Shown here one piece after another: positions 1-64,000 of a stretch of DNA of 64,000 nucleotides. The DNA comes from Corynebacterium fournieri. Its GTDB lineage: Bacteria > Actinomycetota > Actinomycetes > Mycobacteriales > Mycobacteriaceae. The notes under the pieces are model-generated. The model searched no databases and was not told the DNA's origin. It saw only the letters and a program-made list of their open reading frames with translations. The stretch lies in contig NZ_CP047210.1 in assembly GCF_030408775.1 (NCBI RefSeq), positions 1,488,001 through 1,552,000 on the forward strand, in the 5' to 3' direction. The translations under genes were made by a program, and so were the position numbers. The first letter of the stretch is position 1, and each line of letters starts with the position of its first letter.

Positions 1-583
1 GCTGCTTGGCGTACTCGATGCCCTGCTGCGCCACTGCGACCGGATCGCCGTGGGAGGTGCCCATCTCGTGCTCGAAGGAGTCCAGGGAGGTACCCGGATC
101 CGGTGCGAAGGTGGGCACGCCGGCGCGCTCGCCAACGATCTGCAGCTGCTGCACCGCGCCCGGGCGCTGGAGGTCGCAGGCGACCAGCATCGGCGTGTGC
201 CCCTGCTTGGCCAAGTGCTTGGCCAGCTTGCCGGCGAGGGTGGTCTTACCGGCACCCTGCAGACCGGCCAGCATGATCACGGTCGGCGGGTTTTTCGCCA
301 TGTTCAGCCGGCGCGTTTCGCCGCCGAGGATGTTGGTCAGCTCCTCGTCGACGATCTTGATCACCTGCTGCGCAGGGTTCAGCGCCGCGGAGACGTCTGC
401 ACCGAGGGCGCGCTCCTTCACGCGCTTGATAAACGCGCGTACGACCGTCAGCGAGACATCCGCCTCCAGCAGCGCGAGACGGATCTCGCGCGCGGTGGCG
501 TTGATGTCTTCCTCGGTGAGCTTGCCCTTGCCTCGCAGGCCGCCGAGGGCTGATTGAAGCCGGTCGGACAGTGACTCGAACAC
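1..583 (-). CDS. ffh: Signal recognition particle GTPase Ffh (N-terminal 194 codons; 3' end beyond window)
   Basis: SRP54-type GTPase that binds 4.5S RNA and signal sequences and docks with FtsY at the membrane. The visible part has the N domain (about residues 1-95) and the start of the G domain, with P-loop GLQGAGKT at 107-114 and the DLQRPGA motif at 137-143. The start is GTG at 583, preceded by an AAGGGAG ribosome site about 10 nt away; a TATTTT hexamer (614-619, minus) is a possible -10. The M domain lies outside the window. ftsY, its receptor, is the next gene upstream, the usual actinobacterial arrangement. Confidence 0.96.
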   Translation of the reverse strand, partial: MFESLSDRLQSALGGLRGKGKLTEEDINATAREIRLALLEADVSLTVVRAFIKRVKERALGADVSAALNPAQQVIKIVDEELTNILGGETRRLNMAKNPPTVIMLAGLQGAGKTTLAGKLAKHLAKQGHTPMLVACDLQRPGAVQQLQIVGERAGVPTFAPDPGTSLDSFEHEMGTSHGDPVAVAQQGIEYAKQ

Positions 584-637
584 GGTGTGCACGCTCCCTT
601 GTGCTGCTAGCGGAAAATAATCCCCACAAGACTAGCG

Positions 638-673
638 CGCGCCCCAGGCGATGGGCACATCACCGGGGGCGCG
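638..673. terminator. GC-rich hairpin between ftsY and ffh
   Basis: An 8-bp perfect stem (638-645 with 666-673) encloses a shorter inner stem (GATG/CATC). There is no T tract, so it may be a weak or attenuating terminator, or only a stable RNA structure between the two genes. Confidence 0.35.
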
Positions 674-694
674 AAGGCGTCGTAAAGCTTCTGC

Positions 695-2350
695 TTAGCC
701 GAGCAACGCGTCGACGAAGCTCTCCACCTCGAAGGGGGCGAGGTCGTCCGCGCCCTCGCCCAGGCCGACGAGCTTGACGGGCACGCCGAGCTCCTCTTGG
801 ACCTGGAAGACGATGCCGCCCTTGGCGGTGCCGTCCAGCTTGGTCAGCACCACGCCGGTGATGTCCACGACCTCGCGGAACACGCGGGCCTGCATGATGC
901 CGTTCTGGCCGACGGTGGCGTCGAGCACCAGCAGGACCTCGTCGACGTGGCTCTTCTTCTCCACCACGCGCTTGACTTTGCCCAGCTGATCCATCAGACC
1001 GGTGGAGGTGTGCAGGCGGCCCGCGGTGTCAACGAGCACCACGTCCGCGCCCTCAGCCACACCGGTGGCCACCGCGTCGAAGGCGACGGACGCCGGATCT
1101 GCGCCCTCCTTGCCGCGCACGGTGGACGCGCCGACGCGCTTGCCCCAGGTCTCCAGCTGGTCCGCAGCCGCCGCGCGGAAGGTATCGGCTGCGCCGAGGA
1201 CCACGGAGTGGCCCATAGACACCAGCACGCGTGCGAGCTTGCCGGTGGTGGTGGTCTTGCCGGTGCCGTTGACGCCGACGACCAGGATCACGGCAGGCTT
1301 GCCGTCGTTCGGCATGGCCTTGATGGAGCGGTCCAGCTCCGGGCGGGCGGCCTCGATCAACGTCTCACGCAGCATTGCGCGAGCCTGGTCCTCGGTCTCC
1401 ACGCCGCGCTCGGCGATCTTCTCGCGCAGCGAGTCGGTGACCTTCATGGTCAGCTCGGCGCCGAGGTCCGCCATGATCAGCGTGTCTTCGATCTCCTCCC
1501 AGGCGTCCTCGTCCAGGTCGCCCGCGGTGAGGATGCCCAGCAGCCCCTGGCCGATCGCGTTCTGGGAGCGCGACAGGCGCCCGCGCAGCTTGCCCATGCG
1601 GCCTGCGGCCGGGGCGATGTCGTCCAGCGGCTCCTCGGTCGGCGCCTCAACTACCACGGCGTCATCGGAGACCTCGGCACCGTCCTGGCGCGCCTCGTCC
1701 GCACTTTCCTGCGCCGCAGCAGCTGCCGCGGCGGCTTCCTCGGCCTCCGCCTTCGAGTCGGAGGGTTCCGGCTCAGCTGGGGCGGCGGGTTCCTGCACGA
1801 CCTCTTCGGCGGCGGGCAGTTCTTCTTCCTGCTCGCGCATCTCCTCATCGACGCGCGGCGGCTCAGCTGCAGGCTGCTTCTCGACGGGCTCCGCTTCCTC
1901 TACCACCGGCTCCTCTACCACCGGCTCCGCCGGAGTCTGCTCGACGGTTTCGGTGGGGACCTGCGGTTCGTCGTCACGCGCGATGGCGCGTTCGATGACG
2001 CTTTCCTCGTCCTTCGGCTCTGGGGTCTCCGGCTCCTTCGGCTCCGGCGGGACAAAAGCGGCTGCCGCCTGCGGCTTCGCCTCAGTCTTGGGCTGCTCGC
2101 GGCGCACCGGCTCCGGCTGCTTCGGCTGGGCGTCCGCCTGGGCGAAGTTGAAGCCGCCCTTCGCCTGGTAGTTGCCCGACTTCTCCTGCTGGGTGAGCTC
2201 CTTGGGCTCCTCGACCTTGTCAAAGGAAACGGTCTTCGACTCCTTGCGCTTCTTCCCGGCAGAGACGATGCCGATAAGAATCAGCGCGATGACGACGACC
2301 GCGAGGACAATCCAGAACGCAGTGCTGTTGATTAAGGCGTTGAGATCCAT
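695..2350 (-). CDS. ftsY: Signal recognition particle receptor FtsY
   Basis: Membrane receptor GTPase that pairs with Ffh to deliver ribosomes to SecYEG. Residues 10-30 form one N-terminal membrane anchor, as in actinobacterial FtsY. Residues 41-250 are a long acidic, Pro/Ala/Glu-rich low-complexity linker with an eight-alanine run. The NG domain follows: P-loop GVNGTGKT 359-366, DTFRAAA 389-395, DTAGR 441-445, TKLD 503-506 and the C-terminal GLGEGADDL. At 551 residues it is longer than the E. coli protein, because of the linker. The gap to smc is 28 nt, so co-transcription is likely. Confidence 0.97.
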   Translation of the reverse strand: MDLNALINSTAFWIVLAVVVIALILIGIVSAGKKRKESKTVSFDKVEEPKELTQQEKSGNYQAKGGFNFAQADAQPKQPEPVRREQPKTEAKPQAAAAFVPPEPKEPETPEPKDEESVIERAIARDDEPQVPTETVEQTPAEPVVEEPVVEEAEPVEKQPAAEPPRVDEEMREQEEELPAAEEVVQEPAAPAEPEPSDSKAEAEEAAAAAAAAQESADEARQDGAEVSDDAVVVEAPTEEPLDDIAPAAGRMGKLRGRLSRSQNAIGQGLLGILTAGDLDEDAWEEIEDTLIMADLGAELTMKVTDSLREKIAERGVETEDQARAMLRETLIEAARPELDRSIKAMPNDGKPAVILVVGVNGTGKTTTTGKLARVLVSMGHSVVLGAADTFRAAAADQLETWGKRVGASTVRGKEGADPASVAFDAVATGVAEGADVVLVDTAGRLHTSTGLMDQLGKVKRVVEKKSHVDEVLLVLDATVGQNGIMQARVFREVVDITGVVLTKLDGTAKGGIVFQVQEELGVPVKLVGLGEGADDLAPFEVESFVDALLG

Positions 2351-2378
2351 GCGCTCTAGTGTGCCAGCCCAGCCGACA

Positions 2379-5300
2379 TCACGCGGGCGCAGCCCCCGCA
2401 GGCTGCATGCGTTGCGAAAGCACTCGTGTCACGCCGTCGCCACGCATAGTCACGCCGTAGAGCACGTTGGCCACGTCCATGGTCGGTTTCTGGTGGGTGA
2501 TCACGATGAGCTGGGAATCCTGGCGCAGCTCCTCAAGTAGTGCGATGAGGCGCCGGAGGTTGACGTCGTCAAGCGCTGCCTCGACCTCGTCGAGCACGTA
2601 AAACGGGCTGGGCCGCGCGCGGAAGATGGCCACCAGAAACGCCAGCGCCGTCAGTGACTTCTCGCCACCGGAAAGCAAGGACAGACGCTTGACTTTCTTG
2701 CCGGGCGGGCGTGCTTCGATCTCGATGCCGGTGGTGAGCATGTCATCCGGCTCGGTGAGCACGAGTCGTGCCTCGCCGCCCGGGAACAGCGTTTGGAATA
2801 CGCGCGGGAACTCCGCTTCAACGTCCGCCCACGCGTCTGTGAACAGCTGCAAGATCTGCGCGTCGACGTCTTCGATCACGCCGGTCAAGTCTTTGCGCGC
2901 CTGAATCACATCGTCGAGCTGGGTGCTTAAGAAGGTGTAGCGCTCCTCCAGCGCCTTGAACTCCTCCAGCGCCAACGGGTTGACCTTGCCCAGGGCGCGC
3001 AGGTCTTTCTCCGCCTGCTTCAAACGGGCCTGCTCGGCCTCGCGGTCGAAGTCCTCGCCCGGGGTGTATCCGGCGAGCAGATCGGCCACGGCAATACCCA
3101 GGGACGAGGTGATGTTCGCTTCCGCTTCGTCGATGCGCACCTGCGCCTGCGAGCGCGCGATGTCGGACTGGTGCGCGCTGTCCGTCAGGCGCGCCAGCTG
3201 CTGGCGGGTGGCGTTAACTTGCTGGCGCGCCTGCTGCACCTTGCCCTGCAGGCTGCTCAGCTGCGCGGTGAGCTCGTCGCGCTGTGCGGTGGCGCGGGCC
3301 AGTGCGTCGTCGATGCGGGCGGACAAGTCGCGTGCATGCTTTTCGACGGCGCCCGCCAACTCCGCTTCCGCCCTCCGGCGCGCCATCGCCGCTTCATGCC
3401 GGGCCTTCGCCTGCCGCTCCTGCTCCGCCTGCCGGCGCAATGCGTCGCCCTTACCGGCTTCTGCCTCGGCTCGCTGCTGCGCGGTGCGCGAGGCCAGCGT
3501 TGCCTCCATTTCCAGCGACTTCGCGTTGTTCAACGCGTTTCTGGCCTGGTCGCGCTGCTCCGTCGACGGCTCTTCCGGCGAGGCCGCCACGTCGGTGTCC
3601 ACGCGGGTCAGGCGGTCGCGCGTCTCTTCCAGCTCGGTGCGGCGCTGCGCAAGGCGCGCGTCCGCCTCGTTCGCGCGGGCTGCCGCGCGTTCGTGCTCGG
3701 ACTTGTTCACTTCATTCTGCTTGACCAGGCGGGCGCGGTCGCGGCGCCACGATTCGACTTCGGTGTCGTGCTCGCGCAGGGCGGCCTTGGCGGACGCGGC
3801 GTGCACCCGGGCCTCGTCCGCGGCCACGGTCGCGCCCTCGAGCGTGCCGGCCAGCTCGTCCAACCGCTGCTGCGCCTGGTTCAGCTCCAGCTTCGCCGCC
3901 TCGATGCGGGCGGTGACCTCCACTGCGGAGGTTTGGCCGGTCCCGGCGGCGACCCAGCCTTCGCCGACGAGGACACCGTCAGTTGTCACCGCGCGCAGGC
4001 GCGGGTCCTGCTCCGCCGTGGCGCGCGCCGCATCCAGGTCGGAACATACAACCACGTCTGCGAGCAGGCGGGTCACCGGCCCGAGTACCTCGGGGGCGAG
4101 CGTGACGTGGTCGAGCAGCCAATCCACCGCGCTATCGGTGTCCAGGCGCCAGGCGGAACCACCCCGGCGGTCCACAACCACCGTGCGCGCCGCCGACTCC
4201 AGCGCTTTGATCGCATCCGAGGTGACCTCACCGACGAGGGCTTCTGCGTGCTCCCCCAACGCCGCGGCGAGCGCCCGGTCCAGCCCCGGCTCCACCGTGA
4301 CTAACCCGGCGAGCGCGACAAATCCGTCGAGCACGTCCTCGGCCGAGTGCTTCGGCGCCTGCTCCGCCAAGGTGTCGATGCGCGACTGCAGCGTGGCCAC
4401 CGCACGCTCGTGCTCGCGCTGCTGCGCGCGCAACTGGTCCAAGCGCTTATCGGCGGCGTCGGATTCGGTGTGGGCGCGGGCGAAGGCGTCGTCCAAAGGC
4501 GCGCGCTCGGCCTCAAACCCGGCAATCCGCTCTTCCACCGCAGCAACCTCCGCGTCGGCTTGGCGGGCGCGTTGCTTGGTCTCTGCCAGCGTTTCCTCGA
4601 AACGGCGGACCTCCTCCTGCGCCGCCTCCACGGCCGCTGCCTGGGATTCCTCCTGCGCGATCAAGCGCACCACGCCTTCGCGGCGGTCCGCAATCGCGCG
4701 CACCTGCGCCATGTGCTCGCGCTCGGCGGCGTCGAAAGCCTCCTGGCGTTCGGCGACCTCTTCACGGATGGTTTCCAACCGTTCCGCGGCTTCCTCAGCG
4801 GCTTCGAGGGCTTCGGCGTAGCGCTCGTCGGCAAGCTGCGCCCGCGCCTCGAGATCCTCCGGGTCCTGGCCCGCATACGGCGCGAACGCGTTGGAGCTGC
4901 GGGCACGCTCGGAGGCGATGCGCTGCGTGGCGCTGACCCGCTCGGCCAGGGTGGACAGCGCGAACCACAGTTGCTGCGCCTGCTCCGCTTGCGGCTGCAG
5001 CTCCTGCTGGTGCGCCTCGACGCTTTCCTGTTCTTCTACTGTCGTCTCCAGCGTGGCCGTGACGGTTTCCACCTTCTCCGCCAGCATCTCCGCCGCGCGC
5101 TGCGCATCGGCGTATTTCGCGCGCAGGCGCACCACCTGGTCGCCGGCGAGCTTGAGTTTTGCGTCGCGAAGCTCCGCCTGCACTGCCGCACCCCGCTTTG
5201 CGGCCTCGGCCTGACGTGCCAGCGGTTTGAGCTGTTTGCCCAGCTCCTCCGTGAGGTCGGTGAGGCGGTCCAGGTTCGCTTGCATGCCGGTGAGCTTGCG

Positions 5301-5834
5301 CTGCGCCTTCTCCTTGCGGCGGCGGTGCTTGAGCACACCCGCGGCCTCCTCGATGAAGGCGCGGCGCTCCTCAGGGCGCGAATCCAGGATTTCAGAGAGC
5401 TTGCCCTGGCCGACGATGATGTGCATCTCGCGGCCGATGCCAGAATCGCTCAACAGCTCCTGGATATCCATCAGGCGCGCCTTGGAGCCGTTGATCTCGT
5501 ACTCGCTCGCGCCGTCGCGGAACATGCGGCGGGTAATGGCCACATCCGTGTAGTCGATGGGCAGGCGCTTGTCGGTGTTGTCGAAGGTGAGCGTGACCTC
5601 CGCGCGCCCGAGCGGCTTGCGAGCGCCCGCGCCGGCGAAGATGACGTCCTCCATCTTCCCGCCGCGCAGGTTTTTGGCCCCCTGCTCGCCCATCACCCAG
5701 GCGAGCGCGTCCACCACATTCGATTTGCCGGAGCCGTTCGGCCCCACCACGGCGCAGATGCCGGGCTCGAATTTCATCGTGGTCGCCGACGCGAAGGACT
5801 TGAATCCTTTGAGCGTCAGCGATTTGAGGTGCAT
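2379..5834 (-). CDS. smc: Chromosome segregation ATPase SMC
   Basis: Condensin core subunit that loops and segregates DNA with ScpA/ScpB. Walker A GPNGSGKS is at 31-38; a long coiled coil (about 165-480) leads to a hinge (about 490-640), a second coil returns, and the C-terminal head has the signature LSGGEK at 1054-1059 and Walker B ending in LDE at about 1080. The 1151-residue length is normal. A TAACAT hexamer ends 7 nt before ATG, so smc probably has its own leaderless promoter inside the larger operon. Confidence 0.98.
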   Translation of the reverse strand: MHLKSLTLKGFKSFASATTMKFEPGICAVVGPNGSGKSNVVDALAWVMGEQGAKNLRGGKMEDVIFAGAGARKPLGRAEVTLTFDNTDKRLPIDYTDVAITRRMFRDGASEYEINGSKARLMDIQELLSDSGIGREMHIIVGQGKLSEILDSRPEERRAFIEEAAGVLKHRRRKEKAQRKLTGMQANLDRLTDLTEELGKQLKPLARQAEAAKRGAAVQAELRDAKLKLAGDQVVRLRAKYADAQRAAEMLAEKVETVTATLETTVEEQESVEAHQQELQPQAEQAQQLWFALSTLAERVSATQRIASERARSSNAFAPYAGQDPEDLEARAQLADERYAEALEAAEEAAERLETIREEVAERQEAFDAAEREHMAQVRAIADRREGVVRLIAQEESQAAAVEAAQEEVRRFEETLAETKQRARQADAEVAAVEERIAGFEAERAPLDDAFARAHTESDAADKRLDQLRAQQREHERAVATLQSRIDTLAEQAPKHSAEDVLDGFVALAGLVTVEPGLDRALAAALGEHAEALVGEVTSDAIKALESAARTVVVDRRGGSAWRLDTDSAVDWLLDHVTLAPEVLGPVTRLLADVVVCSDLDAARATAEQDPRLRAVTTDGVLVGEGWVAAGTGQTSAVEVTARIEAAKLELNQAQQRLDELAGTLEGATVAADEARVHAASAKAALREHDTEVESWRRDRARLVKQNEVNKSEHERAAARANEADARLAQRRTELEETRDRLTRVDTDVAASPEEPSTEQRDQARNALNNAKSLEMEATLASRTAQQRAEAEAGKGDALRRQAEQERQAKARHEAAMARRRAEAELAGAVEKHARDLSARIDDALARATAQRDELTAQLSSLQGKVQQARQQVNATRQQLARLTDSAHQSDIARSQAQVRIDEAEANITSSLGIAVADLLAGYTPGEDFDREAEQARLKQAEKDLRALGKVNPLALEEFKALEERYTFLSTQLDDVIQARKDLTGVIEDVDAQILQLFTDAWADVEAEFPRVFQTLFPGGEARLVLTEPDDMLTTGIEIEARPPGKKVKRLSLLSGGEKSLTALAFLVAIFRARPSPFYVLDEVEAALDDVNLRRLIALLEELRQDSQLIVITHQKPTMDVANVLYGVTMRGDGVTRVLSQRMQPAGAAPA

Positions 5835-5841
5835 TTTGTGG

Positions 5842-5847
5842 ATGTTA
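5842..5847 (-). promoter_or_regulatory. Candidate leaderless -10 element of smc (TAACAT)
   Basis: TANNNT hexamer ending 7 nt upstream of the smc ATG, so transcription would begin at or next to the start codon. Confidence 0.5.
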
Positions 5848-5858
5848 CCGGCAACGCG

Positions 5859-6344
5859 CTAGCGCGCCTGCATGACCACGATGAAGCCCCACCCGCGGCC
5901 GTCGACGTACGCGTGCGCCGCGCCAATGCCGACCGTTGTCGCGTTGGAGAGCATGTTTTCATTGTGACCCGGCGAGTTGCGCCACTGCTCGAAGGCCGCC
6001 TCCGGACTGTGGGAGCTAAACGCGATGTTTTCGTGCAGGTTCGCCTCAGAGTGCCGGAAGCTGTTGGTGCGGCTGAGCTCTTCTGCCCACGCCTGCGCCT
6101 GCGCGTCCAGCTGGCGGGTGCGCAGCCACGGCAGGCGACCGTTTTGAATGCGGTAGAAGTTGATGTTGCGGTACGTCTTCGCCCGCGATGCTTCCGCCAC
6201 GTCCCACGGCAGACCGGGGTCGTATTGGCGGGTGGGCAGGCTGCTCATGGCCGCCATGCTCGAAGACAGGTCCTGCGCCTGGGCGGGTGCCGGGACCGCT
6301 GCGAGTGCCACTGCCGCAGCGGTTGCCGCGATTCGCTTCTTCAT
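5859..6344 (-). CDS. Secreted CAP-domain (SCP/PR1-like) protein
   Basis: 161-residue exported protein. Residues 1-24 are a signal peptide (MKKR, hydrophobic Ala/Val core, cleavage near AQA-Q). The rest is a single CAP domain with the family HSEANLHENIAF and SPGHNENML elements that hold the conserved His/Glu residues, and it ends in a GWGFIVV strand. Its start overlaps the acyP stop by 4 nt (ATGA), which suggests translational coupling. Bacterial CAP proteins lack a settled biochemical role; no substrate is inferred here. Confidence 0.88.
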   Translation of the reverse strand: MKKRIAATAAAVALAAVPAPAQAQDLSSSMAAMSSLPTRQYDPGLPWDVAEASRAKTYRNINFYRIQNGRLPWLRTRQLDAQAQAWAEELSRTNSFRHSEANLHENIAFSSHSPEAAFEQWRNSPGHNENMLSNATTVGIGAAHAYVDGRGWGFIVVMQAR

Positions 6345-6625
6345 CGCTCTTCAAACCCTTCCGCGCCCTTCGGCGCTGAAAACTGCGCTTGCGCGTGCTC
6401 GACGTTACCGGGCCGACCAGTGGTGGTGGGCTGTTCTTCGAGGAGCGTTTTCAGCTTTGCGACGTCACCTTCGGCACCTTCCGCAACCACCTCAACGCGG
6501 CCGTCTCTCAGGTTCTTGGCGTAGCCGGTAAGACCCAGCTCGAGCGCGCGGGAGCGGGTCCACCAACGAAATCCGACGCCTTGGACGTGGCCGCGGACGT
6601 GGGCGGTCATGCGTGTCATTGTCAT
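6341..6625 (-). CDS. acyP: Acylphosphatase
   Basis: Small enzyme (94 residues) hydrolysing acyl phosphates. The family signature is present: VQGVGFRWW with the catalytic Arg, and GYAKNLRDGRVEV with the catalytic Asn. Three in-frame ATGs cluster at 6625, 6619 and 6610; 6625 is chosen because a TACGCT -10 ends exactly 8 nt before it, and no ribosome site is visible. Gene order (acyP beside smc, mutM, rnc) matches Mycobacterium. The stop is coupled to the CAP gene. Confidence 0.93.
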   Translation of the reverse strand: MTMTRMTAHVRGHVQGVGFRWWTRSRALELGLTGYAKNLRDGRVEVVAEGAEGDVAKLKTLLEEQPTTTGRPGNVEHAQAQFSAPKGAEGFEER

Positions 6626-6633
6626 GCCGCCCA

Positions 6634-6639
6634 AGCGTA
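6634..6639 (-). promoter_or_regulatory. Candidate leaderless -10 element of acyP (TACGCT)
   Basis: Hexamer ends 8 nt before ATG 6625; it supports that start over the two internal ATGs. Confidence 0.45.
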
Positions 6640-6652
6640 GTGCCGACGACCG

Positions 6653-8155
6653 CTAGTCGTTGCTGTAATCCGCCACGATGCGGTCACCTTCGCTGCGGCG
6701 GGTCACCGGGTCGGAGCCGTCCCAGTACTCTACGTTCTTCAGCTCCGGGAGCATGTCGCGGTGGAACACCGGGTCGATGCCCTTGCGGCGCTGCTGGTTG
6801 AAGTTCTTCAGCAGCTTCAGCGCCACCCCGCCCAGCGGGACGATGGCGACGATGTTGAAGATGGCAAGCAGGCCGGCCATGGTGTCGCCGAGCGCCCACA
6901 CTAGCGGCACGGAGCCGAACGCGCCGAAAATGACGAAGCCGATGACCACGATGCGGAACACCGTCATGGCGGTCTTGGAATCGGTGAGGTACTCCAAGTT
7001 GGCCTGCGCGAGGTAGTAGTTACCGATCACGGAGGAAAACGCCAGGAAGAAAAGGATGAAGGTGATGGCGTGCGCGCCCCAGGCACCCACGGAATTCGCC
7101 AGGGCAGACTGGGTCAAAGACGCGCCCTGAATATCGTGGCGGCCGTAGGAGACGGCCGGGCCGAGCAGCACCACGAATGCAGTGATGGAGCACACCAGCA
7201 GCGTGTCAAAGTACACACCGAGTGTTTGCACCAGGCCCTGCTTGACCGGGTGGGACACAGTGGCGGTTGCAGCCGCGTTCGGTGCGGAGCCCATGCCGGC
7301 CTCATTGGAGAACAGGCCGCGGCGCATGCCCTGGGTAAAGGCCTCCCCCACGCCGGCACCGACAACCTGCTTCAGGCCGAGCGCGTGTCCGACAATGAGC
7401 TCGATCATGCCCGGGATCTCGCGCCAGTTGATCACCAGCACCGCGATGCCGAGAAGGATGTAGGCGCCGGCCATGAACGGCACGATGATCTGCGTCCAGG
7501 AGGCGATACGGGTCACGCCGCCGAAGATGATCAGCGCGGTCAGGAGAGCCACAACACCGGCGACAATTGCCTTGATCGCCACCGAGTCGTTGCCCAGCGA
7601 GCCGCCGACGGCTTCCGCGATGGAGTTGGTCTGGATGGCGTTGTAGACGAAGCCGTAGGTGATGGCCAAAAAGGCGGAGAAGATTACCGCGAGTGGCTTC
7701 CAGCCCAGGCCGCGAGTCATGTAGTAGGCCGGGCCGCCGTGGTAGTGGCCGTCGGCGTCCTTGGTCTTCCACAGCTGCGCCAGCGTGGATTCCACGAATG
7801 CGGTGGCGCCACCGAGCAGCGCCAGCATCCACATCCAGAACACTGCGCCCGGGCCGCCGATGGAGATCGCTAGCGCCACGCCGGCGATGTTGCCGGTGCC
7901 CACGCGGGAGGCGGCGGAGATGGTGAACGCTTTAAAGGCGGACAGGCCACCGAAGTCCTCGTCGAGGTCGCGGCCTTCGCGGTCTTTGCCCTTCGGTGTT
8001 TCGGCGACTGCCTTGAGCATGTCCGGGAACATGCGGATTTGGACGAAGAAGGTGCGAAGACCGAAGTAGACACCCGCGAGAATGAGGAAGATTGGAACGA
8101 CGTTCCAGATGAAGCCGTTGAGAGAATCCTCAACGAATGATGTGGCTGTATCCAT
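6653..8155 (-). CDS. Alanine/glycine:cation symporter (AGCS family)
   Basis: 500-residue polytopic inner-membrane carrier of the sodium/alanine-glycine symporter family. It carries the family signature region GGPGAVFWMWM...ATAFVESTLAQ at about 100-127, the GGPAYYMTRGL element at about 140-150, and the NEAGMGSAPNAAATA segment in the middle of the protein. It should import Ala or Gly with Na+ or H+; the exact substrate cannot be read. A leaderless TACACT -10 and a TGTTA-N6-TAACA palindrome lie just upstream, so it probably has its own regulated promoter. Confidence 0.92.
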   Translation of the reverse strand: MDTATSFVEDSLNGFIWNVVPIFLILAGVYFGLRTFFVQIRMFPDMLKAVAETPKGKDREGRDLDEDFGGLSAFKAFTISAASRVGTGNIAGVALAISIGGPGAVFWMWMLALLGGATAFVESTLAQLWKTKDADGHYHGGPAYYMTRGLGWKPLAVIFSAFLAITYGFVYNAIQTNSIAEAVGGSLGNDSVAIKAIVAGVVALLTALIIFGGVTRIASWTQIIVPFMAGAYILLGIAVLVINWREIPGMIELIVGHALGLKQVVGAGVGEAFTQGMRRGLFSNEAGMGSAPNAAATATVSHPVKQGLVQTLGVYFDTLLVCSITAFVVLLGPAVSYGRHDIQGASLTQSALANSVGAWGAHAITFILFFLAFSSVIGNYYLAQANLEYLTDSKTAMTVFRIVVIGFVIFGAFGSVPLVWALGDTMAGLLAIFNIVAIVPLGGVALKLLKNFNQQRRKGIDPVFHRDMLPELKNVEYWDGSDPVTRRSEGDRIVADYSND

Positions 8156-8162
8156 GGCGGGC

Positions 8163-8168
8163 AGTGTA
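8163..8168 (-). promoter_or_regulatory. Candidate leaderless -10 element of the AGCS symporter (TACACT)
   Basis: Hexamer ends 7 nt before ATG 8155. Confidence 0.45.
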
Positions 8169-8178
8169 TCCCCAGAAT

Positions 8179-8196
8179 GTGTTACTCACATAACAC
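8179..8196. promoter_or_regulatory. GTGTTA-N6-TAACAC inverted repeat upstream of the symporter
   Basis: Perfect 6-bp arms separated by 6 nt, centred about 20 nt upstream of the proposed -10, where an activator or repressor of the symporter would bind. Its TGTTA-N6-TAACA core has the spacing of the corynebacterial GlxR (CRP-type) site TGTGA-N6-TCACA, with one change per arm. The assignment to GlxR is inference. Confidence 0.45.
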
Positions 8197-8202
8197 GCAC
8201 AC

Positions 8203-8757
8203 CTATTCCCGGACGGCACCATACCCAACTTGGGGGCCAGCGGGATCGTTCTCCCCCTCAACCGCCTGGGTGTGCACTTGTCCCGCGCGAATCGAGCCGT
8301 GGGTGCCAAACTCGCGCTGCCAGTACAACAGCGGGCAGTTCGAGTCCACTTCCGTCGCTTCCACGCGAACCAGCACCAGCACATGATCGCCCGCCGCAAT
8401 CAGCTGCGAGACAGTGCCCGCGACCCATGTGTGGTTGCCAGCCAGCTGCGGCGCCCCGTCCACCATGGACCACTGCACTCCCGCGAACCGGTCTATGGCC
8501 TTGTCCGCAAACCGCCGGGCCAGCACGTCTTGCTCGGTGGAGAGCACATTAATGCCTATCGACGCCCCTTCGGCCAACAACGCCAACAGCGACGACCTTT
8601 GATCCAGCGAGACCAGCACCATCGGCGGATCCAGCGAGAGCGACATGAAAGCGCTGACGGTGGTGCCGTGCGGGTCCGTCGCAGAACCGGTGGTCACGAT
8701 CGCCACCGCGGCAGCCAGCTGGCTCATTGCGTCTTTGAATGCTGACTGATCAACCAT
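8203..8757 (-). CDS. Flavin-reductase-domain protein
   Basis: 184-residue protein of the flavin reductase/FMN-binding split-barrel family (HpaC/DIM6-like). The N-terminus has the typical FKDAMSQLAAAVAIVTTG, HGTTVSAFMSLSLDPPMVLVSL and INVLS elements, and the HTWVAGTV segment follows. Such proteins reduce FMN or FAD with NAD(P)H for a partner monooxygenase, or bind flavin themselves. No monooxygenase is next door, so the partner is unknown. ATG 8757 is used; upstream in-frame sequence is low-quality and overlaps mutM. Confidence 0.85.
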   Translation of the reverse strand: MVDQSAFKDAMSQLAAAVAIVTTGSATDPHGTTVSAFMSLSLDPPMVLVSLDQRSSLLALLAEGASIGINVLSTEQDVLARRFADKAIDRFAGVQWSMVDGAPQLAGNHTWVAGTVSQLIAAGDHVLVLVRVEATEVDSNCPLLYWQREFGTHGSIRAGQVHTQAVEGENDPAGPQVGYGAVRE

Positions 8758-8779
8758 GTCGCACCACCGTACTCGCGCG

Positions 8780-9601
8780 CTACAACACCTGGCATGCCGG
8801 GCAGAAGTAGCTGGAACGGCCGCCGACCGCAACGCGCTCGATCGGGGTGCCGCAGCGGGCGCAGGGTTTGCCCGCCTGCCCGTAGGCGTTGAGTGAGCGG
8901 GAGAAGTACCCGGACGCGCCGTTGACGTTGACGTACAACGCATCGAAACTCGTGCCGCCCTGCTCCAGCGACCGGGCCATGACCTCCCGCGAGGCGTCCA
9001 GCACTGCCTCCGCGTCGCGCTGCCGCATGGTTTTTGTCAGGCGCCACGGCTTCAGGCGTGCGGCCCACATCGCCTCATCGGCGTAGATGGAACCGATTCC
9101 GCTGACGACCTCCTGGTTGAGCAGCACATTCTTCAGCGGCGACTTGCGCCGGCGCATCGCACGCGCGGTCTCCCGCAGATCGAAGTCGGTCTCGAAGGGG
9201 TCGGGCGCGATGTGCAGCGCTGGCTCCGGAATGCCGTTGACAAGCTGCGTGTACTGCCAGAAGCCGAAGGTGCGCTGGTCCACAAAGTCCAGCTCCACCT
9301 CTCCCATGTCGGCGCGGATGCGCAGGTGGGGCGAGGTGACAGCACCGTGCTCGGCAACGAGCATTTGCCCGCTCATACGCAGGTGCACAAGCAACGCGGC
9401 GCCGTCGGAAAGCGTCAGCCACATGTACTTGCCGCGGCGGCCAGTGCCGGTCACGGTCAGCCCCGGCAGGGTGAGCTCCAAATCCACGGTGTTGCCGCGG
9501 GCCGCTCGCGGGTGCAGCACGTCAACGCGGCCGAAGGTGCGGCCGACCACGTGCGTTTCCAGACCGCGCCGAACCACCTCAACTTCAGGCAGCTCAGGCA
9601 T
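8780..9601 (-). CDS. mutM: Formamidopyrimidine-DNA glycosylase (Fpg/MutM)
   Basis: Base-excision enzyme removing 8-oxoguanine and ring-opened purines, with AP-lyase activity. The N-terminus is MPELPEVEVV, giving the catalytic Pro and Glu after Met removal. The C-terminal zinc finger is intact (C247, C250, C267, C270). Its length of 273 is normal. ATG overlaps the rnc stop by 8 nt, so the two are translationally coupled, as in Mycobacterium. Confidence 0.97.
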   Translation of the reverse strand: MPELPEVEVVRRGLETHVVGRTFGRVDVLHPRAARGNTVDLELTLPGLTVTGTGRRGKYMWLTLSDGAALLVHLRMSGQMLVAEHGAVTSPHLRIRADMGEVELDFVDQRTFGFWQYTQLVNGIPEPALHIAPDPFETDFDLRETARAMRRRKSPLKNVLLNQEVVSGIGSIYADEAMWAARLKPWRLTKTMRQRDAEAVLDASREVMARSLEQGGTSFDALYVNVNGASGYFSRSLNAYGQAGKPCARCGTPIERVAVGGRSSYFCPACQVL

Positions 9602-10361
9602 TGTCGCGCACGGCCTCCGCAGCGTGGTCGCGCAGGTAGAGCACGGCCTGGTGCGCCGCTTCCTGCTCCGCCAGCTTCTTGTTCGGGCCGGTGCCAGTGC
9701 CGCGGGCTACACCGCCCACCAGCGTCTGCGCGGTAAACGTCTGGTTGTGCTCCGGGCCTTCTGCCTCGGAGACGTATTCCGCCACAGGCAGTTTCAGCTC
9801 CGCAAGGCGCACCTGCAAGTCCGTCTTCCAGTCGTGGTGCTTCTTGTTCACGGTGGCGGTGCGAAGCTTTTCGTCGAAAAGCTTGAGTATGACGTCGCGC
9901 GCGGCCTCGAAACCGTGCTGCAGGTAGATCGCGCCGAAGATCGCCTCGGTGGTGTCTGCGAGAATGGATTCTTTTTCGCGGCCGCCGGTGAGCTCTTCGC
10001 CCTTGCCGATGAGCACGTGCTTGCCCAAATCGATCTCGCGGGCGATGTCGGCCAAGCCGTAGCGCGACACAATTGCGGCGCGCATCGGCGACAGATCGGA
10101 CTCAGGGCGCGAGGGGTAGAGCTGAAAAAGCTTGGTGGCCACGGACAACCCCAGCACGGCGTCGCCGACAAACTCCAGCCGCTCGTTGTTGGGCAGGTGC
10201 CCGTGCTCGTTGGCGAAAGAGCGGTGGGTCAGCGCGAGCTTCAACCCGTCGCGCTCGATGTCCACGCCGAGCCGCTCAATCAGCGGCGCGTGGTCGACGG
10301 CGTCGAACGCCGCCTCCCACGACTCATCCGCGTTTGCCTTGTTCTTGCGCGAGCGGCTCAC
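9594..10361 (-). CDS. rnc: Ribonuclease III
   Basis: Double-strand-specific endoribonuclease for rRNA and mRNA processing. It has the RNase III signature NERLEFVGDAV (59-69), the second acidic pair in DTTEAIFGA (D136, E139) and a C-terminal double-stranded-RNA-binding domain (about 175-245). The start is GTG, sharing GTGA with the stop of the DUF177 gene. Its length of 255 fits the family. Confidence 0.97.
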   Translation of the reverse strand: MSRSRKNKANADESWEAAFDAVDHAPLIERLGVDIERDGLKLALTHRSFANEHGHLPNNERLEFVGDAVLGLSVATKLFQLYPSRPESDLSPMRAAIVSRYGLADIAREIDLGKHVLIGKGEELTGGREKESILADTTEAIFGAIYLQHGFEAARDVILKLFDEKLRTATVNKKHHDWKTDLQVRLAELKLPVAEYVSEAEGPEHNQTFTAQTLVGGVARGTGTGPNKKLAEQEAAHQAVLYLRDHAAEAVRDNA

Positions 10362-10894
10362 AGGAACTTCTCCAGGCCAGCCCAGCGCGGATCGACCAGG
10401 TTCTGCTCCTCGCCTTCGACCGCGTCCGGCGAAGGCACGTCGGTGTCGCCCTTACACTCGGGCTGGCACGTGGGGTTGAACGGCCAGTTCAGGCCGGCCT
10501 CGTCAACAAACGCCTGCTCGAGGTCGACGGTGCCGTCGACAACCTTGCGCACCTCGTCGCCGGAGCCCTGGTCCTCCTCAGACTCGCTGTCGCCGGTAAT
10601 GAAGTCGTCGGAGGCGGAAAACACCTCGGAGACCCGCAGCGTCTCCGTCGGGGTGAGCTCTGCCAGGCAGCGCACGCACTGGCCTTCGAGCTGCGCGGTG
10701 GCGGTGGCGTCCACCATCACGCCGGAGCCGAGCGGGATCAACGTCGCCTCAACCTCGACTTCGCGGCCTTCCGGGATGGCGATCATTTCCGGACCGATTC
10801 GCGAGGGCGACGGCCCCTTAAGCGTCACAGTCTCTGGCGTGCCGTCCCCGCCGAGCACGTCACTGACATCGAAAACGAAAGGATTGGTAGACAT
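10358..10894 (-). CDS. DUF177 (YceD-family) protein
   Basis: 178-residue acidic protein of the DUF177/YceD family, which is linked to 23S rRNA or ribosome maturation and usually precedes rpmF. It has the family's central GQCVRCLAELTPTET cysteine element. The Cys pair at C-x2-C is followed by acidic blocks and a second Cys near PTCQPECKG. Here it sits before rnc without rpmF, as in the mycobacterial homologue (Rv2926c). ATG 10894 is preferred over a GTG three codons upstream. The four-nucleotide overlap with rnc suggests a shared role in rRNA processing. Confidence 0.85.
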   Translation of the reverse strand: MSTNPFVFDVSDVLGGDGTPETVTLKGPSPSRIGPEMIAIPEGREVEVEATLIPLGSGVMVDATATAQLEGQCVRCLAELTPTETLRVSEVFSASDDFITGDSESEEDQGSGDEVRKVVDGTVDLEQAFVDEAGLNWPFNPTCQPECKGDTDVPSPDAVEGEEQNLVDPRWAGLEKFL

Positions 10895-10915
10895 AGCCCC
10901 CACAGATTACCCCGA

Positions 10916-11671
10916 TTAGTACTCGTCGCTGTAGCTGCTGGACCGGTCGGTGTACTCGGTGCGGCGGCCACGGGCTGCCGCACCTGCGGCGCCAGCGCCG
11001 CGGCGCAGCGCGGAACGGTCAGAAGAGACGGTCTGCAGCACGCTGCGCAGCCCGTCCTCGAACTCGGCCAGTTTGGAATCGACGTAGTCGTCGCACTCGG
11101 AGCGCAGTCGGTTCGACTCCGCGGTGGCGTCGTCAACCAGACGGTGCGCCTCCTCGTCCGCGCGGCGCATGACCTCGGACTCGGAGATGAGGCGCTCCTG
11201 CTCGGCGAGGCCTTTGTCCACGGAGCGCTGGTACTCCGCGTTGCCCGATTCGACAATGTTGTCCGCCTCGCGCTGCGCGTTATTCACAGTCATCTCGGCG
11301 ACGTTCTGCGCCTGGGTGACCATCATGTTGGACTCTTCTTCCGCGTCGGTGACCAACGCGGTTGCGCGCGCTTGGGCGTCAGAGAGCATGGACTCGGATT
11401 CGGAGTGCGCGTCCGAGACAATCCGGCGCGCGTCCTCCTCCGCGTCGCCGACGAGCACGTCAGCGCGGTCCTGCGCCCCGCGCAGGATCTCGTCCTGCTT
11501 GTCCAGCACATCCTGCGCGTCGTCGAGGTCGACGGGCAGGGCGTTTCGGAGGTCGTCGAGAAGCCCGAGCATCTCGTTGCGGGGAACCATGCAGTTGGAG
11601 GTCATGGGCACGCCATAGGCCTGCTCCAACGTCTGAACTAACTCATCCAGGGCTTCAAAAACGCGGTACAT
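10916..11671 (-). CDS. sepIVA: SepIVA-type DivIVA-like septation protein
   Basis: 251-residue protein that begins MYRVFEALDEL and then runs as a long Ala/Glu/Asp/Arg-rich coiled coil (about 50-220). N-terminus, length and locus match mycobacterial SepIVA (Rv2927c), a cytoplasmic septum factor upstream of the rnc-mutM-smc cluster. It is distinct from the main DivIVA/Wag31. The C-terminus is a basic, Tyr/Ser-rich tail (from RRTEYTD). ATG 11671 has a TACGCT -10 ending 8 nt upstream, which makes it the likely first gene of the operon. Confidence 0.86.
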   Translation of the reverse strand: MYRVFEALDELVQTLEQAYGVPMTSNCMVPRNEMLGLLDDLRNALPVDLDDAQDVLDKQDEILRGAQDRADVLVGDAEEDARRIVSDAHSESESMLSDAQARATALVTDAEEESNMMVTQAQNVAEMTVNNAQREADNIVESGNAEYQRSVDKGLAEQERLISESEVMRRADEEAHRLVDDATAESNRLRSECDDYVDSKLAEFEDGLRSVLQTVSSDRSALRRGAGAAGAAARGRRTEYTDRSSSYSDEY

Positions 11672-11679
11672 GGTGCCCA

Positions 11680-11685
11680 AGCGTA
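11680..11685 (-). promoter_or_regulatory. Candidate leaderless -10 element of sepIVA (TACGCT)
   Basis: Hexamer ends 8 nt before ATG 11671; plausible main promoter of the sepIVA-to-mutM unit. Confidence 0.5.
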
Positions 11686-11697
11686 CCCGCCCAGACG

Positions 11698-13062
<1,365 letters not shown>

Positions 13063-13130
13063 CTATAGACGGGCAGAATTGCGTACCGGAGGAACTTTAC
13101 AGCACTCGACGGCTCCTCGTTGGCGCCCGC

Positions 13131-13136
13131 TAAAAT
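13131..13136 (+). promoter_or_regulatory. Candidate leaderless -10 element of glxK (TAAAAT)
   Basis: Hexamer ends 7 nt before ATG 13144, in the gdh/glxK divergent intergenic region. Confidence 0.55.
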
Positions 13137-13143
13137 TTCCCGC

Positions 13144-14274
13144 ATGGCTTCTCCCCTCGACCCAGTACCGTCGCCCAAAGTTGTCGTCGCACCAGATTCC
13201 TTCAAGTCCACTGCCACCGCAGCCGAGGCCGCCGAGTGGCTCGCGGAAGGCGTGCGCTCCGTCATTCGCGACGCGCAGATCGTGCTCACCCCAATGGCGG
13301 ACGGCGGCGAGGGCACGTCCTCGTTGTTCGAAGGCGAGCGCATTTGCTTGCCGACGACGACCGCGGCCGGCCGCCTGACAGAGGCGGAATACACCTTCCA
13401 CGCACCGAGCAGCACCGCCTACATCGACGTCGCCGCCGCCTCAGGCCTGCCCGCAGTCGAGGGCGAGCCGGTGCCGCTGACCGGCGACACCTACGGCACC
13501 GGAGTGCTCATCGCGGACGCGCAGACGCGCGGCGCGGAGCGCATCGTGCTGGGCTTGGGCGGCACCGCAACGATCGACGGCGGCACCGGCATCCTCGTCG
13601 CCCTGGGCGCCAACCCCTTAGACAAGGACGGCTACCAGCTCAAACCCGGCGGCGGCGCGCTGGAGCAGCTGGCCGACTTCGACACCGCGAAGGTCAACGT
13701 CCCCGCCGGCGCCGTGGAGTGGGTCCTGCTCACGGACACCACCGCGCCCGCCACCGGCCCGCACGGCGCGGCCCATGTCTTCGGCCCGCAGAAGGGCGCC
13801 ACGGAGGCGGACATCGAGGTTTTGGACCGCGGCTTGGCGCGGCTGTGCGAGGTCGCCGAGGTCGACCCTGCTACCCCGGGCCTGGGCGCGGCCGGCGGCG
13901 TGGGCATCGGTCTGACCTGGCTGTCCACCATGCTGCGCGGGGACTCCTCCCACGTGCACATCCTGCCCGGCGCGCGGGTGGTGGCAGACTCCAACGGCTT
14001 GTCGGAGCAGGTGGACGGCGCCGCGCTCGTGATCACCGGCGAAGGCCGCTTTGACGGCCAGACGGGCACCGGCAAGGTCGCTTCAGTAGTCGGCGAGCTG
14101 GCGGCTCAGGCTGGCGCGTCGTTCGCCGTTGCTGCCGGGCGCTTCGACGAGCAGCCCGCCGAGGGCACGATCGCAGTGACGCTGCCCGAGATCGACGACG
14201 TGCGCGAGCAGCTCGTCCAGGCCGGCGCAGAGATTGCCGTGGCCTACCTAAACACTTCCACGGTCCAGGGGTAG
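13144..14274 (+). CDS. glxK: Glycerate kinase
   Basis: GlxK-type (family 1) kinase phosphorylating D-glycerate from glyoxylate/glycolate or serine breakdown. The start VVVAPDSFKST and the MADGGEGT motif are family hallmarks; GLGGTATIDGG and the C-terminal ITGEGRFDGQTGTGK region form the nucleotide site. Its length of 376 is normal. ATG 13144 is favoured over upstream TTG 13120. Its 3' end overlaps the convergent hypothetical gene by 31 nt. No glyoxylate-pathway neighbours are present, so its physiological context is open. Confidence 0.93.
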   Translation: MASPLDPVPSPKVVVAPDSFKSTATAAEAAEWLAEGVRSVIRDAQIVLTPMADGGEGTSSLFEGERICLPTTTAAGRLTEAEYTFHAPSSTAYIDVAAASGLPAVEGEPVPLTGDTYGTGVLIADAQTRGAERIVLGLGGTATIDGGTGILVALGANPLDKDGYQLKPGGGALEQLADFDTAKVNVPAGAVEWVLLTDTTAPATGPHGAAHVFGPQKGATEADIEVLDRGLARLCEVAEVDPATPGLGAAGGVGIGLTWLSTMLRGDSSHVHILPGARVVADSNGLSEQVDGAALVITGEGRFDGQTGTGKVASVVGELAAQAGASFAVAAGRFDEQPAEGTIAVTLPEIDDVREQLVQAGAEIAVAYLNTSTVQG

Positions 14275-14633
14275 ATCGAGGCCGCCTCGAAGCGGTCCTG
14301 GTCCTCCAGCATCACCGGGTCGCGCGGCAGCTCCGCCTTCGGGGTGAGGATGCGCGACAGGCCCATGGCCAAGCTGTTGAGGCTGTCGGCGCCGTCCACC
14401 TCGATTCGGTAGCGGTGCACTTCTGCGCCTTCGGGGGATTCGCCGCGGTCTCGCTCGTAGGTTTCTGCCAGTTGGGCGCGCACGAAGTCGTCGATAAGCA
14501 CACGCTCCATGCCCACAGTGCCCGCAGTGAGCATCTCGCGGCGCACCAGGATGTCCAGGGCGCGCTGGAACGCGTCGTTGACCTCGCCGGCGGCGGCGGG
14601 CGGGACAAGGACGTCGAATTGGATCACAGACAT
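14244..14633 (-). CDS. Conserved hypothetical protein, 129 residues
   Basis: Soluble, acidic protein without signal peptide or membrane segment. I do not recognise the family. An N-terminal strand-like MSVIQFDVLVPP is followed by an amphipathic helix, and there is an MVGMERV-like middle and a Glu/Asp-rich C-terminus ending in YPWTVEVFR. The start sits 31 nt from that of the divergent DUF4921 gene, with back-to-back leaderless -10 elements. The tail overlaps glxK. Confidence 0.7.
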   Translation of the reverse strand: MSVIQFDVLVPPAAAGEVNDAFQRALDILVRREMLTAGTVGMERVLIDDFVRAQLAETYERDRGESPEGAEVHRYRIEVDGADSLNSLAMGLSRILTPKAELPRDPVMLEDQDRFEAASIYPWTVEVFR

Positions 14634-14640
14634 GCGTGTA

Positions 14641-14646
14641 AGGCTA
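14641..14646 (-). promoter_or_regulatory. Candidate leaderless -10 of the 129-residue hypothetical gene (TAGCCT)
   Basis: Hexamer ends 7 nt before ATG 14633. Confidence 0.4.
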
Positions 14647-14651
14647 ACCGG

Positions 14652-14657
14652 TAAGGT
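14652..14657 (+). promoter_or_regulatory. Candidate leaderless -10 of the DUF4921 gene (TAAGGT)
   Basis: Hexamer ends 7 nt before ATG 14665, only 5 nt from the opposing -10 of the divergent gene. Confidence 0.5.
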
Positions 14658-14664
14658 TGCGGGC

Positions 14665-16002
14665 ATGTCCAACCCCGCCGTGAACCCAGCGCACTCGTAC
14701 CACGTTGCGCTGCGGACCATGGCGGACGGGACGCTGAAGCAGGTCAACCCGTTTTCCGGCACGGAGGTGTGGACGGTTCCCGGCCGCGGCAACCGTCCCC
14801 TCGGCGCCCCAGCCGCGCCGCCTGAGCCGCTTCAGCCCGGCGCGCACACGGACACCTGCAACTTCTGCGAGGCGCGCAAACTGCGCACGCCCCCGGAAAA
14901 GGCGCGACTGGTAGACAGCGGCGATGGCTTTGCCATCCTGCGCGACGTCATGCCCGGCGAGTTGGACGACACAATCGCGCAGTTTCGGCGGGTGCCCAAC
15001 CTGTTCGAAATCGTCTCCTACGACTACTGGCGGAAAAACTACGGCTACCAGATGCCGGACGCGAGGCGCGAGCACATGGAGCGCTACCTGGCCGACCCTG
15101 CGGGCCGCAGCCACGTGCTGGAGACGGTGCGCACCCGCCTTGCCGCCGCGGGCCAAGACCCTCAGATGCCGGACGCACAGCTGCTGGAGTTGGCGCCGGC
15201 GTACTTCGGCGGCGGCCACGACGTGATCATCGCCCGGCGCCACTACGCGGACGGCGCGCAGCGTTCCGACCAGCTCGCCGGTTCAGGCGCGTTGAGCCCT
15301 GAGGAGCACTACCGCTTCATCGCGTTTACCGTCGATTCGCTGCGCGACCTGGTTGAGCAGCACACTTACGCGCGCTACGTGGTGGTGTTCCAGAACTGGC
15401 TCTCGCCCGCCGGTGCGTCGTTCGAGCACCTGCACAAGCAGTTAGTTGCTATCGACGAACGAGGCGTCAACGCCGAGACCGAGACCGCGAAGCTGCGCCA
15501 GAATGTGAACCTGTACAACGACTGGGGCGTCAACCACGCCTTCTACCACAACCTGGTCATCGCGGAGAACGAGCACGCCATCCTCACCGCCGGCGTGGGC
15601 CACCGCTACCCCACCATGACGGTGTATTCGAAGTCCCGCGCCAGCGAGCCGTGGCAGCACACGGCAGACGAGGTGCGGGGCGTGTCCGACCTGCTGCACG
15701 CGGCGCACGCGGCCACGGGCGGGCAGGTGGCCACCAACGAGGAGTGGCACTACCGGCCGATGGATCTTGATGTGCCCATGCCGTGGCGGATCAACTTAAA
15801 GTGGCGCATCTCCACCCTCGCCGGTTTCGAGGGCGGGACGCAGGTGTACGTGAATACGCTGTCGCCGTTCGACGTGCGCGACCGCGTCACCGCCGCGCTT
15901 CGCACATTGCGTAACGACGGGCGCGTCGCCGCCATCCGCATTGCCGAGGAATGCACCCCGGCTCCGAACCTTTTGCGTTATAACCCGAATTTGGAGGGAT
16001 GA
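14665..16002 (+). CDS. DUF4921 family protein, GalT/HIT-like
   Basis: 445-residue protein related to galactose-1-phosphate uridylyltransferases and other HIT-superfamily nucleotidyltransferases. It has an early Cys-x2-Cys (TCNFCEARK, about 71-74) like the GalT zinc site, and a His-rich SFEHLHKQL element matching the HIT active-site region, but not the canonical HPHGQ. The C-terminus ends in a strand-rich HIT-like segment. Substrate is unknown. The M20 amidohydrolase starts 3 nt after its stop, so they form one transcript. ATG 14665 is supported by the -10 at 14652. Confidence 0.82.
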   Translation: MSNPAVNPAHSYHVALRTMADGTLKQVNPFSGTEVWTVPGRGNRPLGAPAAPPEPLQPGAHTDTCNFCEARKLRTPPEKARLVDSGDGFAILRDVMPGELDDTIAQFRRVPNLFEIVSYDYWRKNYGYQMPDARREHMERYLADPAGRSHVLETVRTRLAAAGQDPQMPDAQLLELAPAYFGGGHDVIIARRHYADGAQRSDQLAGSGALSPEEHYRFIAFTVDSLRDLVEQHTYARYVVVFQNWLSPAGASFEHLHKQLVAIDERGVNAETETAKLRQNVNLYNDWGVNHAFYHNLVIAENEHAILTAGVGHRYPTMTVYSKSRASEPWQHTADEVRGVSDLLHAAHAATGGQVATNEEWHYRPMDLDVPMPWRINLKWRISTLAGFEGGTQVYVNTLSPFDVRDRVTAALRTLRNDGRVAAIRIAEECTPAPNLLRYNPNLEG

Positions 16003-16005
16003 ATA

Positions 16006-17259
16006 GTGAGTAATATTTCCGAGGTTTTGAACTCCTACTCCGTGGACGAGGTCTGGCAGCGCCGCCTGTACGAGCTGCTGCACGCCAACCCGGAGTTGTC
16101 CTTGCAGGAGGAGGAAACGTACAGCCGCCTCATGATGGAGCTGTCGCGTTTCGACTGCGAAGTTGTCGCGCCGATTGGCAAGTTCGGCATCTGCGCCATC
16201 TTTGAAAACGGCGAAGGCCCTACCGTGATGCACCGCGCGGATTTCGACGGCCTGCCTGTAACCGAGCAGACCGGCGCGCCGTACGCCTCCCACAAGGTGG
16301 TCAAGACCGCCGACGGGCGGACGGTGGGCACCATGCACGCGTGCGGGCACGACATCCACACCACCGCACTGTTGAGCATGTGCGACTTTTTGGACAACAC
16401 CCGCGAGCACTGGTCCGGCACCTTCATCGCCCTGTTCCAGCCCGGCGAGGAGATCGGCGCCGGCGCCCAGGACATGGCGGACAACGGGCTGACGGAGAAG
16501 GTGCCCGCCCCCGACGTCGTCTTCGGCCAGCACGTCATGCCCGGCCGCGCAGGCGAGGTCATGTCCAAACCCGGCCCCCAGTTCGCGGCGTGCGATTCCA
16601 TCCGCATCCTCATCCCGGGCCGCGCCGCGCACGGCTCCATGCCCCACAACGCCATCGACCCGACCTACACGGCGGCGATGATCATCGCCCGCTTGCAGGC
16701 GATTGTGGGCAGGGAGGTCAACCCGGCCGACTTCGCCGTGGTCACCGTGGCCAGCATGCACGCCGGCACCACCAACAACATCATCCCGGGCGAGGCGGAG
16801 CTGGTGCTCAACTGCCGCTTCTACTCCGACAAGGTCAAAGCGAAGGTCTACTCCGCAATCAAGCGGGTGGTGCACGCCGAGGTGCTCGCCTCCGGCTCGC
16901 TGGATCAAGCCATGATTTCCTTTTTCGCCCACGGCGAGCTTTTGGACAACGACGAGGCTGTCTTCTCCCGCGTCCGCGAACAGTTCGACGAAGTCTTCGG
17001 CGCCGAATCCGTCACCGCCGACCCGAAGACCGTCTCCGAGGACTTCCCCGTCATCGGCCAGGCCTTCGGCGCCCCGTACTTTTTCTGGCTCATCGGCTGC
17101 ACCCCGCACGACGTGTGGGACAAGGCTGTGGAAGAAGACCGCGTGGGCGAAGACGTGCCGGTCAACCACATGTCCACGTTCCTGCCGGAATTCGAGCCGA
17201 CCATCAGCGCCTCCACCCGCGCGGGCCTGACTGCGGTGCTGACGTACCTGGGCAAGTAG
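16006..17259 (+). CDS. M20-family amidohydrolase/peptidase
   Basis: 417-residue zinc amidohydrolase of the hippurate hydrolase/IAA-amino-acid hydrolase type (M20D). Metal and catalytic elements: C113 and H115 in HACGHDIHT, the Glu pair E148/E149 in PGEEIGAG, the GRAAHGSMPH dimerisation-lid element, and a late NHMSTFLPEFEPT His. It should cleave an N-acyl amino acid or similar amide in the cytoplasm. GTG 16006 follows GGAGGG at 9 nt. It lies immediately downstream of the DUF4921 gene. Confidence 0.9.
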   Translation: MSNISEVLNSYSVDEVWQRRLYELLHANPELSLQEEETYSRLMMELSRFDCEVVAPIGKFGICAIFENGEGPTVMHRADFDGLPVTEQTGAPYASHKVVKTADGRTVGTMHACGHDIHTTALLSMCDFLDNTREHWSGTFIALFQPGEEIGAGAQDMADNGLTEKVPAPDVVFGQHVMPGRAGEVMSKPGPQFAACDSIRILIPGRAAHGSMPHNAIDPTYTAAMIIARLQAIVGREVNPADFAVVTVASMHAGTTNNIIPGEAELVLNCRFYSDKVKAKVYSAIKRVVHAEVLASGSLDQAMISFFAHGELLDNDEAVFSRVREQFDEVFGAESVTADPKTVSEDFPVIGQAFGAPYFFWLIGCTPHDVWDKAVEEDRVGEDVPVNHMSTFLPEFEPTISASTRAGLTAVLTYLGK

Positions 17260-17285
17260 CACCTGCACACACCCCGGCGCGCCGG

Positions 17286-17291
17286 TACGCT
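17286..17291 (+). promoter_or_regulatory. Candidate leaderless -10 of glgP (TACGCT)
   Basis: Hexamer ends 8 nt before ATG 17300. Confidence 0.5.
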
Positions 17292-17299
17292 CGGGGCAC

Positions 17300-19684
17300 A
17301 TGACTGCTACCACGCCAGCATTCGAGCAGACCGTCGCGGGCCACGTCCGCGCCTTCTCCGGCCGCGCGCCGGAGGATTCCACGGTGAAGAAGTTCTGGAC
17401 GGGGCTCTCCGCCGCCACCGTCGAGCAATTCGCCGACGACTGGGCAAAGACCCGCACCACCTACAAAAAGTCCCGGCGCGCCGCGTACTTCTCGGCGGAG
17501 TTCCTGGAAGGGCGGGCGCTGCTGAATAACTTGACCAACCTTGGGCTCGTCGATAAGGCGCAGGCCATTGCGAAGGACAACGGCTTCGAGCTGGCGGACG
17601 TGCTGGAAGCCGAGCATGACGCCGCCCTCGGCAACGGCGGCCTGGGGCGCCTCGCGGCGTGCTTTTTGGATTCCGCCGCCACCCAGGACTACCCGCTGAC
17701 CGGCTACGGCCTGCTGTACCGCTACGGCCTGTTCCGCCAGGAGTTCGAGGACGGCTTCCAGCGCGAGCACCCGGACGCGTGGAAGGAGTCGTTCTACCCC
17801 TTCATCATCCGCCGCGGCTCCGAGCAGCGCATCGTGCGGTTCGACGACATGCACGTGCGCGCCATCCCTTACGACATGCCGATTACCGGCTACGGCACCG
17901 ACAACGTGGGCACGTTGCGTCTGTGGGACGCCTCCCCGATCGCGGAGTTCGATTACGACGCGTTCAACTCCCAGCGCTTCGCCGACGCGATTTTGGAGCG
18001 CGAGGCCGTCCACGACATCACGCGCGTGCTCTACCCGAACGATTCGACCTACGCCGGCAAACTGCTGCGCGTGCGCCAGCAGTACTTCTTCTGCTCTGCC
18101 TCGTTGCAGGAGCTCATCGACGACTACGTCGCCGCCCACGGCGACGACCTGCGCCACTTCCACGAGTACAACTCGATCCAGCTCAACGACACCCACCCGG
18201 TCCTGGGCATCCCGGAGCTGATGCGCCTGCTCATGGACGAGCACGGCCTGGGCTGGGACGAGGCGTGGGAGGTGACCACCCACACGTTCGCCTACACCAA
18301 CCACACAGTGCTGCAAGAGGCGCTGGAGACGTGGGAGGAGTCCATCTTCAAGCAGCTGTTCTGGCGCATCTGGGAGATCGTGGAGGAGATCGACCGCCGC
18401 TACCGCCTGGACATGGAGGGCCGCGGCGTCGACGCCGAAACCGCGCACCACTACTCCCCGGTCCACGACGGGCGCGTGCACATGGCGTGGATCGCTTGCT
18501 ACGCCTCGTACTCCGTCAACGGTGTGGCGGCGCTGCACACCGACATCATCAAACGCGACACCCTCGGTTTCTGGCACGGCCTCTACCCGGAGCGCTTCAA
18601 CAACAAAACCAACGGTGTCACCCCGCGCCGCTGGCTGCGCATGTGCAACCCGCGCCTTTCGGAGCTGCTGGACCGACTCTCCGGCTCCGACGAGTGGGTC
18701 ACCGACCTGGACAAGCTCAAGGAGCTGCGCCCGCTTGCCGACGATCCGCAGGTGCTCAACGAGCTGCGCGAGATCAAGGCCGCGAACAAGCGCGACTTCG
18801 CCGAGTGGATCGCAGCCCGCCAGGGCGCCCAGATCGACCCGAACTCCATCTTCGACACCCAGATCAAGCGCCTGCACGAGTACAAGCGCCAGCTGATGAA
18901 CGCGCTGTACATCCTGGATTTGTACTTCCGCATTACGGTCGACGGCGAGCAGGACGTGCCGAAGCGCACCTTCATCTTCGGCGCGAAGGCGGCCCCCGGC
19001 TACGTCGCCGCCAAGGGCATTATCAAGCTCATCAACACCATCGCTGAGCTGGTGAACAACGACCCGGTGGCCTCGAAGTACATCCACGTGGTGTTTGTGG
19101 AGAACTACAACGTCTCCCCCGCCGAGCAGATCATCCCGGCCACGGATGTCTCCGAGCAGATCTCCACTGCCGGCAAGGAGGCATCGGGCACCTCCAACAT
19201 GAAGTTCATGATGAACGGCGCGCTGACCCTGGGCACCATGGACGGCGCGAACGTGGAGATCGTCGACGCTGTCGGCGAGGACAACGCCTACATCTTCGGC
19301 GCGCGCGAGGAGGAGCTGCCGGAGCTGAAGGCGCACTACAACCCGCGCCAGGTGGCGGAGCAGACCCCGGGGCTGATGCGCGCGCTCGACGCGCTTGTGG
19401 ACGGCACGTTGGACGACCGCGGCACCGGCGCCTTCCACGACATCCGCGCCTCCCTGCTGGAGGACAACGGCTACGGCGAGCAGGACGTCTACTATGTGTT
19501 GGGCGACTTCGCGGACTTCCGCGCAACCCGCGACCGCATGGTCGCGGACTACTACTCCGACCCGGACGGCTGGGCGCGGATGTGCTGGATCAACATCTGC
19601 GAGTCCGGACGATTCTCCTCCGACCGCACCATCCGCGACTACGCGGAAGAGGTGTGGAAGATCGCGCCCACCCCGATTAACTAA
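17300..19684 (+). CDS. glgP: Glycogen (alpha-glucan) phosphorylase
   Basis: GT35 enzyme releasing glucose-1-phosphate from glycogen or maltodextrin. The PLP-binding lysine is K635 in SNMKFMMNGAL, with the usual KEASGTSNMK and TLGTMDGANVEI flanks. N-terminal GNGGLGRLAACFLDS and GYGLLYRYGLF are family hallmarks. Its length of 794 matches bacterial GlgP/MalP. Its place a few genes from pyk resembles the C. glutamicum glgP locus; malP cannot be fully excluded. It ends one base before the convergent GNAT gene. Confidence 0.95.
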   Translation: MTATTPAFEQTVAGHVRAFSGRAPEDSTVKKFWTGLSAATVEQFADDWAKTRTTYKKSRRAAYFSAEFLEGRALLNNLTNLGLVDKAQAIAKDNGFELADVLEAEHDAALGNGGLGRLAACFLDSAATQDYPLTGYGLLYRYGLFRQEFEDGFQREHPDAWKESFYPFIIRRGSEQRIVRFDDMHVRAIPYDMPITGYGTDNVGTLRLWDASPIAEFDYDAFNSQRFADAILEREAVHDITRVLYPNDSTYAGKLLRVRQQYFFCSASLQELIDDYVAAHGDDLRHFHEYNSIQLNDTHPVLGIPELMRLLMDEHGLGWDEAWEVTTHTFAYTNHTVLQEALETWEESIFKQLFWRIWEIVEEIDRRYRLDMEGRGVDAETAHHYSPVHDGRVHMAWIACYASYSVNGVAALHTDIIKRDTLGFWHGLYPERFNNKTNGVTPRRWLRMCNPRLSELLDRLSGSDEWVTDLDKLKELRPLADDPQVLNELREIKAANKRDFAEWIAARQGAQIDPNSIFDTQIKRLHEYKRQLMNALYILDLYFRITVDGEQDVPKRTFIFGAKAAPGYVAAKGIIKLINTIAELVNNDPVASKYIHVVFVENYNVSPAEQIIPATDVSEQISTAGKEASGTSNMKFMMNGALTLGTMDGANVEIVDAVGEDNAYIFGAREEELPELKAHYNPRQVAEQTPGLMRALDALVDGTLDDRGTGAFHDIRASLLEDNGYGEQDVYYVLGDFADFRATRDRMVADYYSDPDGWARMCWINICESGRFSSDRTIRDYAEEVWKIAPTPIN

Positions 19685-20155
19685 CTAGCCGCGCACCATG
19701 CGCTTGAGGGTGATGTCGTCGCCCGCGTGGTGCGAATCTTCCCCGTCGAAGGAAAAGCCGTGCTTGCGGTAAAAGGCTTTTGCCTGGTCGTTGAAGTCCG
19801 CCACCCAGAGGAAGGCAGGCTCGCCGGGGCGGACAACCGCGTCTAAGAGCTGCACCGCCACGCCCGAACCGGCGGCCGCTTCAAGCAGGTAGAGGTTGCG
19901 CAGCTCAGTGCGCTCGCCGGGGTGTTGGGCGGGGATGCCGTATGCGATCCCCACTGCTTGTCCGTCAACCTCGGCGATGAAGACGCGCCCGTCCGGCGCT
20001 CGGAAATACTCCTCCCATTCCCGCTCGAGGGGCGCGTGATTGTCCAGCACCTCGTCGGCGATGTGGCCGCGGAAGGCTTGGGCGCGGGAGCGGTTGTGCA
20101 CGTCGGCGACTGTGGCAGCATCGCTTGGCTGCGCTGGCCGGATGGTGGCGTCCAT
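19685..20155 (-). CDS. GNAT-family N-acetyltransferase
   Basis: 156-residue acetyl-CoA-dependent acyltransferase with the GNAT order: IRPAQPSDAATVADV start, VFIAEVDGQAVGIAYG, then the acetyl-CoA-binding beta-alpha region LRNLYLLEAAAGSGVAVQLLDAVV and a C-terminal AKAFYRKHGF element. The Q/R-x-x-G-x-G/A loop is loosely conserved as AAAGSGVA. The substrate is unknown. Start region is shared with pabAB on the other strand. Confidence 0.88.
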   Translation of the reverse strand: MDATIRPAQPSDAATVADVHNRSRAQAFRGHIADEVLDNHAPLEREWEEYFRAPDGRVFIAEVDGQAVGIAYGIPAQHPGERTELRNLYLLEAAAGSGVAVQLLDAVVRPGEPAFLWVADFNDQAKAFYRKHGFSFDGEDSHHAGDDITLKRMVRG

Positions 20156-20163
20156 GCGCCACC

Positions 20164-20169
20164 ACGCTA
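20164..20169 (-). promoter_or_regulatory. Candidate leaderless -10 of the GNAT gene (TAGCGT)
   Basis: Hexamer ends 8 nt before ATG 20155; it abuts a TACGAT hexamer (20170-20175) that may serve pabAB on the plus strand. Confidence 0.35.
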
Positions 20170-20185
20170 TACGATTTTCGGCACA

Positions 20186-22039
20186 ATGATTCTGCTCGTT
20201 GACAATTACGACTCATATACATTCAACCTCGCCCACCTCATTGCCGAAGCGAGCGGACGCGAACCGCTTGTCGTGCCCGCGGGCGAGGCCGCTGATCTTC
20301 CCCGGCGCGTGCGCGCAGGCGAGTTCAGCCACGTCGTCATCTCCCCCGGACCCGGCACACCCGAGCGCGAGGAGGACTTCGGCGCCTCACGCCGCGTGAT
20401 TGAAGCGGCGGCGGAAGCGGACGTCCCACTGCTCGGGGTGTGTCTGGGCCACCAGGGACTCGCCATGCTCGCCGGTGCAACCGTCGCCCGCGCGCCCGAG
20501 CCGCGCCACGGCTTCATCTCCACCGTGACCCATTCCGGCGAGGGCATCTTCGCCGGCATCCCGCAGGATTTTGAGGTGGTGCGCTACCACTCCCTGCACG
20601 TCGGCTGTGATGTTGAGGAGGCCCCCGGCATCACCGTCCACGCGCGCAGCGAAGATGGCGTGGTCCAGGCGCTCAAGGTCGACGGGCGGGAGCACTGGGG
20701 CGTGCAATTCCACCCTGAATCCGTGCTTACCCAGCACGGAGCGGCGCTGATGCGCAACTTCATTGGCGGCTGGCGTCTTATCCACCGGGAGGTGCCAGGT
20801 GCGCTGGACTGCCAGCGGGTCTTCAACGCCATCCGCGAAGATGGCCGCGACGCGTTCTTCCTCGACTCCTCCGACGCGCGCGGCCGTTTTTCCATCCTTG
20901 GCGACACCGCGGGCCCGCTGTCACGCTCCATTTGCTATTCGCTTGACGACGGCGACATTCTGCACACCCTCAACGAGGAGCTATCCACCCCCATCCACGG
21001 CGCGCCGGACCTGCCGTTTACCGGCGGGTGGATCGGCTACCTCGGCTACGAGTGTGCGCAGCTGACGCTCCCGATCACGCTCACACACACCTCGCCGTAC
21101 CCGGACGCCTACTTTGTCCGCCCGCAGTCCTTCATCGTCTACGACCACGACGCTGAATCCGCGCACCTGTGCGCTTTGGCCGGCGAGGGTTCGGAGGAGC
21201 TCCTCGACCGGCTCGAGCGGATGCTTGAGGGCGCAAACGGTGCCGAAGGTGCGTCGAGAAGCAAAGGCTCCTGGAGCAACCCCGACTACCTGGGCAGCAT
21301 CGACAAGGCGCAGGAACTGCTGCGCGCGGGTGAGAGCTACGAGGTGTGTTTGACCGACACCTACACCGCCGAGGCGACCGGCGAGCTGTACGAACCGCTG
21401 CGCGAGCACAACCCCGCGCCGTACGCCGCGCACCTTGTCTTCGACGGCGTGGAGGTCGCCAGCGCCTCACCCGAGCGCTTCCTCACCGTGCGCGACCGCG
21501 AGGTGGAGGCCAAGCCGATCAAGGGCACCATCGCCGCAAACGAGGATCCGGAGCTGCTTCGCGACGACAAAACCCGCGCCGAGAACCTCATGATTGTGGA
21601 CCTGCTGCGCAACGACCTCTCCCGCGTCTGCGACCCCGGCACCGTGCGCGTGCCCGGGCTGATGCAGGTGGAGTCGTACGCGACGGTGCACCAGTTGGTC
21701 TCCACCATCACCGGTCGCCTGCGCGAGGGGCTCACCGCCGTCGACGCCGTGCGCGCGACGTTTCCGCCCGGCTCTATGACCGGCGCGCCGAAACTGCGCA
21801 CCTGTGAGATCATCGACAGGCTGGAAACCTCCCCGCGCGGCGTCTACTCCGGCGCACTGGGGCACTTCGGCTTCGATGGTCAGGCCGATCTATCGGTGGT
21901 CATCCGCACCGCTGTGCGAGCCGGCGACACAGTCACCGTCGGCGCTGGCGGCGCGGTCGTGCTCGCCTCCGACGCACACGCTGAGCTCGCCGAGCGCAAC
22001 CTCAAAGCCCAGTCGGTGCTGGGAGCATGGGATGTGTAG
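20186..22039 (+). CDS. pabAB: Aminodeoxychorismate synthase, fused PabA-PabB
   Basis: Makes 4-amino-4-deoxychorismate from chorismate and glutamine for folate. Residues 1-190 are a class I glutamine amidotransferase with the complete triad (C86 in GVCLGHQG, H176 and E178 in FHPES). Residues 205-617 are the chorismate-binding component, with KPIKGTIAA, DLLRNDLSRVC, GSMTGAPK and YSGALGHF. KPIKGT is the PabB-type lysine motif, which favours aminodeoxychorismate over anthranilate synthase. ATG 20186 begins the MILLVDNYDS motif. It overlaps pabC by 8 nt. Confidence 0.94.
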   Translation: MILLVDNYDSYTFNLAHLIAEASGREPLVVPAGEAADLPRRVRAGEFSHVVISPGPGTPEREEDFGASRRVIEAAAEADVPLLGVCLGHQGLAMLAGATVARAPEPRHGFISTVTHSGEGIFAGIPQDFEVVRYHSLHVGCDVEEAPGITVHARSEDGVVQALKVDGREHWGVQFHPESVLTQHGAALMRNFIGGWRLIHREVPGALDCQRVFNAIREDGRDAFFLDSSDARGRFSILGDTAGPLSRSICYSLDDGDILHTLNEELSTPIHGAPDLPFTGGWIGYLGYECAQLTLPITLTHTSPYPDAYFVRPQSFIVYDHDAESAHLCALAGEGSEELLDRLERMLEGANGAEGASRSKGSWSNPDYLGSIDKAQELLRAGESYEVCLTDTYTAEATGELYEPLREHNPAPYAAHLVFDGVEVASASPERFLTVRDREVEAKPIKGTIAANEDPELLRDDKTRAENLMIVDLLRNDLSRVCDPGTVRVPGLMQVESYATVHQLVSTITGRLREGLTAVDAVRATFPPGSMTGAPKLRTCEIIDRLETSPRGVYSGALGHFGFDGQADLSVVIRTAVRAGDTVTVGAGGAVVLASDAHAELAERNLKAQSVLGAWDV

Positions 22040-22793
22040 GTACGTCTGGCGCGGTGCGCTCAAGGAGTCCGCTGCCTCTGACGGCCCCCTCGACAGCCCC
22101 CTCGATGTGGCCGACTCCTGGCGTCACTCCAACGGCCGCACCAACGGCCTCGACCTGCACCTCCAGCGGTTTTCTCGTGCGGCGGGCGGGTTGCCCGAAG
22201 GATTCGTCGATAAGCTAATGCCTCTCCTGCGAGAGGGCGAGCTGTTCCCCCGCATCGCGCTGTTGCAGGGGCTCTTGCTTCTCGACGTCCGCCCCGCCCC
22301 TCCCGCACGCCCCACCACCTCGCTGACCTATGCCCCTGCCCCGGACCCGCGCACCCGTCCTGAGGTGAAGGGGCCCGACTTCGCCGCGTTTCGCGCATAC
22401 CGTTCGCGGTACCAGGTGGCGGGCACGGACGACACGGTGATCATCGATAAGCATGGCGCGATGCTGGAGACCACCACCGGCGCGCTGGTGATGTGGGACG
22501 GCGACACCCTGTGTCTGCCCGACGGGGTGTGGCTGCCGAGCGTGACATTGCACCAGGTTCTTGCGCGGTCTGAGCGGCTAGGCATTCGCGTGGAGCGGCG
22601 TCGGCTCACACCCGAACTCGCCACCGAGCACCCCCTGTGGTTCCTCAACTCCCTGCACGGCATCAGCCCGGTGCGCGAGCTGCACACAGGCGACGCCGTG
22701 ATCATTCCCCCGGCACACCCCTGTTCCGACGAATGGCGCGACTGGTGGTGGGGCGGCTTCTCACACGAGTTTGAACACATCACGGAGAACTGA
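22032..22793 (+). CDS. pabC: Aminodeoxychorismate lyase (class IV aminotransferase family)
   Basis: 253-residue PLP enzyme expected to split aminodeoxychorismate into p-aminobenzoate and pyruvate. ATG lies inside the end of pabAB (ATGTGTAG), a strong coupling signal. The PLP lysine is probably in PEVKGPDF, aligned with the LKHLNR motif of E. coli PabC; DKHGAMLETTTGALVMW corresponds to the ...G.v.E....NlF segment. Sequence is divergent from E. coli, so the function rests largely on context. Confidence 0.85.
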   Translation: MCRYVWRGALKESAASDGPLDSPLDVADSWRHSNGRTNGLDLHLQRFSRAAGGLPEGFVDKLMPLLREGELFPRIALLQGLLLLDVRPAPPARPTTSLTYAPAPDPRTRPEVKGPDFAAFRAYRSRYQVAGTDDTVIIDKHGAMLETTTGALVMWDGDTLCLPDGVWLPSVTLHQVLARSERLGIRVERRRLTPELATEHPLWFLNSLHGISPVRELHTGDAVIIPPAHPCSDEWRDWWWGGFSHEFEHITEN

Positions 22794-22827
22794 CAGCTCA
22801 CTATCAGTCACACTCTCGCGATTTGTG

Positions 22828-22833
22828 TATTTT
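22828..22833 (+). promoter_or_regulatory. Candidate leaderless -10 of the SUFU-domain gene (TATTTT)
   Basis: Hexamer ends 7 nt before ATG 22841; no ribosome site is visible. It would drive the whole four-gene cluster. Confidence 0.5.
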
Positions 22834-22840
22834 CGGTCAC

Positions 22841-23479
22841 ATGACCAACGCGCAGACCCCACAGGACATTGTCGACTACCGCCTTGCCCCACTGTTGGGT
22901 GAAGAATACTCGGTATTCCACGAGCTCATCTCGGACGAGCTGCACATCGACGTATATTGCTGGGCCCCCACCGAGCAGCGTCAATTCTGGACGCTGTGCA
23001 CCTCGGGGATGAACGAGTACCGGATGCAGATGCCACCCGGAAAGGAAGAGTTCAACCGCACAGAGCTGGTGATGACGCTTCCGGACGATTGGCCGCTTGC
23101 AGAGATCGGTTCTCAAAACGGCCCCGAAGGTGACGCGATCAGCTGGCCAGTAACCCTGCTCAAGTCCACCGCTCGCCTGCCCAAAGACATGGAGACATGG
23201 CTGTCCTACGGAACCTCGAGCCAGGCGGGGCTCGACCCGAGCGAGACCTATCCGGGCAGCGAATTCTCCGGCTTCATCATCGGCGGTGCACTGACGGTTG
23301 ATGCAGAAGGAGATTTTCTGCGCACCCCCGTGGGCGACGAAGCCGTCCACTTCTTCGGCGTCTACCCCCTCTACGCCGACGAGCTGCAGGCATACCTCGC
23401 CGGTGACGACATTTTGAGCAAGCTCCACGAACTCGGTGTCGCCGAAGGTGTCTACCCAGGACGCCCATCCGTTGCTTAA
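22841..23479 (+). CDS. SUFU (suppressor of fused)-domain protein, possible immunity protein
   Basis: 212-residue cytoplasmic protein resembling bacterial SUFU-domain proteins: an N-terminal YSVFHELISDELHIDVYCW element, TSGMNEYRM, a TELVMTLPDDW strand, DAISWPVTLLKSTARLPKDMETW, and a C-terminal VHFFGVYPLYADEL segment. In bacteria this domain often occurs as an immunity protein of polymorphic toxin systems. It is the first gene of a four-gene unit and no toxin is adjacent. ATG 22841 is preferred over an upstream GTG on leaderless-promoter grounds. Confidence 0.75.
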   Translation: MTNAQTPQDIVDYRLAPLLGEEYSVFHELISDELHIDVYCWAPTEQRQFWTLCTSGMNEYRMQMPPGKEEFNRTELVMTLPDDWPLAEIGSQNGPEGDAISWPVTLLKSTARLPKDMETWLSYGTSSQAGLDPSETYPGSEFSGFIIGGALTVDAEGDFLRTPVGDEAVHFFGVYPLYADELQAYLAGDDILSKLHELGVAEGVYPGRPSVA

Positions 23480-23502
23480 CTCAGGAAGTCAAGGAGAACA
23501 CG

Positions 23503-24009
23503 GTGCTTTGCCACAAAATTGAGCACACGATCGGCACGGTGGACTTTGTATTCGACCCATCGATCTCCATGTTGGATATGGAAGAAGCCCAGCATTTCAG
23601 CATGATCGACGGCCAGCATTTCGACGTGTTGGAAAGCTGTTACGCCTCGGACGGATCCCCCTACCCGCGTTACGGCATTACCGAATCCATCGGCATGCTT
23701 ATCGCTCCAGCCGATGCAGCCCCCGCTATCCGAGACGCTCTCAACCAGCAGGGTGCCCGCATCGCCGAGTGCACGCTGACGAGCCAGTTCGGCGACTACG
23801 TCGGCTTCCGCGCATTCAACCTCTTCGAGGACACACCCCATACTCCGGTGTTCCGAATCCGAACCTCACCCGACAACCCCGACCTGTGGATGGACCAGTA
23901 CTACACCGCCGAATTTGCAGAATGGCTCAAAGCAAACTTCGACACCCGTGGTACCCGCATTCGGCTGGTTGACAAAGACCCCTACTTCTACCGACCCGAC
24001 AAAAAATAG
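23503..24009 (+). CDS. Unrecognised protein in immunity-like cluster, 168 residues
   Basis: Soluble acidic protein with no signal peptide. GTG 23503 is preceded by AGGAG at 6 nt. The order is a His/Asp-rich N-terminus (VDFVFDPSISMLDM), a LIAPADAAPAIRDAL helix, and a C-terminus with PVFRIRTSP, WMDQYYTAEFAEWLKANF. The last part faintly recalls the end of DUF1629/Imm11 proteins, but this is a weak impression. Gaps of 23 nt to the SUFU gene and 10 nt to the next suggest one transcript. It is visibly more A-rich than the flanking metabolic genes. Confidence 0.65.
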   Translation: MLCHKIEHTIGTVDFVFDPSISMLDMEEAQHFSMIDGQHFDVLESCYASDGSPYPRYGITESIGMLIAPADAAPAIRDALNQQGARIAECTLTSQFGDYVGFRAFNLFEDTPHTPVFRIRTSPDNPDLWMDQYYTAEFAEWLKANFDTRGTRIRLVDKDPYFYRPDKK

Positions 24010-24019
24010 GAGTGCTGCC

Positions 24020-24655
24020 ATGTCCTCGCCGACAATCAACCTCGACCAGTACCTCGCCGACACCGAACCCGCCCCAATGCCCGACCTGGCGTGGGAGGAA
24101 GCCAAGGCGATCTTTGCCGAGTCCAACGACCCAGAAACGCACGTTGCTGTCATTGCCCCACTCGCGCGCAATTTCAGCACCTCCCGCAGCATCCCCGGCA
24201 AGGAAGTCTTAGACCTGCTCGCCGACTCCCCTGTCGCTCTCTGGGCGGTGATGATGCTTCAGGTCTACGAGGCAGCGCAGTATTCTCCGCTGGATCTGCA
24301 CCGGTTCGTCGAGGCGGCGGAAGCGCCGTCGCAAAGCGATGAACTTCTTGCCATGCACCACTGGGCCACCGCGATGCTGCACAACGAAGCACCACTCGAT
24401 GACCCGAATACGGCGCTCGCAGGTTGTCGCGCCTTTTTGGAGGTAAGCGACGGGCACAATTGGGTACGCCCCGACGTTGAGATTGCCGGCATCGTGCTCG
24501 AGGCCGCAGTTGAATATCCGGATGGGCCGATCGGACCAGTCGGCACCGAAATCATGAGGCAGTGGGAGGAACGTCTCACCACCGCGATCGAGGCGGTCGA
24601 CCCGGACTTCGCCTACACCGAAAACCAGCTGCTGAGCATCTGGAAAGACAACTAG
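24020..24655 (+). CDS. Unrecognised helical protein in immunity-like cluster, 211 residues
   Basis: Predicted almost entirely alpha-helical, acidic and soluble. It reads as repeated helix pairs (VALWAVMMLQVYEAA, LDLHRFVEAAE, LLAMHHWATAMLH, EIAGIVLEAAVE). No catalytic motif, signal peptide or membrane segment is visible and I do not recognise a family. ATG 24020 has AGGAG at 7 nt. Position in the cluster suggests an immunity or accessory role, by association only. Confidence 0.65.
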   Translation: MSSPTINLDQYLADTEPAPMPDLAWEEAKAIFAESNDPETHVAVIAPLARNFSTSRSIPGKEVLDLLADSPVALWAVMMLQVYEAAQYSPLDLHRFVEAAEAPSQSDELLAMHHWATAMLHNEAPLDDPNTALAGCRAFLEVSDGHNWVRPDVEIAGIVLEAAVEYPDGPIGPVGTEIMRQWEERLTTAIEAVDPDFAYTENQLLSIWKDN

Positions 24656-24666
24656 GGACTTCCCCG

Positions 24667-25662
24667 ATGACGTACTTCATGCGATTTGATGAGTCGATGA
24701 AGGCGATCCGCCCGTCCGACAACACGCGTCTGCGCATGCCGACGGATACCGGAGACGTTGAAGTCCACGTCTACGAAGCAAAACACCGAAGCGGCGGCGC
24801 CTCGTTGGTCGGCGTCCCCCGCACGGCTGAAAACCTGGCGGTGCTCGGTCTTCCCGCCAACACCGGGAAGCAGTCACCATGGATCATTCCACCATTCCCA
24901 CTGCTGAAGAGCGCCTTCCGTAAAGGCGGACCCTTCATCCGCGACGGAAAGATAGAACACATCCCAGACGGATTCGACCCCCAGAAGGTCGTCGTAGGCG
25001 GAGAGCAGTACCGCCCGGGACCGCCAGCGTACATTCCATACGAATTGAAGGATGACATCCCTCTCAACGTCGAAAGCGTCGACCCCACAGACTGGGACAT
25101 CGAGATGTGGGTCGGAGGGTCAGCAACTCGCGCCGCCACCGAAGAAGAACGCTCCTACCAGCTCATCCCCTGGACGTATTATCCGCTCGGGTTCCTGGAT
25201 CTGTGGCTCGAGCAGTACCGCTGCTACCACCTCGACCAAGACATCCCAGCAGAGCTAAGCCCACCAGACGAGGACATCGACCACGACGCCGAAGAATCGG
25301 AAACGCCGACCGGGCTAAAAATGCGCAAGGTAGAACTCGACGCCTCGACAGGTGAACTCGAAGGCCAACACACCGTCTACATCCAAGTGCTCGTCGATAC
25401 AGAACTCGACCATGCGATCACCGCCACCGGACACGAAGCAAACGGCTACTTCCTCGAAGGACTGGCGTGCTACCTCCAATCAGCCGACCGCATTGATCCC
25501 AGCCTCCAACTCGACCCAGAAGGCGAAGGCATCGGCATCTACGGCAACCCCGCACACGTCGAGAAAGCCCAGACTGCTTTCAGGAGAATCGCTGAAACTC
25601 CGTCGAAGATCGCAGGGCTGGTCGAGCAAGCCGAAGCAGCAGGCATCGAATTCGACGACTAG
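24667..25662 (+). CDS. Two-part protein with Imm51-like C-terminal domain
   Basis: 331 residues. Residues 1-205 are unrecognised, Pro/Gly-rich in the middle (PPFPLLKSAFRKGGP; GEQYRPGPPAYIPY) with a short aromatic stretch (IPWTYYPLGFLDLWLEQY). An acidic linker (about 200-220) leads to a C-terminal domain (about 230-331) with GHEANGYFLEGLACYLQS and SLQLDPEGEGIGIYG, which resembles Imm51-family immunity domains. Last gene of the cluster, 11 nt after the preceding one; weak ribosome site. The Imm51 call is from memory of the family pattern. Confidence 0.6.
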   Translation: MTYFMRFDESMKAIRPSDNTRLRMPTDTGDVEVHVYEAKHRSGGASLVGVPRTAENLAVLGLPANTGKQSPWIIPPFPLLKSAFRKGGPFIRDGKIEHIPDGFDPQKVVVGGEQYRPGPPAYIPYELKDDIPLNVESVDPTDWDIEMWVGGSATRAATEEERSYQLIPWTYYPLGFLDLWLEQYRCYHLDQDIPAELSPPDEDIDHDAEESETPTGLKMRKVELDASTGELEGQHTVYIQVLVDTELDHAITATGHEANGYFLEGLACYLQSADRIDPSLQLDPEGEGIGIYGNPAHVEKAQTAFRRIAETPSKIAGLVEQAEAAGIEFDD

Positions 25663-25705
25663 TTACCGGTGCGTCAGACCATCCAGTTCGCGTGGCGTCC
25701 GCCAC

Positions 25706-25863
25706 ACTATGCAGCTGCATAGTGAGCTCCCCGTTCACGCGACTATGCCGCCGCATAGTAAATCGAGCCCGCCAGACTATGCCACTGCATAGTGATTCGC
25801 ACTCGGGAAAAACTATGCCACTGCATAGAGAATCAAGCCCTCCCGACTATGCCGCTGCATAGT
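25706..25863. repeat. Array of five 18-bp palindromes
   Basis: Five copies of ACTATGC-N4-GCATAGT at 25706, 25742, 25776, 25812 and 25846; the fourth ends in A instead of T. Centres vary (AGCT, CGCC, CACT, CACT, CGCT) while the 7-bp arms are conserved. Spacing alternates 36, 34, 36, 34 bp, with spacers of 18, 16, 18 and 16 nt; the two 16-nt spacers resemble each other. It lies between the convergent ends of the immunity-like cluster and the UvrA-like gene, so it is not an obvious promoter region. No T tract follows. A hairpin array in the transcript or a multi-site protein-binding DNA element are both possible. Confidence 0.9.
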
Positions 25864-25879
25864 CCCCACCAACACCGAT

Positions 25880-28285
25880 CTAGGCTGACCGCTCCGCCAA
25901 CACCTTCCCGGTCGCGGTATCGCGCTCAGCCAACTCGGCCGGAGTGCCTGCAGCGACCACTTCCCCGCCGTCGGCGCCGGCGCCTGGGCCCATCTCAATC
26001 ACGCGGTCCGCTTGCGCGATGACAGAAAGGTCGTGCTCGACCACGATCACGGTTTGGCTCGCATCGACCAAACTGTTGAGTTCCTGCACCAGCAGCGCAA
26101 TATCGGCCGGGTGCAGGCCGGTGGTCGGCTCGTCCAGCAGGTACACGGTGTGGCCCCGGCGCGAATTGCGGGAACGCTGAAGCTCCGTGGCCAGCTTGAT
26201 GCGCTGCGCCTCGCCGCCGGACAATTCCGGCGCGCCCTGGCCCAGCCGCAGGTAGCCCAGCCCAACGGCTTGCAGGGTTTCCACGGCGCGCAGGATCTTC
26301 GGTTCGTCGGCGAACACGTCCGCGGCTTCGTCGACAGTCAGCTCGAGCACTTCCGCGATGGTCAGCCCCTCCCAGGTCACCTCGAGGGTCTCGTCGTTGT
26401 AGCGCGCACCGCCGCAGTCCGGACAGGTGGTGTACGAGCCGGGCAGAAACACCAGCTCAACCTCGATCTTGCCGGCGCCGCCGCAGGTGGGGCACTGGCC
26501 TTGCTTCACGTTGTAGGAAAAGCGCGACACGGTCCATTTGCGGTGCTTCGCCTCGTCGGTGCCGGCGAACAGTTTGCGCACGCCGTCGAAAAGCCCAGTG
26601 TACGTCGCCAGCGTCGAGCGTGGCGTGCGCCCGATGGGCTTTTGGGTGATCTGCACGACGCGGCTGACAGCATCAAAGCCTTCTTGCTTATCGACGACCC
26701 ACTCGCCGTCTTGCCCTACCTCATCGTCCTCATCGACGACGGTGGACGCCGCCTCGCGCAGCACCCCGGCGAGCACGGTGCTCACCAGCGTGGATTTGCC
26801 GGAGCCGGACACGCCCGCCACGGCGGTGAACTGGCCACGGCCGAAGTCCACATCGAGGCCGTCGATGGAGCGCGCGTGCACGCCGGAAAGCGACAGTTGG
26901 CCGGTGGCGGACCGCGGGTCGTCGTTGAGCGAAAGTGCCCGGTTCGCCAACGCCTTCGCGGTGGGCGCGTCACCGGTGTACTCGCTGGTGGGACCGGCAT
27001 AGACCACCTCGCCGCCGCGTTCGCCGGCGAGCGGGCCGACGTCCACCAAGTAGTCGGTCTGGGCGACCAGCTCCATGTCGTGCTCGACTAAGAGCACCGA
27101 GTTGCCGGCATCGATGAAGCGGCGGCAGATATCCAGCACCGCGCCGCGCTCGGCGGGGTGCAGGCCAGCAGACGGCTCGTCCAGGACGTACGCCACGCCG
27201 AACAAGCCCGAGCGCAGCTGGGCGGAGAGCCGGATGCGCTGCAGCTCACCGGCGGACAGCGTCGGCGCGGGGCGGTCCAGGCTCAAGTGCGCCAGGCCCA
27301 AATCGAGCGCGGACTGCAGCGCGGGCAGGATCTGCCTGAGCAGCAGATCCTCGGCGGAGCCTTCTTGCGGATCCTGCGCGGAGAGCACCTCGTAGACCTG
27401 GTCCAGCGGCAGGGCGCCGAGCTCGTCGATAGGTATGCCTGCGTAGGTGACCTTGAGCGCCTCCGGATTGAGGCGGCGGCCGCGGCAGGTCTCGCACACG
27501 CGCGATTCCATGTAGGACAGCACGCGTTTGCGCAGCGTGTCAGAGTTGGTCTCCGCGAGCGTGTTGGTCAAGTACGACGCCACGGAGCGCCACGTGCCCT
27601 TGTAGTTGCGCTGGATCTGATCCTCGCCGCGAAGCGGCTTGACGGTGACCACGGGGCGCTCGTCGGTGAACAGAATCCACTCGCGGTCTTTCTGAGGCAG
27701 GTCCTGCCAGGGCGAATCCAGGTCGTAGCCCAGGGTGGCCAGGATGTCGTGGAAGTTCTTGCCCGCCCAGGCGCCGGGCCAGGCCTTAATGGCGCCGTCC
27801 TCGATGGACAGCGTCGGATCCGGCACCATCGATTCCTCGGTCGGCTCGTGCACCACACCCGTGCCCTGGCACGTCGGGCACATGCCCTCCGGTGTATTCG
27901 GAGAAAACGAGTCGGAGTACAGCCCCTTCGGGTTGTCGCCGGAGCGCGAGTACAACAGGCGGATGCTGTTGGACAGTGCGGAGACGGTACCCACCGTCGA
28001 GCGCGCACCGCCGCCGGAGGTGGACTGCTGCAGCGCAACAGTGGGCGGCAGGCCCTCCACCGAGCCGACCTGCGGGTCCACCGCGGAGCCGATGAGACGG
28101 CGCGCGAACGGCGCCACCGATTCCAGGTAGCGCCGTTGGCCTTCGCCATGGATGGTGCCGAATGCCAGCGAGGACTTCCCCGAGCCCGACACCCCGGTTA
28201 CCGCGACGAGCGTGCCACGCGGAATGTCCACGTCCACGTTGCGGAGATTGTGTAGGTGGGCATCGCGAACTTCAATTCCAGGCAT
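25880..28285 (-). CDS. UvrA-like ABC ATPase lacking the UvrB-binding domain
   Basis: 801 residues against about 950 for UvrA. Two ABC modules: Walker A at 31-39 and 491-499, signatures LSAGELQR (343-350) and LSGGEAQR (688-695), Walker B YVLDEPSAGLHP and YLLDEPTTGLHP. The second zinc finger is intact (C598, C601, C621, C624). The first retains only one Cys pair before the signature (C136, C139), and the spacing from Walker A shows the UvrB-binding region is absent. This fits UvrA2/DrrC-like proteins rather than the excision-repair UvrA. ATG 28285 is set by a -10 ending 7 nt upstream. Confidence 0.9.
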   Translation of the reverse strand: MPGIEVRDAHLHNLRNVDVDIPRGTLVAVTGVSGSGKSSLAFGTIHGEGQRRYLESVAPFARRLIGSAVDPQVGSVEGLPPTVALQQSTSGGGARSTVGTVSALSNSIRLLYSRSGDNPKGLYSDSFSPNTPEGMCPTCQGTGVVHEPTEESMVPDPTLSIEDGAIKAWPGAWAGKNFHDILATLGYDLDSPWQDLPQKDREWILFTDERPVVTVKPLRGEDQIQRNYKGTWRSVASYLTNTLAETNSDTLRKRVLSYMESRVCETCRGRRLNPEALKVTYAGIPIDELGALPLDQVYEVLSAQDPQEGSAEDLLLRQILPALQSALDLGLAHLSLDRPAPTLSAGELQRIRLSAQLRSGLFGVAYVLDEPSAGLHPAERGAVLDICRRFIDAGNSVLLVEHDMELVAQTDYLVDVGPLAGERGGEVVYAGPTSEYTGDAPTAKALANRALSLNDDPRSATGQLSLSGVHARSIDGLDVDFGRGQFTAVAGVSGSGKSTLVSTVLAGVLREAASTVVDEDDEVGQDGEWVVDKQEGFDAVSRVVQITQKPIGRTPRSTLATYTGLFDGVRKLFAGTDEAKHRKWTVSRFSYNVKQGQCPTCGGAGKIEVELVFLPGSYTTCPDCGGARYNDETLEVTWEGLTIAEVLELTVDEAADVFADEPKILRAVETLQAVGLGYLRLGQGAPELSGGEAQRIKLATELQRSRNSRRGHTVYLLDEPTTGLHPADIALLVQELNSLVDASQTVIVVEHDLSVIAQADRVIEMGPGAGADGGEVVAAGTPAELAERDTATGKVLAERSA

Positions 28286-28292
28286 GCCCACC

Positions 28293-28298
28293 AGAGTA
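28293..28298 (-). promoter_or_regulatory. Candidate leaderless -10 of the UvrA-like gene (TACTCT)
   Basis: Hexamer ends 7 nt before ATG 28285, in the short gap after pyk. Confidence 0.4.
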
Positions 28299-28303
28299 AC
28301 TGC

Positions 28304-29728
28304 TTAGCCCTTTTGCGTGTCCTCGCCGAGCTGGTGCACGTGAATGGTGTTCGTCGTGCCGGAGACCCCGGGCGGGGTGCCAGCGACCACGACCATCGTG
28401 TCGCCTTCGTTGTACTGCTCCATGGCGAGTAGCTGGCTGTCGACCACCTTGATCATGTCGTCGGTGCTGTGCACCTGCTCGCACAGGAACGTCTCCGCAC
28501 CCCACGTCATGGCCAGCTGTGAGCGCACCTGCTGCACCGGCGTAAACACCAAAAGCGGCAGGTCCGGGTGCAGGCGCGCCACCCGACGGGCGGTGTCGCC
28601 GGAGGTGGTGAAGGTGACAATCGCGCGGGCGTTGAGACGGTCTGCGATGTCGTTGGCGGAGTACGACACGACGCCACGCTTCGTGCGCGGGATGTGGTTC
28701 AGCGGTGGGACCGTGCCCATGGTCTCTGCGGAGCGCACGATGCGGCTCATGGTGCGCACGACATTGTGCGGGTCCACGCCCACGGACGTCTCGCCGGAGA
28801 GCATCACCGCGTCCGCGCCGTCGAGCACCGCGTTGGCCACGTCGGAAGCCTCGGCGCGGGTCGGGCGAGAGTTCTCGATCATGGAGTCGAGCATCTGCGT
28901 CGCCACAATCACCGGCTTCGCGTTCTCGCGAGCAATCTGGATCACGCGCTTTTGCACCGCGGGTACCTGCTCGAGCGGGATCTCCACGCCCAGGTCGCCA
29001 CGGGCGACCATGACAGCGTCGAAGGCGAGGATGATGGACTCAAGCGCGTCCACAGCCTCGGGCTTTTCAAGCTTTGCGACGACCGGTACACGCCTGCCAA
29101 CCTCGTCCATGATCTCGTGGACCAGCTCCACATCCGCCGGGGAGCGCACAAACGACAAGGCGATGATGTCCACGCCGAGCTGCAGCGCGAAGCGCAGATC
29201 TTCCTTGTCCTTTTCACTCAGAGCTGGCACGGAGATGTCCATGCCCGGCAGGGAAACACCCTTGTTATTGGATACCGGGCCGCCCTCGGTGACGCGGCAG
29301 ACCACGTCGTTGCCGTCGATGTCGGTGCACACGAGGCCGACCTTGCCGTCGTCGACAAGCAGGCGGTCGCCCGGCTTCGCGTCCTGGGCGAGCTGCTTGT
29401 AGGTGGTGGACACGCGGTCGTGCGTGCCCTCGACGTCGTCGACGGTGATGCGGACAGTCTCACCGGTCTCCCAGTACGTCTTGCCGTCGCCTTCGAAGCG
29501 GCCGAGGCGGATCTTTGGGCCCTGCAGGTCCGCCAGGATGCCCACGGCGTGGCCAGTCTCGTCGGTGGCCTCGCGCACCCAGCGGTAGTTCTGCTCATGA
29601 TCCGGGTAGTCGCCGTGCGAGAAGTTCAAACGCGCGACATCCATCCCGTCGCGCACCAGCCCTAAAATCGCATCCTTGCTGGCCACCGCCGGACCGAGGG
29701 TGCAGACGATCTTCGTCCTTCTATCCAC
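28304..29728 (-). CDS. pyk: Pyruvate kinase
   Basis: Glycolytic enzyme converting phosphoenolpyruvate and ADP to pyruvate and ATP; 474 residues. Begins [13 protein letters not shown] and has the active-site [17 protein letters not shown], the [13 protein letters not shown] region and the MLSGETSVG element. The C-terminal allosteric domain ends near [12 protein letters not shown] 29728 is chosen: it overlaps the lgt stop (GTGGATAG) and has a GAGG ribosome site. The TTG three codons upstream is less likely. Confidence 0.96.
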
Positions 29729-30680
29729 GTGTACCAACCTCGCCTTCGTAGGTTTCTTGCGTGTCGTTCAACGCCACACCGTACTCTCGATTTTGCGGGT
29801 CTGCCGGGGGCTGCTCGTTGAACACCGGGTCCACCTCCTGCGGGGTTTCCCTGCCTTTGCGCAGCAGCAGGAACACCACCACCGCTGTGAGGAACAAAAT
29901 CGCCGTGACCCACGTGTTCACGCGCAGGCCGAGGATCAGGTTCGCCTCGTCGCGGCGCATGAGCTCGATGAAGAAGCGGCCCAGCGAATAGCCGGCCACA
30001 TAGAGCCAGAACACGCGCCCATGCCCGAGGCGGAAGCGGCGGTCGGCCCAGATGAGCACGAAAAACACCGCCACGTTCCACAACAACTCGTACAAGAACG
30101 TCGGGTGCACGCTGGCGATGACCTCGCCGGTGGAACGCCCCGTCAGCGGCGCGTACTGCCCTGCCTCGTTGACGCGGTAATAGATGTCCAGCGCCCACGG
30201 CACGGTGGTCTCCGCGCCGTAGAGCTCCTGGTTGAAGTAGTTGCCCAAGCGACCGATGCCTTGGGCCAGAATCACGGACGGCGCCACCGCGTCTGCCAGC
30301 GGCGCAATCGGCAGCCCCTTGCGCCGCATCATCACCCACACCGCGAGTGCGCCAAGCGCCACTGCCCCGATGATGCCGAGACCGCCCGCCGTGATGTTGA
30401 ACGCTTGCCAGGGGTTTTTCCCCTCACCGAAGTACTTCTGGTGGTCCGTGATCACGTGGTAGAGCCGCCCACCGATGATGCCGGCGGGAATGATCACAAT
30501 TGCGGCGTCCCACACCGTCTCCGGGTTGCCGCCGCGCGCTTTGTAGCGGCGCAGCGATATCGCTATCGCGACGATGATGCCGGTGATGATGCACAGAGCG
30601 TAGGCGCGAATCGGGATGGGACCGATATGCCACACGCCCTGCGGCGGCGAGGGGATGTTGGCCAAATTCAGCGTTTGCAC
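29721..30680 (-). CDS. lgt: Prolipoprotein diacylglyceryl transferase
   Basis: Polytopic membrane enzyme transferring diacylglycerol from phosphatidylglycerol to the lipobox cysteine, the first step of lipoprotein maturation. It has the Lgt signature region [13 protein letters not shown] and the HPTFLYE element, with about seven membrane segments and a hydrophilic C-terminal tail. 319 residues from GTG 30680; the ribosome site is weak. Its product acts on the lipoproteins elsewhere in this window, followed by LspA (60803-61312). Confidence 0.95.
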
Positions 30681-30697
30681 GCCACTTAGTGTGCCAC

Positions 30698-31516
30698 CTA
30701 CCGCCGAGACGGGCACGCAGGATGCTGTCCCGCCGTGGCCAGCGAGCGTGTCGCCGAAAGCACATCTCCCGCCGCCATCACCGCTTCCGCGGCGAGCACC
30801 GCGTCGGCGCCGCACGAAGCGGCGTTGATCAGATCGCGCGGGGTGGACACGCCGCCCAAGCTGATCTTGATTACCTCGCTAGGCAGCCCCGGGGCAATCT
30901 CTGCGAACGCGTTGCGGTTCAAGTCGTTGGTGTCGAAGCTCCAGGAGTTCACCGCCACCACAGTCACCCCGGCACGCAACGCGCGGTCCGCCTCTTCCGG
31001 GCTGCGCACTTCCGCCACAGCGGCCATGCCGAGGGACTCGGCCCGGTCCAGCAGCGCCTCAAAACGAGCCTGGTCCAAAATGCCCACCTGCAGCGGGATC
31101 GCGTCCGCGCCGTAGCAGCGGGCCTCGTGGATCTGGTACGGGTCCACAATCACGTCGCGGCACACCATGGGCAGCTCCACCGCTTCCCTAGCCTCGGCCA
31201 TGTCCGCGAGGGAGCCGTCGAAACGCAGCCGCTCCGTCTGGCACGCAATCAGGTGCGCTCCGCCAGCCTCGATGTCCTGCGCCAGCGTGGTCACGGGCGC
31301 GTAGCCTGCGCCGGTGGGGCCGAAGACTGGGGAGTTTCGCTTAATCTCCACGATCACGCTGCAGCCGTGACGCAAAAGCGCCGCCCGAGCGTCTCGGGTC
31401 GGCGCCATATCGCGCGAACGCGCTTTGATCTCTTTGAAGGAAACGGCGGCCTCACGCTTCGCAACGTCGCTGAGCACACCAGCGACAACGTCGTCGAGTG
31501 TGCCCGGTGCCGGCAT
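30698..31516 (-). CDS. trpC: Indole-3-glycerol phosphate synthase
   Basis: Tryptophan-pathway (beta/alpha)8 barrel enzyme, 272 residues. [15 protein letters not shown] holds the substrate Lys, and [28 protein letters not shown] and [12 protein letters not shown] follow as in TrpC, though the usual KxSPS motif reads KRNSP and the late NNRDL motif reads [15 protein letters not shown] 31516 has GGAGG at 5 nt. It is a stand-alone IGPS between lgt and a Trp-associated membrane gene; no other trp genes are here. Confidence 0.9.
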
Positions 31517-31573
31517 GGCTACCTCCAAGTCGAAAGGGGCCCTGGCCTATCCCAGATAAGGCTAGCCGGTGGC

Positions 31574-32266
31574 CTATCTGGAGCGGAAATCCGGTCCACC
31601 CTCGCCGCCGCGCGGATCCGTCGGGTCGATATCGGCGCTGATCGCGTCCCACAGCACCCGGCCGGACTGGGGGTCTTCCTCCAAATCCTCGCGCACCTTC
31701 TCCCGGCGCACCGCTTCTTTTTCGTATTTGTTCTGCCTCGGCGAATCGGTGCCCGGGCGAGAAATCAGCACCACGCCGCCGATCACACCGAGCAGCGCCG
31801 CCAGCAGCGTCAGTGCGGGCCCGAGCGGCTGCACGGCGGTGGAGGTGATTTCCGCCCACTCCGCAATCGCCGGGGTGGAATTCGCCTGCTGGGCCTGATC
31901 CGCACCGGCAGTGAGCAACGCGTGGACGCGCTCCGGGTCCGCGCCCGAGACGAACAGCTGGACCGCGGGGAGAGCCAATCCGACGGACGCCGCGGCGCAG
32001 ATGGCGCCGACGACGCGGCGGCCAAAGCGTCGCAAAGCAAACGCTGCGACCATGCCAGCGATGAGCAACACCGCCACCGCGGTGGTCTCCGTGGACCAAT
32101 CCGTGCCGTTGACAGTGGCGGACCCGCCGCCGGAGATGTCGTCGAGGTAGTCGGCGCGCACCCAGTCCATCCGGGAGGCGGCCCAGGTCAGCGCCCCAGC
32201 GACACCCAGCGTCGCGGCGCCTGCACGCGCCGCTTTCTTGTCGGGGGTTGCGCTCGCTGTAGTCAT
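31574..32266 (-). CDS. Trp-region conserved membrane protein (TIGR02234-like)
   Basis: 230 residues with about four membrane segments: TLGVAGALTWAASRMDW, TAVAVLLIAGMVAAFAL, VVGAICAAASVGLALPAVQL and ALTLLAALLGVIGGVVLI. The C-terminal third is hydrophilic and charged. The W-x2-S-R/K-x-D-W element at the end of the first segment and its place upstream of trpC match the actinobacterial Trp-associated family. Function unknown. Four-nucleotide overlap with the upstream phosphatase gene (ATGA). Confidence 0.82.
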   Translation of the reverse strand: MTTASATPDKKAARAGAATLGVAGALTWAASRMDWVRADYLDDISGGGSATVNGTDWSTETTAVAVLLIAGMVAAFALRRFGRRVVGAICAAASVGLALPAVQLFVSGADPERVHALLTAGADQAQQANSTPAIAEWAEITSTAVQPLGPALTLLAALLGVIGGVVLISRPGTDSPRQNKYEKEAVRREKVREDLEEDPQSGRVLWDAISADIDPTDPRGGEGGPDFRSR

Positions 32267-33072
32267 CGCTGCTCCTTCTTGCTCGCGTCCTTGTGCACTG
32301 CGCCAAAAGCACCCATCACCGCGGCGTGCGCCTTGGCGGTGCCAACCACGGCCCCGGTTGATCCGGGGTGCCACTCGGTGCCGTCTCCGGCGGTTGCCAC
32401 GGCGCCGGCGCTGCGCGCAAGCAGGATGCCGGCGGCGTTGTCCCACACGTTCGGCGAAAAACTCACCGCGGCCTGGTAGATCCCCTGCGCCACGAAGGCG
32501 AGGTCGATGCCCACCGAGCCGCTGATGCGGGGCCGCAGGTGCGCCCGGGCCAACTCCCCGACCAGCTGCAGGCGCCGGTGCGACGGCATGTCGTCGGTGC
32601 CACGGGAAAATAGCGAACCGATCCCCACGTGCGGCGCCGTATCAGAGACTCGGATGGGCGGCAGCGCACGGCCGTTGAGGTGCACCGGCTCGCCGTCGGT
32701 TGCCGTGAGCCTCATGCCCAAAAGCGGCGCGTCCACCACCGCCACCACCGGTTGGCCCTCCACCAGCAAGGACACCAAAATGGCGCAGTTCGGGTTCCCC
32801 GTGGAGTAGTTCGACGTGCCGTCGATGGGGTCGACCACCCAACACGCGTGCTCATCCAGTGCGCCTCCCTGCTCTTCGCCGTACACACCGATGCCGGTAT
32901 CCCGGGTGAGATGTGTGCGCAGGAGTTTTTCCACCGCGATGTCGGCGGCGGTGGCGAAGTCACCGGAGGTTTTGTGCAATGCCGGGGCGGCGCCGAGTTC
33001 GTTGACGAAGATCTCGCGGGCAGCGTCAACTGCCGCCTCCGCGGCGTGCAGGCTCCCCGTCACATCGTTCAT
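32263..33072 (-). CDS. impA: Inositol-monophosphatase-family phosphatase (ImpA-like)
   Basis: 269-residue Mg-dependent sugar/polyol phosphatase. Metal site: GEEQG (Glu), WVVDPIDGTSNYSTGNP (DPIDGTxN) and a late SPNVWDNAAG (WDxAAG). In C. glutamicum an impA gene lies inside the his operon, and this one follows a HisH-derived gene by 2 nt; the substrate could be myo-inositol phosphate or histidinol phosphate. An activity cannot be picked from sequence alone. Confidence 0.88.
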   Translation of the reverse strand: MNDVTGSLHAAEAAVDAAREIFVNELGAAPALHKTSGDFATAADIAVEKLLRTHLTRDTGIGVYGEEQGGALDEHACWVVDPIDGTSNYSTGNPNCAILVSLLVEGQPVVAVVDAPLLGMRLTATDGEPVHLNGRALPPIRVSDTAPHVGIGSLFSRGTDDMPSHRRLQLVGELARAHLRPRISGSVGIDLAFVAQGIYQAAVSFSPNVWDNAAGILLARSAGAVATAGDGTEWHPGSTGAVVGTAKAHAAVMGAFGAVHKDASKKEQR

Positions 33073-33074
33073 CG

Positions 33075-33707
33075 CTACTGCCCCAGGCGCGCAATCCAGT
33101 TGCTAAGCACTGCCGCGCCGGCGTCGCCGGATGCTTCGGGGTGGAACCGCACGGCGCACAGCGGGCCGTTTTCTACAGCCGCCAGCACACCCTCGGCCCA
33201 GCTCAGCGTCGGGTACGCGATGAACTCGTCTTCGGTGAGTTCGAAGTTGCGTGCGCCGGTGGCAGCATCGAAGACGAACTCGTGCGAGCCGGACAGCAGT
33301 CGCGAGCCTTCCGCCGCCTGAACCGTTGCGCGCTCAACGGGAGCTGCGAGCTTTGCGACGTCCCCCGGCCACTCCCCGAACCCGGCCTTCCCGTCCGCAC
33401 CGCGCTCGAACAGCGCATCCATCGCCGCACCGACCGCGAGCACGGGGCGCGATCCCGCCAGGCGCTGGCCGACAATGCGCCCCGTCTGCGCCGCGTGCAG
33501 CGCGCGCAACGCCTCCGCCGCGTCGCCGTCCGCCGCGAGCACGAGCCCGTCGGCCGCGACAGCTTCAGCGGGATCGTCGGTAATTACCGCGTTCGCCCCC
33601 TGCGCACGCAAAGCGGCGCGCACCTTCTCAACGGCCTGGTTTGCGCCCGCAAAAGGGTCGAACACGGCCACTGCGGGGGCTGCCAGGCTGGCGGTCTTCT
33701 CGCTCAT
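33075..33707 (-). CDS. HisH-derived protein with degenerate glutamine amidotransferase site
   Basis: 210 residues, clearly related to HisH (glutaminase subunit of imidazole-glycerol-phosphate synthase): GRIVGQRLAGSRPVLAV, GFGEWPGDV, AAVENGPLCAVRFHPEASGDAGA. H189 and E191 remain, but the nucleophile Cys of the GICVGMQ motif is replaced (AVGAAMD; Gly93 at the Cys position). The N-terminal DYGSGN loop and the Gly-rich loop are also eroded. The reading frame is intact and has its own -10. No hisA, hisF or other his genes are in the window. It could be a pseudoenzyme retained for another role. Confidence 0.85.
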   Translation of the reverse strand: MSEKTASLAAPAVAVFDPFAGANQAVEKVRAALRAQGANAVITDDPAEAVAADGLVLAADGDAAEALRALHAAQTGRIVGQRLAGSRPVLAVGAAMDALFERGADGKAGFGEWPGDVAKLAAPVERATVQAAEGSRLLSGSHEFVFDAATGARNFELTEDEFIAYPTLSWAEGVLAAVENGPLCAVRFHPEASGDAGAAVLSNWIARLGQ

Positions 33708-33715
33708 GGGTGCGT

Positions 33716-33721
33716 AGTTTA
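33716..33721 (-). promoter_or_regulatory. Candidate leaderless -10 of the HisH-derived gene (TAAACT)
   Basis: Hexamer ends 8 nt before ATG 33707. Confidence 0.5.
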
Positions 33722-33734
33722 GCCGTCGCCGGAC

Positions 33735-35033
33735 CTACTGGCGCTTGCGCGGGTAGCGCCGCGGCGCCTGCACTGCCTTGAGTCGGGCGGAGAGGTTGTT
33801 GACCTCCACCACGCGGTGCCGGCCCAGCTGCCGATCCAGCAAAGTGATGGCCAGACCAATGGTGATCACGCCGGACGCGATGCCGAACACCGGCGCGAAC
33901 GCCATCTGGGCCACCAACATGCCGTAGAAGGTCGAACCTAAACCTGTGCCGCCGTCGAAGCCGATGTTCCAGATCGCAGATGCCTCGGACGTCTTATGGC
34001 GAGGCAGACGGTAGAACAGCAGCGTCAGCGCCTCGTTTTGCACGCCGCCGAATCCAGCGCCGTAAAACAGCGCGGCAATGAGCATGGTCCAAGCGGGCAG
34101 CTCCATGGCCAAGATCATGGCCATCAGCGCAACACCCACGGCGGCGAGGATCTGGAACGGAATGATCACAGAGCCCGGGTACCCGCGACGGTCCATAATC
34201 CGGCCGGCCACGTAGCGCGACACCATGGCGGCAAAGTTGAGCACCGCGAGCATCACGCCCGCAAGCGTGGCACCGGAGACCGGATCGAGCTCTCGCATGG
34301 ACACCGGCAGGAAGTTGGTGATTGCGCCGTACGCGGTGGTAACGAACATCAATGCGAGCGCTGGCACGAGCGCCAGGTGCCACATAGGAACGCGCACGCT
34401 CTGCTGCGATTCCGCGTCCGGGTCCGCCGGCGGAATCGGGGGGATAGCCATGCACGCCACCAACGAGATTGCGCCGATGGATGTGGCGATGACGTAGACC
34501 CAGTTGTAGCCGATGACTTCCACCAGGGCGAGGCCGGACGGCAGCGCCACCATCTGCGCCAGGCCCACCACCATGCCGAAGATGCCCGTGGCGCTGCCTA
34601 ACAGGCGCAACGGCACCAGCTCGGCGATGATGGCGGCCTCTGCAACGGACAACGCGCCGAAGCCGATGCCGCGGATCGCGCTGACGGTCAGCAGCGGCAC
34701 CGCATCCATCCCGATCATGTAGCCCAGCGCCGGAATGCCCAACAGCAGCGACGCGATGGCGAGGACCCAGCCGAAGCCGAACGTCTTGAGCGCCTTCGGG
34801 GTGAACATCTGGGTGATCACGGTGGCGAACATGAACACGCCGGTGGAAAGTCCCGCGAGGGAGGCGGGCTGGCCGGCGTCGATCACGGCGGTGGGCACCA
34901 CCGGCAGCAGCAGCGCCCACGCGGCGAAGGCGGACGCCACGGCCACGAGCACGGGGATCAGACCTCGCGCGCGCCACACGTTTGTCAGCGACTCAACTTC
35001 CCCGCGGGTCAGCGGCGGGTTGGACCATGCCAT
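33735..35033 (-). CDS. Major facilitator superfamily transporter
   Basis: 432 residues with about twelve hydrophobic segments. Family features: a conserved RGIGFGAL stretch in the first half, and a central loop near IPPIPPADPDAESQQ. C. glutamicum has an MFS gene at the same his-operon location. The substrate is unknown. ATG 35033 has a near-perfect ribosome site (GGAGGTGAT, 5-6 nt), so it is translated well and is likely co-transcribed with the small membrane gene upstream. Confidence 0.88.
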   Translation of the reverse strand: MAWSNPPLTRGEVESLTNVWRARGLIPVLVAVASAFAAWALLLPVVPTAVIDAGQPASLAGLSTGVFMFATVITQMFTPKALKTFGFGWVLAIASLLLGIPALGYMIGMDAVPLLTVSAIRGIGFGALSVAEAAIIAELVPLRLLGSATGIFGMVVGLAQMVALPSGLALVEVIGYNWVYVIATSIGAISLVACMAIPPIPPADPDAESQQSVRVPMWHLALVPALALMFVTTAYGAITNFLPVSMRELDPVSGATLAGVMLAVLNFAAMVSRYVAGRIMDRRGYPGSVIIPFQILAAVGVALMAMILAMELPAWTMLIAALFYGAGFGGVQNEALTLLFYRLPRHKTSEASAIWNIGFDGGTGLGSTFYGMLVAQMAFAPVFGIASGVITIGLAITLLDRQLGRHRVVEVNNLSARLKAVQAPRRYPRKRQ

Positions 35034-35034
35034 C

Positions 35035-35214
35035 TCAGATCACCTCCACAAGCGTGAGAGCTGCGAAGAGCACGGCCATGACAGCCAAAAGCGCCAGCAC
35101 CGCAGTCACGGCACGCGGCGCGCCACGCTGATATGTGGACCACACTCCGCCGACGAGAAGCCCAGCAATAATGCTGAGCACGACCACCAGTACCGGGTTC
35201 CCGACAGCGGACAC
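35035..35214 (-). CDS. Small two-segment membrane protein, 59 residues
   Basis: GTG 35214 is preceded by AAGGAGGT at about 8 nt, and this decides the start; the frame extends further upstream but would run into the YbjN gene on the other strand. Two hydrophobic helices: VGNPVLVVVLSIIAGLLVGGVW and VTAVLALLAVMAVLFAALTL, joined by a short basic loop. Function unknown. Two bases before the MFS gene, so probably same transcript. Confidence 0.75.
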   Translation of the reverse strand: MSAVGNPVLVVVLSIIAGLLVGGVWSTYQRGAPRAVTAVLALLAVMAVLFAALTLVEVI

Positions 35215-35303
35215 CGCGATGACCTCCTTCGCAACCGACTCGATTCCGCGAACATTGTAGACGCTGCGGGGGATTCCACCGGCGCCAGCTCGAAGCCGGG
35301 CGT

Positions 35304-35309
35304 TATGCT
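35304..35309 (+). promoter_or_regulatory. Candidate leaderless -10 of the YbjN gene (TATGCT)
   Basis: Hexamer ends 6 nt before ATG 35316. Confidence 0.5.
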
Positions 35310-35315
35310 CGCTGT

Positions 35316-36362
35316 ATGGGAAAGCACGCAGCACCGGCCGGCGAGCAACGCCCGGCAGAGGTCAACCTCGACCACGTGGCCGCGGTGCTGGAAGGACTCG
35401 GGTTCGACCCTCTGGTGCGCCCGGACCGTCTCGTTGTCGGCGCGCACGCGTTCACCGTGGCGCTGTGGGTGGATTACGCGCGCCCGATGTCGCTGGTGAT
35501 GGATACCGCGGAGCGCATCCCCACCGCCTTCGAGCACTCCACGGATCTCGCCCGCTTCATCAACGCGTGGAACCACGACCGGGTCGGCCCTTGGGCGTCG
35601 TACCGCCTGTTGGAATCGGGTGATCTGCAGGCGCGGATGCGCCGTGGCATCCACATCAAGCACGGGCTTAGCGACGACCAGTTGGCCGCCGAATTGGTCG
35701 ATTCCTTCGAGCACGCGGCGGCGTTCTACCAGCGGCTGCGCGAACGTTTTTTGGACGCGGCCCTGGACCAGCCGCTGCCACCGCAGCTCATGCGGGTCCA
35801 GGACACGAATGTGCTGTTGGGCCGCCATCCGTCGTTGCGCCACCTGCCCCGCGGGGGCCGGCAGGAGGTGACGACGGTGCCCGAGCTCTACGCGGAAGCA
35901 AACGGCCCAGCAGGGGCTGTGGCGCCGGTGGACTTGCACGAACTTTCGGCCGCCTTAGAGTTGCTCGACTTCCGCTACGGCCTGAGCGAGGACGGCGTGA
36001 TCGCCACCGGGGTCAACGGTGTTGCGTTCGCGTTGTCCATCGACGGTGAGCCCGGCCCCCAGTACGCCCGGGTGACGGGGATGTGGGACACAGGCCGCGA
36101 CGCGCTCGCAGCCTTCCTCCCGTTGTGGCTGGTGTGCAACGACGTCAACGAGCGCACCAGCGCAACCACGGTGTATTTGCACGAGTTCGACGGCGTTGTG
36201 CATGTGCACGCGGAGTCCACCATGCTTGTGGCGGAGGGCGCGGCGCAGGCGCAGGTCAGCGAGTTTGTTGTGTCCGCGATGGCGGCGTGTCTGGCGGCGA
36301 TCGACCACGTCAGCCAGCAGGCGGCGGGCCAGTCCGTGGTGGATTGGCCGGGCCGACACTAG
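35316..36362 (+). CDS. YbjN-domain protein, tandem
   Basis: 348 residues with two repeats of the YbjN/sensory-regulator fold: residues 15-150 (LDHVAAVLEGLGF...FTVALWVDY...FINAWNHDR) and 205-330 (LHELSAALELLDFRY...VAFALSIDG...FLPLWLVCNDVNE). The domain resembles type III secretion chaperones and may bind proteins; its bacterial function is unsettled. Cytoplasmic, no signal peptide. Linker (about 160-200) is Pro/Arg-rich. Confidence 0.82.
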   Translation: MGKHAAPAGEQRPAEVNLDHVAAVLEGLGFDPLVRPDRLVVGAHAFTVALWVDYARPMSLVMDTAERIPTAFEHSTDLARFINAWNHDRVGPWASYRLLESGDLQARMRRGIHIKHGLSDDQLAAELVDSFEHAAAFYQRLRERFLDAALDQPLPPQLMRVQDTNVLLGRHPSLRHLPRGGRQEVTTVPELYAEANGPAGAVAPVDLHELSAALELLDFRYGLSEDGVIATGVNGVAFALSIDGEPGPQYARVTGMWDTGRDALAAFLPLWLVCNDVNERTSATTVYLHEFDGVVHVHAESTMLVAEGAAQAQVSEFVVSAMAACLAAIDHVSQQAAGQSVVDWPGRH

Positions 36363-36371
36363 CTCGACTTA

Positions 36372-36917
36372 CTAATCTGCGTTTTCCGTGGTGTACGCCA
36401 GCAGGTTGACTACCCAATACAACAGCACCGACGCGAACGGTGCCGCCGCCCAGGCCGCCCCCGGGCGCACGGGCGGGACCATGGTCACGGCGTCGCCCTG
36501 CGCGATGGTGTCCAAATCCGGCACCGGGTGCAGCACGGCCACGAACCAGTCGCCGAAAATGTAGAGGGCGAGTGCGGAGACCGCGCTGACCACACCAGCC
36601 CATAGCAGCCAGGCCACGGAACCGCGGACCCTGCCGCGGCGGGCGGAGTTGAGCGCTACCGCAGCTACCACGACCCCAGCCAGTGTGGAGAGCAGAGCGA
36701 ATGTGCCGAAGCCGGTGAACTCGACGTTGGCGGGGCTGAGCGATTGATCGAGCTTGACTCCGCCTTCTGCGATTTCGCCCACGTAGGCGGGGCGCAACAG
36801 CGCCCACGTGCCGCCACCGGCGATCCCCAAAACGCAACCGAGCGCCAGGAGCCCTGCTCCGGCGCTCAGTGCGGATGTCTTCTTCAGCTGCACTGTGCTA
36901 GTTGCAGCTAGTTGCAC
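36372..36917 (-). CDS. DUF2567-like membrane protein
   Basis: About 181 residues with four membrane segments (roughly 18-40, 68-90, 100-122, 155-175) and an extracytoplasmic loop after the first, the layout of DUF2567 proteins in Actinobacteria. Function unknown. The start is uncertain: GTG 36917 overlaps the upstream lipoprotein stop by 10 nt, while GTG 36893 is an alternative; neither has a convincing ribosome site. The overlap suggests co-expression with the lipoprotein. Confidence 0.75.
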   Translation of the reverse strand: MQLAATSTVQLKKTSALSAGAGLLALGCVLGIAGGGTWALLRPAYVGEIAEGGVKLDQSLSPANVEFTGFGTFALLSTLAGVVVAAVALNSARRGRVRGSVAWLLWAGVVSAVSALALYIFGDWFVAVLHPVPDLDTIAQGDAVTMVPPVRPGAAWAAAPFASVLLYWVVNLLAYTTENAD

Positions 36918-37651
36918 AGCTTCCAGCGTCCGTCTTCCTTCTGGAAGATCATGGTCTGGGTGTCCTCGCCCTGGTCGCTCTTTGCGGTCAGGCTGCCGGA
37001 GGCGCGGTCGCCCTCGACGCGCACGTCGGTCAGGCTCACTTCGGTCTGGGGCAGGTCGATGCCCTGGCCCTGCTCCTCAGCAAGACGGCTCGCCTCTTCC
37101 ACCTGCTCCAGGGTCATGCCCTGGCGCTCCAGCTCTGCGAGCATCGGCTCAGTGACGGCCTTGCAGGAGTTTTCCAAAATGGTCGGGGTCCAGTCCGCGA
37201 AGGAGCCCGGGTTGAGCACGTTGCGGGCGACGTCCTCCATCTGCTTGCGGTCTTCCTCGCTGCCTTCCTCACCGCCAGCCAGCGGCTGGTTGGTGTTTTC
37301 CGGCATACCGTTTTCAAACGGGTTGACCAGTGTCGGCGGCTGCTCGCCGTCCGCACCCTGAGCGTTGTCGGACTGCTTGTTGTCCTTGTTCGCGTCCTTG
37401 TTGTCCTTCTTGGCTTCCTTGTCCGCGCTCTTCTTCGTCGTCTCGGTGACGGTGGACTTGTCGGAGCTCTCCTCGGAGGATGCGTCTGCTGCAGTCTCGG
37501 AGTTAGCAGCGGATGCGGAAGACGGGGCCTCGGCAGCGGTGGACAGGCCGCCGGAGGTGCCTTCGTCTTCGGACCCGCAGGCGGCGAGCGGGAGTACGAG
37601 GGCGAGCGCCGTCGCCGTTACTGCCATGCTCTTTTTCGATTGCAACTTCAC
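36908..37651 (-). CDS. Putative lipoprotein
   Basis: 247 residues from GTG 37651. Signal peptide KLQSKKSMAVTATALALVLP ends in lipobox LAAC, cleaved before Cys. A Ser/Ala/Thr/Lys-rich low-complexity linker with repeated DxNK units (about 30-110) anchors a folded C-terminal half that ends in MIFQKEDGRWKLCN, a strand-and-Cys ending common in small envelope lipoproteins. No family recognised. It should be matured by Lgt and LspA encoded in this window. Confidence 0.8.
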   Translation of the reverse strand: MKLQSKKSMAVTATALALVLPLAACGSEDEGTSGGLSTAAEAPSSASAANSETAADASSEESSDKSTVTETTKKSADKEAKKDNKDANKDNKQSDNAQGADGEQPPTLVNPFENGMPENTNQPLAGGEEGSEEDRKQMEDVARNVLNPGSFADWTPTILENSCKAVTEPMLAELERQGMTLEQVEEASRLAEEQGQGIDLPQTEVSLTDVRVEGDRASGSLTAKSDQGEDTQTMIFQKEDGRWKLCN

Positions 37652-37718
37652 GGTATACCTGTACCTCTCGTTGTCGGACCCGGCCGTACTTTCGGCGCGG
37701 GCTGGCACCAGCGACTGT

Positions 37719-37744
37719 GTTTGCGATATGCGTTTGCGATATGC
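37719..37744. repeat. Perfect tandem 13-bp direct repeat upstream of tetR and the lipoprotein gene
   Basis: GTTTGCGATATGC occurs twice with no gap (37719-37731, 37732-37744). The surrounding 37652-37920 region holds the divergent promoters of the lipoprotein gene (minus) and the TetR gene (plus), so the repeat is a candidate operator. No other copy was seen in the window. Confidence 0.85.
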
Positions 37745-37908
37745 CGAAATGCAGTCGTGGTGTAGACCTGTCGGAAATAGTACCAACTACTCACTGACGC
37801 TCCCGTAGGACATCTATACAAGCATTCTGGATGGTTTCTGTGAGCTTTCGTAGAGGCATTTTCCGCGCGGAGGCATCTGTACCCGCGCTGCGTTCGCAGA
37901 GAGTTGGA

Positions 37909-37914
37909 TATGTT
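37909..37914 (+). promoter_or_regulatory. Candidate leaderless -10 of the TetR gene (TATGTT)
   Basis: Hexamer ends 6 nt before ATG 37921. Confidence 0.45.
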
Positions 37915-37920
37915 TGAGGA

Positions 37921-38469
37921 ATGCAACTAACCCGCGAGCGCATCACCGAGGCCGCGTTGGCCATCCTCGGTGATTACGGTCTCGCGGACGTGTCCATGCG
38001 CCGCGTGGCCAACTCGTTGGGGGTCGCACCCGGCGCGTTGTACTGGCACATCGCTAACAAGCAGGAGCTCATCGGCTTCATGGCGGAGGCCATCGTGCAG
38101 CCGCTTGTCGACGGCGCGGTGCCCGACCCCGCACGCCTCAGCAGCGAGCTGCGCGAGGCGCTGTTGTCGGTGCGCGACGGCGCCGAGGTGGTTGTCGCCG
38201 CCGTGAGCCAGCCCGATTCGCTCGTGCGGCAGTCCTTGGAAACGCGGTTTTCCGCCTCGGTGAGGGCCGTTTTGGCTGATGCAGACGAGCAGGAGAATGT
38301 GCGCGTCGCAGCCCGAGGGCTGCTGCACCTCACGCTCGGCGACGCCGCCGTCCAACAGTCCGCCGCGCAACTTGCGCAGGCCACTGGAGCCGCACCCCGC
38401 ACCGACGGTTCCGCCGAACACGCAGCGGCAGTGGGGTTCTTGCTCGACGGGCTGAAGCGAAGCGTCTGA
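37921..38469 (+). CDS. TetR-family transcriptional regulator
   Basis: 182 residues. Helix-turn-helix at about 20-45 (YGLADVSMRRVANSLGV then APGALYWHIANKQELI), matching TetR; the C-terminal ligand-binding and dimerisation domain is short and Ala-rich. A GAGGA lies too close to ATG to act as a normal ribosome site, so the transcript is probably leaderless. Likely targets are its own promoter and the divergent lipoprotein/DUF2567 pair. Confidence 0.9.
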   Translation: MQLTRERITEAALAILGDYGLADVSMRRVANSLGVAPGALYWHIANKQELIGFMAEAIVQPLVDGAVPDPARLSSELREALLSVRDGAEVVVAAVSQPDSLVRQSLETRFSASVRAVLADADEQENVRVAARGLLHLTLGDAAVQQSAAQLAQATGAAPRTDGSAEHAAAVGFLLDGLKRSV

Positions 38470-38477
38470 GGGCGCAC

Positions 38478-38483
38478 TAAGCT
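38478..38483 (+). promoter_or_regulatory. Candidate leaderless -10 of glgX (TAAGCT)
   Basis: Hexamer ends 8 nt before ATG 38492. Confidence 0.5.
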
Positions 38484-38491
38484 GTGGCCCC

Positions 38492-40660
38492 ATGAGTGAG
38501 ACCATCGTCTGGCCCGGTTCCGCATACCCGCTCGGCTCCACCTTCGACGGCGCAGGCACAAACTTCGCGCTGTTTTCCAGCGTCGCGGAAAAAGTGGAAC
38601 TGTGCCTGATCGACGACGAGGGTGCAGAGACCCGCATTCCGCTCGAAGAGGTGGACAACCACGTCTGGCACGCATACCTGCCGGGAGTGAGCCCGGGCCA
38701 GCGCTACGGTTACCGCGTCCACGGGCCGTGGGACCCGGCCGCCGGCAAACGTTGCGACCCGAACAAGTTGCTCGTGGACCCGTACGCGCGCGCCTTCGAC
38801 GGCGAGTTCGACCAGCACTCCTCCCTGTTCTCCTACGACGTGCACGCAGAGGAGCCGGGCACGGGCCGCAACGAAGAAGACTCGCTGGGCCACACCATGC
38901 TGTCGGTGGTGATCAACCCGTTTTTTGATTGGGGAGACGACCGCGCGCCGAAGATCCCGGAGGAAGAATCCGTCATCTACGAGTGCCACGTCAAAGGCAT
39001 GACCCAGACCCACCCGGGCATTCCGGAGCAGCTGCGCGGCACGTACGCCGGCATGGCTCACCCGGTGATGGTGGACTACCTCACCGACTTAGGCGTGACC
39101 GCCATCGAACTGCTGCCGGTGCATCAGTTCCTCCAGGACGACCGCCTGCGCGACCTGGGCCTGCGCAACTACTGGGGCTACAACACGTTCGGCTTTTTCG
39201 CCCCGGAGAACAACTACGCCTCCTCCACCGCTCCGGGCGATGCGGTGGCGGAGTTCAAGCAGATGGTGCGCGCCTACCACGAAGCGGGCATCGAGATCAT
39301 CTTGGACGTGGTATACAACCACACCGCAGAGGGCAACCACATGGGCCCCACCATCGCGTTTCGCGGCATTGACAACGAGGCCTACTACCGCCTGGTGGAC
39401 GAGGACAAGTTCCACTACATGGACTACACCGGCACCGGTAACTCCTTTAATGTGCGCTACCCGCACTCGCTGCAGCTGATCATGGATTCGTTGCGCTACT
39501 GGGTCACGGACATGCACGTCGATGGCTTCCGCTTCGACTTGGCGTCCACCCTCGCCCGCGAGTTTTCGGATGTGGACCGCCTCGCCACCTTCTTCGACCT
39601 TGTGCAGCAAGACCCCGTGGTCAGCCAGGTCAAGCTCATCGCCGAACCGTGGGACGTCGGCGAAGGCGGATACCAGGTGGGCAACTTCCCCGCGCTGTGG
39701 AGCGAGTGGAACGGAAAGTACCGCGACACCATGCGCGACTTCTGGCGCGGCGAGGATTCCACCTTGGGCGAGTTCGCCTCGCGCCTGACCGGGTCGTCGG
39801 ATTTGTACCAGCACAACGGCCGCCGCCCCACCGCCTCAATCAACTTCATCACTGCTCACGACGGCTTCACCCTCAACGACCTGGTCAGCTACAACGACAA
39901 GCACAACGAGGCCAACGGCGAGGACAACCGCGACGGCGAGGGCCACAACCGATCCTGGAACTGCGGTGTGGAAGGCGAAACGGACGACGCGGAGGTGCTC
40001 GAGCTGCGCGCGCGCCAGCGCCGCAACTTCCTCACCACCCTTCTGCTGTCCCAGGGCACCCCGATGCTCGCCCACGGCGACGAGATCGCCCGCACGCAGG
40101 GCGGCAACAACAACGTCTACTGCCAGGACAACGAAATTTCCTGGATGGACTGGTCGCTGCTGGAAACGTCCGCGGACCTGCTCGACTTCACCCGCCGCCT
40201 CATCGAGCTGCGCCGCGAGCACCCGGTGTTCCGCCGCCGCCGATTCCTCGCCGGAGGCGCCCTCGGCGACGAGGAGCACGGCCGCGAGATCGCCTGGCTG
40301 ACTCCGGGGTGCACGTTGATGTCGCAGGACGATTGGAACGCCCCATTCGGTCGCGCCTTGATGGTCTTCCTCGACGGCGAAGCCATCGCCGAGCCGGACG
40401 CACGCGGCCAGCGCGTGGTGGACGATTCCTTCTTGCTCATGTTCAACGCCCATTTCGAGGACATCGACTTCACGGTCCCGGACGCGGCGTTCGGCGACGA
40501 GTGGGAAGTTTTGGTCGACACCACCGCCGCACTCGGCGTGCGCGAGGACCAAGAGCCGGTGCAGCCGGGCACGTCCGTTACCGTCGGCCAGCGCTCAACT
40601 GTGGTGCTGCGCCGCACTCAACCACCAGCAGGCGAAGGAAATTCGGAGGCCGATAAGTAA
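38492..40660 (+). CDS. glgX: Glycogen debranching enzyme GlgX
   Basis: GH13 isoamylase-type enzyme hydrolysing alpha-1,6 branches of phosphorylase-limit glycogen. Order: N-terminal CBM48 (about 1-110); catalytic barrel with VVYNHTAEGN, the nucleophile D349 in GFRFDLAST, LIAEPWDVGEGGYQVGNFP and TAHDGFTLNDLVSY; then a C-terminal beta domain. 722 residues is normal. It acts with glgP on the same substrate. Its TAA overlaps the next ATG by 1 nt (TAATG). Confidence 0.96.
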   Translation: MSETIVWPGSAYPLGSTFDGAGTNFALFSSVAEKVELCLIDDEGAETRIPLEEVDNHVWHAYLPGVSPGQRYGYRVHGPWDPAAGKRCDPNKLLVDPYARAFDGEFDQHSSLFSYDVHAEEPGTGRNEEDSLGHTMLSVVINPFFDWGDDRAPKIPEEESVIYECHVKGMTQTHPGIPEQLRGTYAGMAHPVMVDYLTDLGVTAIELLPVHQFLQDDRLRDLGLRNYWGYNTFGFFAPENNYASSTAPGDAVAEFKQMVRAYHEAGIEIILDVVYNHTAEGNHMGPTIAFRGIDNEAYYRLVDEDKFHYMDYTGTGNSFNVRYPHSLQLIMDSLRYWVTDMHVDGFRFDLASTLAREFSDVDRLATFFDLVQQDPVVSQVKLIAEPWDVGEGGYQVGNFPALWSEWNGKYRDTMRDFWRGEDSTLGEFASRLTGSSDLYQHNGRRPTASINFITAHDGFTLNDLVSYNDKHNEANGEDNRDGEGHNRSWNCGVEGETDDAEVLELRARQRRNFLTTLLLSQGTPMLAHGDEIARTQGGNNNVYCQDNEISWMDWSLLETSADLLDFTRRLIELRREHPVFRRRRFLAGGALGDEEHGREIAWLTPGCTLMSQDDWNAPFGRALMVFLDGEAIAEPDARGQRVVDDSFLLMFNAHFEDIDFTVPDAAFGDEWEVLVDTTAALGVREDQEPVQPGTSVTVGQRSTVVLRRTQPPAGEGNSEADK

Positions 40661-42054
40661 TGATCACCGCGCACGGCGCGACCCTGACTGTGACCAATGA
40701 GGAGCTGACCCTCACGCCTACTTCTCTGGCTGCTTCACTGCGCGGCGATAGCGCCAGCCGCTCGGTCGCCATCGCCGACATCGCCGGCACCACGCCCACC
40801 CCGGGCGACGCGTGGACCGGCTCGCGCGTGGACATCGACGCCGGTGCCGAGGCACTCACGGTGTTGTTTGTTCCTGGCGACGACCAGGGTCCTGCGCAGC
40901 TGCTGCAGCTTCTCGACGACGCAAAGCGCGGCGACGCCCCGGCCACCTCCGCCGTGGCTGGCGCAGCGGGCATTCCGGGTTTTTCCTTCGTCGGCTTCGA
41001 CGTGGAGACCGCTAACCGCCGCTGGGGTTCCATCTGCCAGATCGGTTTGGTCAAAATCATCGACGGCGAAGAGGTCGACCGCGTGTCTTGGCTGTGCAAG
41101 CCGCCGGCCTCGCTCGCCCAGTTCGAAGAGGGCAACGTGGCCATCCACGGCATTACCGAGCAGGACGTCGCCGACGCCCCGGACGTGCAGGACTGCATCG
41201 CCGACATGGTGACATTCGTCGGCGACTTGCCGCTGGTGGCCCACAACGCCCAGTTCGACGCCTCCGCGCTGCGCGACGCCTGCCTGGCCTGCGGCATCGA
41301 TACGCCAAAGATGCTCTTCGCCTGCACCCTGGCCCAGGCCCGCGCGACCAAGCTGGACGTGGCCAATCACCGCCTGCCCACCCTGGCGGAGCACTTCGGC
41401 ACCTCCTTGGACAACCACCACGACGCCTGCGAGGACGCAGCTGCCTGCGCCGGCGTGATGGTGGGCCTGGCGCGGCAGGCTGGCCACACCGGCAGCCTGA
41501 TGAGCTTCGTGCACGACTCCGGGTTCACTCTCGGCTCCATCGATGAGACGCGCGTGACCCCGGTGCTGCGCGACCGCTCCGGCGCGGGCCGCGCGATGCA
41601 GGCGCAAAACGCCGCCCAGGGCGGTGTCGCCGCCGCCGTCGGGGCCACCGCAGCGCCGCGTGGATCCAATCAGGCTGGCCCGGCGAAGCAGACGTCGCAA
41701 AGCAAAAGCTCCAAGCCCGCCCCCTGGCAGTCCGTGGCGACGCCGGACACGGTGCCGGAGCCGAACCCGGACGCAGACCCGAACGCGCCACTTTACGGCG
41801 AGCATGTCACGCTCACCGGCGAATTCGAGCCCCACGACAAGGGCGAGCTGTGGGCCAAGATTGCGCAGCAAGGCGCGCAGGTGGGCAAAAACGTGACCAA
41901 GAAGACCACCTTGCTGGTGGTGGGCGAATGGGCCACGGTGACCTCGAAGGAAAAGCGGGCCCGCGAGCTGCAGGACAAGGGCCAAGACATTCAGATCTGG
42001 CAGGCGGCAAAGCTCTTCGAAGCGCTCGGTTTGGACGAGCAACCGCCGTTTTAA
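40660..42054 (+). CDS. DEDD 3'-5' exonuclease with BRCT domain (DnaQ-like)
   Basis: 464 residues. An N-terminal unrecognised domain (1-105) precedes an epsilon-type exonuclease: D114/E116 in FDVETA, H195-N196...D200, and the closing H254-x4-D259 give a full DEDDh set. An acidic/Pro linker leads to a C-terminal BRCT domain (about 375-450; HVTLTGEF, GAQVGKNVTKKTTLLVVG). It may proofread or repair DNA; the BRCT suggests docking to a phosphoprotein or DNA end. It is translationally coupled to glgX, an odd pairing seen in related genomes. Confidence 0.88.
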   Translation: MITAHGATLTVTNEELTLTPTSLAASLRGDSASRSVAIADIAGTTPTPGDAWTGSRVDIDAGAEALTVLFVPGDDQGPAQLLQLLDDAKRGDAPATSAVAGAAGIPGFSFVGFDVETANRRWGSICQIGLVKIIDGEEVDRVSWLCKPPASLAQFEEGNVAIHGITEQDVADAPDVQDCIADMVTFVGDLPLVAHNAQFDASALRDACLACGIDTPKMLFACTLAQARATKLDVANHRLPTLAEHFGTSLDNHHDACEDAAACAGVMVGLARQAGHTGSLMSFVHDSGFTLGSIDETRVTPVLRDRSGAGRAMQAQNAAQGGVAAAVGATAAPRGSNQAGPAKQTSQSKSSKPAPWQSVATPDTVPEPNPDADPNAPLYGEHVTLTGEFEPHDKGELWAKIAQQGAQVGKNVTKKTTLLVVGEWATVTSKEKRARELQDKGQDIQIWQAAKLFEALGLDEQPPF

Positions 42055-42101
42055 AAAAGTTTCGCACCCGACGGAACCGGAGCGGCTGGGCCAACGTCTA
42101 A

Positions 42102-42689
42102 ATGGCCATGCAGCTCCTTGATTCAACGCCAGTTTCCCTCGGTGGGGTGGCCCTGCGCCTGGCGCGGGTGGACAGCGCGGAAACGCGCGCGTGCATCGCC
42201 GCCGGGTTCGCCTCCTCCACCGCATTTATCAGCCTTTCGCCGGGGCTGGTGTGCGTCTTCGACTCGCCCACCGCTTCCGGCTTGACCCACCAGGAGATCG
42301 GGGCGGCGGGCTTAAGCGCCCACCAGCTGTGGAACGCCGCGGCGGACCAGCTCGCAGGCCGCGCCCAACGCCCTGAGGGCGCGGAATTTCTGGTGCGCTG
42401 CCCCAGCGCCGCACTTGACTGTGCGGAACTGCCGCGGGGCTTCGAGGTGGACGGCCACGGCGTGCCGGCCGCGTGGTGGCTTGCCCACCCGCAGCCGTTT
42501 ACCCTGCTTCAGCGCCACCTCGAGGCCGTGTTGAAACCAGAACACGGCCTGGTGTATGCCACCCGGGACGCCCGCGAGCTGTTCGTGTTCGACGCTGAGC
42601 CCGCCGAGGTGGCTCGCTGTTTGCCCGGCGCGGACGTGATGGCCTACTCGGTGGGCTTTCCCCTGCTGTGCCACGCGAAAGACCACTAG
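42102..42689 (+). CDS. Conserved hypothetical protein, 195 residues
   Basis: Soluble, with an Ala/Leu-rich N-terminal half and a C-terminal half containing FDAEPAEVARCLPGADVMAY. A CAELPRGFEVDGHGVPAAWWLAHPQP segment stands out with a conserved-looking Trp pair. No motif recognised. ATG 42102 or 42108 are both possible. Its stop codon is part of the proposed treY -10 element (42687-42692), so the two are linked tightly. Confidence 0.7.
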   Translation: MAMQLLDSTPVSLGGVALRLARVDSAETRACIAAGFASSTAFISLSPGLVCVFDSPTASGLTHQEIGAAGLSAHQLWNAAADQLAGRAQRPEGAEFLVRCPSAALDCAELPRGFEVDGHGVPAAWWLAHPQPFTLLQRHLEAVLKPEHGLVYATRDARELFVFDAEPAEVARCLPGADVMAYSVGFPLLCHAKDH

Positions 42690-42692
42690 GGT
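42687..42692 (+). promoter_or_regulatory. Candidate leaderless -10 of treY (TAGGGT)
   Basis: Hexamer ends 7 nt before GTG 42700 and starts on the stop codon of the upstream gene. Confidence 0.35.
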
Positions 42693-42699
42693 GTGAGGC

Positions 42700-45069
42700 G
42701 TGAAGCGCCCCATCACCTCCACTTACCGCCTCCAGTTGCGCGGGCCTCGCGCCGACGAGCAGGGCCGCACGTTCGGCTTTGCCGAGGCCGCGGAGCTTGT
42801 GCCCTACCTCGCAGACCTTGGAGTATCGCACCTCTACCTCTCCCCGATCTTCGCCGCCGCGCCCGAGTCCAACCACAACTACGACGTGATCGACCCGACC
42901 GTGGTCAACCCAGAACTCGGCGGCATCGACGGGCTGCGGTTGTTGGCCCGCACCGCGCACGACGCCGGGCTGGGATTGGTGGTGGACATCGTACCCAACC
43001 ACCTCGGCGTGGAGGTGCCCAGGCGAAACCGGTGGTGGTGGGACGTACTCACCCACGGCCAATCCTCCGAGTACGCGCGCTTTTTCGACATCGACTGGGC
43101 AGCCGACAACGGCGCCGACGGCAAGCTTGGGCTGCCGGTGCTCGGCGCGCCCGGTGACACGGACGCGCTGCATCTTGAGCACATCGACGGCGAGGACGTA
43201 CTCACCTACTACGACCACGTCTTTCCGCTGTGCCCCGGCACATACACCGACCTCAACGATGACCCGGCGGCCGTCCACGAGCGCCAGCACTACCGTCTGA
43301 TGTACTGGCGCGACGGCATCATCTCCTACCGGCGGTTCTTTTCCATCAACGGGCTCGCCGGCGTGCGCCAAGAGGACGAGGACGTCTTCGACGCCACGCA
43401 TGTAAAGCTGGGTGAGCTCGTGCGCGAGGGGCTTATCGACGGCGTCCGCGTCGACCACCCCGACGGCCTGACCGACCCCTTCGGCTACCTCACCCGACTG
43501 CGCGAGCTGGTCGGGCACGACACGTGGTTGATTGTGGAGAAGATCCTGGCGGTGGACGAGCCGTTGGATCCGCGGTTGGGCATCGACGGCACCACCGGCT
43601 ACGACGCGCTGCGCGAGTTCGACGGGATCTTCGTGCGCCCGGACAGCGCCGAGGCCTTGGGCGAGACTGCCCGCCATTACTCCGGCTCCACCTGGGACGC
43701 GCGGGCCGTGGAGGAATCCGAGTGGGCGCTGAAAGCCCGGGTGGCCGAAGAGGAGCTCGCCGCTGAGGTGCGCAGGCTGGTGCGCGCGGTGCGGCGCGAC
43801 ACCCTCACCACTGCAGCGCGCCAGGTCAGCGACGCGCAGGTGAGCGAGGTGCTGGTGGAGCTGATCTCCCGAATGCCCGTCTACCGCGCCGACTATCGCA
43901 GTCTGTCCCGGGTGGGCGCCACCGTCGTGGCGCAGCTGGCGCAAGCAACGTCGCAGCCGGCCGCGCTCGACATCGTTGCAGCCGCCTTGGCCGCCCACGG
44001 CGAGGCGGCTCAGCGCTTCGCCCAGGTCTGCGGCGCCGTGATGGCGAAAGGTGTGGAGGACACGTTGTTCTACCGCGCCTGCCGGCTGGTGGCGCTGCAG
44101 GAAGTCGGCGGCGCGCCCGGCCGCTTCGGTGTGAGTCCTGCCGAGTTTCACCTGCTGCAGGACGAGCGGGCCCGACTGTGGCCGCGCAGCATGACTGCCC
44201 TGACCACACACGACACCAAACGCAGCGAGGACACCCGCGCGCGGATGCTGTGCATCGCGGAGGTGCCCGGCGAGTTCGCTCAGCTGGTCCGCGATGTGTT
44301 CGCGCTTGCCTCCCCGCCGGATCACGCCACCGGCTACTTCCTCATCCAAAACCTCCTCGGCGCGTGGCCGCGTAACGGCGAGGTCACCTCCGAGTTCGTG
44401 GACAGGATGAAGGCGTACGCGGTGAAGGCGGCGCGCGAGGCGGACGTGCTAACCAGCTGGTACGACAACGACCTGGACTACGAGGCCCAGCTCACCGAGT
44501 GGATCGGCCAGATCACCCACGGGCCGGCCGCCCGCATGCTGGCCGACTTTGCCTTGACGCTGGACCGGGCCGGCGTGGTGGTGTCGCTGGGCCGCAAGCT
44601 GCTTCAGTTGGTCGGCCCCGGCGTCCCGGACACGTACCAAGGCACCGAGTTTCTCGACTTTTCCCTGGTGGATCCTGATAACCGCAGGTTCGTGGACTAC
44701 ACGGCGCGATTGCGGGGTGAGGGCGCACCGGAGGACGTCGATAAGCAACGCATTGTGCGAGAAGCACTGACCCTACGGCGCGAACGGCCTGAGCTCTTCC
44801 TCGAGGGCGGCTACGAAGCGGTCTTCGCCGAAGGCGCAGCGAGCAGGCACGTGGTGGCCATGGCGCGTGTGCGCGAGCGCGCACCGCAGGTCATCGCCCT
44901 TGCTACCCGCGAGCCGCTGACCCTGGAACGCTCCGGCGGTTGGCGCGACACCACCGTCACCCTGCCGGAGGGGATCTGGACAGATCGGTTAACCGGCCGC
45001 GAGTTCTCGGGAACCGTGGCGGTGGCGCGCCTGTGCGCCGACCTGCCCGCTGTGCTGTTGACCATGTAA
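42700..45069 (+). CDS. treY: Maltooligosyl trehalose synthase
   Basis: GH13 enzyme converting the reducing end of malto-oligosaccharides to trehalose (TreY), for release by TreZ. 789 residues. N-terminal TYRLQLRG, then VVDIVPNHLGV, GVRVDHPDGLTDP (nucleophile Asp), IVEKILAVDEPLD (acid Glu) and TTHDTKRSEDTRARM match the family. Trehalose here feeds mycolate-glycolipid and stress metabolism. treZ is not in the window. GTG start. Confidence 0.95.
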   Translation: MKRPITSTYRLQLRGPRADEQGRTFGFAEAAELVPYLADLGVSHLYLSPIFAAAPESNHNYDVIDPTVVNPELGGIDGLRLLARTAHDAGLGLVVDIVPNHLGVEVPRRNRWWWDVLTHGQSSEYARFFDIDWAADNGADGKLGLPVLGAPGDTDALHLEHIDGEDVLTYYDHVFPLCPGTYTDLNDDPAAVHERQHYRLMYWRDGIISYRRFFSINGLAGVRQEDEDVFDATHVKLGELVREGLIDGVRVDHPDGLTDPFGYLTRLRELVGHDTWLIVEKILAVDEPLDPRLGIDGTTGYDALREFDGIFVRPDSAEALGETARHYSGSTWDARAVEESEWALKARVAEEELAAEVRRLVRAVRRDTLTTAARQVSDAQVSEVLVELISRMPVYRADYRSLSRVGATVVAQLAQATSQPAALDIVAAALAAHGEAAQRFAQVCGAVMAKGVEDTLFYRACRLVALQEVGGAPGRFGVSPAEFHLLQDERARLWPRSMTALTTHDTKRSEDTRARMLCIAEVPGEFAQLVRDVFALASPPDHATGYFLIQNLLGAWPRNGEVTSEFVDRMKAYAVKAAREADVLTSWYDNDLDYEAQLTEWIGQITHGPAARMLADFALTLDRAGVVVSLGRKLLQLVGPGVPDTYQGTEFLDFSLVDPDNRRFVDYTARLRGEGAPEDVDKQRIVREALTLRRERPELFLEGGYEAVFAEGAASRHVVAMARVRERAPQVIALATREPLTLERSGGWRDTTVTLPEGIWTDRLTGREFSGTVAVARLCADLPAVLLTM

Positions 45070-45083
45070 GCTAACCGGCCGTT

Positions 45084-46133
45084 ATGAGCACTGACAAGCA
45101 CCCCGCCAAGGGCCGCAAGGCCCGCAACAAGGTGGTGGACGACACTATCGCGCGCCTCGGGTCGACCTACTTCGCCTGGGTGCGCGAGCACGAGGACGCC
45201 GCGACGACGTTCCGTCACGCCCTGCACGAACTCATGCGCGACGCCGGCGTGAACTTCGACCGTGTGGATGCGCGCGTGAAGTCGTGGACGTCGCTGAAGG
45301 AAAAGGCCCGCAAGGTCCGCGGTGACGGTGAGATGGTCTACCCCGACCCGTGGCACGACATCAAGGACATCGTCGGCGCGCGCGTCACCGTGCTGCACTC
45401 CACCGAAATCCCGGCCGTGCAGCGGCTTTTGGCGGACCAATTCGAGGTCCTGCGCAGCGTGGACAAAGCCGAAGAAACACGCGTGGCCGGCGGATTCGGC
45501 TACGGCTCGCACCACATGGTGGTTCGCGTGCAGGAGCAGTCCGAGGGGCTGGAGGAGTTTGTCGGGCAGGTCTTCGAGGTGCAAATCCGCACCGTCCTGC
45601 AGCACGCGTGGGCGGAGTTCGAGCACGACATCCGCTACAAGCGCGCCACCGAGAATCTTAACCCGCAGGTAGATCGCGCCTTTACCCTCGCCGCCGGCCT
45701 CATCGAGCTGGCGGACCAGCAGTTCGATCAGATTGCGGCGCTGGCGAACCCGGACGCCCCGGACGACAAGGTCAACACCGAGGTCGACGCCGAGATATCT
45801 CCGGAGACGCTGCCCGGCATCCTCACCGTCTTGTTGGGCAACCAGTTCCCGCTGTCGCGGGCGGGTGATTACCGCTTCTGCACGGAACTGCTGCGCGCCC
45901 ACGGCATCGAGCACGTCTCGGACGTGGCGGAGCTGACCAATCCGGCGGACATCGAGGCGATTTCCAACTCGCTGTCCTACCCCTTCGTGCCGGGCCAGGT
46001 GCGCATCGTGGATGATTTGTTGCTCAACCGCTACGGCACCGAGCACATTGAGCGCACCTGGGATGCCGGAAACCGCCCGCAGGTGCGGCGCAAGCGTCTG
46101 ACTAACCGCCTGGCGCAGCTGCGCGGCGAGTAG
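45084..46133 (+). CDS. relS: RelA/SpoT-domain alarmone synthetase (RelS-type)
   Basis: 349 residues. RelA_SpoT nucleotidyltransferase domain about 60-190, with DIKDIVGARVTVL (90s), FGYGSHHMVV at 138-147 and FEVQIRTVLQHAWAEFEHDIRYK at 164-186 including catalytic Glu165. The usual P-K-x-N-G-Y-x-S-L-H loop is altered. There is no HD hydrolase, TGS or ACT domain, so it is a small synthetase, though longer than most because of a helical C-terminal region (200-349). Next to treY as in C. glutamicum, where the gene is called RelS. Probably makes (p)ppGpp or pGpp. Confidence 0.85.
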   Translation: MSTDKHPAKGRKARNKVVDDTIARLGSTYFAWVREHEDAATTFRHALHELMRDAGVNFDRVDARVKSWTSLKEKARKVRGDGEMVYPDPWHDIKDIVGARVTVLHSTEIPAVQRLLADQFEVLRSVDKAEETRVAGGFGYGSHHMVVRVQEQSEGLEEFVGQVFEVQIRTVLQHAWAEFEHDIRYKRATENLNPQVDRAFTLAAGLIELADQQFDQIAALANPDAPDDKVNTEVDAEISPETLPGILTVLLGNQFPLSRAGDYRFCTELLRAHGIEHVSDVAELTNPADIEAISNSLSYPFVPGQVRIVDDLLLNRYGTEHIERTWDAGNRPQVRRKRLTNRLAQLRGE

Positions 46134-46517
46134 CTACTTGCGCCGGCCCAGAAGCCGGTCGGTTTGGCGCCGCTCCTTCTTGGTGGGCCTGCCTGTGCCG
46201 CGCTCGCGCACAGGCGGAGCGGCGAACAGTTCGCGCGGCGGGGGCGGCGGCGAGTGGTCGATGTAGCAGGAGCGCGCGATGGGCGCGCCGACGCGTTTGC
46301 TCACGGTCGCCGCCACTTCGAGGATGAATTCGCGGTGGTCCTTCCACACACGCACCGTCTCCCCCGGCACCACCTGCTGGGCGGGTTTCACCGCTTTGCC
46401 GTCGATTTTGACGTGGCCGGCGCGCACCGCCTCGGCGGCCAGGCTGCGGGTTTTGAAAATGCGCACGGCCCAAAGCCACACGTCGATGCGCACCGCCGCC
46501 GCGGTTGGCTGCGTCAA
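46134..46517 (-). CDS. S4-domain RNA-binding protein (Hsp15-like)
   Basis: 127 residues. S4 domain about 8-70 (RIDVWLWAVRIFKTRSLAAEAVRAGHVKIDGKAVK), the RNA-binding fold of Hsp15/HslR, which rescues stalled 50S subunits. The C-terminal tail is basic and Pro-rich (HSPPPPPREL...RPTKKERRQTDRL). TTG 46517 follows the upstream stop by 1 nt; GTG 46493 is the other choice. It is back-to-back with relS at the 3' end. Confidence 0.85.
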   Translation of the reverse strand: MTQPTAAAVRIDVWLWAVRIFKTRSLAAEAVRAGHVKIDGKAVKPAQQVVPGETVRVWKDHREFILEVAATVSKRVGAPIARSCYIDHSPPPPPRELFAAPPVRERGTGRPTKKERRQTDRLLGRRK

Positions 46518-46518
46518 T

Positions 46519-46752
46519 CTAGTACTGGTCCTTGTGGTTGACGATTTTCTGGACCTTGTTCCAGTTGGTGAACCCGCCGGCGACTGCCACCACGAGTCCG
46601 AGCACCAGGATGGTCCACGAGCTGAAGATCAAGCCGAAGGCGATGCCGCCGGCCACACCGCCGCCGGCCCAGAGGACGGCGTTTCTGGAGTACTGGCGCA
46701 CGGCGGCTTTGCGCTGTGCGATCGGGTCGTTGGGGCGCGGCTGCATCGTCAT
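46519..46752 (-). CDS. Small membrane protein, 77 residues
   Basis: Hydrophilic N-terminus (MTMQPRPNDPIAQRKAAVRQYSR), two hydrophobic segments (NAVLWAGGGVAGGIAFGLIF and TILVLGLVVAVAGGF) and a charged C-terminus. Unknown function. ATG 46752 is chosen because a TACACT -10 ends 8 nt before it; ATG 46746 is in frame just downstream. Its stop precedes the S4-domain gene by 1 nt. Confidence 0.75.
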   Translation of the reverse strand: MTMQPRPNDPIAQRKAAVRQYSRNAVLWAGGGVAGGIAFGLIFSSWTILVLGLVVAVAGGFTNWNKVQKIVNHKDQY

Positions 46753-46760
46753 GGGGCCTA

Positions 46761-46766
46761 AGTGTA
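46761..46766 (-). promoter_or_regulatory. Candidate leaderless -10 of the 77-residue membrane protein gene (TACACT)
   Basis: Hexamer ends 8 nt before ATG 46752. Confidence 0.45.
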
Positions 46767-46771
46767 GCGCC

Positions 46772-47413
46772 TTATTGGCTGCGTTCGACCCAGTGCTGGC
46801 CGGCCTCTTTCATCTCGGCCCCGCCGTGGGTGGCGGCGGCCAGCAATGCGTCGATGTGCTCGCGCTCCCCCGGCGCGAACGCGAGGGTGTAGGTGGCGGC
46901 GCGGCCGTAGGCGACATCGACCACGTCGACGCCGGCGGTGCGCAGCTCCGCTCCGATTCTCCCTGCCTCGGCGTGCGGGAAGTCCACCGTGCCCAGCTCA
47001 CGCACTTCGCGGGTGACGCGTTCGACGTGCTCGAGTGTGAGCGAGACGGACTGTGTGTAGGCGCTGACCAGGCCACCGGTGCCCAGCTTGACGCCGCCGA
47101 AGTAGCGGATCACCACAGCGACGACGTCTTTGAGCCCGGAGCCTTTGAGCACTTCGAGCATGGGTTTGCCGGCGGTGCCGGAGGGCTCGCCGTCGTCGGA
47201 GGAGCGCTCGATGGGCTGTGCGCCGTCTTGGTGCACGATGAACGCGGAGCAGTGGTGGCGCGCGTCCGGGTACTGCTCGCGGGCTGCGTTGATCACCTCG
47301 CGGGCCTGCGCTTCTGTTTCTGCCCGCGCCACCCAGCAGATGAAGCGCGAGCGTTTGATCTCGATCTCGTGGGTGGCCAGGGTGTCGGCGGGGCGGGTGT
47401 ACGACTGCTGCAT
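46772..47413 (-). CDS. IMPACT/YigZ-family protein
   Basis: 213 residues of the UPF0029 family. N-terminal IKRSRFICWVARAETEAQAREVI and the signature SDDGEPSGTAGKPMLEVL with VVAVVIRYFGGVKLGTGGLVSAY are diagnostic, followed by the DUF1949 C-terminal domain (about 140-205). Eukaryotic relatives modulate translation; the bacterial role is unsettled. Its start follows the ilvA stop by 3 nt. Confidence 0.9.
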   Translation of the reverse strand: MQQSYTRPADTLATHEIEIKRSRFICWVARAETEAQAREVINAAREQYPDARHHCSAFIVHQDGAQPIERSSDDGEPSGTAGKPMLEVLKGSGLKDVVAVVIRYFGGVKLGTGGLVSAYTQSVSLTLEHVERVTREVRELGTVDFPHAEAGRIGAELRTAGVDVVDVAYGRAATYTLAFAPGEREHIDALLAAATHGGAEMKEAGQHWVERSQ

Positions 47414-47416
47414 GCG

Positions 47417-48718
47417 TTAGCCCGCCACGATGTAGTCGTATTCCGGCGTGCCCGGTTCCAGGCGGCGGCAGCCGATCGCGGAGGCGTCCATGCGCTCCAG
47501 CAGCGGCTGGAGGTCCTCGGCGTGGGCGAGCTCGAGCCCCACCAGCGCCGCGCCGGTTTCGCGGTTGTTCTTTTTCAGGTACTCGAACAGCACGATGTCG
47601 TCTTCTTCGCCCAAGATGTCGTTGAGGAAGTGACGCAGCTGCCCGGCTTCCTGCGGGAAGTTGACCAGGAAGTAGTGGCGCAGACCCCGGTGCACGAGCG
47701 AGCGTTCCATCACCTCGGCGTAGCGCAGCACGTCGTTGTTGCCGCCGGAGATGATGCACACTGCGGTCGAGCCGGGCTCCAGCTGCGCCAGCCCCAGCCC
47801 GGCGACAGACAGCGCGCCGGCAGGCTCGGCGATGATGCCTTCGTTTTGGTACAGCTCGAGCATCTCGGTGCACACCGCGCCCTCGTCGGCTGTGTACAGC
47901 GACGTCGCGTCGCGGTGGGCGTTGAAGATGCGCCACGGCACGTCGCCGATGCGCTTGACTGCGGCGCCGTCGACGAAGGGGTCGATCGTCTCCAGCGTCA
48001 CGGGCTCGCCGGCGTTGCTTGCAGCGCTTAGCGACGCAGCACCTGACGGTTCCACCCCCACCACCTTTGTCGCCGGCGACATGTCCGCCAGGTAGGAAAG
48101 CACGCCGGAGATGAGCCCGCCGCCGCCCACGGGCACGAGCACGGTGTCCACTTCCTTGCCCATGCTGGCCAGCTGCGCCACGATCTCCGCGGCGACGGTG
48201 CCCTGGCCGGTGACGGTGTTGCGGGAATCGAACGGTTCGATCACGGTCGCGCCGCGCGCTTGCGCGTCCTCTCGGGCCGCCTGCGCGGCCTCGTCGAAGG
48301 TGTTGCCCGTAACCACGAGCTCGATCGCGTCGCCTCCGTGCACGCGGATGCGGTCGCGCTTCTGCTTCGGGGTGGGCTTGGGCACGAAGATTTTGCCCTT
48401 CATGCCCATTGCGCGGCACGCGTAGGCCACGCCCTGGGCGTGGTTGCCCGCAGACGCCGCGCCCACGCCGGCGGCGCGTTCCTCGGGCCCCAGCTGCGTG
48501 ATGGCGAAGTACGCGCCGCGGATCTTGTAGGAGCGCACGTCCTGCAGGTCCTCTCGCTTGAGGTAGACCTCCACGCCGTACTTTTCCGACAATCGCGGGC
48601 AGTACTGCAGCGGCGTCGGAGAAATCACCGAGGAGATCCGGCCCTGCGCGAAACGAATGTCCGCGGCGTGGACAGCATCGAAGGCGTCGTCGGAATCTTC
48701 TGGGGTGGCTGTGCGCAT
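47417..48718 (-). CDS. ilvA: Threonine ammonia-lyase (threonine dehydratase)
   Basis: First committed step of isoleucine synthesis, threonine to 2-oxobutanoate. PLP lysine K65 in RSYKIRGAY; SAGNHAQGVAYACR and PVGGGGLISG (phosphate loop) follow. 433 residues: one C-terminal ACT-like regulatory domain (about 330-433), the corynebacterial form, shorter than the E. coli enzyme with two. A leaderless -10 sits 8 nt upstream. Confidence 0.95.
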   Translation of the reverse strand: MRTATPEDSDDAFDAVHAADIRFAQGRISSVISPTPLQYCPRLSEKYGVEVYLKREDLQDVRSYKIRGAYFAITQLGPEERAAGVGAASAGNHAQGVAYACRAMGMKGKIFVPKPTPKQKRDRIRVHGGDAIELVVTGNTFDEAAQAAREDAQARGATVIEPFDSRNTVTGQGTVAAEIVAQLASMGKEVDTVLVPVGGGGLISGVLSYLADMSPATKVVGVEPSGAASLSAASNAGEPVTLETIDPFVDGAAVKRIGDVPWRIFNAHRDATSLYTADEGAVCTEMLELYQNEGIIAEPAGALSVAGLGLAQLEPGSTAVCIISGGNNDVLRYAEVMERSLVHRGLRHYFLVNFPQEAGQLRHFLNDILGEEDDIVLFEYLKKNNRETGAALVGLELAHAEDLQPLLERMDASAIGCRRLEPGTPEYDYIVAG

Positions 48719-48726
48719 GGTTAGCG

Positions 48727-48732
48727 AGTCTA
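48727..48732 (-). promoter_or_regulatory. Candidate leaderless -10 of ilvA (TAGACT)
   Basis: Hexamer ends 8 nt before ATG 48718. Confidence 0.5.
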
Positions 48733-48844
48733 CAGTCGGCCCGTTCGTTCACTCCCCCTTCACCTCACCGTAACTTCGCGCCCATGTTCAGGCTGTACAC
48801 ATTCACACGTAGCTAATCTCCCAGCCTCCATGAAAGGTTTATCC

Positions 48845-50704
48845 ATGTCTGGATCGCGCATCCGCCGCACCGGCCTCGCCGCCGCCTGCGCTGCCGCACT
48901 CGCACTCGGTGCGGCCTCCCCCGTTGGGGCAACCGTCGTTGCTGAGCCGGTGAAAGACCTCGCCGACGGCGCCACAGCCGACATCTCCGTGCTCGGCTCC
49001 TACGACGCCGGCGCGTTTGAGCAGTCCGCCGCAGAAATTGTGGCGTTCCACCCGGCTTCCAAGCACATCCTCACCGTCAACGCGCTCAGCGGCAAGATTG
49101 ACGTGCTGGACGCCACCGACCTGAGCGCACCGAAGAAGCTCGGCGAGGTCTCCGGCGGCGAGAACACCACCATCAACTCCGTTGCGGTGCGTGACGACGG
49201 CCTCGCGGTCGCCACCGTCGAGCCGGAAAACAAGACCGACGACGGCGAGCTGATCTTCTTCGACGCCGCCAACCCGAGCACGGTGCTTGGCCGGGTCGGC
49301 GTGGGTGCCCTGCCGGACATGGTGACCATTTCCCCGGATGGTCAGTACGCCCTGGTGGCGAACGAGGGTGAGCCAGCCGAGGACTACTCCTACGACCCGG
49401 AGGGTAGCGTAGCCGTCGTCAAGCTGCCTGCCGCTGTGGGCGCCGCAAAGCAGTCCGATGTGCGCATCGCGGACTTCCGCGCATTCGAGGGCACGTTGGC
49501 TGCGAAGGGCGTGCACATTTTCGGCCAGGTGGGCGATTCCACCACCGAGGCGCAGAACCTAGAGCCGGAATACATCGCGGTCGAAGGCGGCAAGGCGTAC
49601 GTGACGCTGCAGGAGAACAACGCCGTGGCCGTGGTGGACATCGCCACCGCCACCGTCGAGGACGTCTGGCCGCTGGGCTACACGGACCGCCGCGAAGTGC
49701 CCATGGACTTTTCCGACAAGGACGAAAAGATCGACGTCCGCACCGCGCCGGTCAAGGGCATCCTGCAGCCGGACTCCATCGCCGCCTACGAGGTGGACGG
49801 CACCACCTACCTGGTACTGGCAAACGAGGGCGACGGCCGCGACTGGGAGGGCTACTCCGAAGAAGAGCGCGTAAAGAAGCTCGGCAAGAAGGACGTCCCG
49901 CCAATCTGCGAGGGCTACGCAGGCATGACCGCCGCCGAGATCGAGGACTTCCAAGAGGACGAAAACGCGGGCCGGTTGAAGATCACCACAGCGTTTGGCC
50001 TGAACGAGGAGAAAAACTGCTTCGAAGACCTCTACACGTTCGGCGGCCGCAGCTTCTCCATCTTCACCGCAGACGGCACACGCGTGTTTGATTCCGGCGC
50101 CGAGTTCGAACAGATCACGGCCAAACTTCTTCCGGAGCATTTCAACACCAACCACACGGAAAACGAGCTCGAGTCCCGCTCCGACGACAAGGGCCCGGAG
50201 CCGGAGGGCGTCACAATCGGAGAGATCGGCGGCCGCACCTACGCGTTCATCGGCTTCGAGCGCCTCGGCGGGGTGATCGTCTACGACATCACGGACCCCG
50301 CCAAGGCGACCTACCAGGCATACATCAACAACCGCGACTTCACCGTGAACATGGAAGAACTCACGGAGCAGGGCGACGACGCCGTGAAAGCCGGCCTGGA
50401 TAAAGTCGGCGACCTCGGCGCAGAGGGCCTGACGTTCGTGCCCGCCGCAGACTCTCCCAACGGCGAGAACCTTCTGCTTGTGGGCAACGAAGTCTCCGGC
50501 ACCACCACCGTGTTCCAGGTTGATTCCCTGATCGAGCAGGATCGCCCCACAGCGCCTGCCCCCTCCGATTCTGCAGAGGACAACTCTGCGACAAGCAGCC
50601 TGTCCAGGGGCGGCGTGATTGCGCTCGCGCTATCCGCAGTAGCCCTGGTAATCGGTGCTTTGGGCCTGGTAGGCAACGCTATGGCGGCAGTTCTGCCAAG
50701 GTAG
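48845..50704 (+). CDS. Secreted, C-terminally anchored choice-of-anchor I-type protein
   Basis: 619 residues. Signal peptide 1-28 (SGSRIRRTGLAAACAAALAL, cleavage near GAT). The mature part is a beta-propeller-like choice-of-anchor I domain (ILTVNALSGKIDVLDATD, GALPDMVTISPDGQYALVANEGEP, ADSIAAYEVDGTTYLVLANEGDGRD, GAEGLTFVPAADSPNG), then an acidic/Ser linker and a C-terminal hydrophobic anchor (ALALSAVALVIGALGLVG). Family members often sit with alkaline phosphatases. ATG 48845 has AAAGG at 7 nt; ATG 48830 has none. Confidence 0.85.
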   Translation: MSGSRIRRTGLAAACAAALALGAASPVGATVVAEPVKDLADGATADISVLGSYDAGAFEQSAAEIVAFHPASKHILTVNALSGKIDVLDATDLSAPKKLGEVSGGENTTINSVAVRDDGLAVATVEPENKTDDGELIFFDAANPSTVLGRVGVGALPDMVTISPDGQYALVANEGEPAEDYSYDPEGSVAVVKLPAAVGAAKQSDVRIADFRAFEGTLAAKGVHIFGQVGDSTTEAQNLEPEYIAVEGGKAYVTLQENNAVAVVDIATATVEDVWPLGYTDRREVPMDFSDKDEKIDVRTAPVKGILQPDSIAAYEVDGTTYLVLANEGDGRDWEGYSEEERVKKLGKKDVPPICEGYAGMTAAEIEDFQEDENAGRLKITTAFGLNEEKNCFEDLYTFGGRSFSIFTADGTRVFDSGAEFEQITAKLLPEHFNTNHTENELESRSDDKGPEPEGVTIGEIGGRTYAFIGFERLGGVIVYDITDPAKATYQAYINNRDFTVNMEELTEQGDDAVKAGLDKVGDLGAEGLTFVPAADSPNGENLLLVGNEVSGTTTVFQVDSLIEQDRPTAPAPSDSAEDNSATSSLSRGGVIALALSAVALVIGALGLVGNAMAAVLPR

Positions 50705-50778
50705 ACGGCGAACGGCGGCCAACGGTTGTTCATGAAACAAAGGCCGCTACTTCACTACATATTTAACGGTAAACCTGC

Positions 50779-50784
50779 TAGGTT
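50779..50784 (+). promoter_or_regulatory. Possible -10 element upstream of the Thr-rich gene pair (TAGGTT)
   Basis: Within the 154-nt gap before the first Thr-rich gene; about 70 nt leader would result. A CGGGC/GCCCG hairpin lies in this leader (about 50801-50815). Confidence 0.3.
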
Positions 50785-50858
50785 CTTCCAGGTGTCATGT
50801 CGGGCACAGCGCCCGTAACGACAGTTTTGGATCTTCTACGAGGAGAATAAGAGATCAT

Positions 50859-51359
50859 ATGAAGCGTATTTCCACCGCAGCCGTCGCTGCCGCGACCGCT
50901 CTGTCCCTGACCACCGTTCCGGCAATGGCTCAGGAGACCACCACCGCCACGACGACCGAGTCGACCACCACGACCGCTCCGTCTGCTCCGGCGACCGCGA
51001 CGACCTCCCCGAAGGCTCCGGAGACCGAGTCGACCACCACGACCGCTCCGGCAACCACTACCCCGGTCGCTCCGGAGACTGATACGACCGCTCCGGCGAC
51101 CACCACCACTCCCGCTCCGACGACCACCACCCCGGAGAAGCCGAACAACGCTAACAAGCAGTCCGGTTCCTCCCAGGGCACCATCGTCGGCCTCTTCGCC
51201 GGTACCCTGGGCGCGGTGCTGACCACCACCTTGATCGTGTTCTCCGACCCGCGTGGCGCGAACAAGATCATCGACATGGTCAACAGCCAGTTCGGCCTGG
51301 GCATCCCGCACCTGCACACCCCGAAGATCGAGCTGCCCAACTTCCAGCTCCCCTTCTAA
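50859..51359 (+). CDS. Thr-rich secreted envelope protein A
   Basis: 166 residues. Signal peptide 1-25 (KRISTAAVAAATALSLTTVPAMA, AQ-E site). Residues 26-100 are a Thr/Pro/Ala/Glu stalk with repeated STTTTAP and APET units. Then a Gly-rich hydrophobic helix (TIVGLFAGTLGAVLTTTLIVF, about 110-130) and a short C-terminal tail rich in Pro, Leu and Phe, ending LPNFQLPF. GAGGAG lies about 12 nt before ATG, a long spacing. Paralogous in layout to the next gene. No family recognised. Confidence 0.8.
   Translation: MKRISTAAVAAATALSLTTVPAMAQETTTATTTESTTTTAPSAPATATTSPKAPETESTTTTAPATTTPVAPETDTTAPATTTTPAPTTTTPEKPNNANKQSGSSQGTIVGLFAGTLGAVLTTTLIVFSDPRGANKIIDMVNSQFGLGIPHLHTPKIELPNFQLPF
50954..51050. repeat. 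28-bp identical direct repeat pair in the Thr-rich stalk
   Basis: The same 28 bases occur at 50954-50981 and 51023-51050, 69 nt apart start to start, both coding TESTTTTAP. Exact identity at the DNA level suggests recent duplication or slippage, so stalk length may vary between strains. Confidence 0.85.
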
Positions 51360-51393
51360 CCCACACGCTCACTCGTCTGAGGAAGGTCAATCA

Positions 51394-51885
51394 ATGAAGT
51401 CCCGTTTCGTAGCCGTGTCCTTCGCGGCCACCGCAATCGCCGCAGGCTCCCTCGCGGGCGCCGCAGCCGCCGCCGAATCTGAAGCTTCGACGACGACCCA
51501 GTCCAGCAGCGCAGAGCCGTCCACGACGGCCACCAAGCCGTCCGTGGTTACGCCGTCGAACACGACCGCTCCTTCGACTACCACGAAGACGACTGAATCG
51601 ACCCCGGCGACCACCACGCCGAAGGCGTCCGAGACGACCGCCCCGACCACCACGAAGGAGAAGAAGCCGACTGGCACGATGGTGACCATCACCACTACGC
51701 CGTCGAACACCGCTCCGGAGTGGCTGCAGCCGTCCTCTTACGAGGATCAGGCGCTGGAGGTCATCTCTAAGATCTCCGTGTGGGTTGGTGCCCTCAGTGC
51801 AGCCATCAGCGCCCTGATGGTGCTTGCAGGCGCTATCCCGGGCCTGAAGGATAACTTCAAGCAGATGACTGGTGCATTCAAGTAG
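51394..51885 (+). CDS. Thr-rich secreted envelope protein B
   Basis: 163 residues. Signal peptide 1-26 (KSRFVAVSFAATAIAAGSLAGAAAA), a Ser/Thr/Pro/Lys stalk (27-105, TTKTTESTPATTTPKASETT), then a folded-looking end with a PEWLQPSSYEDQALEVI helix and a hydrophobic segment (ISVWVGALSAAISALMVLAGA, about 128-148) and a basic tail (LKDNFKQMTGAFK). GAGGAAGG gives a good ribosome site. It lies 34 nt after protein A, with the same domain order; likely a co-expressed pair. Confidence 0.8.
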   Translation: MKSRFVAVSFAATAIAAGSLAGAAAAAESEASTTTQSSSAEPSTTATKPSVVTPSNTTAPSTTTKTTESTPATTTPKASETTAPTTTKEKKPTGTMVTITTTPSNTAPEWLQPSSYEDQALEVISKISVWVGALSAAISALMVLAGAIPGLKDNFKQMTGAFK

Positions 51886-51910
51886 TAGAACGCACCACGA
51901 AAAGGTTGTA

Positions 51911-51942
51911 AAAACCCGCCCGGCACACACCGGGCGGGTTTT
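51911..51942. terminator. Strong bidirectional rho-independent terminator
   Basis: Perfect 13-bp stem (51911-51923 with 51930-51942) around a 6-nt loop, with an A run on one side and a T run on the other. It ends the Thr-rich pair on the plus strand and dnaE on the minus strand. Confidence 0.93.
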
Positions 51943-51955
51943 CCTTATCCCCCAC

Positions 51956-54900
51956 TTACCCCAGGATGCCAGCCCCCAGGGTCGCCTTCAGGTCGCCCAT
52001 GAGGCTCGCGGATCGCTTCACTCGTAGGTGGTCGCCCAAAATCATCAGCTGGCTGTGCTCGCCGTTGACCAGGTTCAGATAGACGTCTGAGTCGCCTGGG
52101 TTGTTTACCAGCACCCCCTTAAGCTTGGCGATGTTGTCCGCCGTGCACTGGTCAGTGCGCATGGTCAGGCGCAGCGGCAAGCCTGCCCCGTTGCCAGGGC
52201 CAAGCTCAGGGATTTTCACGTCGTCGCCGAACAGGCTCATCCGTTCGTCGCGGATGGACACGTGCGCCTTGACCAAAATGATGTTGTCCTCCACGATCTG
52301 CGGAGCAACAAGCGCGTAAACCTTGTTAAACAGCAGCACATCTACCTGCGCGCCGTGGTGGTCCTCAATCGTGACAATCGCCCACGGGGAGCCGTCCTTC
52401 TTGGAAAAACGTCGGTCCACCGACGAGATCAAACCACCGATGGTGACTTCGGCGCCGTTGCGCAGCTCACCGGAGAGGATCGTGGTCAGCTGCGTGTCCG
52501 TCTGCGCGTCGATGGCCTCTTCAAAGCCGTCGAGCGGGTGGCCCGAGACGTAGAGGCCGAGCATTTCGCGCTCGAGGGCGAGTTTGTGTTTGCGGTCCCA
52601 CTCATCATCCGGAACCTCGATAGTGAACGCGGAATTGTCCGCGCCGTCCTCCCCGCCGAATCCGGCGAAGAGGTCGAACTGACCTTTGTCCGCCGCCTTT
52701 TTCGTGGCAAGCACCGAGTCCACCGCGTCTTCCTGGATGAGCATGAGGCCCTTGCGCGGGTGCTCCAACGAGTCGAAGGCACCTGCCTTGATCAGCGATT
52801 CGGTGATGCGCTTGTTGCAGGCTGCGAGCTCAATTTTGTCCAGGTAGTCGGAGAAGCTAGTAAAGCTGCCCTTTTCCTTCCTGGTCTTCTTGATGGACTC
52901 CACCACTTCGACGCCGACATTGCGTACCGCGGCGAGGCCGTAGCGGATGTCCTCGCCGACTGCCATGAAGTTTTCTTCAGACTCGTTGATGTCCGGCTGC
53001 AGCACGCTGATGCCCAGGTGGCGGCAGTCGGAGAGGTAGATGGCGGACTTGTCCTTCTTGTCGCCCACAGACGTCAACAGCGCAGCCATGTACTCCGCGG
53101 TGTAGTTCGCCTTCATGTACGCCGTCCAGTAGGACACCAACGCGTAGCCCGCTGCGTGGGATTTGTTGAAGGCGTAGGACGCGAACGGCTCGATGGTGCC
53201 CCACAGCGCGTCCACGGCTTCCTTGGAGTAGCCGTTGTCGAACATTCCGGCGGAGAACGTCTCGTATTGCTTCGCCAGCACCTCCGGCTTCTTTTTACCC
53301 ATGGCCTTGCGGAAGCCGTCTGCTTGGCCAGCCGTGTAATTCGCCACCTTCTGCGAGATGTTCATGATCTGCTCTTGGTAGACGATCAGGCCGTAGGTCT
53401 CGTCCAGAATCTCCTTGAGCGGTTCTTCCAGCTCCGGGTGGATCGGCGTGATCGGTTTGCGCCCGTTCTTGCGGTCCGCGTAATCCCAGTGGGCGTTGAC
53501 GCCCATCGGACCCGGGCGGTACAGCGCGAGCGAGGCGACAATATCGTTGAAGCCGGTCGGCTTCATGCGCTTGAGCAGCTCCTGCATGCCGCCGGAGTCC
53601 AGCTGGAACACGCCCAGGGTGTCGCCGCGGGACAGCAGCTCGTAGACCGCCGGGTCGTCGGTGTCCAGCGCCTCCAAGTCGATGGTCTCGTCACGGTTCT
53701 TCTTCACGTTTTCCAGCGCGTCGCCCAGCACGGTGAGGTTGCGCAGACCAAGGAAGTCCATCTTCAACAGGCCGATGGCCTCGCACGCCGGGTAGTCCCA
53801 TCCGGTGATGATCGCCCCGTCGGCCGGGCGCTTCCACATCGGGATGTGCTCCATCAGCGGCACCGACGCCATAATCACGGCACACGCGTGCACGCCTGCC
53901 TGCCTGACGACGCCTTCCAGTCCCCTCGCCGTCTCGTAGATCTTGGCGACGTCCGGGTCCGTCTCAATCAGGGAGCGCACCTCCGCGGCCTCCGCGTAGC
54001 GCTCGTGTTCCGGGTCGGTGATGCCTGACAGCGGGATGTCCTTCGCCATAATCGCCGGCGGCAGCGCACCGTTGATCCGGTCCGCCATCTGGAAGCCGGG
54101 CTGGCCGAAGTTCACCTTCGCCGAGTCCTTGATCGCCTGTTTCGTCTTCACGGTGCCGAAGGTGATCACCTGGGCAATCTTGTCCTCGCCCCAGCGCTCA
54201 GCGGCGTAGGTGATCATCTCGCCGCGGCGGCGGTCGTCGAAGTCGATATCGATATCGGGCGCGGACGGGCGCTCCGGGTTCAGGAATCGCTCGAAGAGGA
54301 GGCCGTGCTCCATTGGGTCGATGTTGGTGATGGTCAGCGCGTACGCGACCAAAGCACCCGCCGCAGAGCCACGTCCCGGCCCCACTCGGATGCCCACTTC
54401 GCGCGCGTGCTTGATCAGCTCCGCGACGATGAGGAAGTAGGACGGGTAGCCCTTCATGTCGATGACGTCGATCTCGTAGCTCGCGCGAGTGAGGTACTCC
54501 TCCGGAACGTCTCCCCCGTCGAAGCGGTCCTTCAAGCCCCGCAGCACTTCCTCGCGCAGCCACGTCGTCGGTGTGTGCCCCTCGGGCACATCCGCAATCG
54601 GCATGCGGTCGTGCGGGTGCTCCTCCCACAACTCGCCGTAGTCGCCCACGCGCTCCGCGATCCACAGGGTGTTGTCGCAGCCGTCCGGCACCATGGAATC
54701 CCACAGCTCCCGCATCTGCTCGGCAGATTTGATGTAGTAGCCGGTGCCGCCGAACTTGAACCGGTCCGGGTCGAGCAGCGTCTTGCCCGTCTGCACGCAA
54801 AGCATCGCCTCGTGCGCGGGTGCCTGGGACTCGAGCACGTAGTGGCAGTCGTTGGTCACCAGCGGCGGCAGATCGAGCGTCTTGCCGATGCGCAGCAGGT

Positions 54901-55516
54901 CATCGCGGACGCGCTTCTCGATGTGCAGGCCGTGGTCCATCAGCTCCAGGAAGTAGTTGTCCTTGCCGTAGATGTCCTGCCACATCGCCGCCGCCTCCAG
55001 GGCCGCGTCGTACTGACCCAGGCGCAGGCGCGTCTGCACATCCCCCGAGGGGCAGCCGGTGGTGGCGATGATGCCGTCGGCGTGTTCGGCGATGAGCTCC
55101 GCATCCATGCGCGGCCACTTGCCCAGCTGGCCTTCGTAGGACGCGAGCGAGGACAGCTTGAACAGGTTGCGCAGGCCGGTGGCGTTTTCCGCCAACATCG
55201 TCTGGTGCAGGTACGCGCCGGAGGCCGACACGTCGTCAGATTTTTGGTCTGGGGTGCCCCACTGCACACGCTTTTTGTTGAAACGGGACTCTGGCGCCAT
55301 GTACGCCTCAATACCGATGATCGGCTTCACCCCGGCATCGACCATGCGCCGGTAAAACGCGTTCGAGCCGAACATGTTGCCGTGGTCGGTCATGCCCACC
55401 GCTGGCATGCCCTGGCGGACGACCTCCTCCGCGAGCAGATCCACCTTCGCCATGCCGTCCAACATGGAGAATTCGGTGTGGTTATGCAGGTGCACGAAGG
55501 AGGAATTTTTGGCCAT
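51956..55516 (-). CDS. dnaE: DNA polymerase III alpha subunit DnaE1
   Basis: Replicative polymerase, 1186 residues. N-terminal PHP domain ([25 protein letters not shown] region), catalytic palm with [16 protein letters not shown] (Asp triad), finger domain with the KKPEVLAK region, then helix-hairpin-helix and OB-fold domains. Start is ATG 55516 ([10 protein letters not shown]): a TAAGAT -10 ends 7 nt upstream of it, and this hexamer overlaps the other candidate ATG 55525. Confidence 0.97.
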
Positions 55517-55523
55517 GCGGCTC

Positions 55524-55529
55524 ATCTTA
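55524..55529 (-). promoter_or_regulatory. Candidate leaderless -10 of dnaE (TAAGAT)
   Basis: Hexamer ends 7 nt before ATG 55516. Confidence 0.5.
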
Positions 55530-55573
55530 GACGGCCGGCCGACAGGCGCGAACCCCCTCGAAAGTCCGTTCTG

Positions 55574-56842
55574 CTACTCGTACCGGAGGGCGTCGATAGG
55601 CTGCATCTTCGCCGCCTTCGAGGCGGGGTACGCGCCGAAGAACACACCCGTTGCCAGCGAGAACAACAGCGCGAAAATCACGGCACTGATGGGTGGCCAG
55701 GTCAAGTCCAGCACAGCGGAGCTGGCGATCATGCCGATGGCGCCACCGAGGATCACGCCGATGATGCCGCCGATGAGACACACGAGCATCGCCTCGACGA
55801 TGAACTGCACACGGATGTCGTTTTGCGTCGCACCGAGCGCCTTGCGCACGCCGATTTCGCGGGTGCGCTCGGTGACGGTGATGAGCATGATATTCATCAC
55901 GCCGATACCGCCCACGAGCAACGAGATACCGCCGATTGCCGACAGCACAGTCGACAGCGTGCGGAAGATGGTGGTCAGCCCCTCAAGGCTCGCGGAGATG
56001 TCAAAAACCTCAGCCTCGTAGTTCTCGTTGCTGGCGTACTTGCGGTCCAGGTAGGACTGCAGGTCGGCGCGGAAGACCTCCGGATCTTCATTGGCCGCGG
56101 AGCGGACGCTAAACGACGAAGTCCAGTTCGCGTCCAGCCCCACCCGGTCCGCCGCCGTGGCGGGAATAAAGATCTCGGCGGCAGCGGACGGGCCGAACGC
56201 CGGGTCTTTGTCCGCCCGTTCCAGCACACCGACGATGGTGAACACGCTGGTGTTGTTGTCGACATTGACGTCGAAGCGGGAGCCGAGGGCAGCGGCGGAA
56301 TCGCCGTCGAAAAGCGCCTCCACGAGCTCCGGGGAAACCACCGCAACAGGGCGGCGGCCGTCAATCATGTCCTGCGTGATACCGCGGCCGTACTGCACTT
56401 TCAGGCTACGCATATCGAGCGAGCCGCTGAGAGCGGGGTTGATGCCCACGGACAGGGAGTTGTCGCCAGTGCTGCCCTCGCCTTGACCAGAGATGTCGAT
56501 GTCGACACCTTGGAGCCGGTCGCCGAAAGAGGCACTCAGATCGTCGAGGTCGTCCAAGCTCATGCCGTCTCGTTCTTCCGTCGGCCCGGCCATGCCGAAG
56601 CCCGCAAACGGGTCGTCGCCGCCCTCGCCCTCCTCGGCGCGCTCGTGCACCATCACCGGGTAGGTGGTGGTGCCGGCATCTTGCAGGCCGCCCATGACGT
56701 CGTTTTCCAGCGCGCGGCCGAGCGTCATGATGATGATCACGGCCATGATGCCGATGATGATGCCCAACAAGGTCAGCAGCGAACGCAGCTTGTTCGTGTT
56801 CAGGCTGGATAAGGCCAACCGCATGGATTCCCGGATGTTCAT
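55574..56842 (-). CDS. MacB/FtsX-type ABC transporter permease
   Basis: 422 residues. One N-terminal membrane segment (SLLTLLGIIIGIMAVIIIMTLG), a large extracytoplasmic MacB-PCD domain (about 50-280), then three C-terminal segments with the FtsX hallmark ERTREIGVRKALGAT. Works with the ATPase and adaptor genes upstream. The ATG follows the ATPase stop at once. Such Gram-positive MacB-like systems export peptides or lipids; the cargo here is unknown. Confidence 0.92.
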   Translation of the reverse strand: MNIRESMRLALSSLNTNKLRSLLTLLGIIIGIMAVIIIMTLGRALENDVMGGLQDAGTTTYPVMVHERAEEGEGGDDPFAGFGMAGPTEERDGMSLDDLDDLSASFGDRLQGVDIDISGQGEGSTGDNSLSVGINPALSGSLDMRSLKVQYGRGITQDMIDGRRPVAVVSPELVEALFDGDSAAALGSRFDVNVDNNTSVFTIVGVLERADKDPAFGPSAAAEIFIPATAADRVGLDANWTSSFSVRSAANEDPEVFRADLQSYLDRKYASNENYEAEVFDISASLEGLTTIFRTLSTVLSAIGGISLLVGGIGVMNIMLITVTERTREIGVRKALGATQNDIRVQFIVEAMLVCLIGGIIGVILGGAIGMIASSAVLDLTWPPISAVIFALLFSLATGVFFGAYPASKAAKMQPIDALRYE

Positions 56843-57580
56843 CTAGCTCGCTCCTCCCGGTTCACGCACGCCCGCGATGCGGCCGTCCATCATCTCCACC
56901 ACACGCCCGGTCTCTTCGGCGAGTTCCGGGTTGTGGGTAATAAACACGATGGCCTTACCCAGGTCCTGGTTGAGCTCGTGGAACAAATCCATCACCATGC
57001 GGCCGGTCTTGGAATCCAACGCGCCGGTCGGCTCGTCCGCGAGCAGGAGATCCGGGTCGTTGGCCAGGCTGCGCGCGATAGCCACGCGCTGCTTCTGACC
57101 GCCGGAGAGCTCGTTGGGGTTGTGGTGGAGACGATCGCCCATCCCCATCCGGTCCAGCAGTTCGGCGGCTCGCTCGTCGCGCTCCTTGCGCTCCACGCCC
57201 GCGTACATCATGGGCATCGCCACGTTCTGCAGCGCATCCATGCGACCGATCAGGTTGAAGTTCTGGAAGATGAAGCCGATGTTCTTGCTGCGGTAGGAGG
57301 CGAGTTCTTTGTCTTCTTTGGCGTAGACCGGCTCGCCGTTGAAGGCGTAGGCCCCTTCGGTCGGCCGGTCCAGCATGCCAATCAGATTCATCAGCGTGGA
57401 CTTGCCGCAGCCGGACGGGCCGACGATGGAGACAAACTCTCCCTGGTCGGCGTAAAAATCCACGCCGTGCAGAACCGTCAGCTCGCTGGGCTCGCCGACG
57501 TTGTAGGTTTTCACTACGTTTCGCATGTCAATGAGCAGGCCGGATTCGGCCATGCCACCATGTTTCGGAGCCTGAGTCAT
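56843..57580 (-). CDS. MacB/LolD-type ABC transporter ATPase
   Basis: 245 residues. Walker A GPSGCGKST, Q-loop FQNFNLI, signature LSGGQKQRVAIAR, Walker B LLLADEPTGALD and the H-loop in FITHNPELA are complete. The EPTGALDSKTG sequence and short length match MacB/LolD-type exporters rather than importers. Encoded between the permease and the adaptor without gaps. Confidence 0.95.
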   Translation of the reverse strand: MTQAPKHGGMAESGLLIDMRNVVKTYNVGEPSELTVLHGVDFYADQGEFVSIVGPSGCGKSTLMNLIGMLDRPTEGAYAFNGEPVYAKEDKELASYRSKNIGFIFQNFNLIGRMDALQNVAMPMMYAGVERKERDERAAELLDRMGMGDRLHHNPNELSGGQKQRVAIARSLANDPDLLLADEPTGALDSKTGRMVMDLFHELNQDLGKAIVFITHNPELAEETGRVVEMMDGRIAGVREPGGAS

Positions 57581-59326
57581 CTACTGCCCCTCGGCCGCAC
57601 GACGCGTGCTGGTGGTCGTCACCGTGGCCGTGGTGCGTTCCTTGTGTTCTTTCGCCTGGCGGACCTTTTCCGCGTCGAAGTTCGGGTCGGAAATCTCCAC
57701 TGTTTCGCCGATGCGGTCCTTGTACTCGTCCGGCCAGTTGATCACGATGTCGCCCGGCTTGAGGTCGCCGCCGGTGACGGCGACGTCCACGTCGTTGGTG
57801 GCGCCCGTTTTCACGGAACGCTCCTCCACGCTGCCTGACGTTGCGTCATCGCCGTCTGTGGCCATCACGAGAACCTTCTTGTCGTTGTCCTCGCCGTAGA
57901 CGGCATCCAGCGGCACGTTGAGCGCGTCCTTGGCCTCGGCGGTGATGATTTCCGCGCGGGCGCTGCCGCCCAGCAGCAGCCCCTCCTTGTCGCCGGTGAT
58001 TTCAATTTCCACCGGGAAGGTGACCTCGTTGGATTTGTTGCCCTGCTGCGGCATGGCCATGCCCTGCGGTCCCTGGTTCTGCCCGCTCGCCACGGAGTCC
58101 GAGGCGGGCGCGATACGGGACACCTTGCCGTTGAACGTCTTCTTGCCCGTTGCGGTCGAGGTGAAACTCACACGGTCGCCCTCTTTGATGTTGGGGATGT
58201 CGGCCTCGCGGACCTCGGTGCGGATGACCAAACGCGAATCATCCGCGATGGTGAGCAGCTTGCCCTGCGGGATATCACCTTCGCGCACATCAACGCTGGT
58301 GATCAGGCCCGCGATCGGGGCGTAGACGGTGGACTCCCGCACCTGGTACTCCAGGGTGCCGTCGCCGTCGCCGAGCTGGGCGGTCTCAGCCTGTCGCGAG
58401 GCCGAGTCGAGCTGCGCCTGCAGTTGGTCGCGTTCCTGCGCCGCCTGCGCCTGTGCCGCTGCCAGGTTCGCCTTCGCGTCCTGCAGTGCCGCGTAGGCCT
58501 CGTCCTTGCTCATGTTCGCGCCCACCGGGGCGCCGCCACCGCCTTCTCCAGTCAGCTGCGCCAGCTGGTCCGGGGTGAGCTGGCCGTCTTGACCCGGCTG
58601 ACCCGGCTGCCCCGGCTGGCCAAGCTGGCCGGGCACTGCATTGGCATCCTGCCCGGGCACGGGAGCAACCCCTGGTGCCGGTGCCGCCGGAGCTTCCGGA
58701 GCCGCCGGCGGTGCGGTGCGGATGCCGAGGTTGGAGGAGATGTTGCCGGCAGCGTGCTCCACCGCCGCCAGACCCCGGCCCACGATGCGGGCGCCGCCGC
58801 TGCCGGCGACCGCTGCGTCGTAAGCGGCCTGAGCCTGATCCACCTGGGCCTGCGCTGCGCGGATGCCCTGGTTGGTGCCGTTGTTGATGCCTTCCTGGTG
58901 GGCGTTGAGCGCGGCACGTGCCTGGTCCACCTGCGCCTGCGCATCCGCCTGAGCGTTGGCCTGCTGCTTTTGCTGGACTTCAAGCTGGCGCTCGAGCTGC
59001 TCGGAGTTCATGGAGGCGAGGAACTGCTGCGGCTGAACGCGATCGCCAGCCTTGACGGCTACCTTTTCCACCTCAGACTGCACCGGGGTGGAGATGTTCA
59101 CGGAGCGGATCGGCTCAATCGTGCCGTTGACCACCACGCTGTCGGTGACTCCCTCGTTGGTGGCCACGGTGTAGTCACCGGGGTTGAGTCCGGCGCCTTC
59201 GGCCCCCTCGTCGCCGCCTCCGCCGAATCCACAGGCGCCGAGGAAGAGCGCGGAGGAAGTCACCACCGCCAGCCCTGCGCGAGTAAGACGTGCGTGTCCG
59301 GTTGAGCTGTCGGTGTGGGAAATCAA
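57581..59326 (-). CDS. MacA/HlyD-type adaptor lipoprotein with long coiled coil
   Basis: 581 residues from TTG 59326 (GAGGAG at 5 nt). Lipobox SSALFLGACG gives a membrane anchor. A coiled-coil hairpin of Gln/Ala (VQKQQ, QANAQADAQAQ, QARAALNAHQEGINN) carries an inserted Pro/Gln/Gly-rich stretch (about 225-265, GQPG units) and then lipoyl-like and beta-barrel domains with VVNGTIEPIRSVNISTPVQSEVEK and APIAGLITSVDVREGDIP. Partner of the adjoining MacB-type pair. A CTTAA-N6-TTAAG inverted repeat (59339-59354) lies 13 nt upstream, a possible operator. Confidence 0.88.
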   Translation of the reverse strand: MISHTDSSTGHARLTRAGLAVVTSSALFLGACGFGGGGDEGAEGAGLNPGDYTVATNEGVTDSVVVNGTIEPIRSVNISTPVQSEVEKVAVKAGDRVQPQQFLASMNSEQLERQLEVQQKQQANAQADAQAQVDQARAALNAHQEGINNGTNQGIRAAQAQVDQAQAAYDAAVAGSGGARIVGRGLAAVEHAAGNISSNLGIRTAPPAAPEAPAAPAPGVAPVPGQDANAVPGQLGQPGQPGQPGQDGQLTPDQLAQLTGEGGGGAPVGANMSKDEAYAALQDAKANLAAAQAQAAQERDQLQAQLDSASRQAETAQLGDGDGTLEYQVRESTVYAPIAGLITSVDVREGDIPQGKLLTIADDSRLVIRTEVREADIPNIKEGDRVSFTSTATGKKTFNGKVSRIAPASDSVASGQNQGPQGMAMPQQGNKSNEVTFPVEIEITGDKEGLLLGGSARAEIITAEAKDALNVPLDAVYGEDNDKKVLVMATDGDDATSGSVEERSVKTGATNDVDVAVTGGDLKPGDIVINWPDEYKDRIGETVEISDPNFDAEKVRQAKEHKERTTATVTTTSTRRAAEGQ

Positions 59327-59338
59327 GTGCTCTCCTCG

Positions 59339-59354
59339 CTTAACTTTGTTTAAG
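59339..59354. promoter_or_regulatory. CTTAA-N6-TTAAG inverted repeat before the MacA-like gene
   Basis: Perfect 5-bp arms 6 nt apart, 13 nt upstream of TTG 59326. A candidate operator, though this short AT-rich palindrome could be chance. Confidence 0.3.
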
Positions 59355-59379
59355 ACGGGCCTGCGTACAACTCCGCAAA

Positions 59380-59883
59380 CTATACACGCCCACCTGTCGT
59401 TGACGGGGTGAGAGCAAACGCCCCCCACACCGCATCTGCTGGCAGCATTTCCACAGCAAGGACCGCGTTGTCGGCGCTGATCTGCTCCAGCTGCCCGTGT
59501 GTGGCAAATACCACTGCCGCAGACAGTGGCGAGTCGGTGGCGGACCGGAGGACGTCGAGACGCGTTTTGCCTGTCGACGCCTCCGGCACCACCACCGGAG
59601 CCTGCCCCGGCACCACAAGCGCGCTGACGCGCGGGGCCGCCGCGAGCGCTTCGACGGCCGTCTCCGCGCTTACTGGCCGGGAAAACGTCACCAGCGCAAA
59701 CGACGCCTCTTCATGGTCGAGCGTGGCCGCCGCGCGTTGCGCGTACTGCTGCTGCGACTCCCCCTGCCGCGCACCGAGCTCGTCGCCCTGCATCACGGGC
59801 GTGGCGGGCGGGTTGACGACCCCCACGGCCCACAGCCCGGCCACCGCGAGAGCTGCGGCAACAACCGGTGCGATGCCGCGCAT
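59380..59883 (-). CDS. Hypothetical membrane-anchored protein, 167 residues
   Basis: One N-terminal hydrophobic segment (APVVAAALAVAGLWAVGVV, 5-24) then an extracytoplasmic Ala-rich domain with alternating alpha/beta character (FALVTFSRPVSAETAVEALA; RVSALVVPGQAPVVV; VVFATHGQLEQI). It may be a Sec signal or a signal anchor. No family recognised. It starts directly after the rluD stop (TAGATG) and lies upstream of the MacA-like gene, so it could belong to either unit. Confidence 0.65.
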   Translation of the reverse strand: MRGIAPVVAAALAVAGLWAVGVVNPPATPVMQGDELGARQGESQQQYAQRAAATLDHEEASFALVTFSRPVSAETAVEALAAAPRVSALVVPGQAPVVVPEASTGKTRLDVLRSATDSPLSAAVVFATHGQLEQISADNAVLAVEMLPADAVWGAFALTPSTTGGRV

Positions 59884-60813
59884 CTAGCCCTGCCGCACCC
59901 GATCCAGTGCAGTGCGCAGATCTTCGGGGTACTCGGAAGTGACCTCCATGTACTCGCCGGTGCGCGGGTGGGCAAAGCCCAGCTTTGTGGCGTGGAGCCA
60001 CTGGCGCTTCAGCCCCAGCTCTTTGGACAACTTCGGGTCCGAGCCGTACATCGGGTCGCCCACGCACGGGTGGCCCACCGACGACATATGCACGCGAATC
60101 TGGTGCGTGCGGCCTGTTTCCAAATGGATGTCCAACAGGCTCGCGCGGCGGAACGCTTCGATGACGCTGTAGTGGGTCACGCTGTGCCGGCCGTCCTGGG
60201 TGACGGCAAATTTCCAGCCCGCCGACGGGTGGCGCGCGATGGGTGCGTCGATGGTGCCCTCGATCGGGTCGGGCAAGCCTTGCACCAGCGCGTGATAGGT
60301 CTTGTCCACGGTGCGTTCCTTAAACGCGCGCTTGAGCACCGAGTAGGCGGGCACGCTCGCCGCGACGATCATCACACCGGAGGTGCCGACGTCGAGACGC
60401 TGCACAATGCCCTGCCTCTCCGGCGGGCCGGCGTCCGGGAGGGTAAATCCCATCGCTTGCAAACCGCCGACGACGTCAGGGCCTTCCCACCCCAGTGTGG
60501 GGTGGGCAGCCACGCCGACGGGCTTATCCACTGCGATTACGTCGGCGTCCTGGTAGAGGATCTCTAGCCCGTCCACCAGTTCCGTCACCGGCTGCGGCGC
60601 CTGCTTCGGCTCGGGCAGGGTCACCTCCAGCAGCGAGCCCGACGTGACGCGTTCGGATTTCTGGGCGGCCGCGCCGTCGACAAGCACATCGCCCTGCGCC
60701 GCCATCTCCGCGGCGACGGAGCGGGACACGCCGAACAGTTTGGTTATGGCGGCATCCACCCGCATGCCCTCGAGCCCCTCGGGCACCGGCAGAGCCCTGA
60801 ACTCACCGCCCAT
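59884..60813 (-). CDS. rluD: RluD-family 23S rRNA pseudouridine synthase
   Basis: 309 residues. N-terminal S4 domain (about 15-75) then the RluA/RluD catalytic domain with D141 in [17 protein letters not shown]-type motif shortened, and the C-terminal [21 protein letters not shown]. Modifies U1911/1915/1917 in the 23S rRNA in E. coli; here the exact target is inferred. Overlaps lspA by 11 nt, matching the mycobacterial order lspA-rluD. Confidence 0.94.
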
Positions 60814-61312
60814 CGGCGCCTCCCTTCAGCTCCACTGCCAGCGTGGCCACGATAAATACGGCGACGCCAATCGTAATGGCCGCGTCCGCCAGGTTGAACA
60901 CCGCGAAGTCTCCCACGGAGATGTAATCCACCACATGGCCGAACCAGAAGCCCGGGGCGCGAAACAGCCTGTCGATGAGGTTGCCCATCGCACCTCCCGC
61001 GACCAGCGCGAGCCCCAACGCCTCCCACTTCGAGGACATGCGCGGGCCGAACCACAGCGCTCCCAGCACGAACAGCAGCTGGATAGCTGTGAACACCCCG
61101 GTGAGGCTTTGCCCCATGGAAAATGCGGCGCCCGAGTTGAACAGCAGGTGGAAGCGGAACCAGTCACCGATCACAGGCTGGGGCACACCGGGCTCCAACC
61201 AGTTGAGTATCAGCTGTTTGACCAGCTGGTCTACCGCGGCAACTGCAAGCATGACCGCAACCACCGTGCGGAGGTAGCGCGGCGTTCGGTCGGGTGTGTT
61301 TGCCTGTTCCAT
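60803..61312 (-). CDS. lspA: Lipoprotein signal peptidase (signal peptidase II)
   Basis: 169 residues, four membrane segments. Aspartic protease removing the signal peptide of diacylglyceryl-prolipoproteins. Catalytic aspartates D129 and D143 in [17 protein letters not shown]. Consistent with the lgt gene at 29721. A TAAGGT hexamer ends 9 nt before ATG. Confidence 0.96.
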
Positions 61313-61371
61313 CGCCGACCTACCTTAGCCGGTTACGCGTGCCCGCCCTGTATTCGACGGTGCACGCCAGG

Positions 61372-61377
61372 TAGCTT
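61372..61377 (+). promoter_or_regulatory. Candidate leaderless -10 of the 307-residue lipoprotein gene (TAGCTT)
   Basis: Hexamer ends 7 nt before ATG 61385. Confidence 0.45.
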
Positions 61378-61384
61378 CGTAAGA

Positions 61385-62308
61385 ATGTTCCGCAGCATCC
61401 GCACGATCACCGCCGCCGCCGGCCTCGCCCTCGCGCTCACCGCCTGCTCCTCCAGCGAGGACGACCCGGTGGCCGAGGTGCCGGCATTTCCTATCGACGC
61501 ACCTTCGGTCACCCTCTCCACCCCAGGCGACAACCCCCAGGAAGTCCGCTACACGCCAGCGCAAGAATGGGACACCACCGTTGCCGTGTCCTCGGGCGTG
61601 GACCAGCATGTCGCCGCCCCCGGCGAAGCGGAGGCGGCCAACTCCCCCGCCGGCGGGGACGTGCACAAAACCACATTGCCGCTGCACATCACCGCCGCCG
61701 ATGCGCCCGCCCCAGGCCAAGGTGAAGAAGACGCGGATAACCGCGTTGACTTTGTGGTGGGTGCCGGCAAGCACTCCGATCTGGACGTGGGCCAAGACGT
61801 CGCCGCGACCGAGGGCTTCCGCATGAGCTGGCGCACCGACGCACCCGGCCGCGTTTCCACTCTGAAGCTGCTTGCGCCTGCCGACGCCCCGGAGCGCGGC
61901 CTCCAGCAGGTCGAGCCTGCCCTGCTCGCCTTGGTCAACAACGCCGTCATTTTCCCCGACGAACCGATCGGCCCCGGCGCGACCTGGTCCGTCAAGGGCC
62001 GCGTGGCGGGCGACACCGCCATGGAGCGCACCACCACCTACACCTTGGTCTCCCGGGACGGCGACACGCTGACCCTGGACACGAAGATGGAAGAGCGCCC
62101 GCAGCAAAGCAGCGTCACGCTCGATGACGGCGAAAGCGTGCAGGTGCAGTCCGCCAACACCACGTCCGAGGGGCGCATCGTGGTGGATCTCTCCCGCCCA
62201 CTGCCGGTGTCCGGCGAGACGGCGTGGACCACGCGCCTGATTTACGGCGGGGACGACAAAGCGCGGGTGGTCCAGGACATCACCCGCGCTGTGCAGTACG
62301 GAGTTTAA
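61385..62308 (+). CDS. Putative lipoprotein, 307 residues
   Basis: Signal peptide FRSIRTITAAAGLALAL with lipobox LTAC (Cys about 20), so predicted cell-surface lipoprotein. The mature part is beta-rich without cysteines: ITAADAPAPG, a GAGKHSDLDVG stretch, and a C-terminal half with GPGATWSVKGRV, TTYTLVSRDGDTLTLDTKM and GRIVVDLSRPLPVSG. That last half resembles domains with extracellular repeats of strands, but I do not recognise the family. Divergent from lspA. Confidence 0.75.
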   Translation: MFRSIRTITAAAGLALALTACSSSEDDPVAEVPAFPIDAPSVTLSTPGDNPQEVRYTPAQEWDTTVAVSSGVDQHVAAPGEAEAANSPAGGDVHKTTLPLHITAADAPAPGQGEEDADNRVDFVVGAGKHSDLDVGQDVAATEGFRMSWRTDAPGRVSTLKLLAPADAPERGLQQVEPALLALVNNAVIFPDEPIGPGATWSVKGRVAGDTAMERTTTYTLVSRDGDTLTLDTKMEERPQQSSVTLDDGESVQVQSANTTSEGRIVVDLSRPLPVSGETAWTTRLIYGGDDKARVVQDITRAVQYGV

Positions 62309-62311
62309 GGC

Positions 62312-62908
62312 TTACAGGCCAGGCGCCGCAGGGGCCTCTGCCGGCGCCTCCGGCGCTGCCGGGTCCGCTGCCGGCGCATCAGGCGCCGCCGGTGCACCGC
62401 TGTCGCACATCTCCGGCACCTGCTCCGGCGGGAGGGTGTTGCTGACCAGGAAGCATGCCCAGCTCTTGGAGATCTTCCACTGGCCGTCCTCGTTGACGAA
62501 CTCCACGTCCTCCGCCAGCTGGGACTCCGCGTCCGGGCGGGTGAAGTTAACGGTAGCCAGCACAGAGTTTGCGGTGTAGCCCGGCAGCACCGGGTTGACC
62601 ACCTGGAAGTTCGCGCCGGACTGCTGCTGCGACTGCGTCATCAGGTCGAACAGCTCAGGCGTGGTCTCGCCGCCCTGCACCGTGTTCGCGCGCTCTGCGA
62701 TGGGCAGGTTGGGATCAGCGGCGCGCTGCAACACGGCGTTGAGTTCTTCCGCCGTCGGCATGGCTGCCACCGGCGCAGCCTCGGAGGAGGCAGCGGCAGA
62801 GGACGCAGCGTCGGTGCTCTCAGTCTTGTCCGAGTCTTCGGAGCAAGCCGTCATGCTCAGTGCGAGGCCGACAACAGCGGCGGCTGCGGCAAGTTTCGGT
62901 GCTTTCAC
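62312..62908 (-). CDS. MTB12-like lipoprotein
   Basis: 198 residues from GTG 62908 (AAGGAG ribosome site). Lipobox SMTAC. A Ser/Ala linker leads to a domain like the C-terminal domain of mycobacterial MTB12 (low-molecular-weight antigen): PTAEELNAVLQRAADPNLPIAERANTVQGG and LATVNFTRPDAESQLAEDVEFVNEDGQWK. It ends in a Pro/Ala/Glu tail. Function unknown. Starts 74 nt from ansA on the other strand. Confidence 0.82.
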   Translation of the reverse strand: MKAPKLAAAAAVVGLALSMTACSEDSDKTESTDAASSAAASSEAAPVAAMPTAEELNAVLQRAADPNLPIAERANTVQGGETTPELFDLMTQSQQQSGANFQVVNPVLPGYTANSVLATVNFTRPDAESQLAEDVEFVNEDGQWKISKSWACFLVSNTLPPEQVPEMCDSGAPAAPDAPAADPAAPEAPAEAPAAPGL

Positions 62909-62982
62909 GTGTTCTCCTTGCGTAGCGTAAATCTCTTGCTTCACGTTACTGCACACCCGCAACCTTCTGGCACTCTGTGTGC

Positions 62983-63876
62983 ATGAACGTGTTAGTGATC
63001 TCAACCGGCGGCACGATCGCCTCCACCGCAGACGCCCGTGGCGCACTCGTGCCCACGCTCACCGGCGAGGAGCTCGTCGCCGGTTGCGGCACCACACGAA
63101 AGGTGCGCGCGGTGGACGTGGCACACCTCGATTCATCCTCCATGGGCTTGGCGGAGGTGGACATGCTTCGACGCACCGTACGCAAGTCGCTTTTCGACGA
63201 AGACGTCACCGGCATCGTCATCACCCACGGCACCGACTCCATGGCGGAGACCGCCCTCGCCTTGGACCTCGTCCACACCGATGCCCGCCCCGTTGTCCTC
63301 ACCGGAGCGATGCACTCCGCCGATCACCCCCGCCCCGACGGCCCGGCGAACCTGCGCGGCGCCATCGAGACGGCAGCTACCCAGCGCGGCACTGGCGTGC
63401 TCGTCCACTTCGCGGGCGGAACATTCCCGGCGCGAGGGTTGATGAAGACGCAGACCACGGCGAACGACGCCTTCACCCTGTCCAGCCCCTCCCCGCTGCC
63501 GCGCCCGATGGCGGTCGCCCCCGCCCCGCTCGACGGGCTGAACATCCCCATCGTGCGCGCGTGGGCAGGCGCGGACAGCTCCCTCATCGAGGCACTTGGG
63601 CCTGTCGACGGGCTCATCCTGGAAGCCCTCGGCTCAGGCAATGTGTCCGCGGCGATGGGCGAAGCCGTAGCCAAATTGCTGCGCCGTGGGATACCTGTGG
63701 TCGTCGCCACGTCCGTGCCGTACGGCGAGGTCTCTTTCGCCTACGGCGGCGCCGGCGGCGGCTCCACCCTCGGAGCACTCGGCGCGCTGCCTGCGGGCTA
63801 CCTCAGCGCCGGGCAAGCCCGCATCGCCTTAGCTACTGCGCTGGCGACTGGGGTGAACCCCCGCTCACTCCTGTGA
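62983..63876 (+). CDS. ansA: L-asparaginase
   Basis: 297 residues, hydrolysing asparagine to aspartate and ammonia. The two catalytic Thr are T11 in VISTGGTIAS and T84 in THGTDSMAET, with D85. No signal peptide, so cytoplasmic. ATG 62983 or the GTG two codons upstream could start translation. Ends over the convergent dinB-like gene by 12 nt. Gene order ansA-lspA-rluD matches Mycobacterium. Confidence 0.94.
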   Translation: MNVLVISTGGTIASTADARGALVPTLTGEELVAGCGTTRKVRAVDVAHLDSSSMGLAEVDMLRRTVRKSLFDEDVTGIVITHGTDSMAETALALDLVHTDARPVVLTGAMHSADHPRPDGPANLRGAIETAATQRGTGVLVHFAGGTFPARGLMKTQTTANDAFTLSSPSPLPRPMAVAPAPLDGLNIPIVRAWAGADSSLIEALGPVDGLILEALGSGNVSAAMGEAVAKLLRRGIPVVVATSVPYGEVSFAYGGAGGGSTLGALGALPAGYLSAGQARIALATALATGVNPRSLL

Positions 63877-64000
63877 GAACCAGTCCTCCCACGCGAGTGA
63901 ATCCAGCGGGTCCGCGGGCTGCAATTGCGCATCGTCTGCGCGCAGGCTCTTAATCCGCCCGGGCCCGGTCGCGCGCGTTTCAAAGCGCACCGTCACCCAG
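63865..64000 (-). CDS. dinB: DinB-like Y-family DNA polymerase IV (3' end only)
   Basis: Only the last 44 codons plus stop are in the window; TGA is at 63865-63867. The translation reads WVTVRFETRATGPGRIKS and ends ADPLDSLAWEDWFSQE, like the C-terminal little-finger end of actinobacterial DinB/DinX. Position beside ansA matches Mycobacterium dinX. Identity depends on context because of the short length. Confidence 0.6.
   Translation of the reverse strand, partial: WVTVRFETRATGPGRIKSLRADDAQLQPADPLDSLAWEDWFSQE

Follow-up and report, generated by a model that had tools for sequence, protein, structure and literature searches.

The window analyzed here, the whole stretch of 64 kb, comprises positions 1488001 to 1552000 of the single 2,389,603-bp contig of a Corynebacterium genome, labeled G000. 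In it, an array of five palindromes of the form ACTATGC-N4-GCATAGT fills most of the gap between two convergent genes. The array is thus downstream of both neighbors, as the original prediction had it: a 366-aa open reading frame (ORF) ends at 25662 on the plus strand, and a gene encoding a UvrA-like protein ends at 25880 on the minus strand. The features of this locus (locus A), in window coordinates, are as follows.

24562..25662, plus strand: left neighbor, 366-aa ORF, no Pfam match, uncertain start codon
25706..25863, no strand: complete five-palindrome array (locus A), within convergent gap 25663-25879
25706..25723, no strand: palindrome 1, ACTATGC-AGCT-GCATAGT, 0 mismatches
25742..25759, no strand: palindrome 2, ACTATGC-CGCC-GCATAGT, 0 mismatches
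25776..25793, no strand: palindrome 3, ACTATGC-CACT-GCATAGT, 0 mismatches
25812..25829, no strand: palindrome 4, ACTATGC-CACT-GCATAGA, 1 mismatch
25846..25863, no strand: palindrome 5, ACTATGC-CGCT-GCATAGT, 0 mismatches
25742..25793, plus strand: copy 1 of a duplicated 52-nt pair unit, 85% identical to copy 2 (25812-25863), 70-bp spacing
25880..28291, minus strand: right neighbor, UvrA-like ABC protein, convergent; its 3' end adjoins arrays in four relatives too

At ≤3 mismatches, the window has exactly five ACTATGC-N4-GCATAGT sites; none of 100 dinucleotide shuffles of the window had five (mean, 0.72; largest, 4). The arms are perfect in four of the five units, and the fourth unit has a single mismatch (GCATAGA). 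The sites start at 25706, 25742, 25776, 25812, and 25846, which gives the predicted 36/34/36/34 spacing, and the proposed copying of a 70-bp pair unit was borne out by the 85% identity of 25742-25793 and 25812-25863 over 52 nt. Two other descriptions held in part. The spacers do resemble each other, but they are 18/16/18/16 nt long instead of 16 nt throughout; the four central bases do vary, but not freely, reading AGCT, CGCC, CACT, CACT, and CGCT. The suggestion that the sites lie on similar faces of the helix failed: at 10.5 bp per turn their phases are 0, 154, 240, 34, and 120 degrees, and the spacings in relatives differ (34, 44 to 46, 53 to 57, 67, and 92).

When the whole genome was searched at ≤2 mismatches, 10 sites were found at three loci inside 71 kb, and not at many unrelated loci, the pattern that the original prediction had considered adverse to a system-specific role. 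The two loci outside the window and the gene associated with one of them are as follows (contig coordinates; the names ileS, pknL, and aroG were assigned from our reading of the sequences).

1554728-1554864: locus B array, three sites, just past the ileS stop; the middle locus, upstream of an HNH gene
1554601 down to 1553294: HNH gene, 436 aa, start ∼126 nt from array B, beside ileS
1583986 and 1585002: locus C, two sites, between convergent pknL and aroG

The HNH gene is 1.3 kb beyond the end of the window and so was out of sight when the original prediction was made. Locus A is about 40 to 41 kb from the HNH-gene locus and locus C is 30 kb from it; both are without an HNH gene, and both are in convergent 3'-3' gaps. 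No HNH relics were detected by tblastn at 1e-8 at loci A and C of relatives.

The 436-aa protein is a member of the DUF222/HNH (13E12-type) superfamily, matching Pfam HNH (PF01844; E, 1.4e-10) and DUF222 (PF02720; E, 2.2e-6), both above the curated cutoffs. Proteins of this type are present in multiple copies in many Actinobacteria. The N-terminal part contains a stretch that, judged by eye, resembles a helix-turn-helix, and the HNH catalytic residues are invariant across all 26 aligned members. Matches to solved structures cover the HNH domain only, and that domain matches the IscB model weakly (36 bits; cutoff, 175). Carriage by phages or plasmids was rejected: there was one weak phage match and one distant plasmid match, and none of 142 pattern-matching viral stretches encodes a relative.

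Four relatives (G002, G038, G016, and G069) have an array beside the same UvrA-like gene, corresponding to locus A, and an array plus an HNH gene beside ileS, corresponding to locus B; locus C has counterparts in G002 and G038. Locus A has 5 copies of the palindrome in G000, 10 in G002, 10 in G038, 5 in G016, and 4 in G069; for locus B the numbers are 3, 4, 6, 3, and 3, and for locus C they are 2, 1, and 5 in G000, G002, and G038. Among the 34 locus A sites of the five species, the arms have no mismatch in 20, one in 13, two in 1, and three to five in none.

Between a pabC-like gene and the locus A array (window 22823-25662) are a SUFU-domain gene and ORFs of 168, 246, and 366 aa without Pfam matches. 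In G002, the SUFU gene and a portion of the 246-aa ORF occupy the same place beside the array; in G038, G016, and G069 both are unmatched and the pabC-like gene adjoins the array. Accessory genes seem to enter beside this array. In G002 and G038, the HNH gene is preceded at a distance of ∼79 nt by a second palindrome, TGTCCACT-TC-AGTGGACA (L039 3120-3450 and L042 3240-3660), which is possibly another operator. At locus C, G000 and G038 share a ∼360-bp segment, lying between palindromes, with 95.5% identity but in inverted orientation relative to the locus (L012 4150-4520; L041 3660-4020), as if flipped or reinserted between repeats.

Of the 151 genomes of the genus, 136 match the HNH protein at E of 0.001, many of the matches being partial. 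From the matches listed we took 70 HNH loci (30 supplied by the tool and a further 40 picked by hand, nearly all with N-terminal coverage); L147, which had no match in the scan, was excluded, so that the final set comprises 69 loci from 35 genomes. A YGC-N3/4-GCR palindrome, with one mispair allowed, is present within 450 nt upstream of 51 of these 69 short-subfamily genes; 36 have at least two sites, and there are 119 sites in all. The controls gave 2/22 for canonical DUF222-HNH genes and 5/69 for coding stretches. The difference between 51/69 and 2/22 has a Fisher P value of 7e-8, which overstates independence because the loci are related; note also that the regions used for the count are those from which the palindrome plan was drawn up, the controls being the canonical genes and the coding stretches. 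When any palindrome with an arm of ≥7 within 500 nt upstream was counted, 54/69 loci had one (132 in all), compared to a mean of 20 loci (maximum, 29) and 24 palindromes (maximum, 34) in shuffles and to 23 loci and 30 palindromes in coding stretches. The same scan found 6 palindromes at 6/22 loci of canonical genes, and a narrower loop limit gave 3/22.

The common plan is YGC-N3 or N4-GCR with outer bases that are specific to the lineage; the half-site variants include GCATAGT, GCAGAGT, GCGGAGT, GCGGACT, GCATACT, GCAGAA, GCGGAA, and GCGCACA. No site of this plan was found upstream of 18 of the 69 genes. Among these 18 are four G066 genes, belonging to a group with shorter-armed TATGC-ATT-GCATA arrays (seen in two upstream regions), and the G091 gene (L174), which has a decayed palindrome upstream. 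L177 has sites just downstream of the gene and not upstream. Overall, a cognate site was found downstream of only 2 of 52 Corynebacterium genes, of which just 25 had 1,000 nt to inspect. As judged from these scans, the palindrome linkage is a property of the short subfamily, whose members are about 410 to 485 aa long and match DUF222 weakly.

LexA-like boxes (≤3 mismatches to the consensus) are present upstream of 48/69 short-subfamily genes, at a median position of −38, and of 19/22 canonical DUF222-HNH genes (L074-L087 and L058-L073), versus 0/69 coding windows. On one strand, the frequency was 45/69 genes versus 8/345 shuffles. The box is closer to the start than every palindrome in 32 of 35 palindrome-bearing genes. 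Because canonical genes carry the boxes too, SOS control may extend to the whole superfamily; 13E12-family HNH genes are among the LexA targets given in the available part of an M. tuberculosis network paper (PMC4181829).

Protein distances and half-site distances were correlated among 53 proteins (Mantel r = 0.305, 0/2,000 permutations), a correlation that includes shared descent. Several distinct branches of the protein tree carry half-site GCATAGT. Excluded from the tree were proteins of <300 aa, loci lacking a half-site, and two questionable half-sites; for five G066 genes the half-site was assigned manually, based on the array seen in two of their flanking regions.

We then counted sites across genomes. 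Exact ACTATGC-N4 sites occur in 11 of the 151 genus genomes, 10 of which have a matching gene. Nine carry an HNH gene with that palindrome upstream, and the G091 gene is an orthologue (94%) of the one in G087, its palindrome decayed; for G142, with two sites, a matching gene was not found among the matches listed. In 35 genomes, there are 19 ACTCTGC-N4 sites in G117, 11 in G020, and 6 in G021, all three with a cognate gene, and no more than one in each of the other 32. ASTCCGC-N3, searched in the same 35 genomes, has at least two sites in 12/12 cognate genomes and in 1/23 others, namely G066, for whose nine sites no cognate is known among the five genes that were examined. TTCTGC-NGCN, searched in 24 genomes, numbers 19 in G027, 13 in G087, 3 in G038, 2 in G000, and 1 each in G002 and G147. 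The sites of G000 and G038 are only beside their own HNH genes, and G147 has its one site though it is HNH-less. ACTATGC-N3 was found 13 times in G132, 8 in G113 (two sites being just upstream of a further HNH match), 5 in G066, and once each in G129 and G035, out of 35 genomes. The loop lengths did not mix: there are no N3 sites in the nine N4 genomes and no N4 sites in the five N3 genomes. Twelve of the 15 genomes lacking an HNH match have no sites of ACTCTGC-N4, ASTCCGC-N3, or ACTATGC-N3.

Fisher P values for dispersal were 6e-13 for ACTATGC-N4, 2e-8 for ASTCCGC-N3, and 2e-4 for ACTCTGC-N4; these overstate the association because gene-adjacent sites were counted, and part of the association follows from the definition, a cognate gene being assigned by its adjacent palindrome. 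No motif exceeded 30 exact sites in any of the genomes searched. On these counts, dispersed copies are largely confined to genomes that have an HNH gene with that same palindrome, with G142, G066, and G147 as exceptions.

Units consisting of an array plus an HNH gene have been duplicated, with 89 to 98% identity, three being present in G132 and five in G066; the identity extends for about 70 to 660 nt beyond the HNH match, and at L191 and L195 other DNA lies between the array and the gene. These intragenomic duplications in G132 and G066 make up the whole of the mobility data. Gene-less locus C of G002 and G038 has units of 34 to 42 nt that are 77 to 94% identical to units upstream of the clade's second HNH gene, and G097, G117, and G087 have arrays in which the palindromes of two HNH genes are mixed.

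Eighteen further gene-less arrays are distributed among 12 convergent, 6 codirectional, and 0 divergent gaps, the directions having been taken from the best-scoring open frames without annotation, so that some are uncertain (at L199, L201, L203, and L208 the frames cross the array, and L051 is doubtful). Together with loci A and C, 14/20 are in convergent gaps and none in divergent ones. The P value for 14 versus 0 is 6e-5, since a circle has equally many gaps of the two kinds. Both loci of G000 and both of G016 are within 50 kb of the HNH gene (P = 0.002 each), but these two cases are not independent because locus A is shared. Clustering was also seen in G087 (4/13; P = 0.0009) and G117 (2/7; P = 0.03) and was absent in G097 (0/3) and G020 (0/4).

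Among known systems, the REPs and their RAYT transposases are the nearest. According to the available part of one report, these have flanking REPs, coevolution of the two partners, REP abundance tied to the cognate enzyme, and mixed arrays (PMC2817692). The palindromes described here are likewise short, extragenic, and beside the gene for a DNA-cutting enzyme, and they share the coevolution, the cognate-tied abundance, and the mixed arrays. However, the enzyme is DUF222/HNH and not a Y1 (HuH) tyrosine transposase of the RAYT/IS200-IS605 kind; a search for the Y1 transposase domain (PF01797) gave no match in 14 of 15 genomes and one broken copy in G087. In addition, the flanking appears one-sided in Corynebacterium (a downstream site at 2/52 genes, 25 with 1,000 nt inspected), the genomes searched have 1 to 30 copies (10 in G000) versus usually over 100, and the palindromes are without the GTAG tag. 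The nuclease-palindrome system would work like REP/RAYT but is not a member of it. The accessible portion of a REP survey mentions neither HNH nor Corynebacterium (PMC3733652).

The 13E12/REP13E12 elements of Mycobacterium belong to the same superfamily, have the HNH motif, and are multicopy. In the available part of a recent preprint, REP13E12 regions are gene-conversion hotspots that lack a defined biological function (PMC13061034). What sets the short subfamily apart is its size, its weak DUF222 match, and its cognate palindromes, which only 2/22 canonical genes of the same genomes have. Free-standing HNH homing endonucleases are likewise HNH nucleases that may recognize long sites and use recombinational repair to spread. 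A homing gene, however, interrupts its own recognition site, whereas the sites here are intact both beside the gene and in gene-less arrays. CRISPR and IscB/TnpB systems share the presence of repeats beside a nuclease gene and, for IscB, the weak match of the HNH domain. In contrast to CRISPR, the repeats here are palindromic, their short spacers resemble each other, and the neighbors examined are not cas genes; in contrast to IscB/TnpB, the IscB score is below the cutoff and Rfam finds no RNA in the window. Among the matches listed in our literature search, outside which most subscription journals fall, none linked 13E12/DUF222-HNH genes to cognate palindromes.

We regard the window array, with somewhat better than even confidence, as a gene-less satellite or target cluster of the HNH nuclease's palindromes, within a REP/RAYT-like system under SOS control. 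The linkage, the lineage-specific covariation (loop length included), the dispersal, the array-plus-gene duplication, and the LexA-like boxes were demonstrated at the level of sequence. From these we infer cutting of the sites and their copying by repair. Direct recognition of the palindromes by the HNH protein is probable; their spread by the nuclease is only slightly favored over the contrary. The system would have two parts, a short DUF222/HNH endonuclease behind a LexA-like box and an array of matching palindromes upstream of the gene's promoter region. Upon DNA damage the nuclease would be made, would bind the palindromes via their symmetric arms and fixed 3- or 4-bp center, and would cut or nick them. 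Recombinational repair would copy the palindromes with their flanks and in this way build arrays, seed them in tolerated convergent gaps, and keep them alike. Such a system could be selfish or domesticated, the HNH nuclease taking the place of the tyrosine transposase. Of the three options in the original prediction, a REP/BIME-like mobile palindrome comes closest to this proposal. A protein-binding array, another option, is correct insofar as binding is likely part of the same mechanism; roles in partition, replication, or silencing are unsupported because there are only three loci, one of them tied to the nuclease gene. An array serving partition or the terminus was set aside, the sites being limited to three loci in 71 kb, one HNH-linked.

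The most serious competitor, although an unlikely one, is that the palindromes are operators and binding sites and nothing else. The HNH protein or a partner would bind them upstream to control its own gene, the gene-less arrays would serve in looping, titration, or local chromosome structure, and arrays would grow by ordinary tandem duplication without nuclease-driven spread. The position of Corynebacterium palindromes upstream of the gene, beyond the LexA-like box in 32/35 cases, fits this, as do the near-perfect locus A sites in five species (34 sites) and the placement, in other families, of a palindrome often near the gene start (8/23 loci with CGTTCCCGCGGGAACG). But gene-less arrays avoid promoters (14/20 convergent, 0 divergent), dispersed copies reach 30 per genome, ∼40-nt units with their flanks are common to locus C and HNH upstream arrays, and array-plus-gene units have moved. 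Less probable still is a decoy or safety array, in which the palindromes soak up the nuclease induced by the SOS response or permit it to act on invading or damaged DNA (defense or suicide) and are kept by selection, not drive. The LexA-like boxes, the arrays beside the gene, and the catalytic residues intact in 26/26 aligned members agree with such a function, but defense-nuclease models gave weak matches only (E of 0.008 and higher), and G000 has few gene-less arrays.

The remaining option of the original prediction, RNA hairpins, here as terminators or mRNA stabilizers for the convergent genes, would account for the convergent position and for the T4-T5 runs that follow some locus B palindromes in G002 and G038. 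In the window, though, a single palindrome of the five has a T-run, and that just on the minus strand (shuffle mean, 0.4), and an Rfam scan found nothing at gathering scores. Arms and 3- versus 4-nt centers that are lineage specific and track the HNH gene would be unexpected for terminators, and we consider this role very improbable. Finally, ordinary tandem repeats might be near HNH genes by chance, and the 70-bp unit does show tandem duplication at work. Such a coincidence, strongly disfavored, would have to produce both 51/69 versus 2/22 (P = 7e-8, overstated for related loci) and a dispersal that tracks the cognate gene for several motifs.

For the family as a whole, we would put at about even chances a broader proposal drawn from the genome comparisons. 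It is that a DNA-damage-controlled HNH family propagates and maintains its own palindromes and constitutes a second, nontransposase source of REP-like repeats, each lineage having a matched enzyme-palindrome pair (arms and 3- versus 4-bp center) and several pairs being able to share intergenic arrays. The apparent satellite relation suggests a nuclease-linked repeat of a new type. If the proposal is true, REP-like repeats are possible without tyrosine transposases and repeat spread is coupled to the SOS response; the many enzyme-site pairs found in nature would, in addition, reveal how a long palindrome is recognized by an HNH protein. Because each enzyme comes with a matched set of targets, its nuclease function is directly testable, with natural specificity variants as controls.

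Relatives of the HNH gene extend beyond the genus. In a profile search of 200 genomes of the order, 21 matched at 1e-30, G000 included; the other matching genomes scored ≤183 bits, versus 533 to 592 bits here. The palindrome CGTTCCCGCGGGAACG upstream of 8 of the 23 wider-family loci has near variants at three more loci and on a Rhodococcus plasmid. As a 16-mer it is present in 13/14 genomes of family f16 and in G192, and in 0/11 genomes of family f1, including G231, which has a homologue. Among 17 homologues in other families, 7 have it on both sides, within 1.1 kb. Possibly, the palindrome next to the gene is the ancestral state and the arrays arose within Corynebacterium. In four related genomes (G198, G242, G249, and G189), CGTTCCCGCGGGAACG is inside the HNH coding sequence.

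Look-alike repeats occur elsewhere. The CTATGC arrays of a goat-gut Bacillota metagenome-assembled genome (MAG) and two other MAGs were set aside as separate repeats, tblastn with the HNH protein (P0009) having found no relative at L091, L108, L112, and L116. In the goat-omasum MAG (JAFRZL01; L091 7049-7352 and other contigs), the repeats are CTATGCACGTGCATAG arrays with the same arms as the Corynebacterium palindromes, a period of ∼32 nt, and a location often near contig ends.
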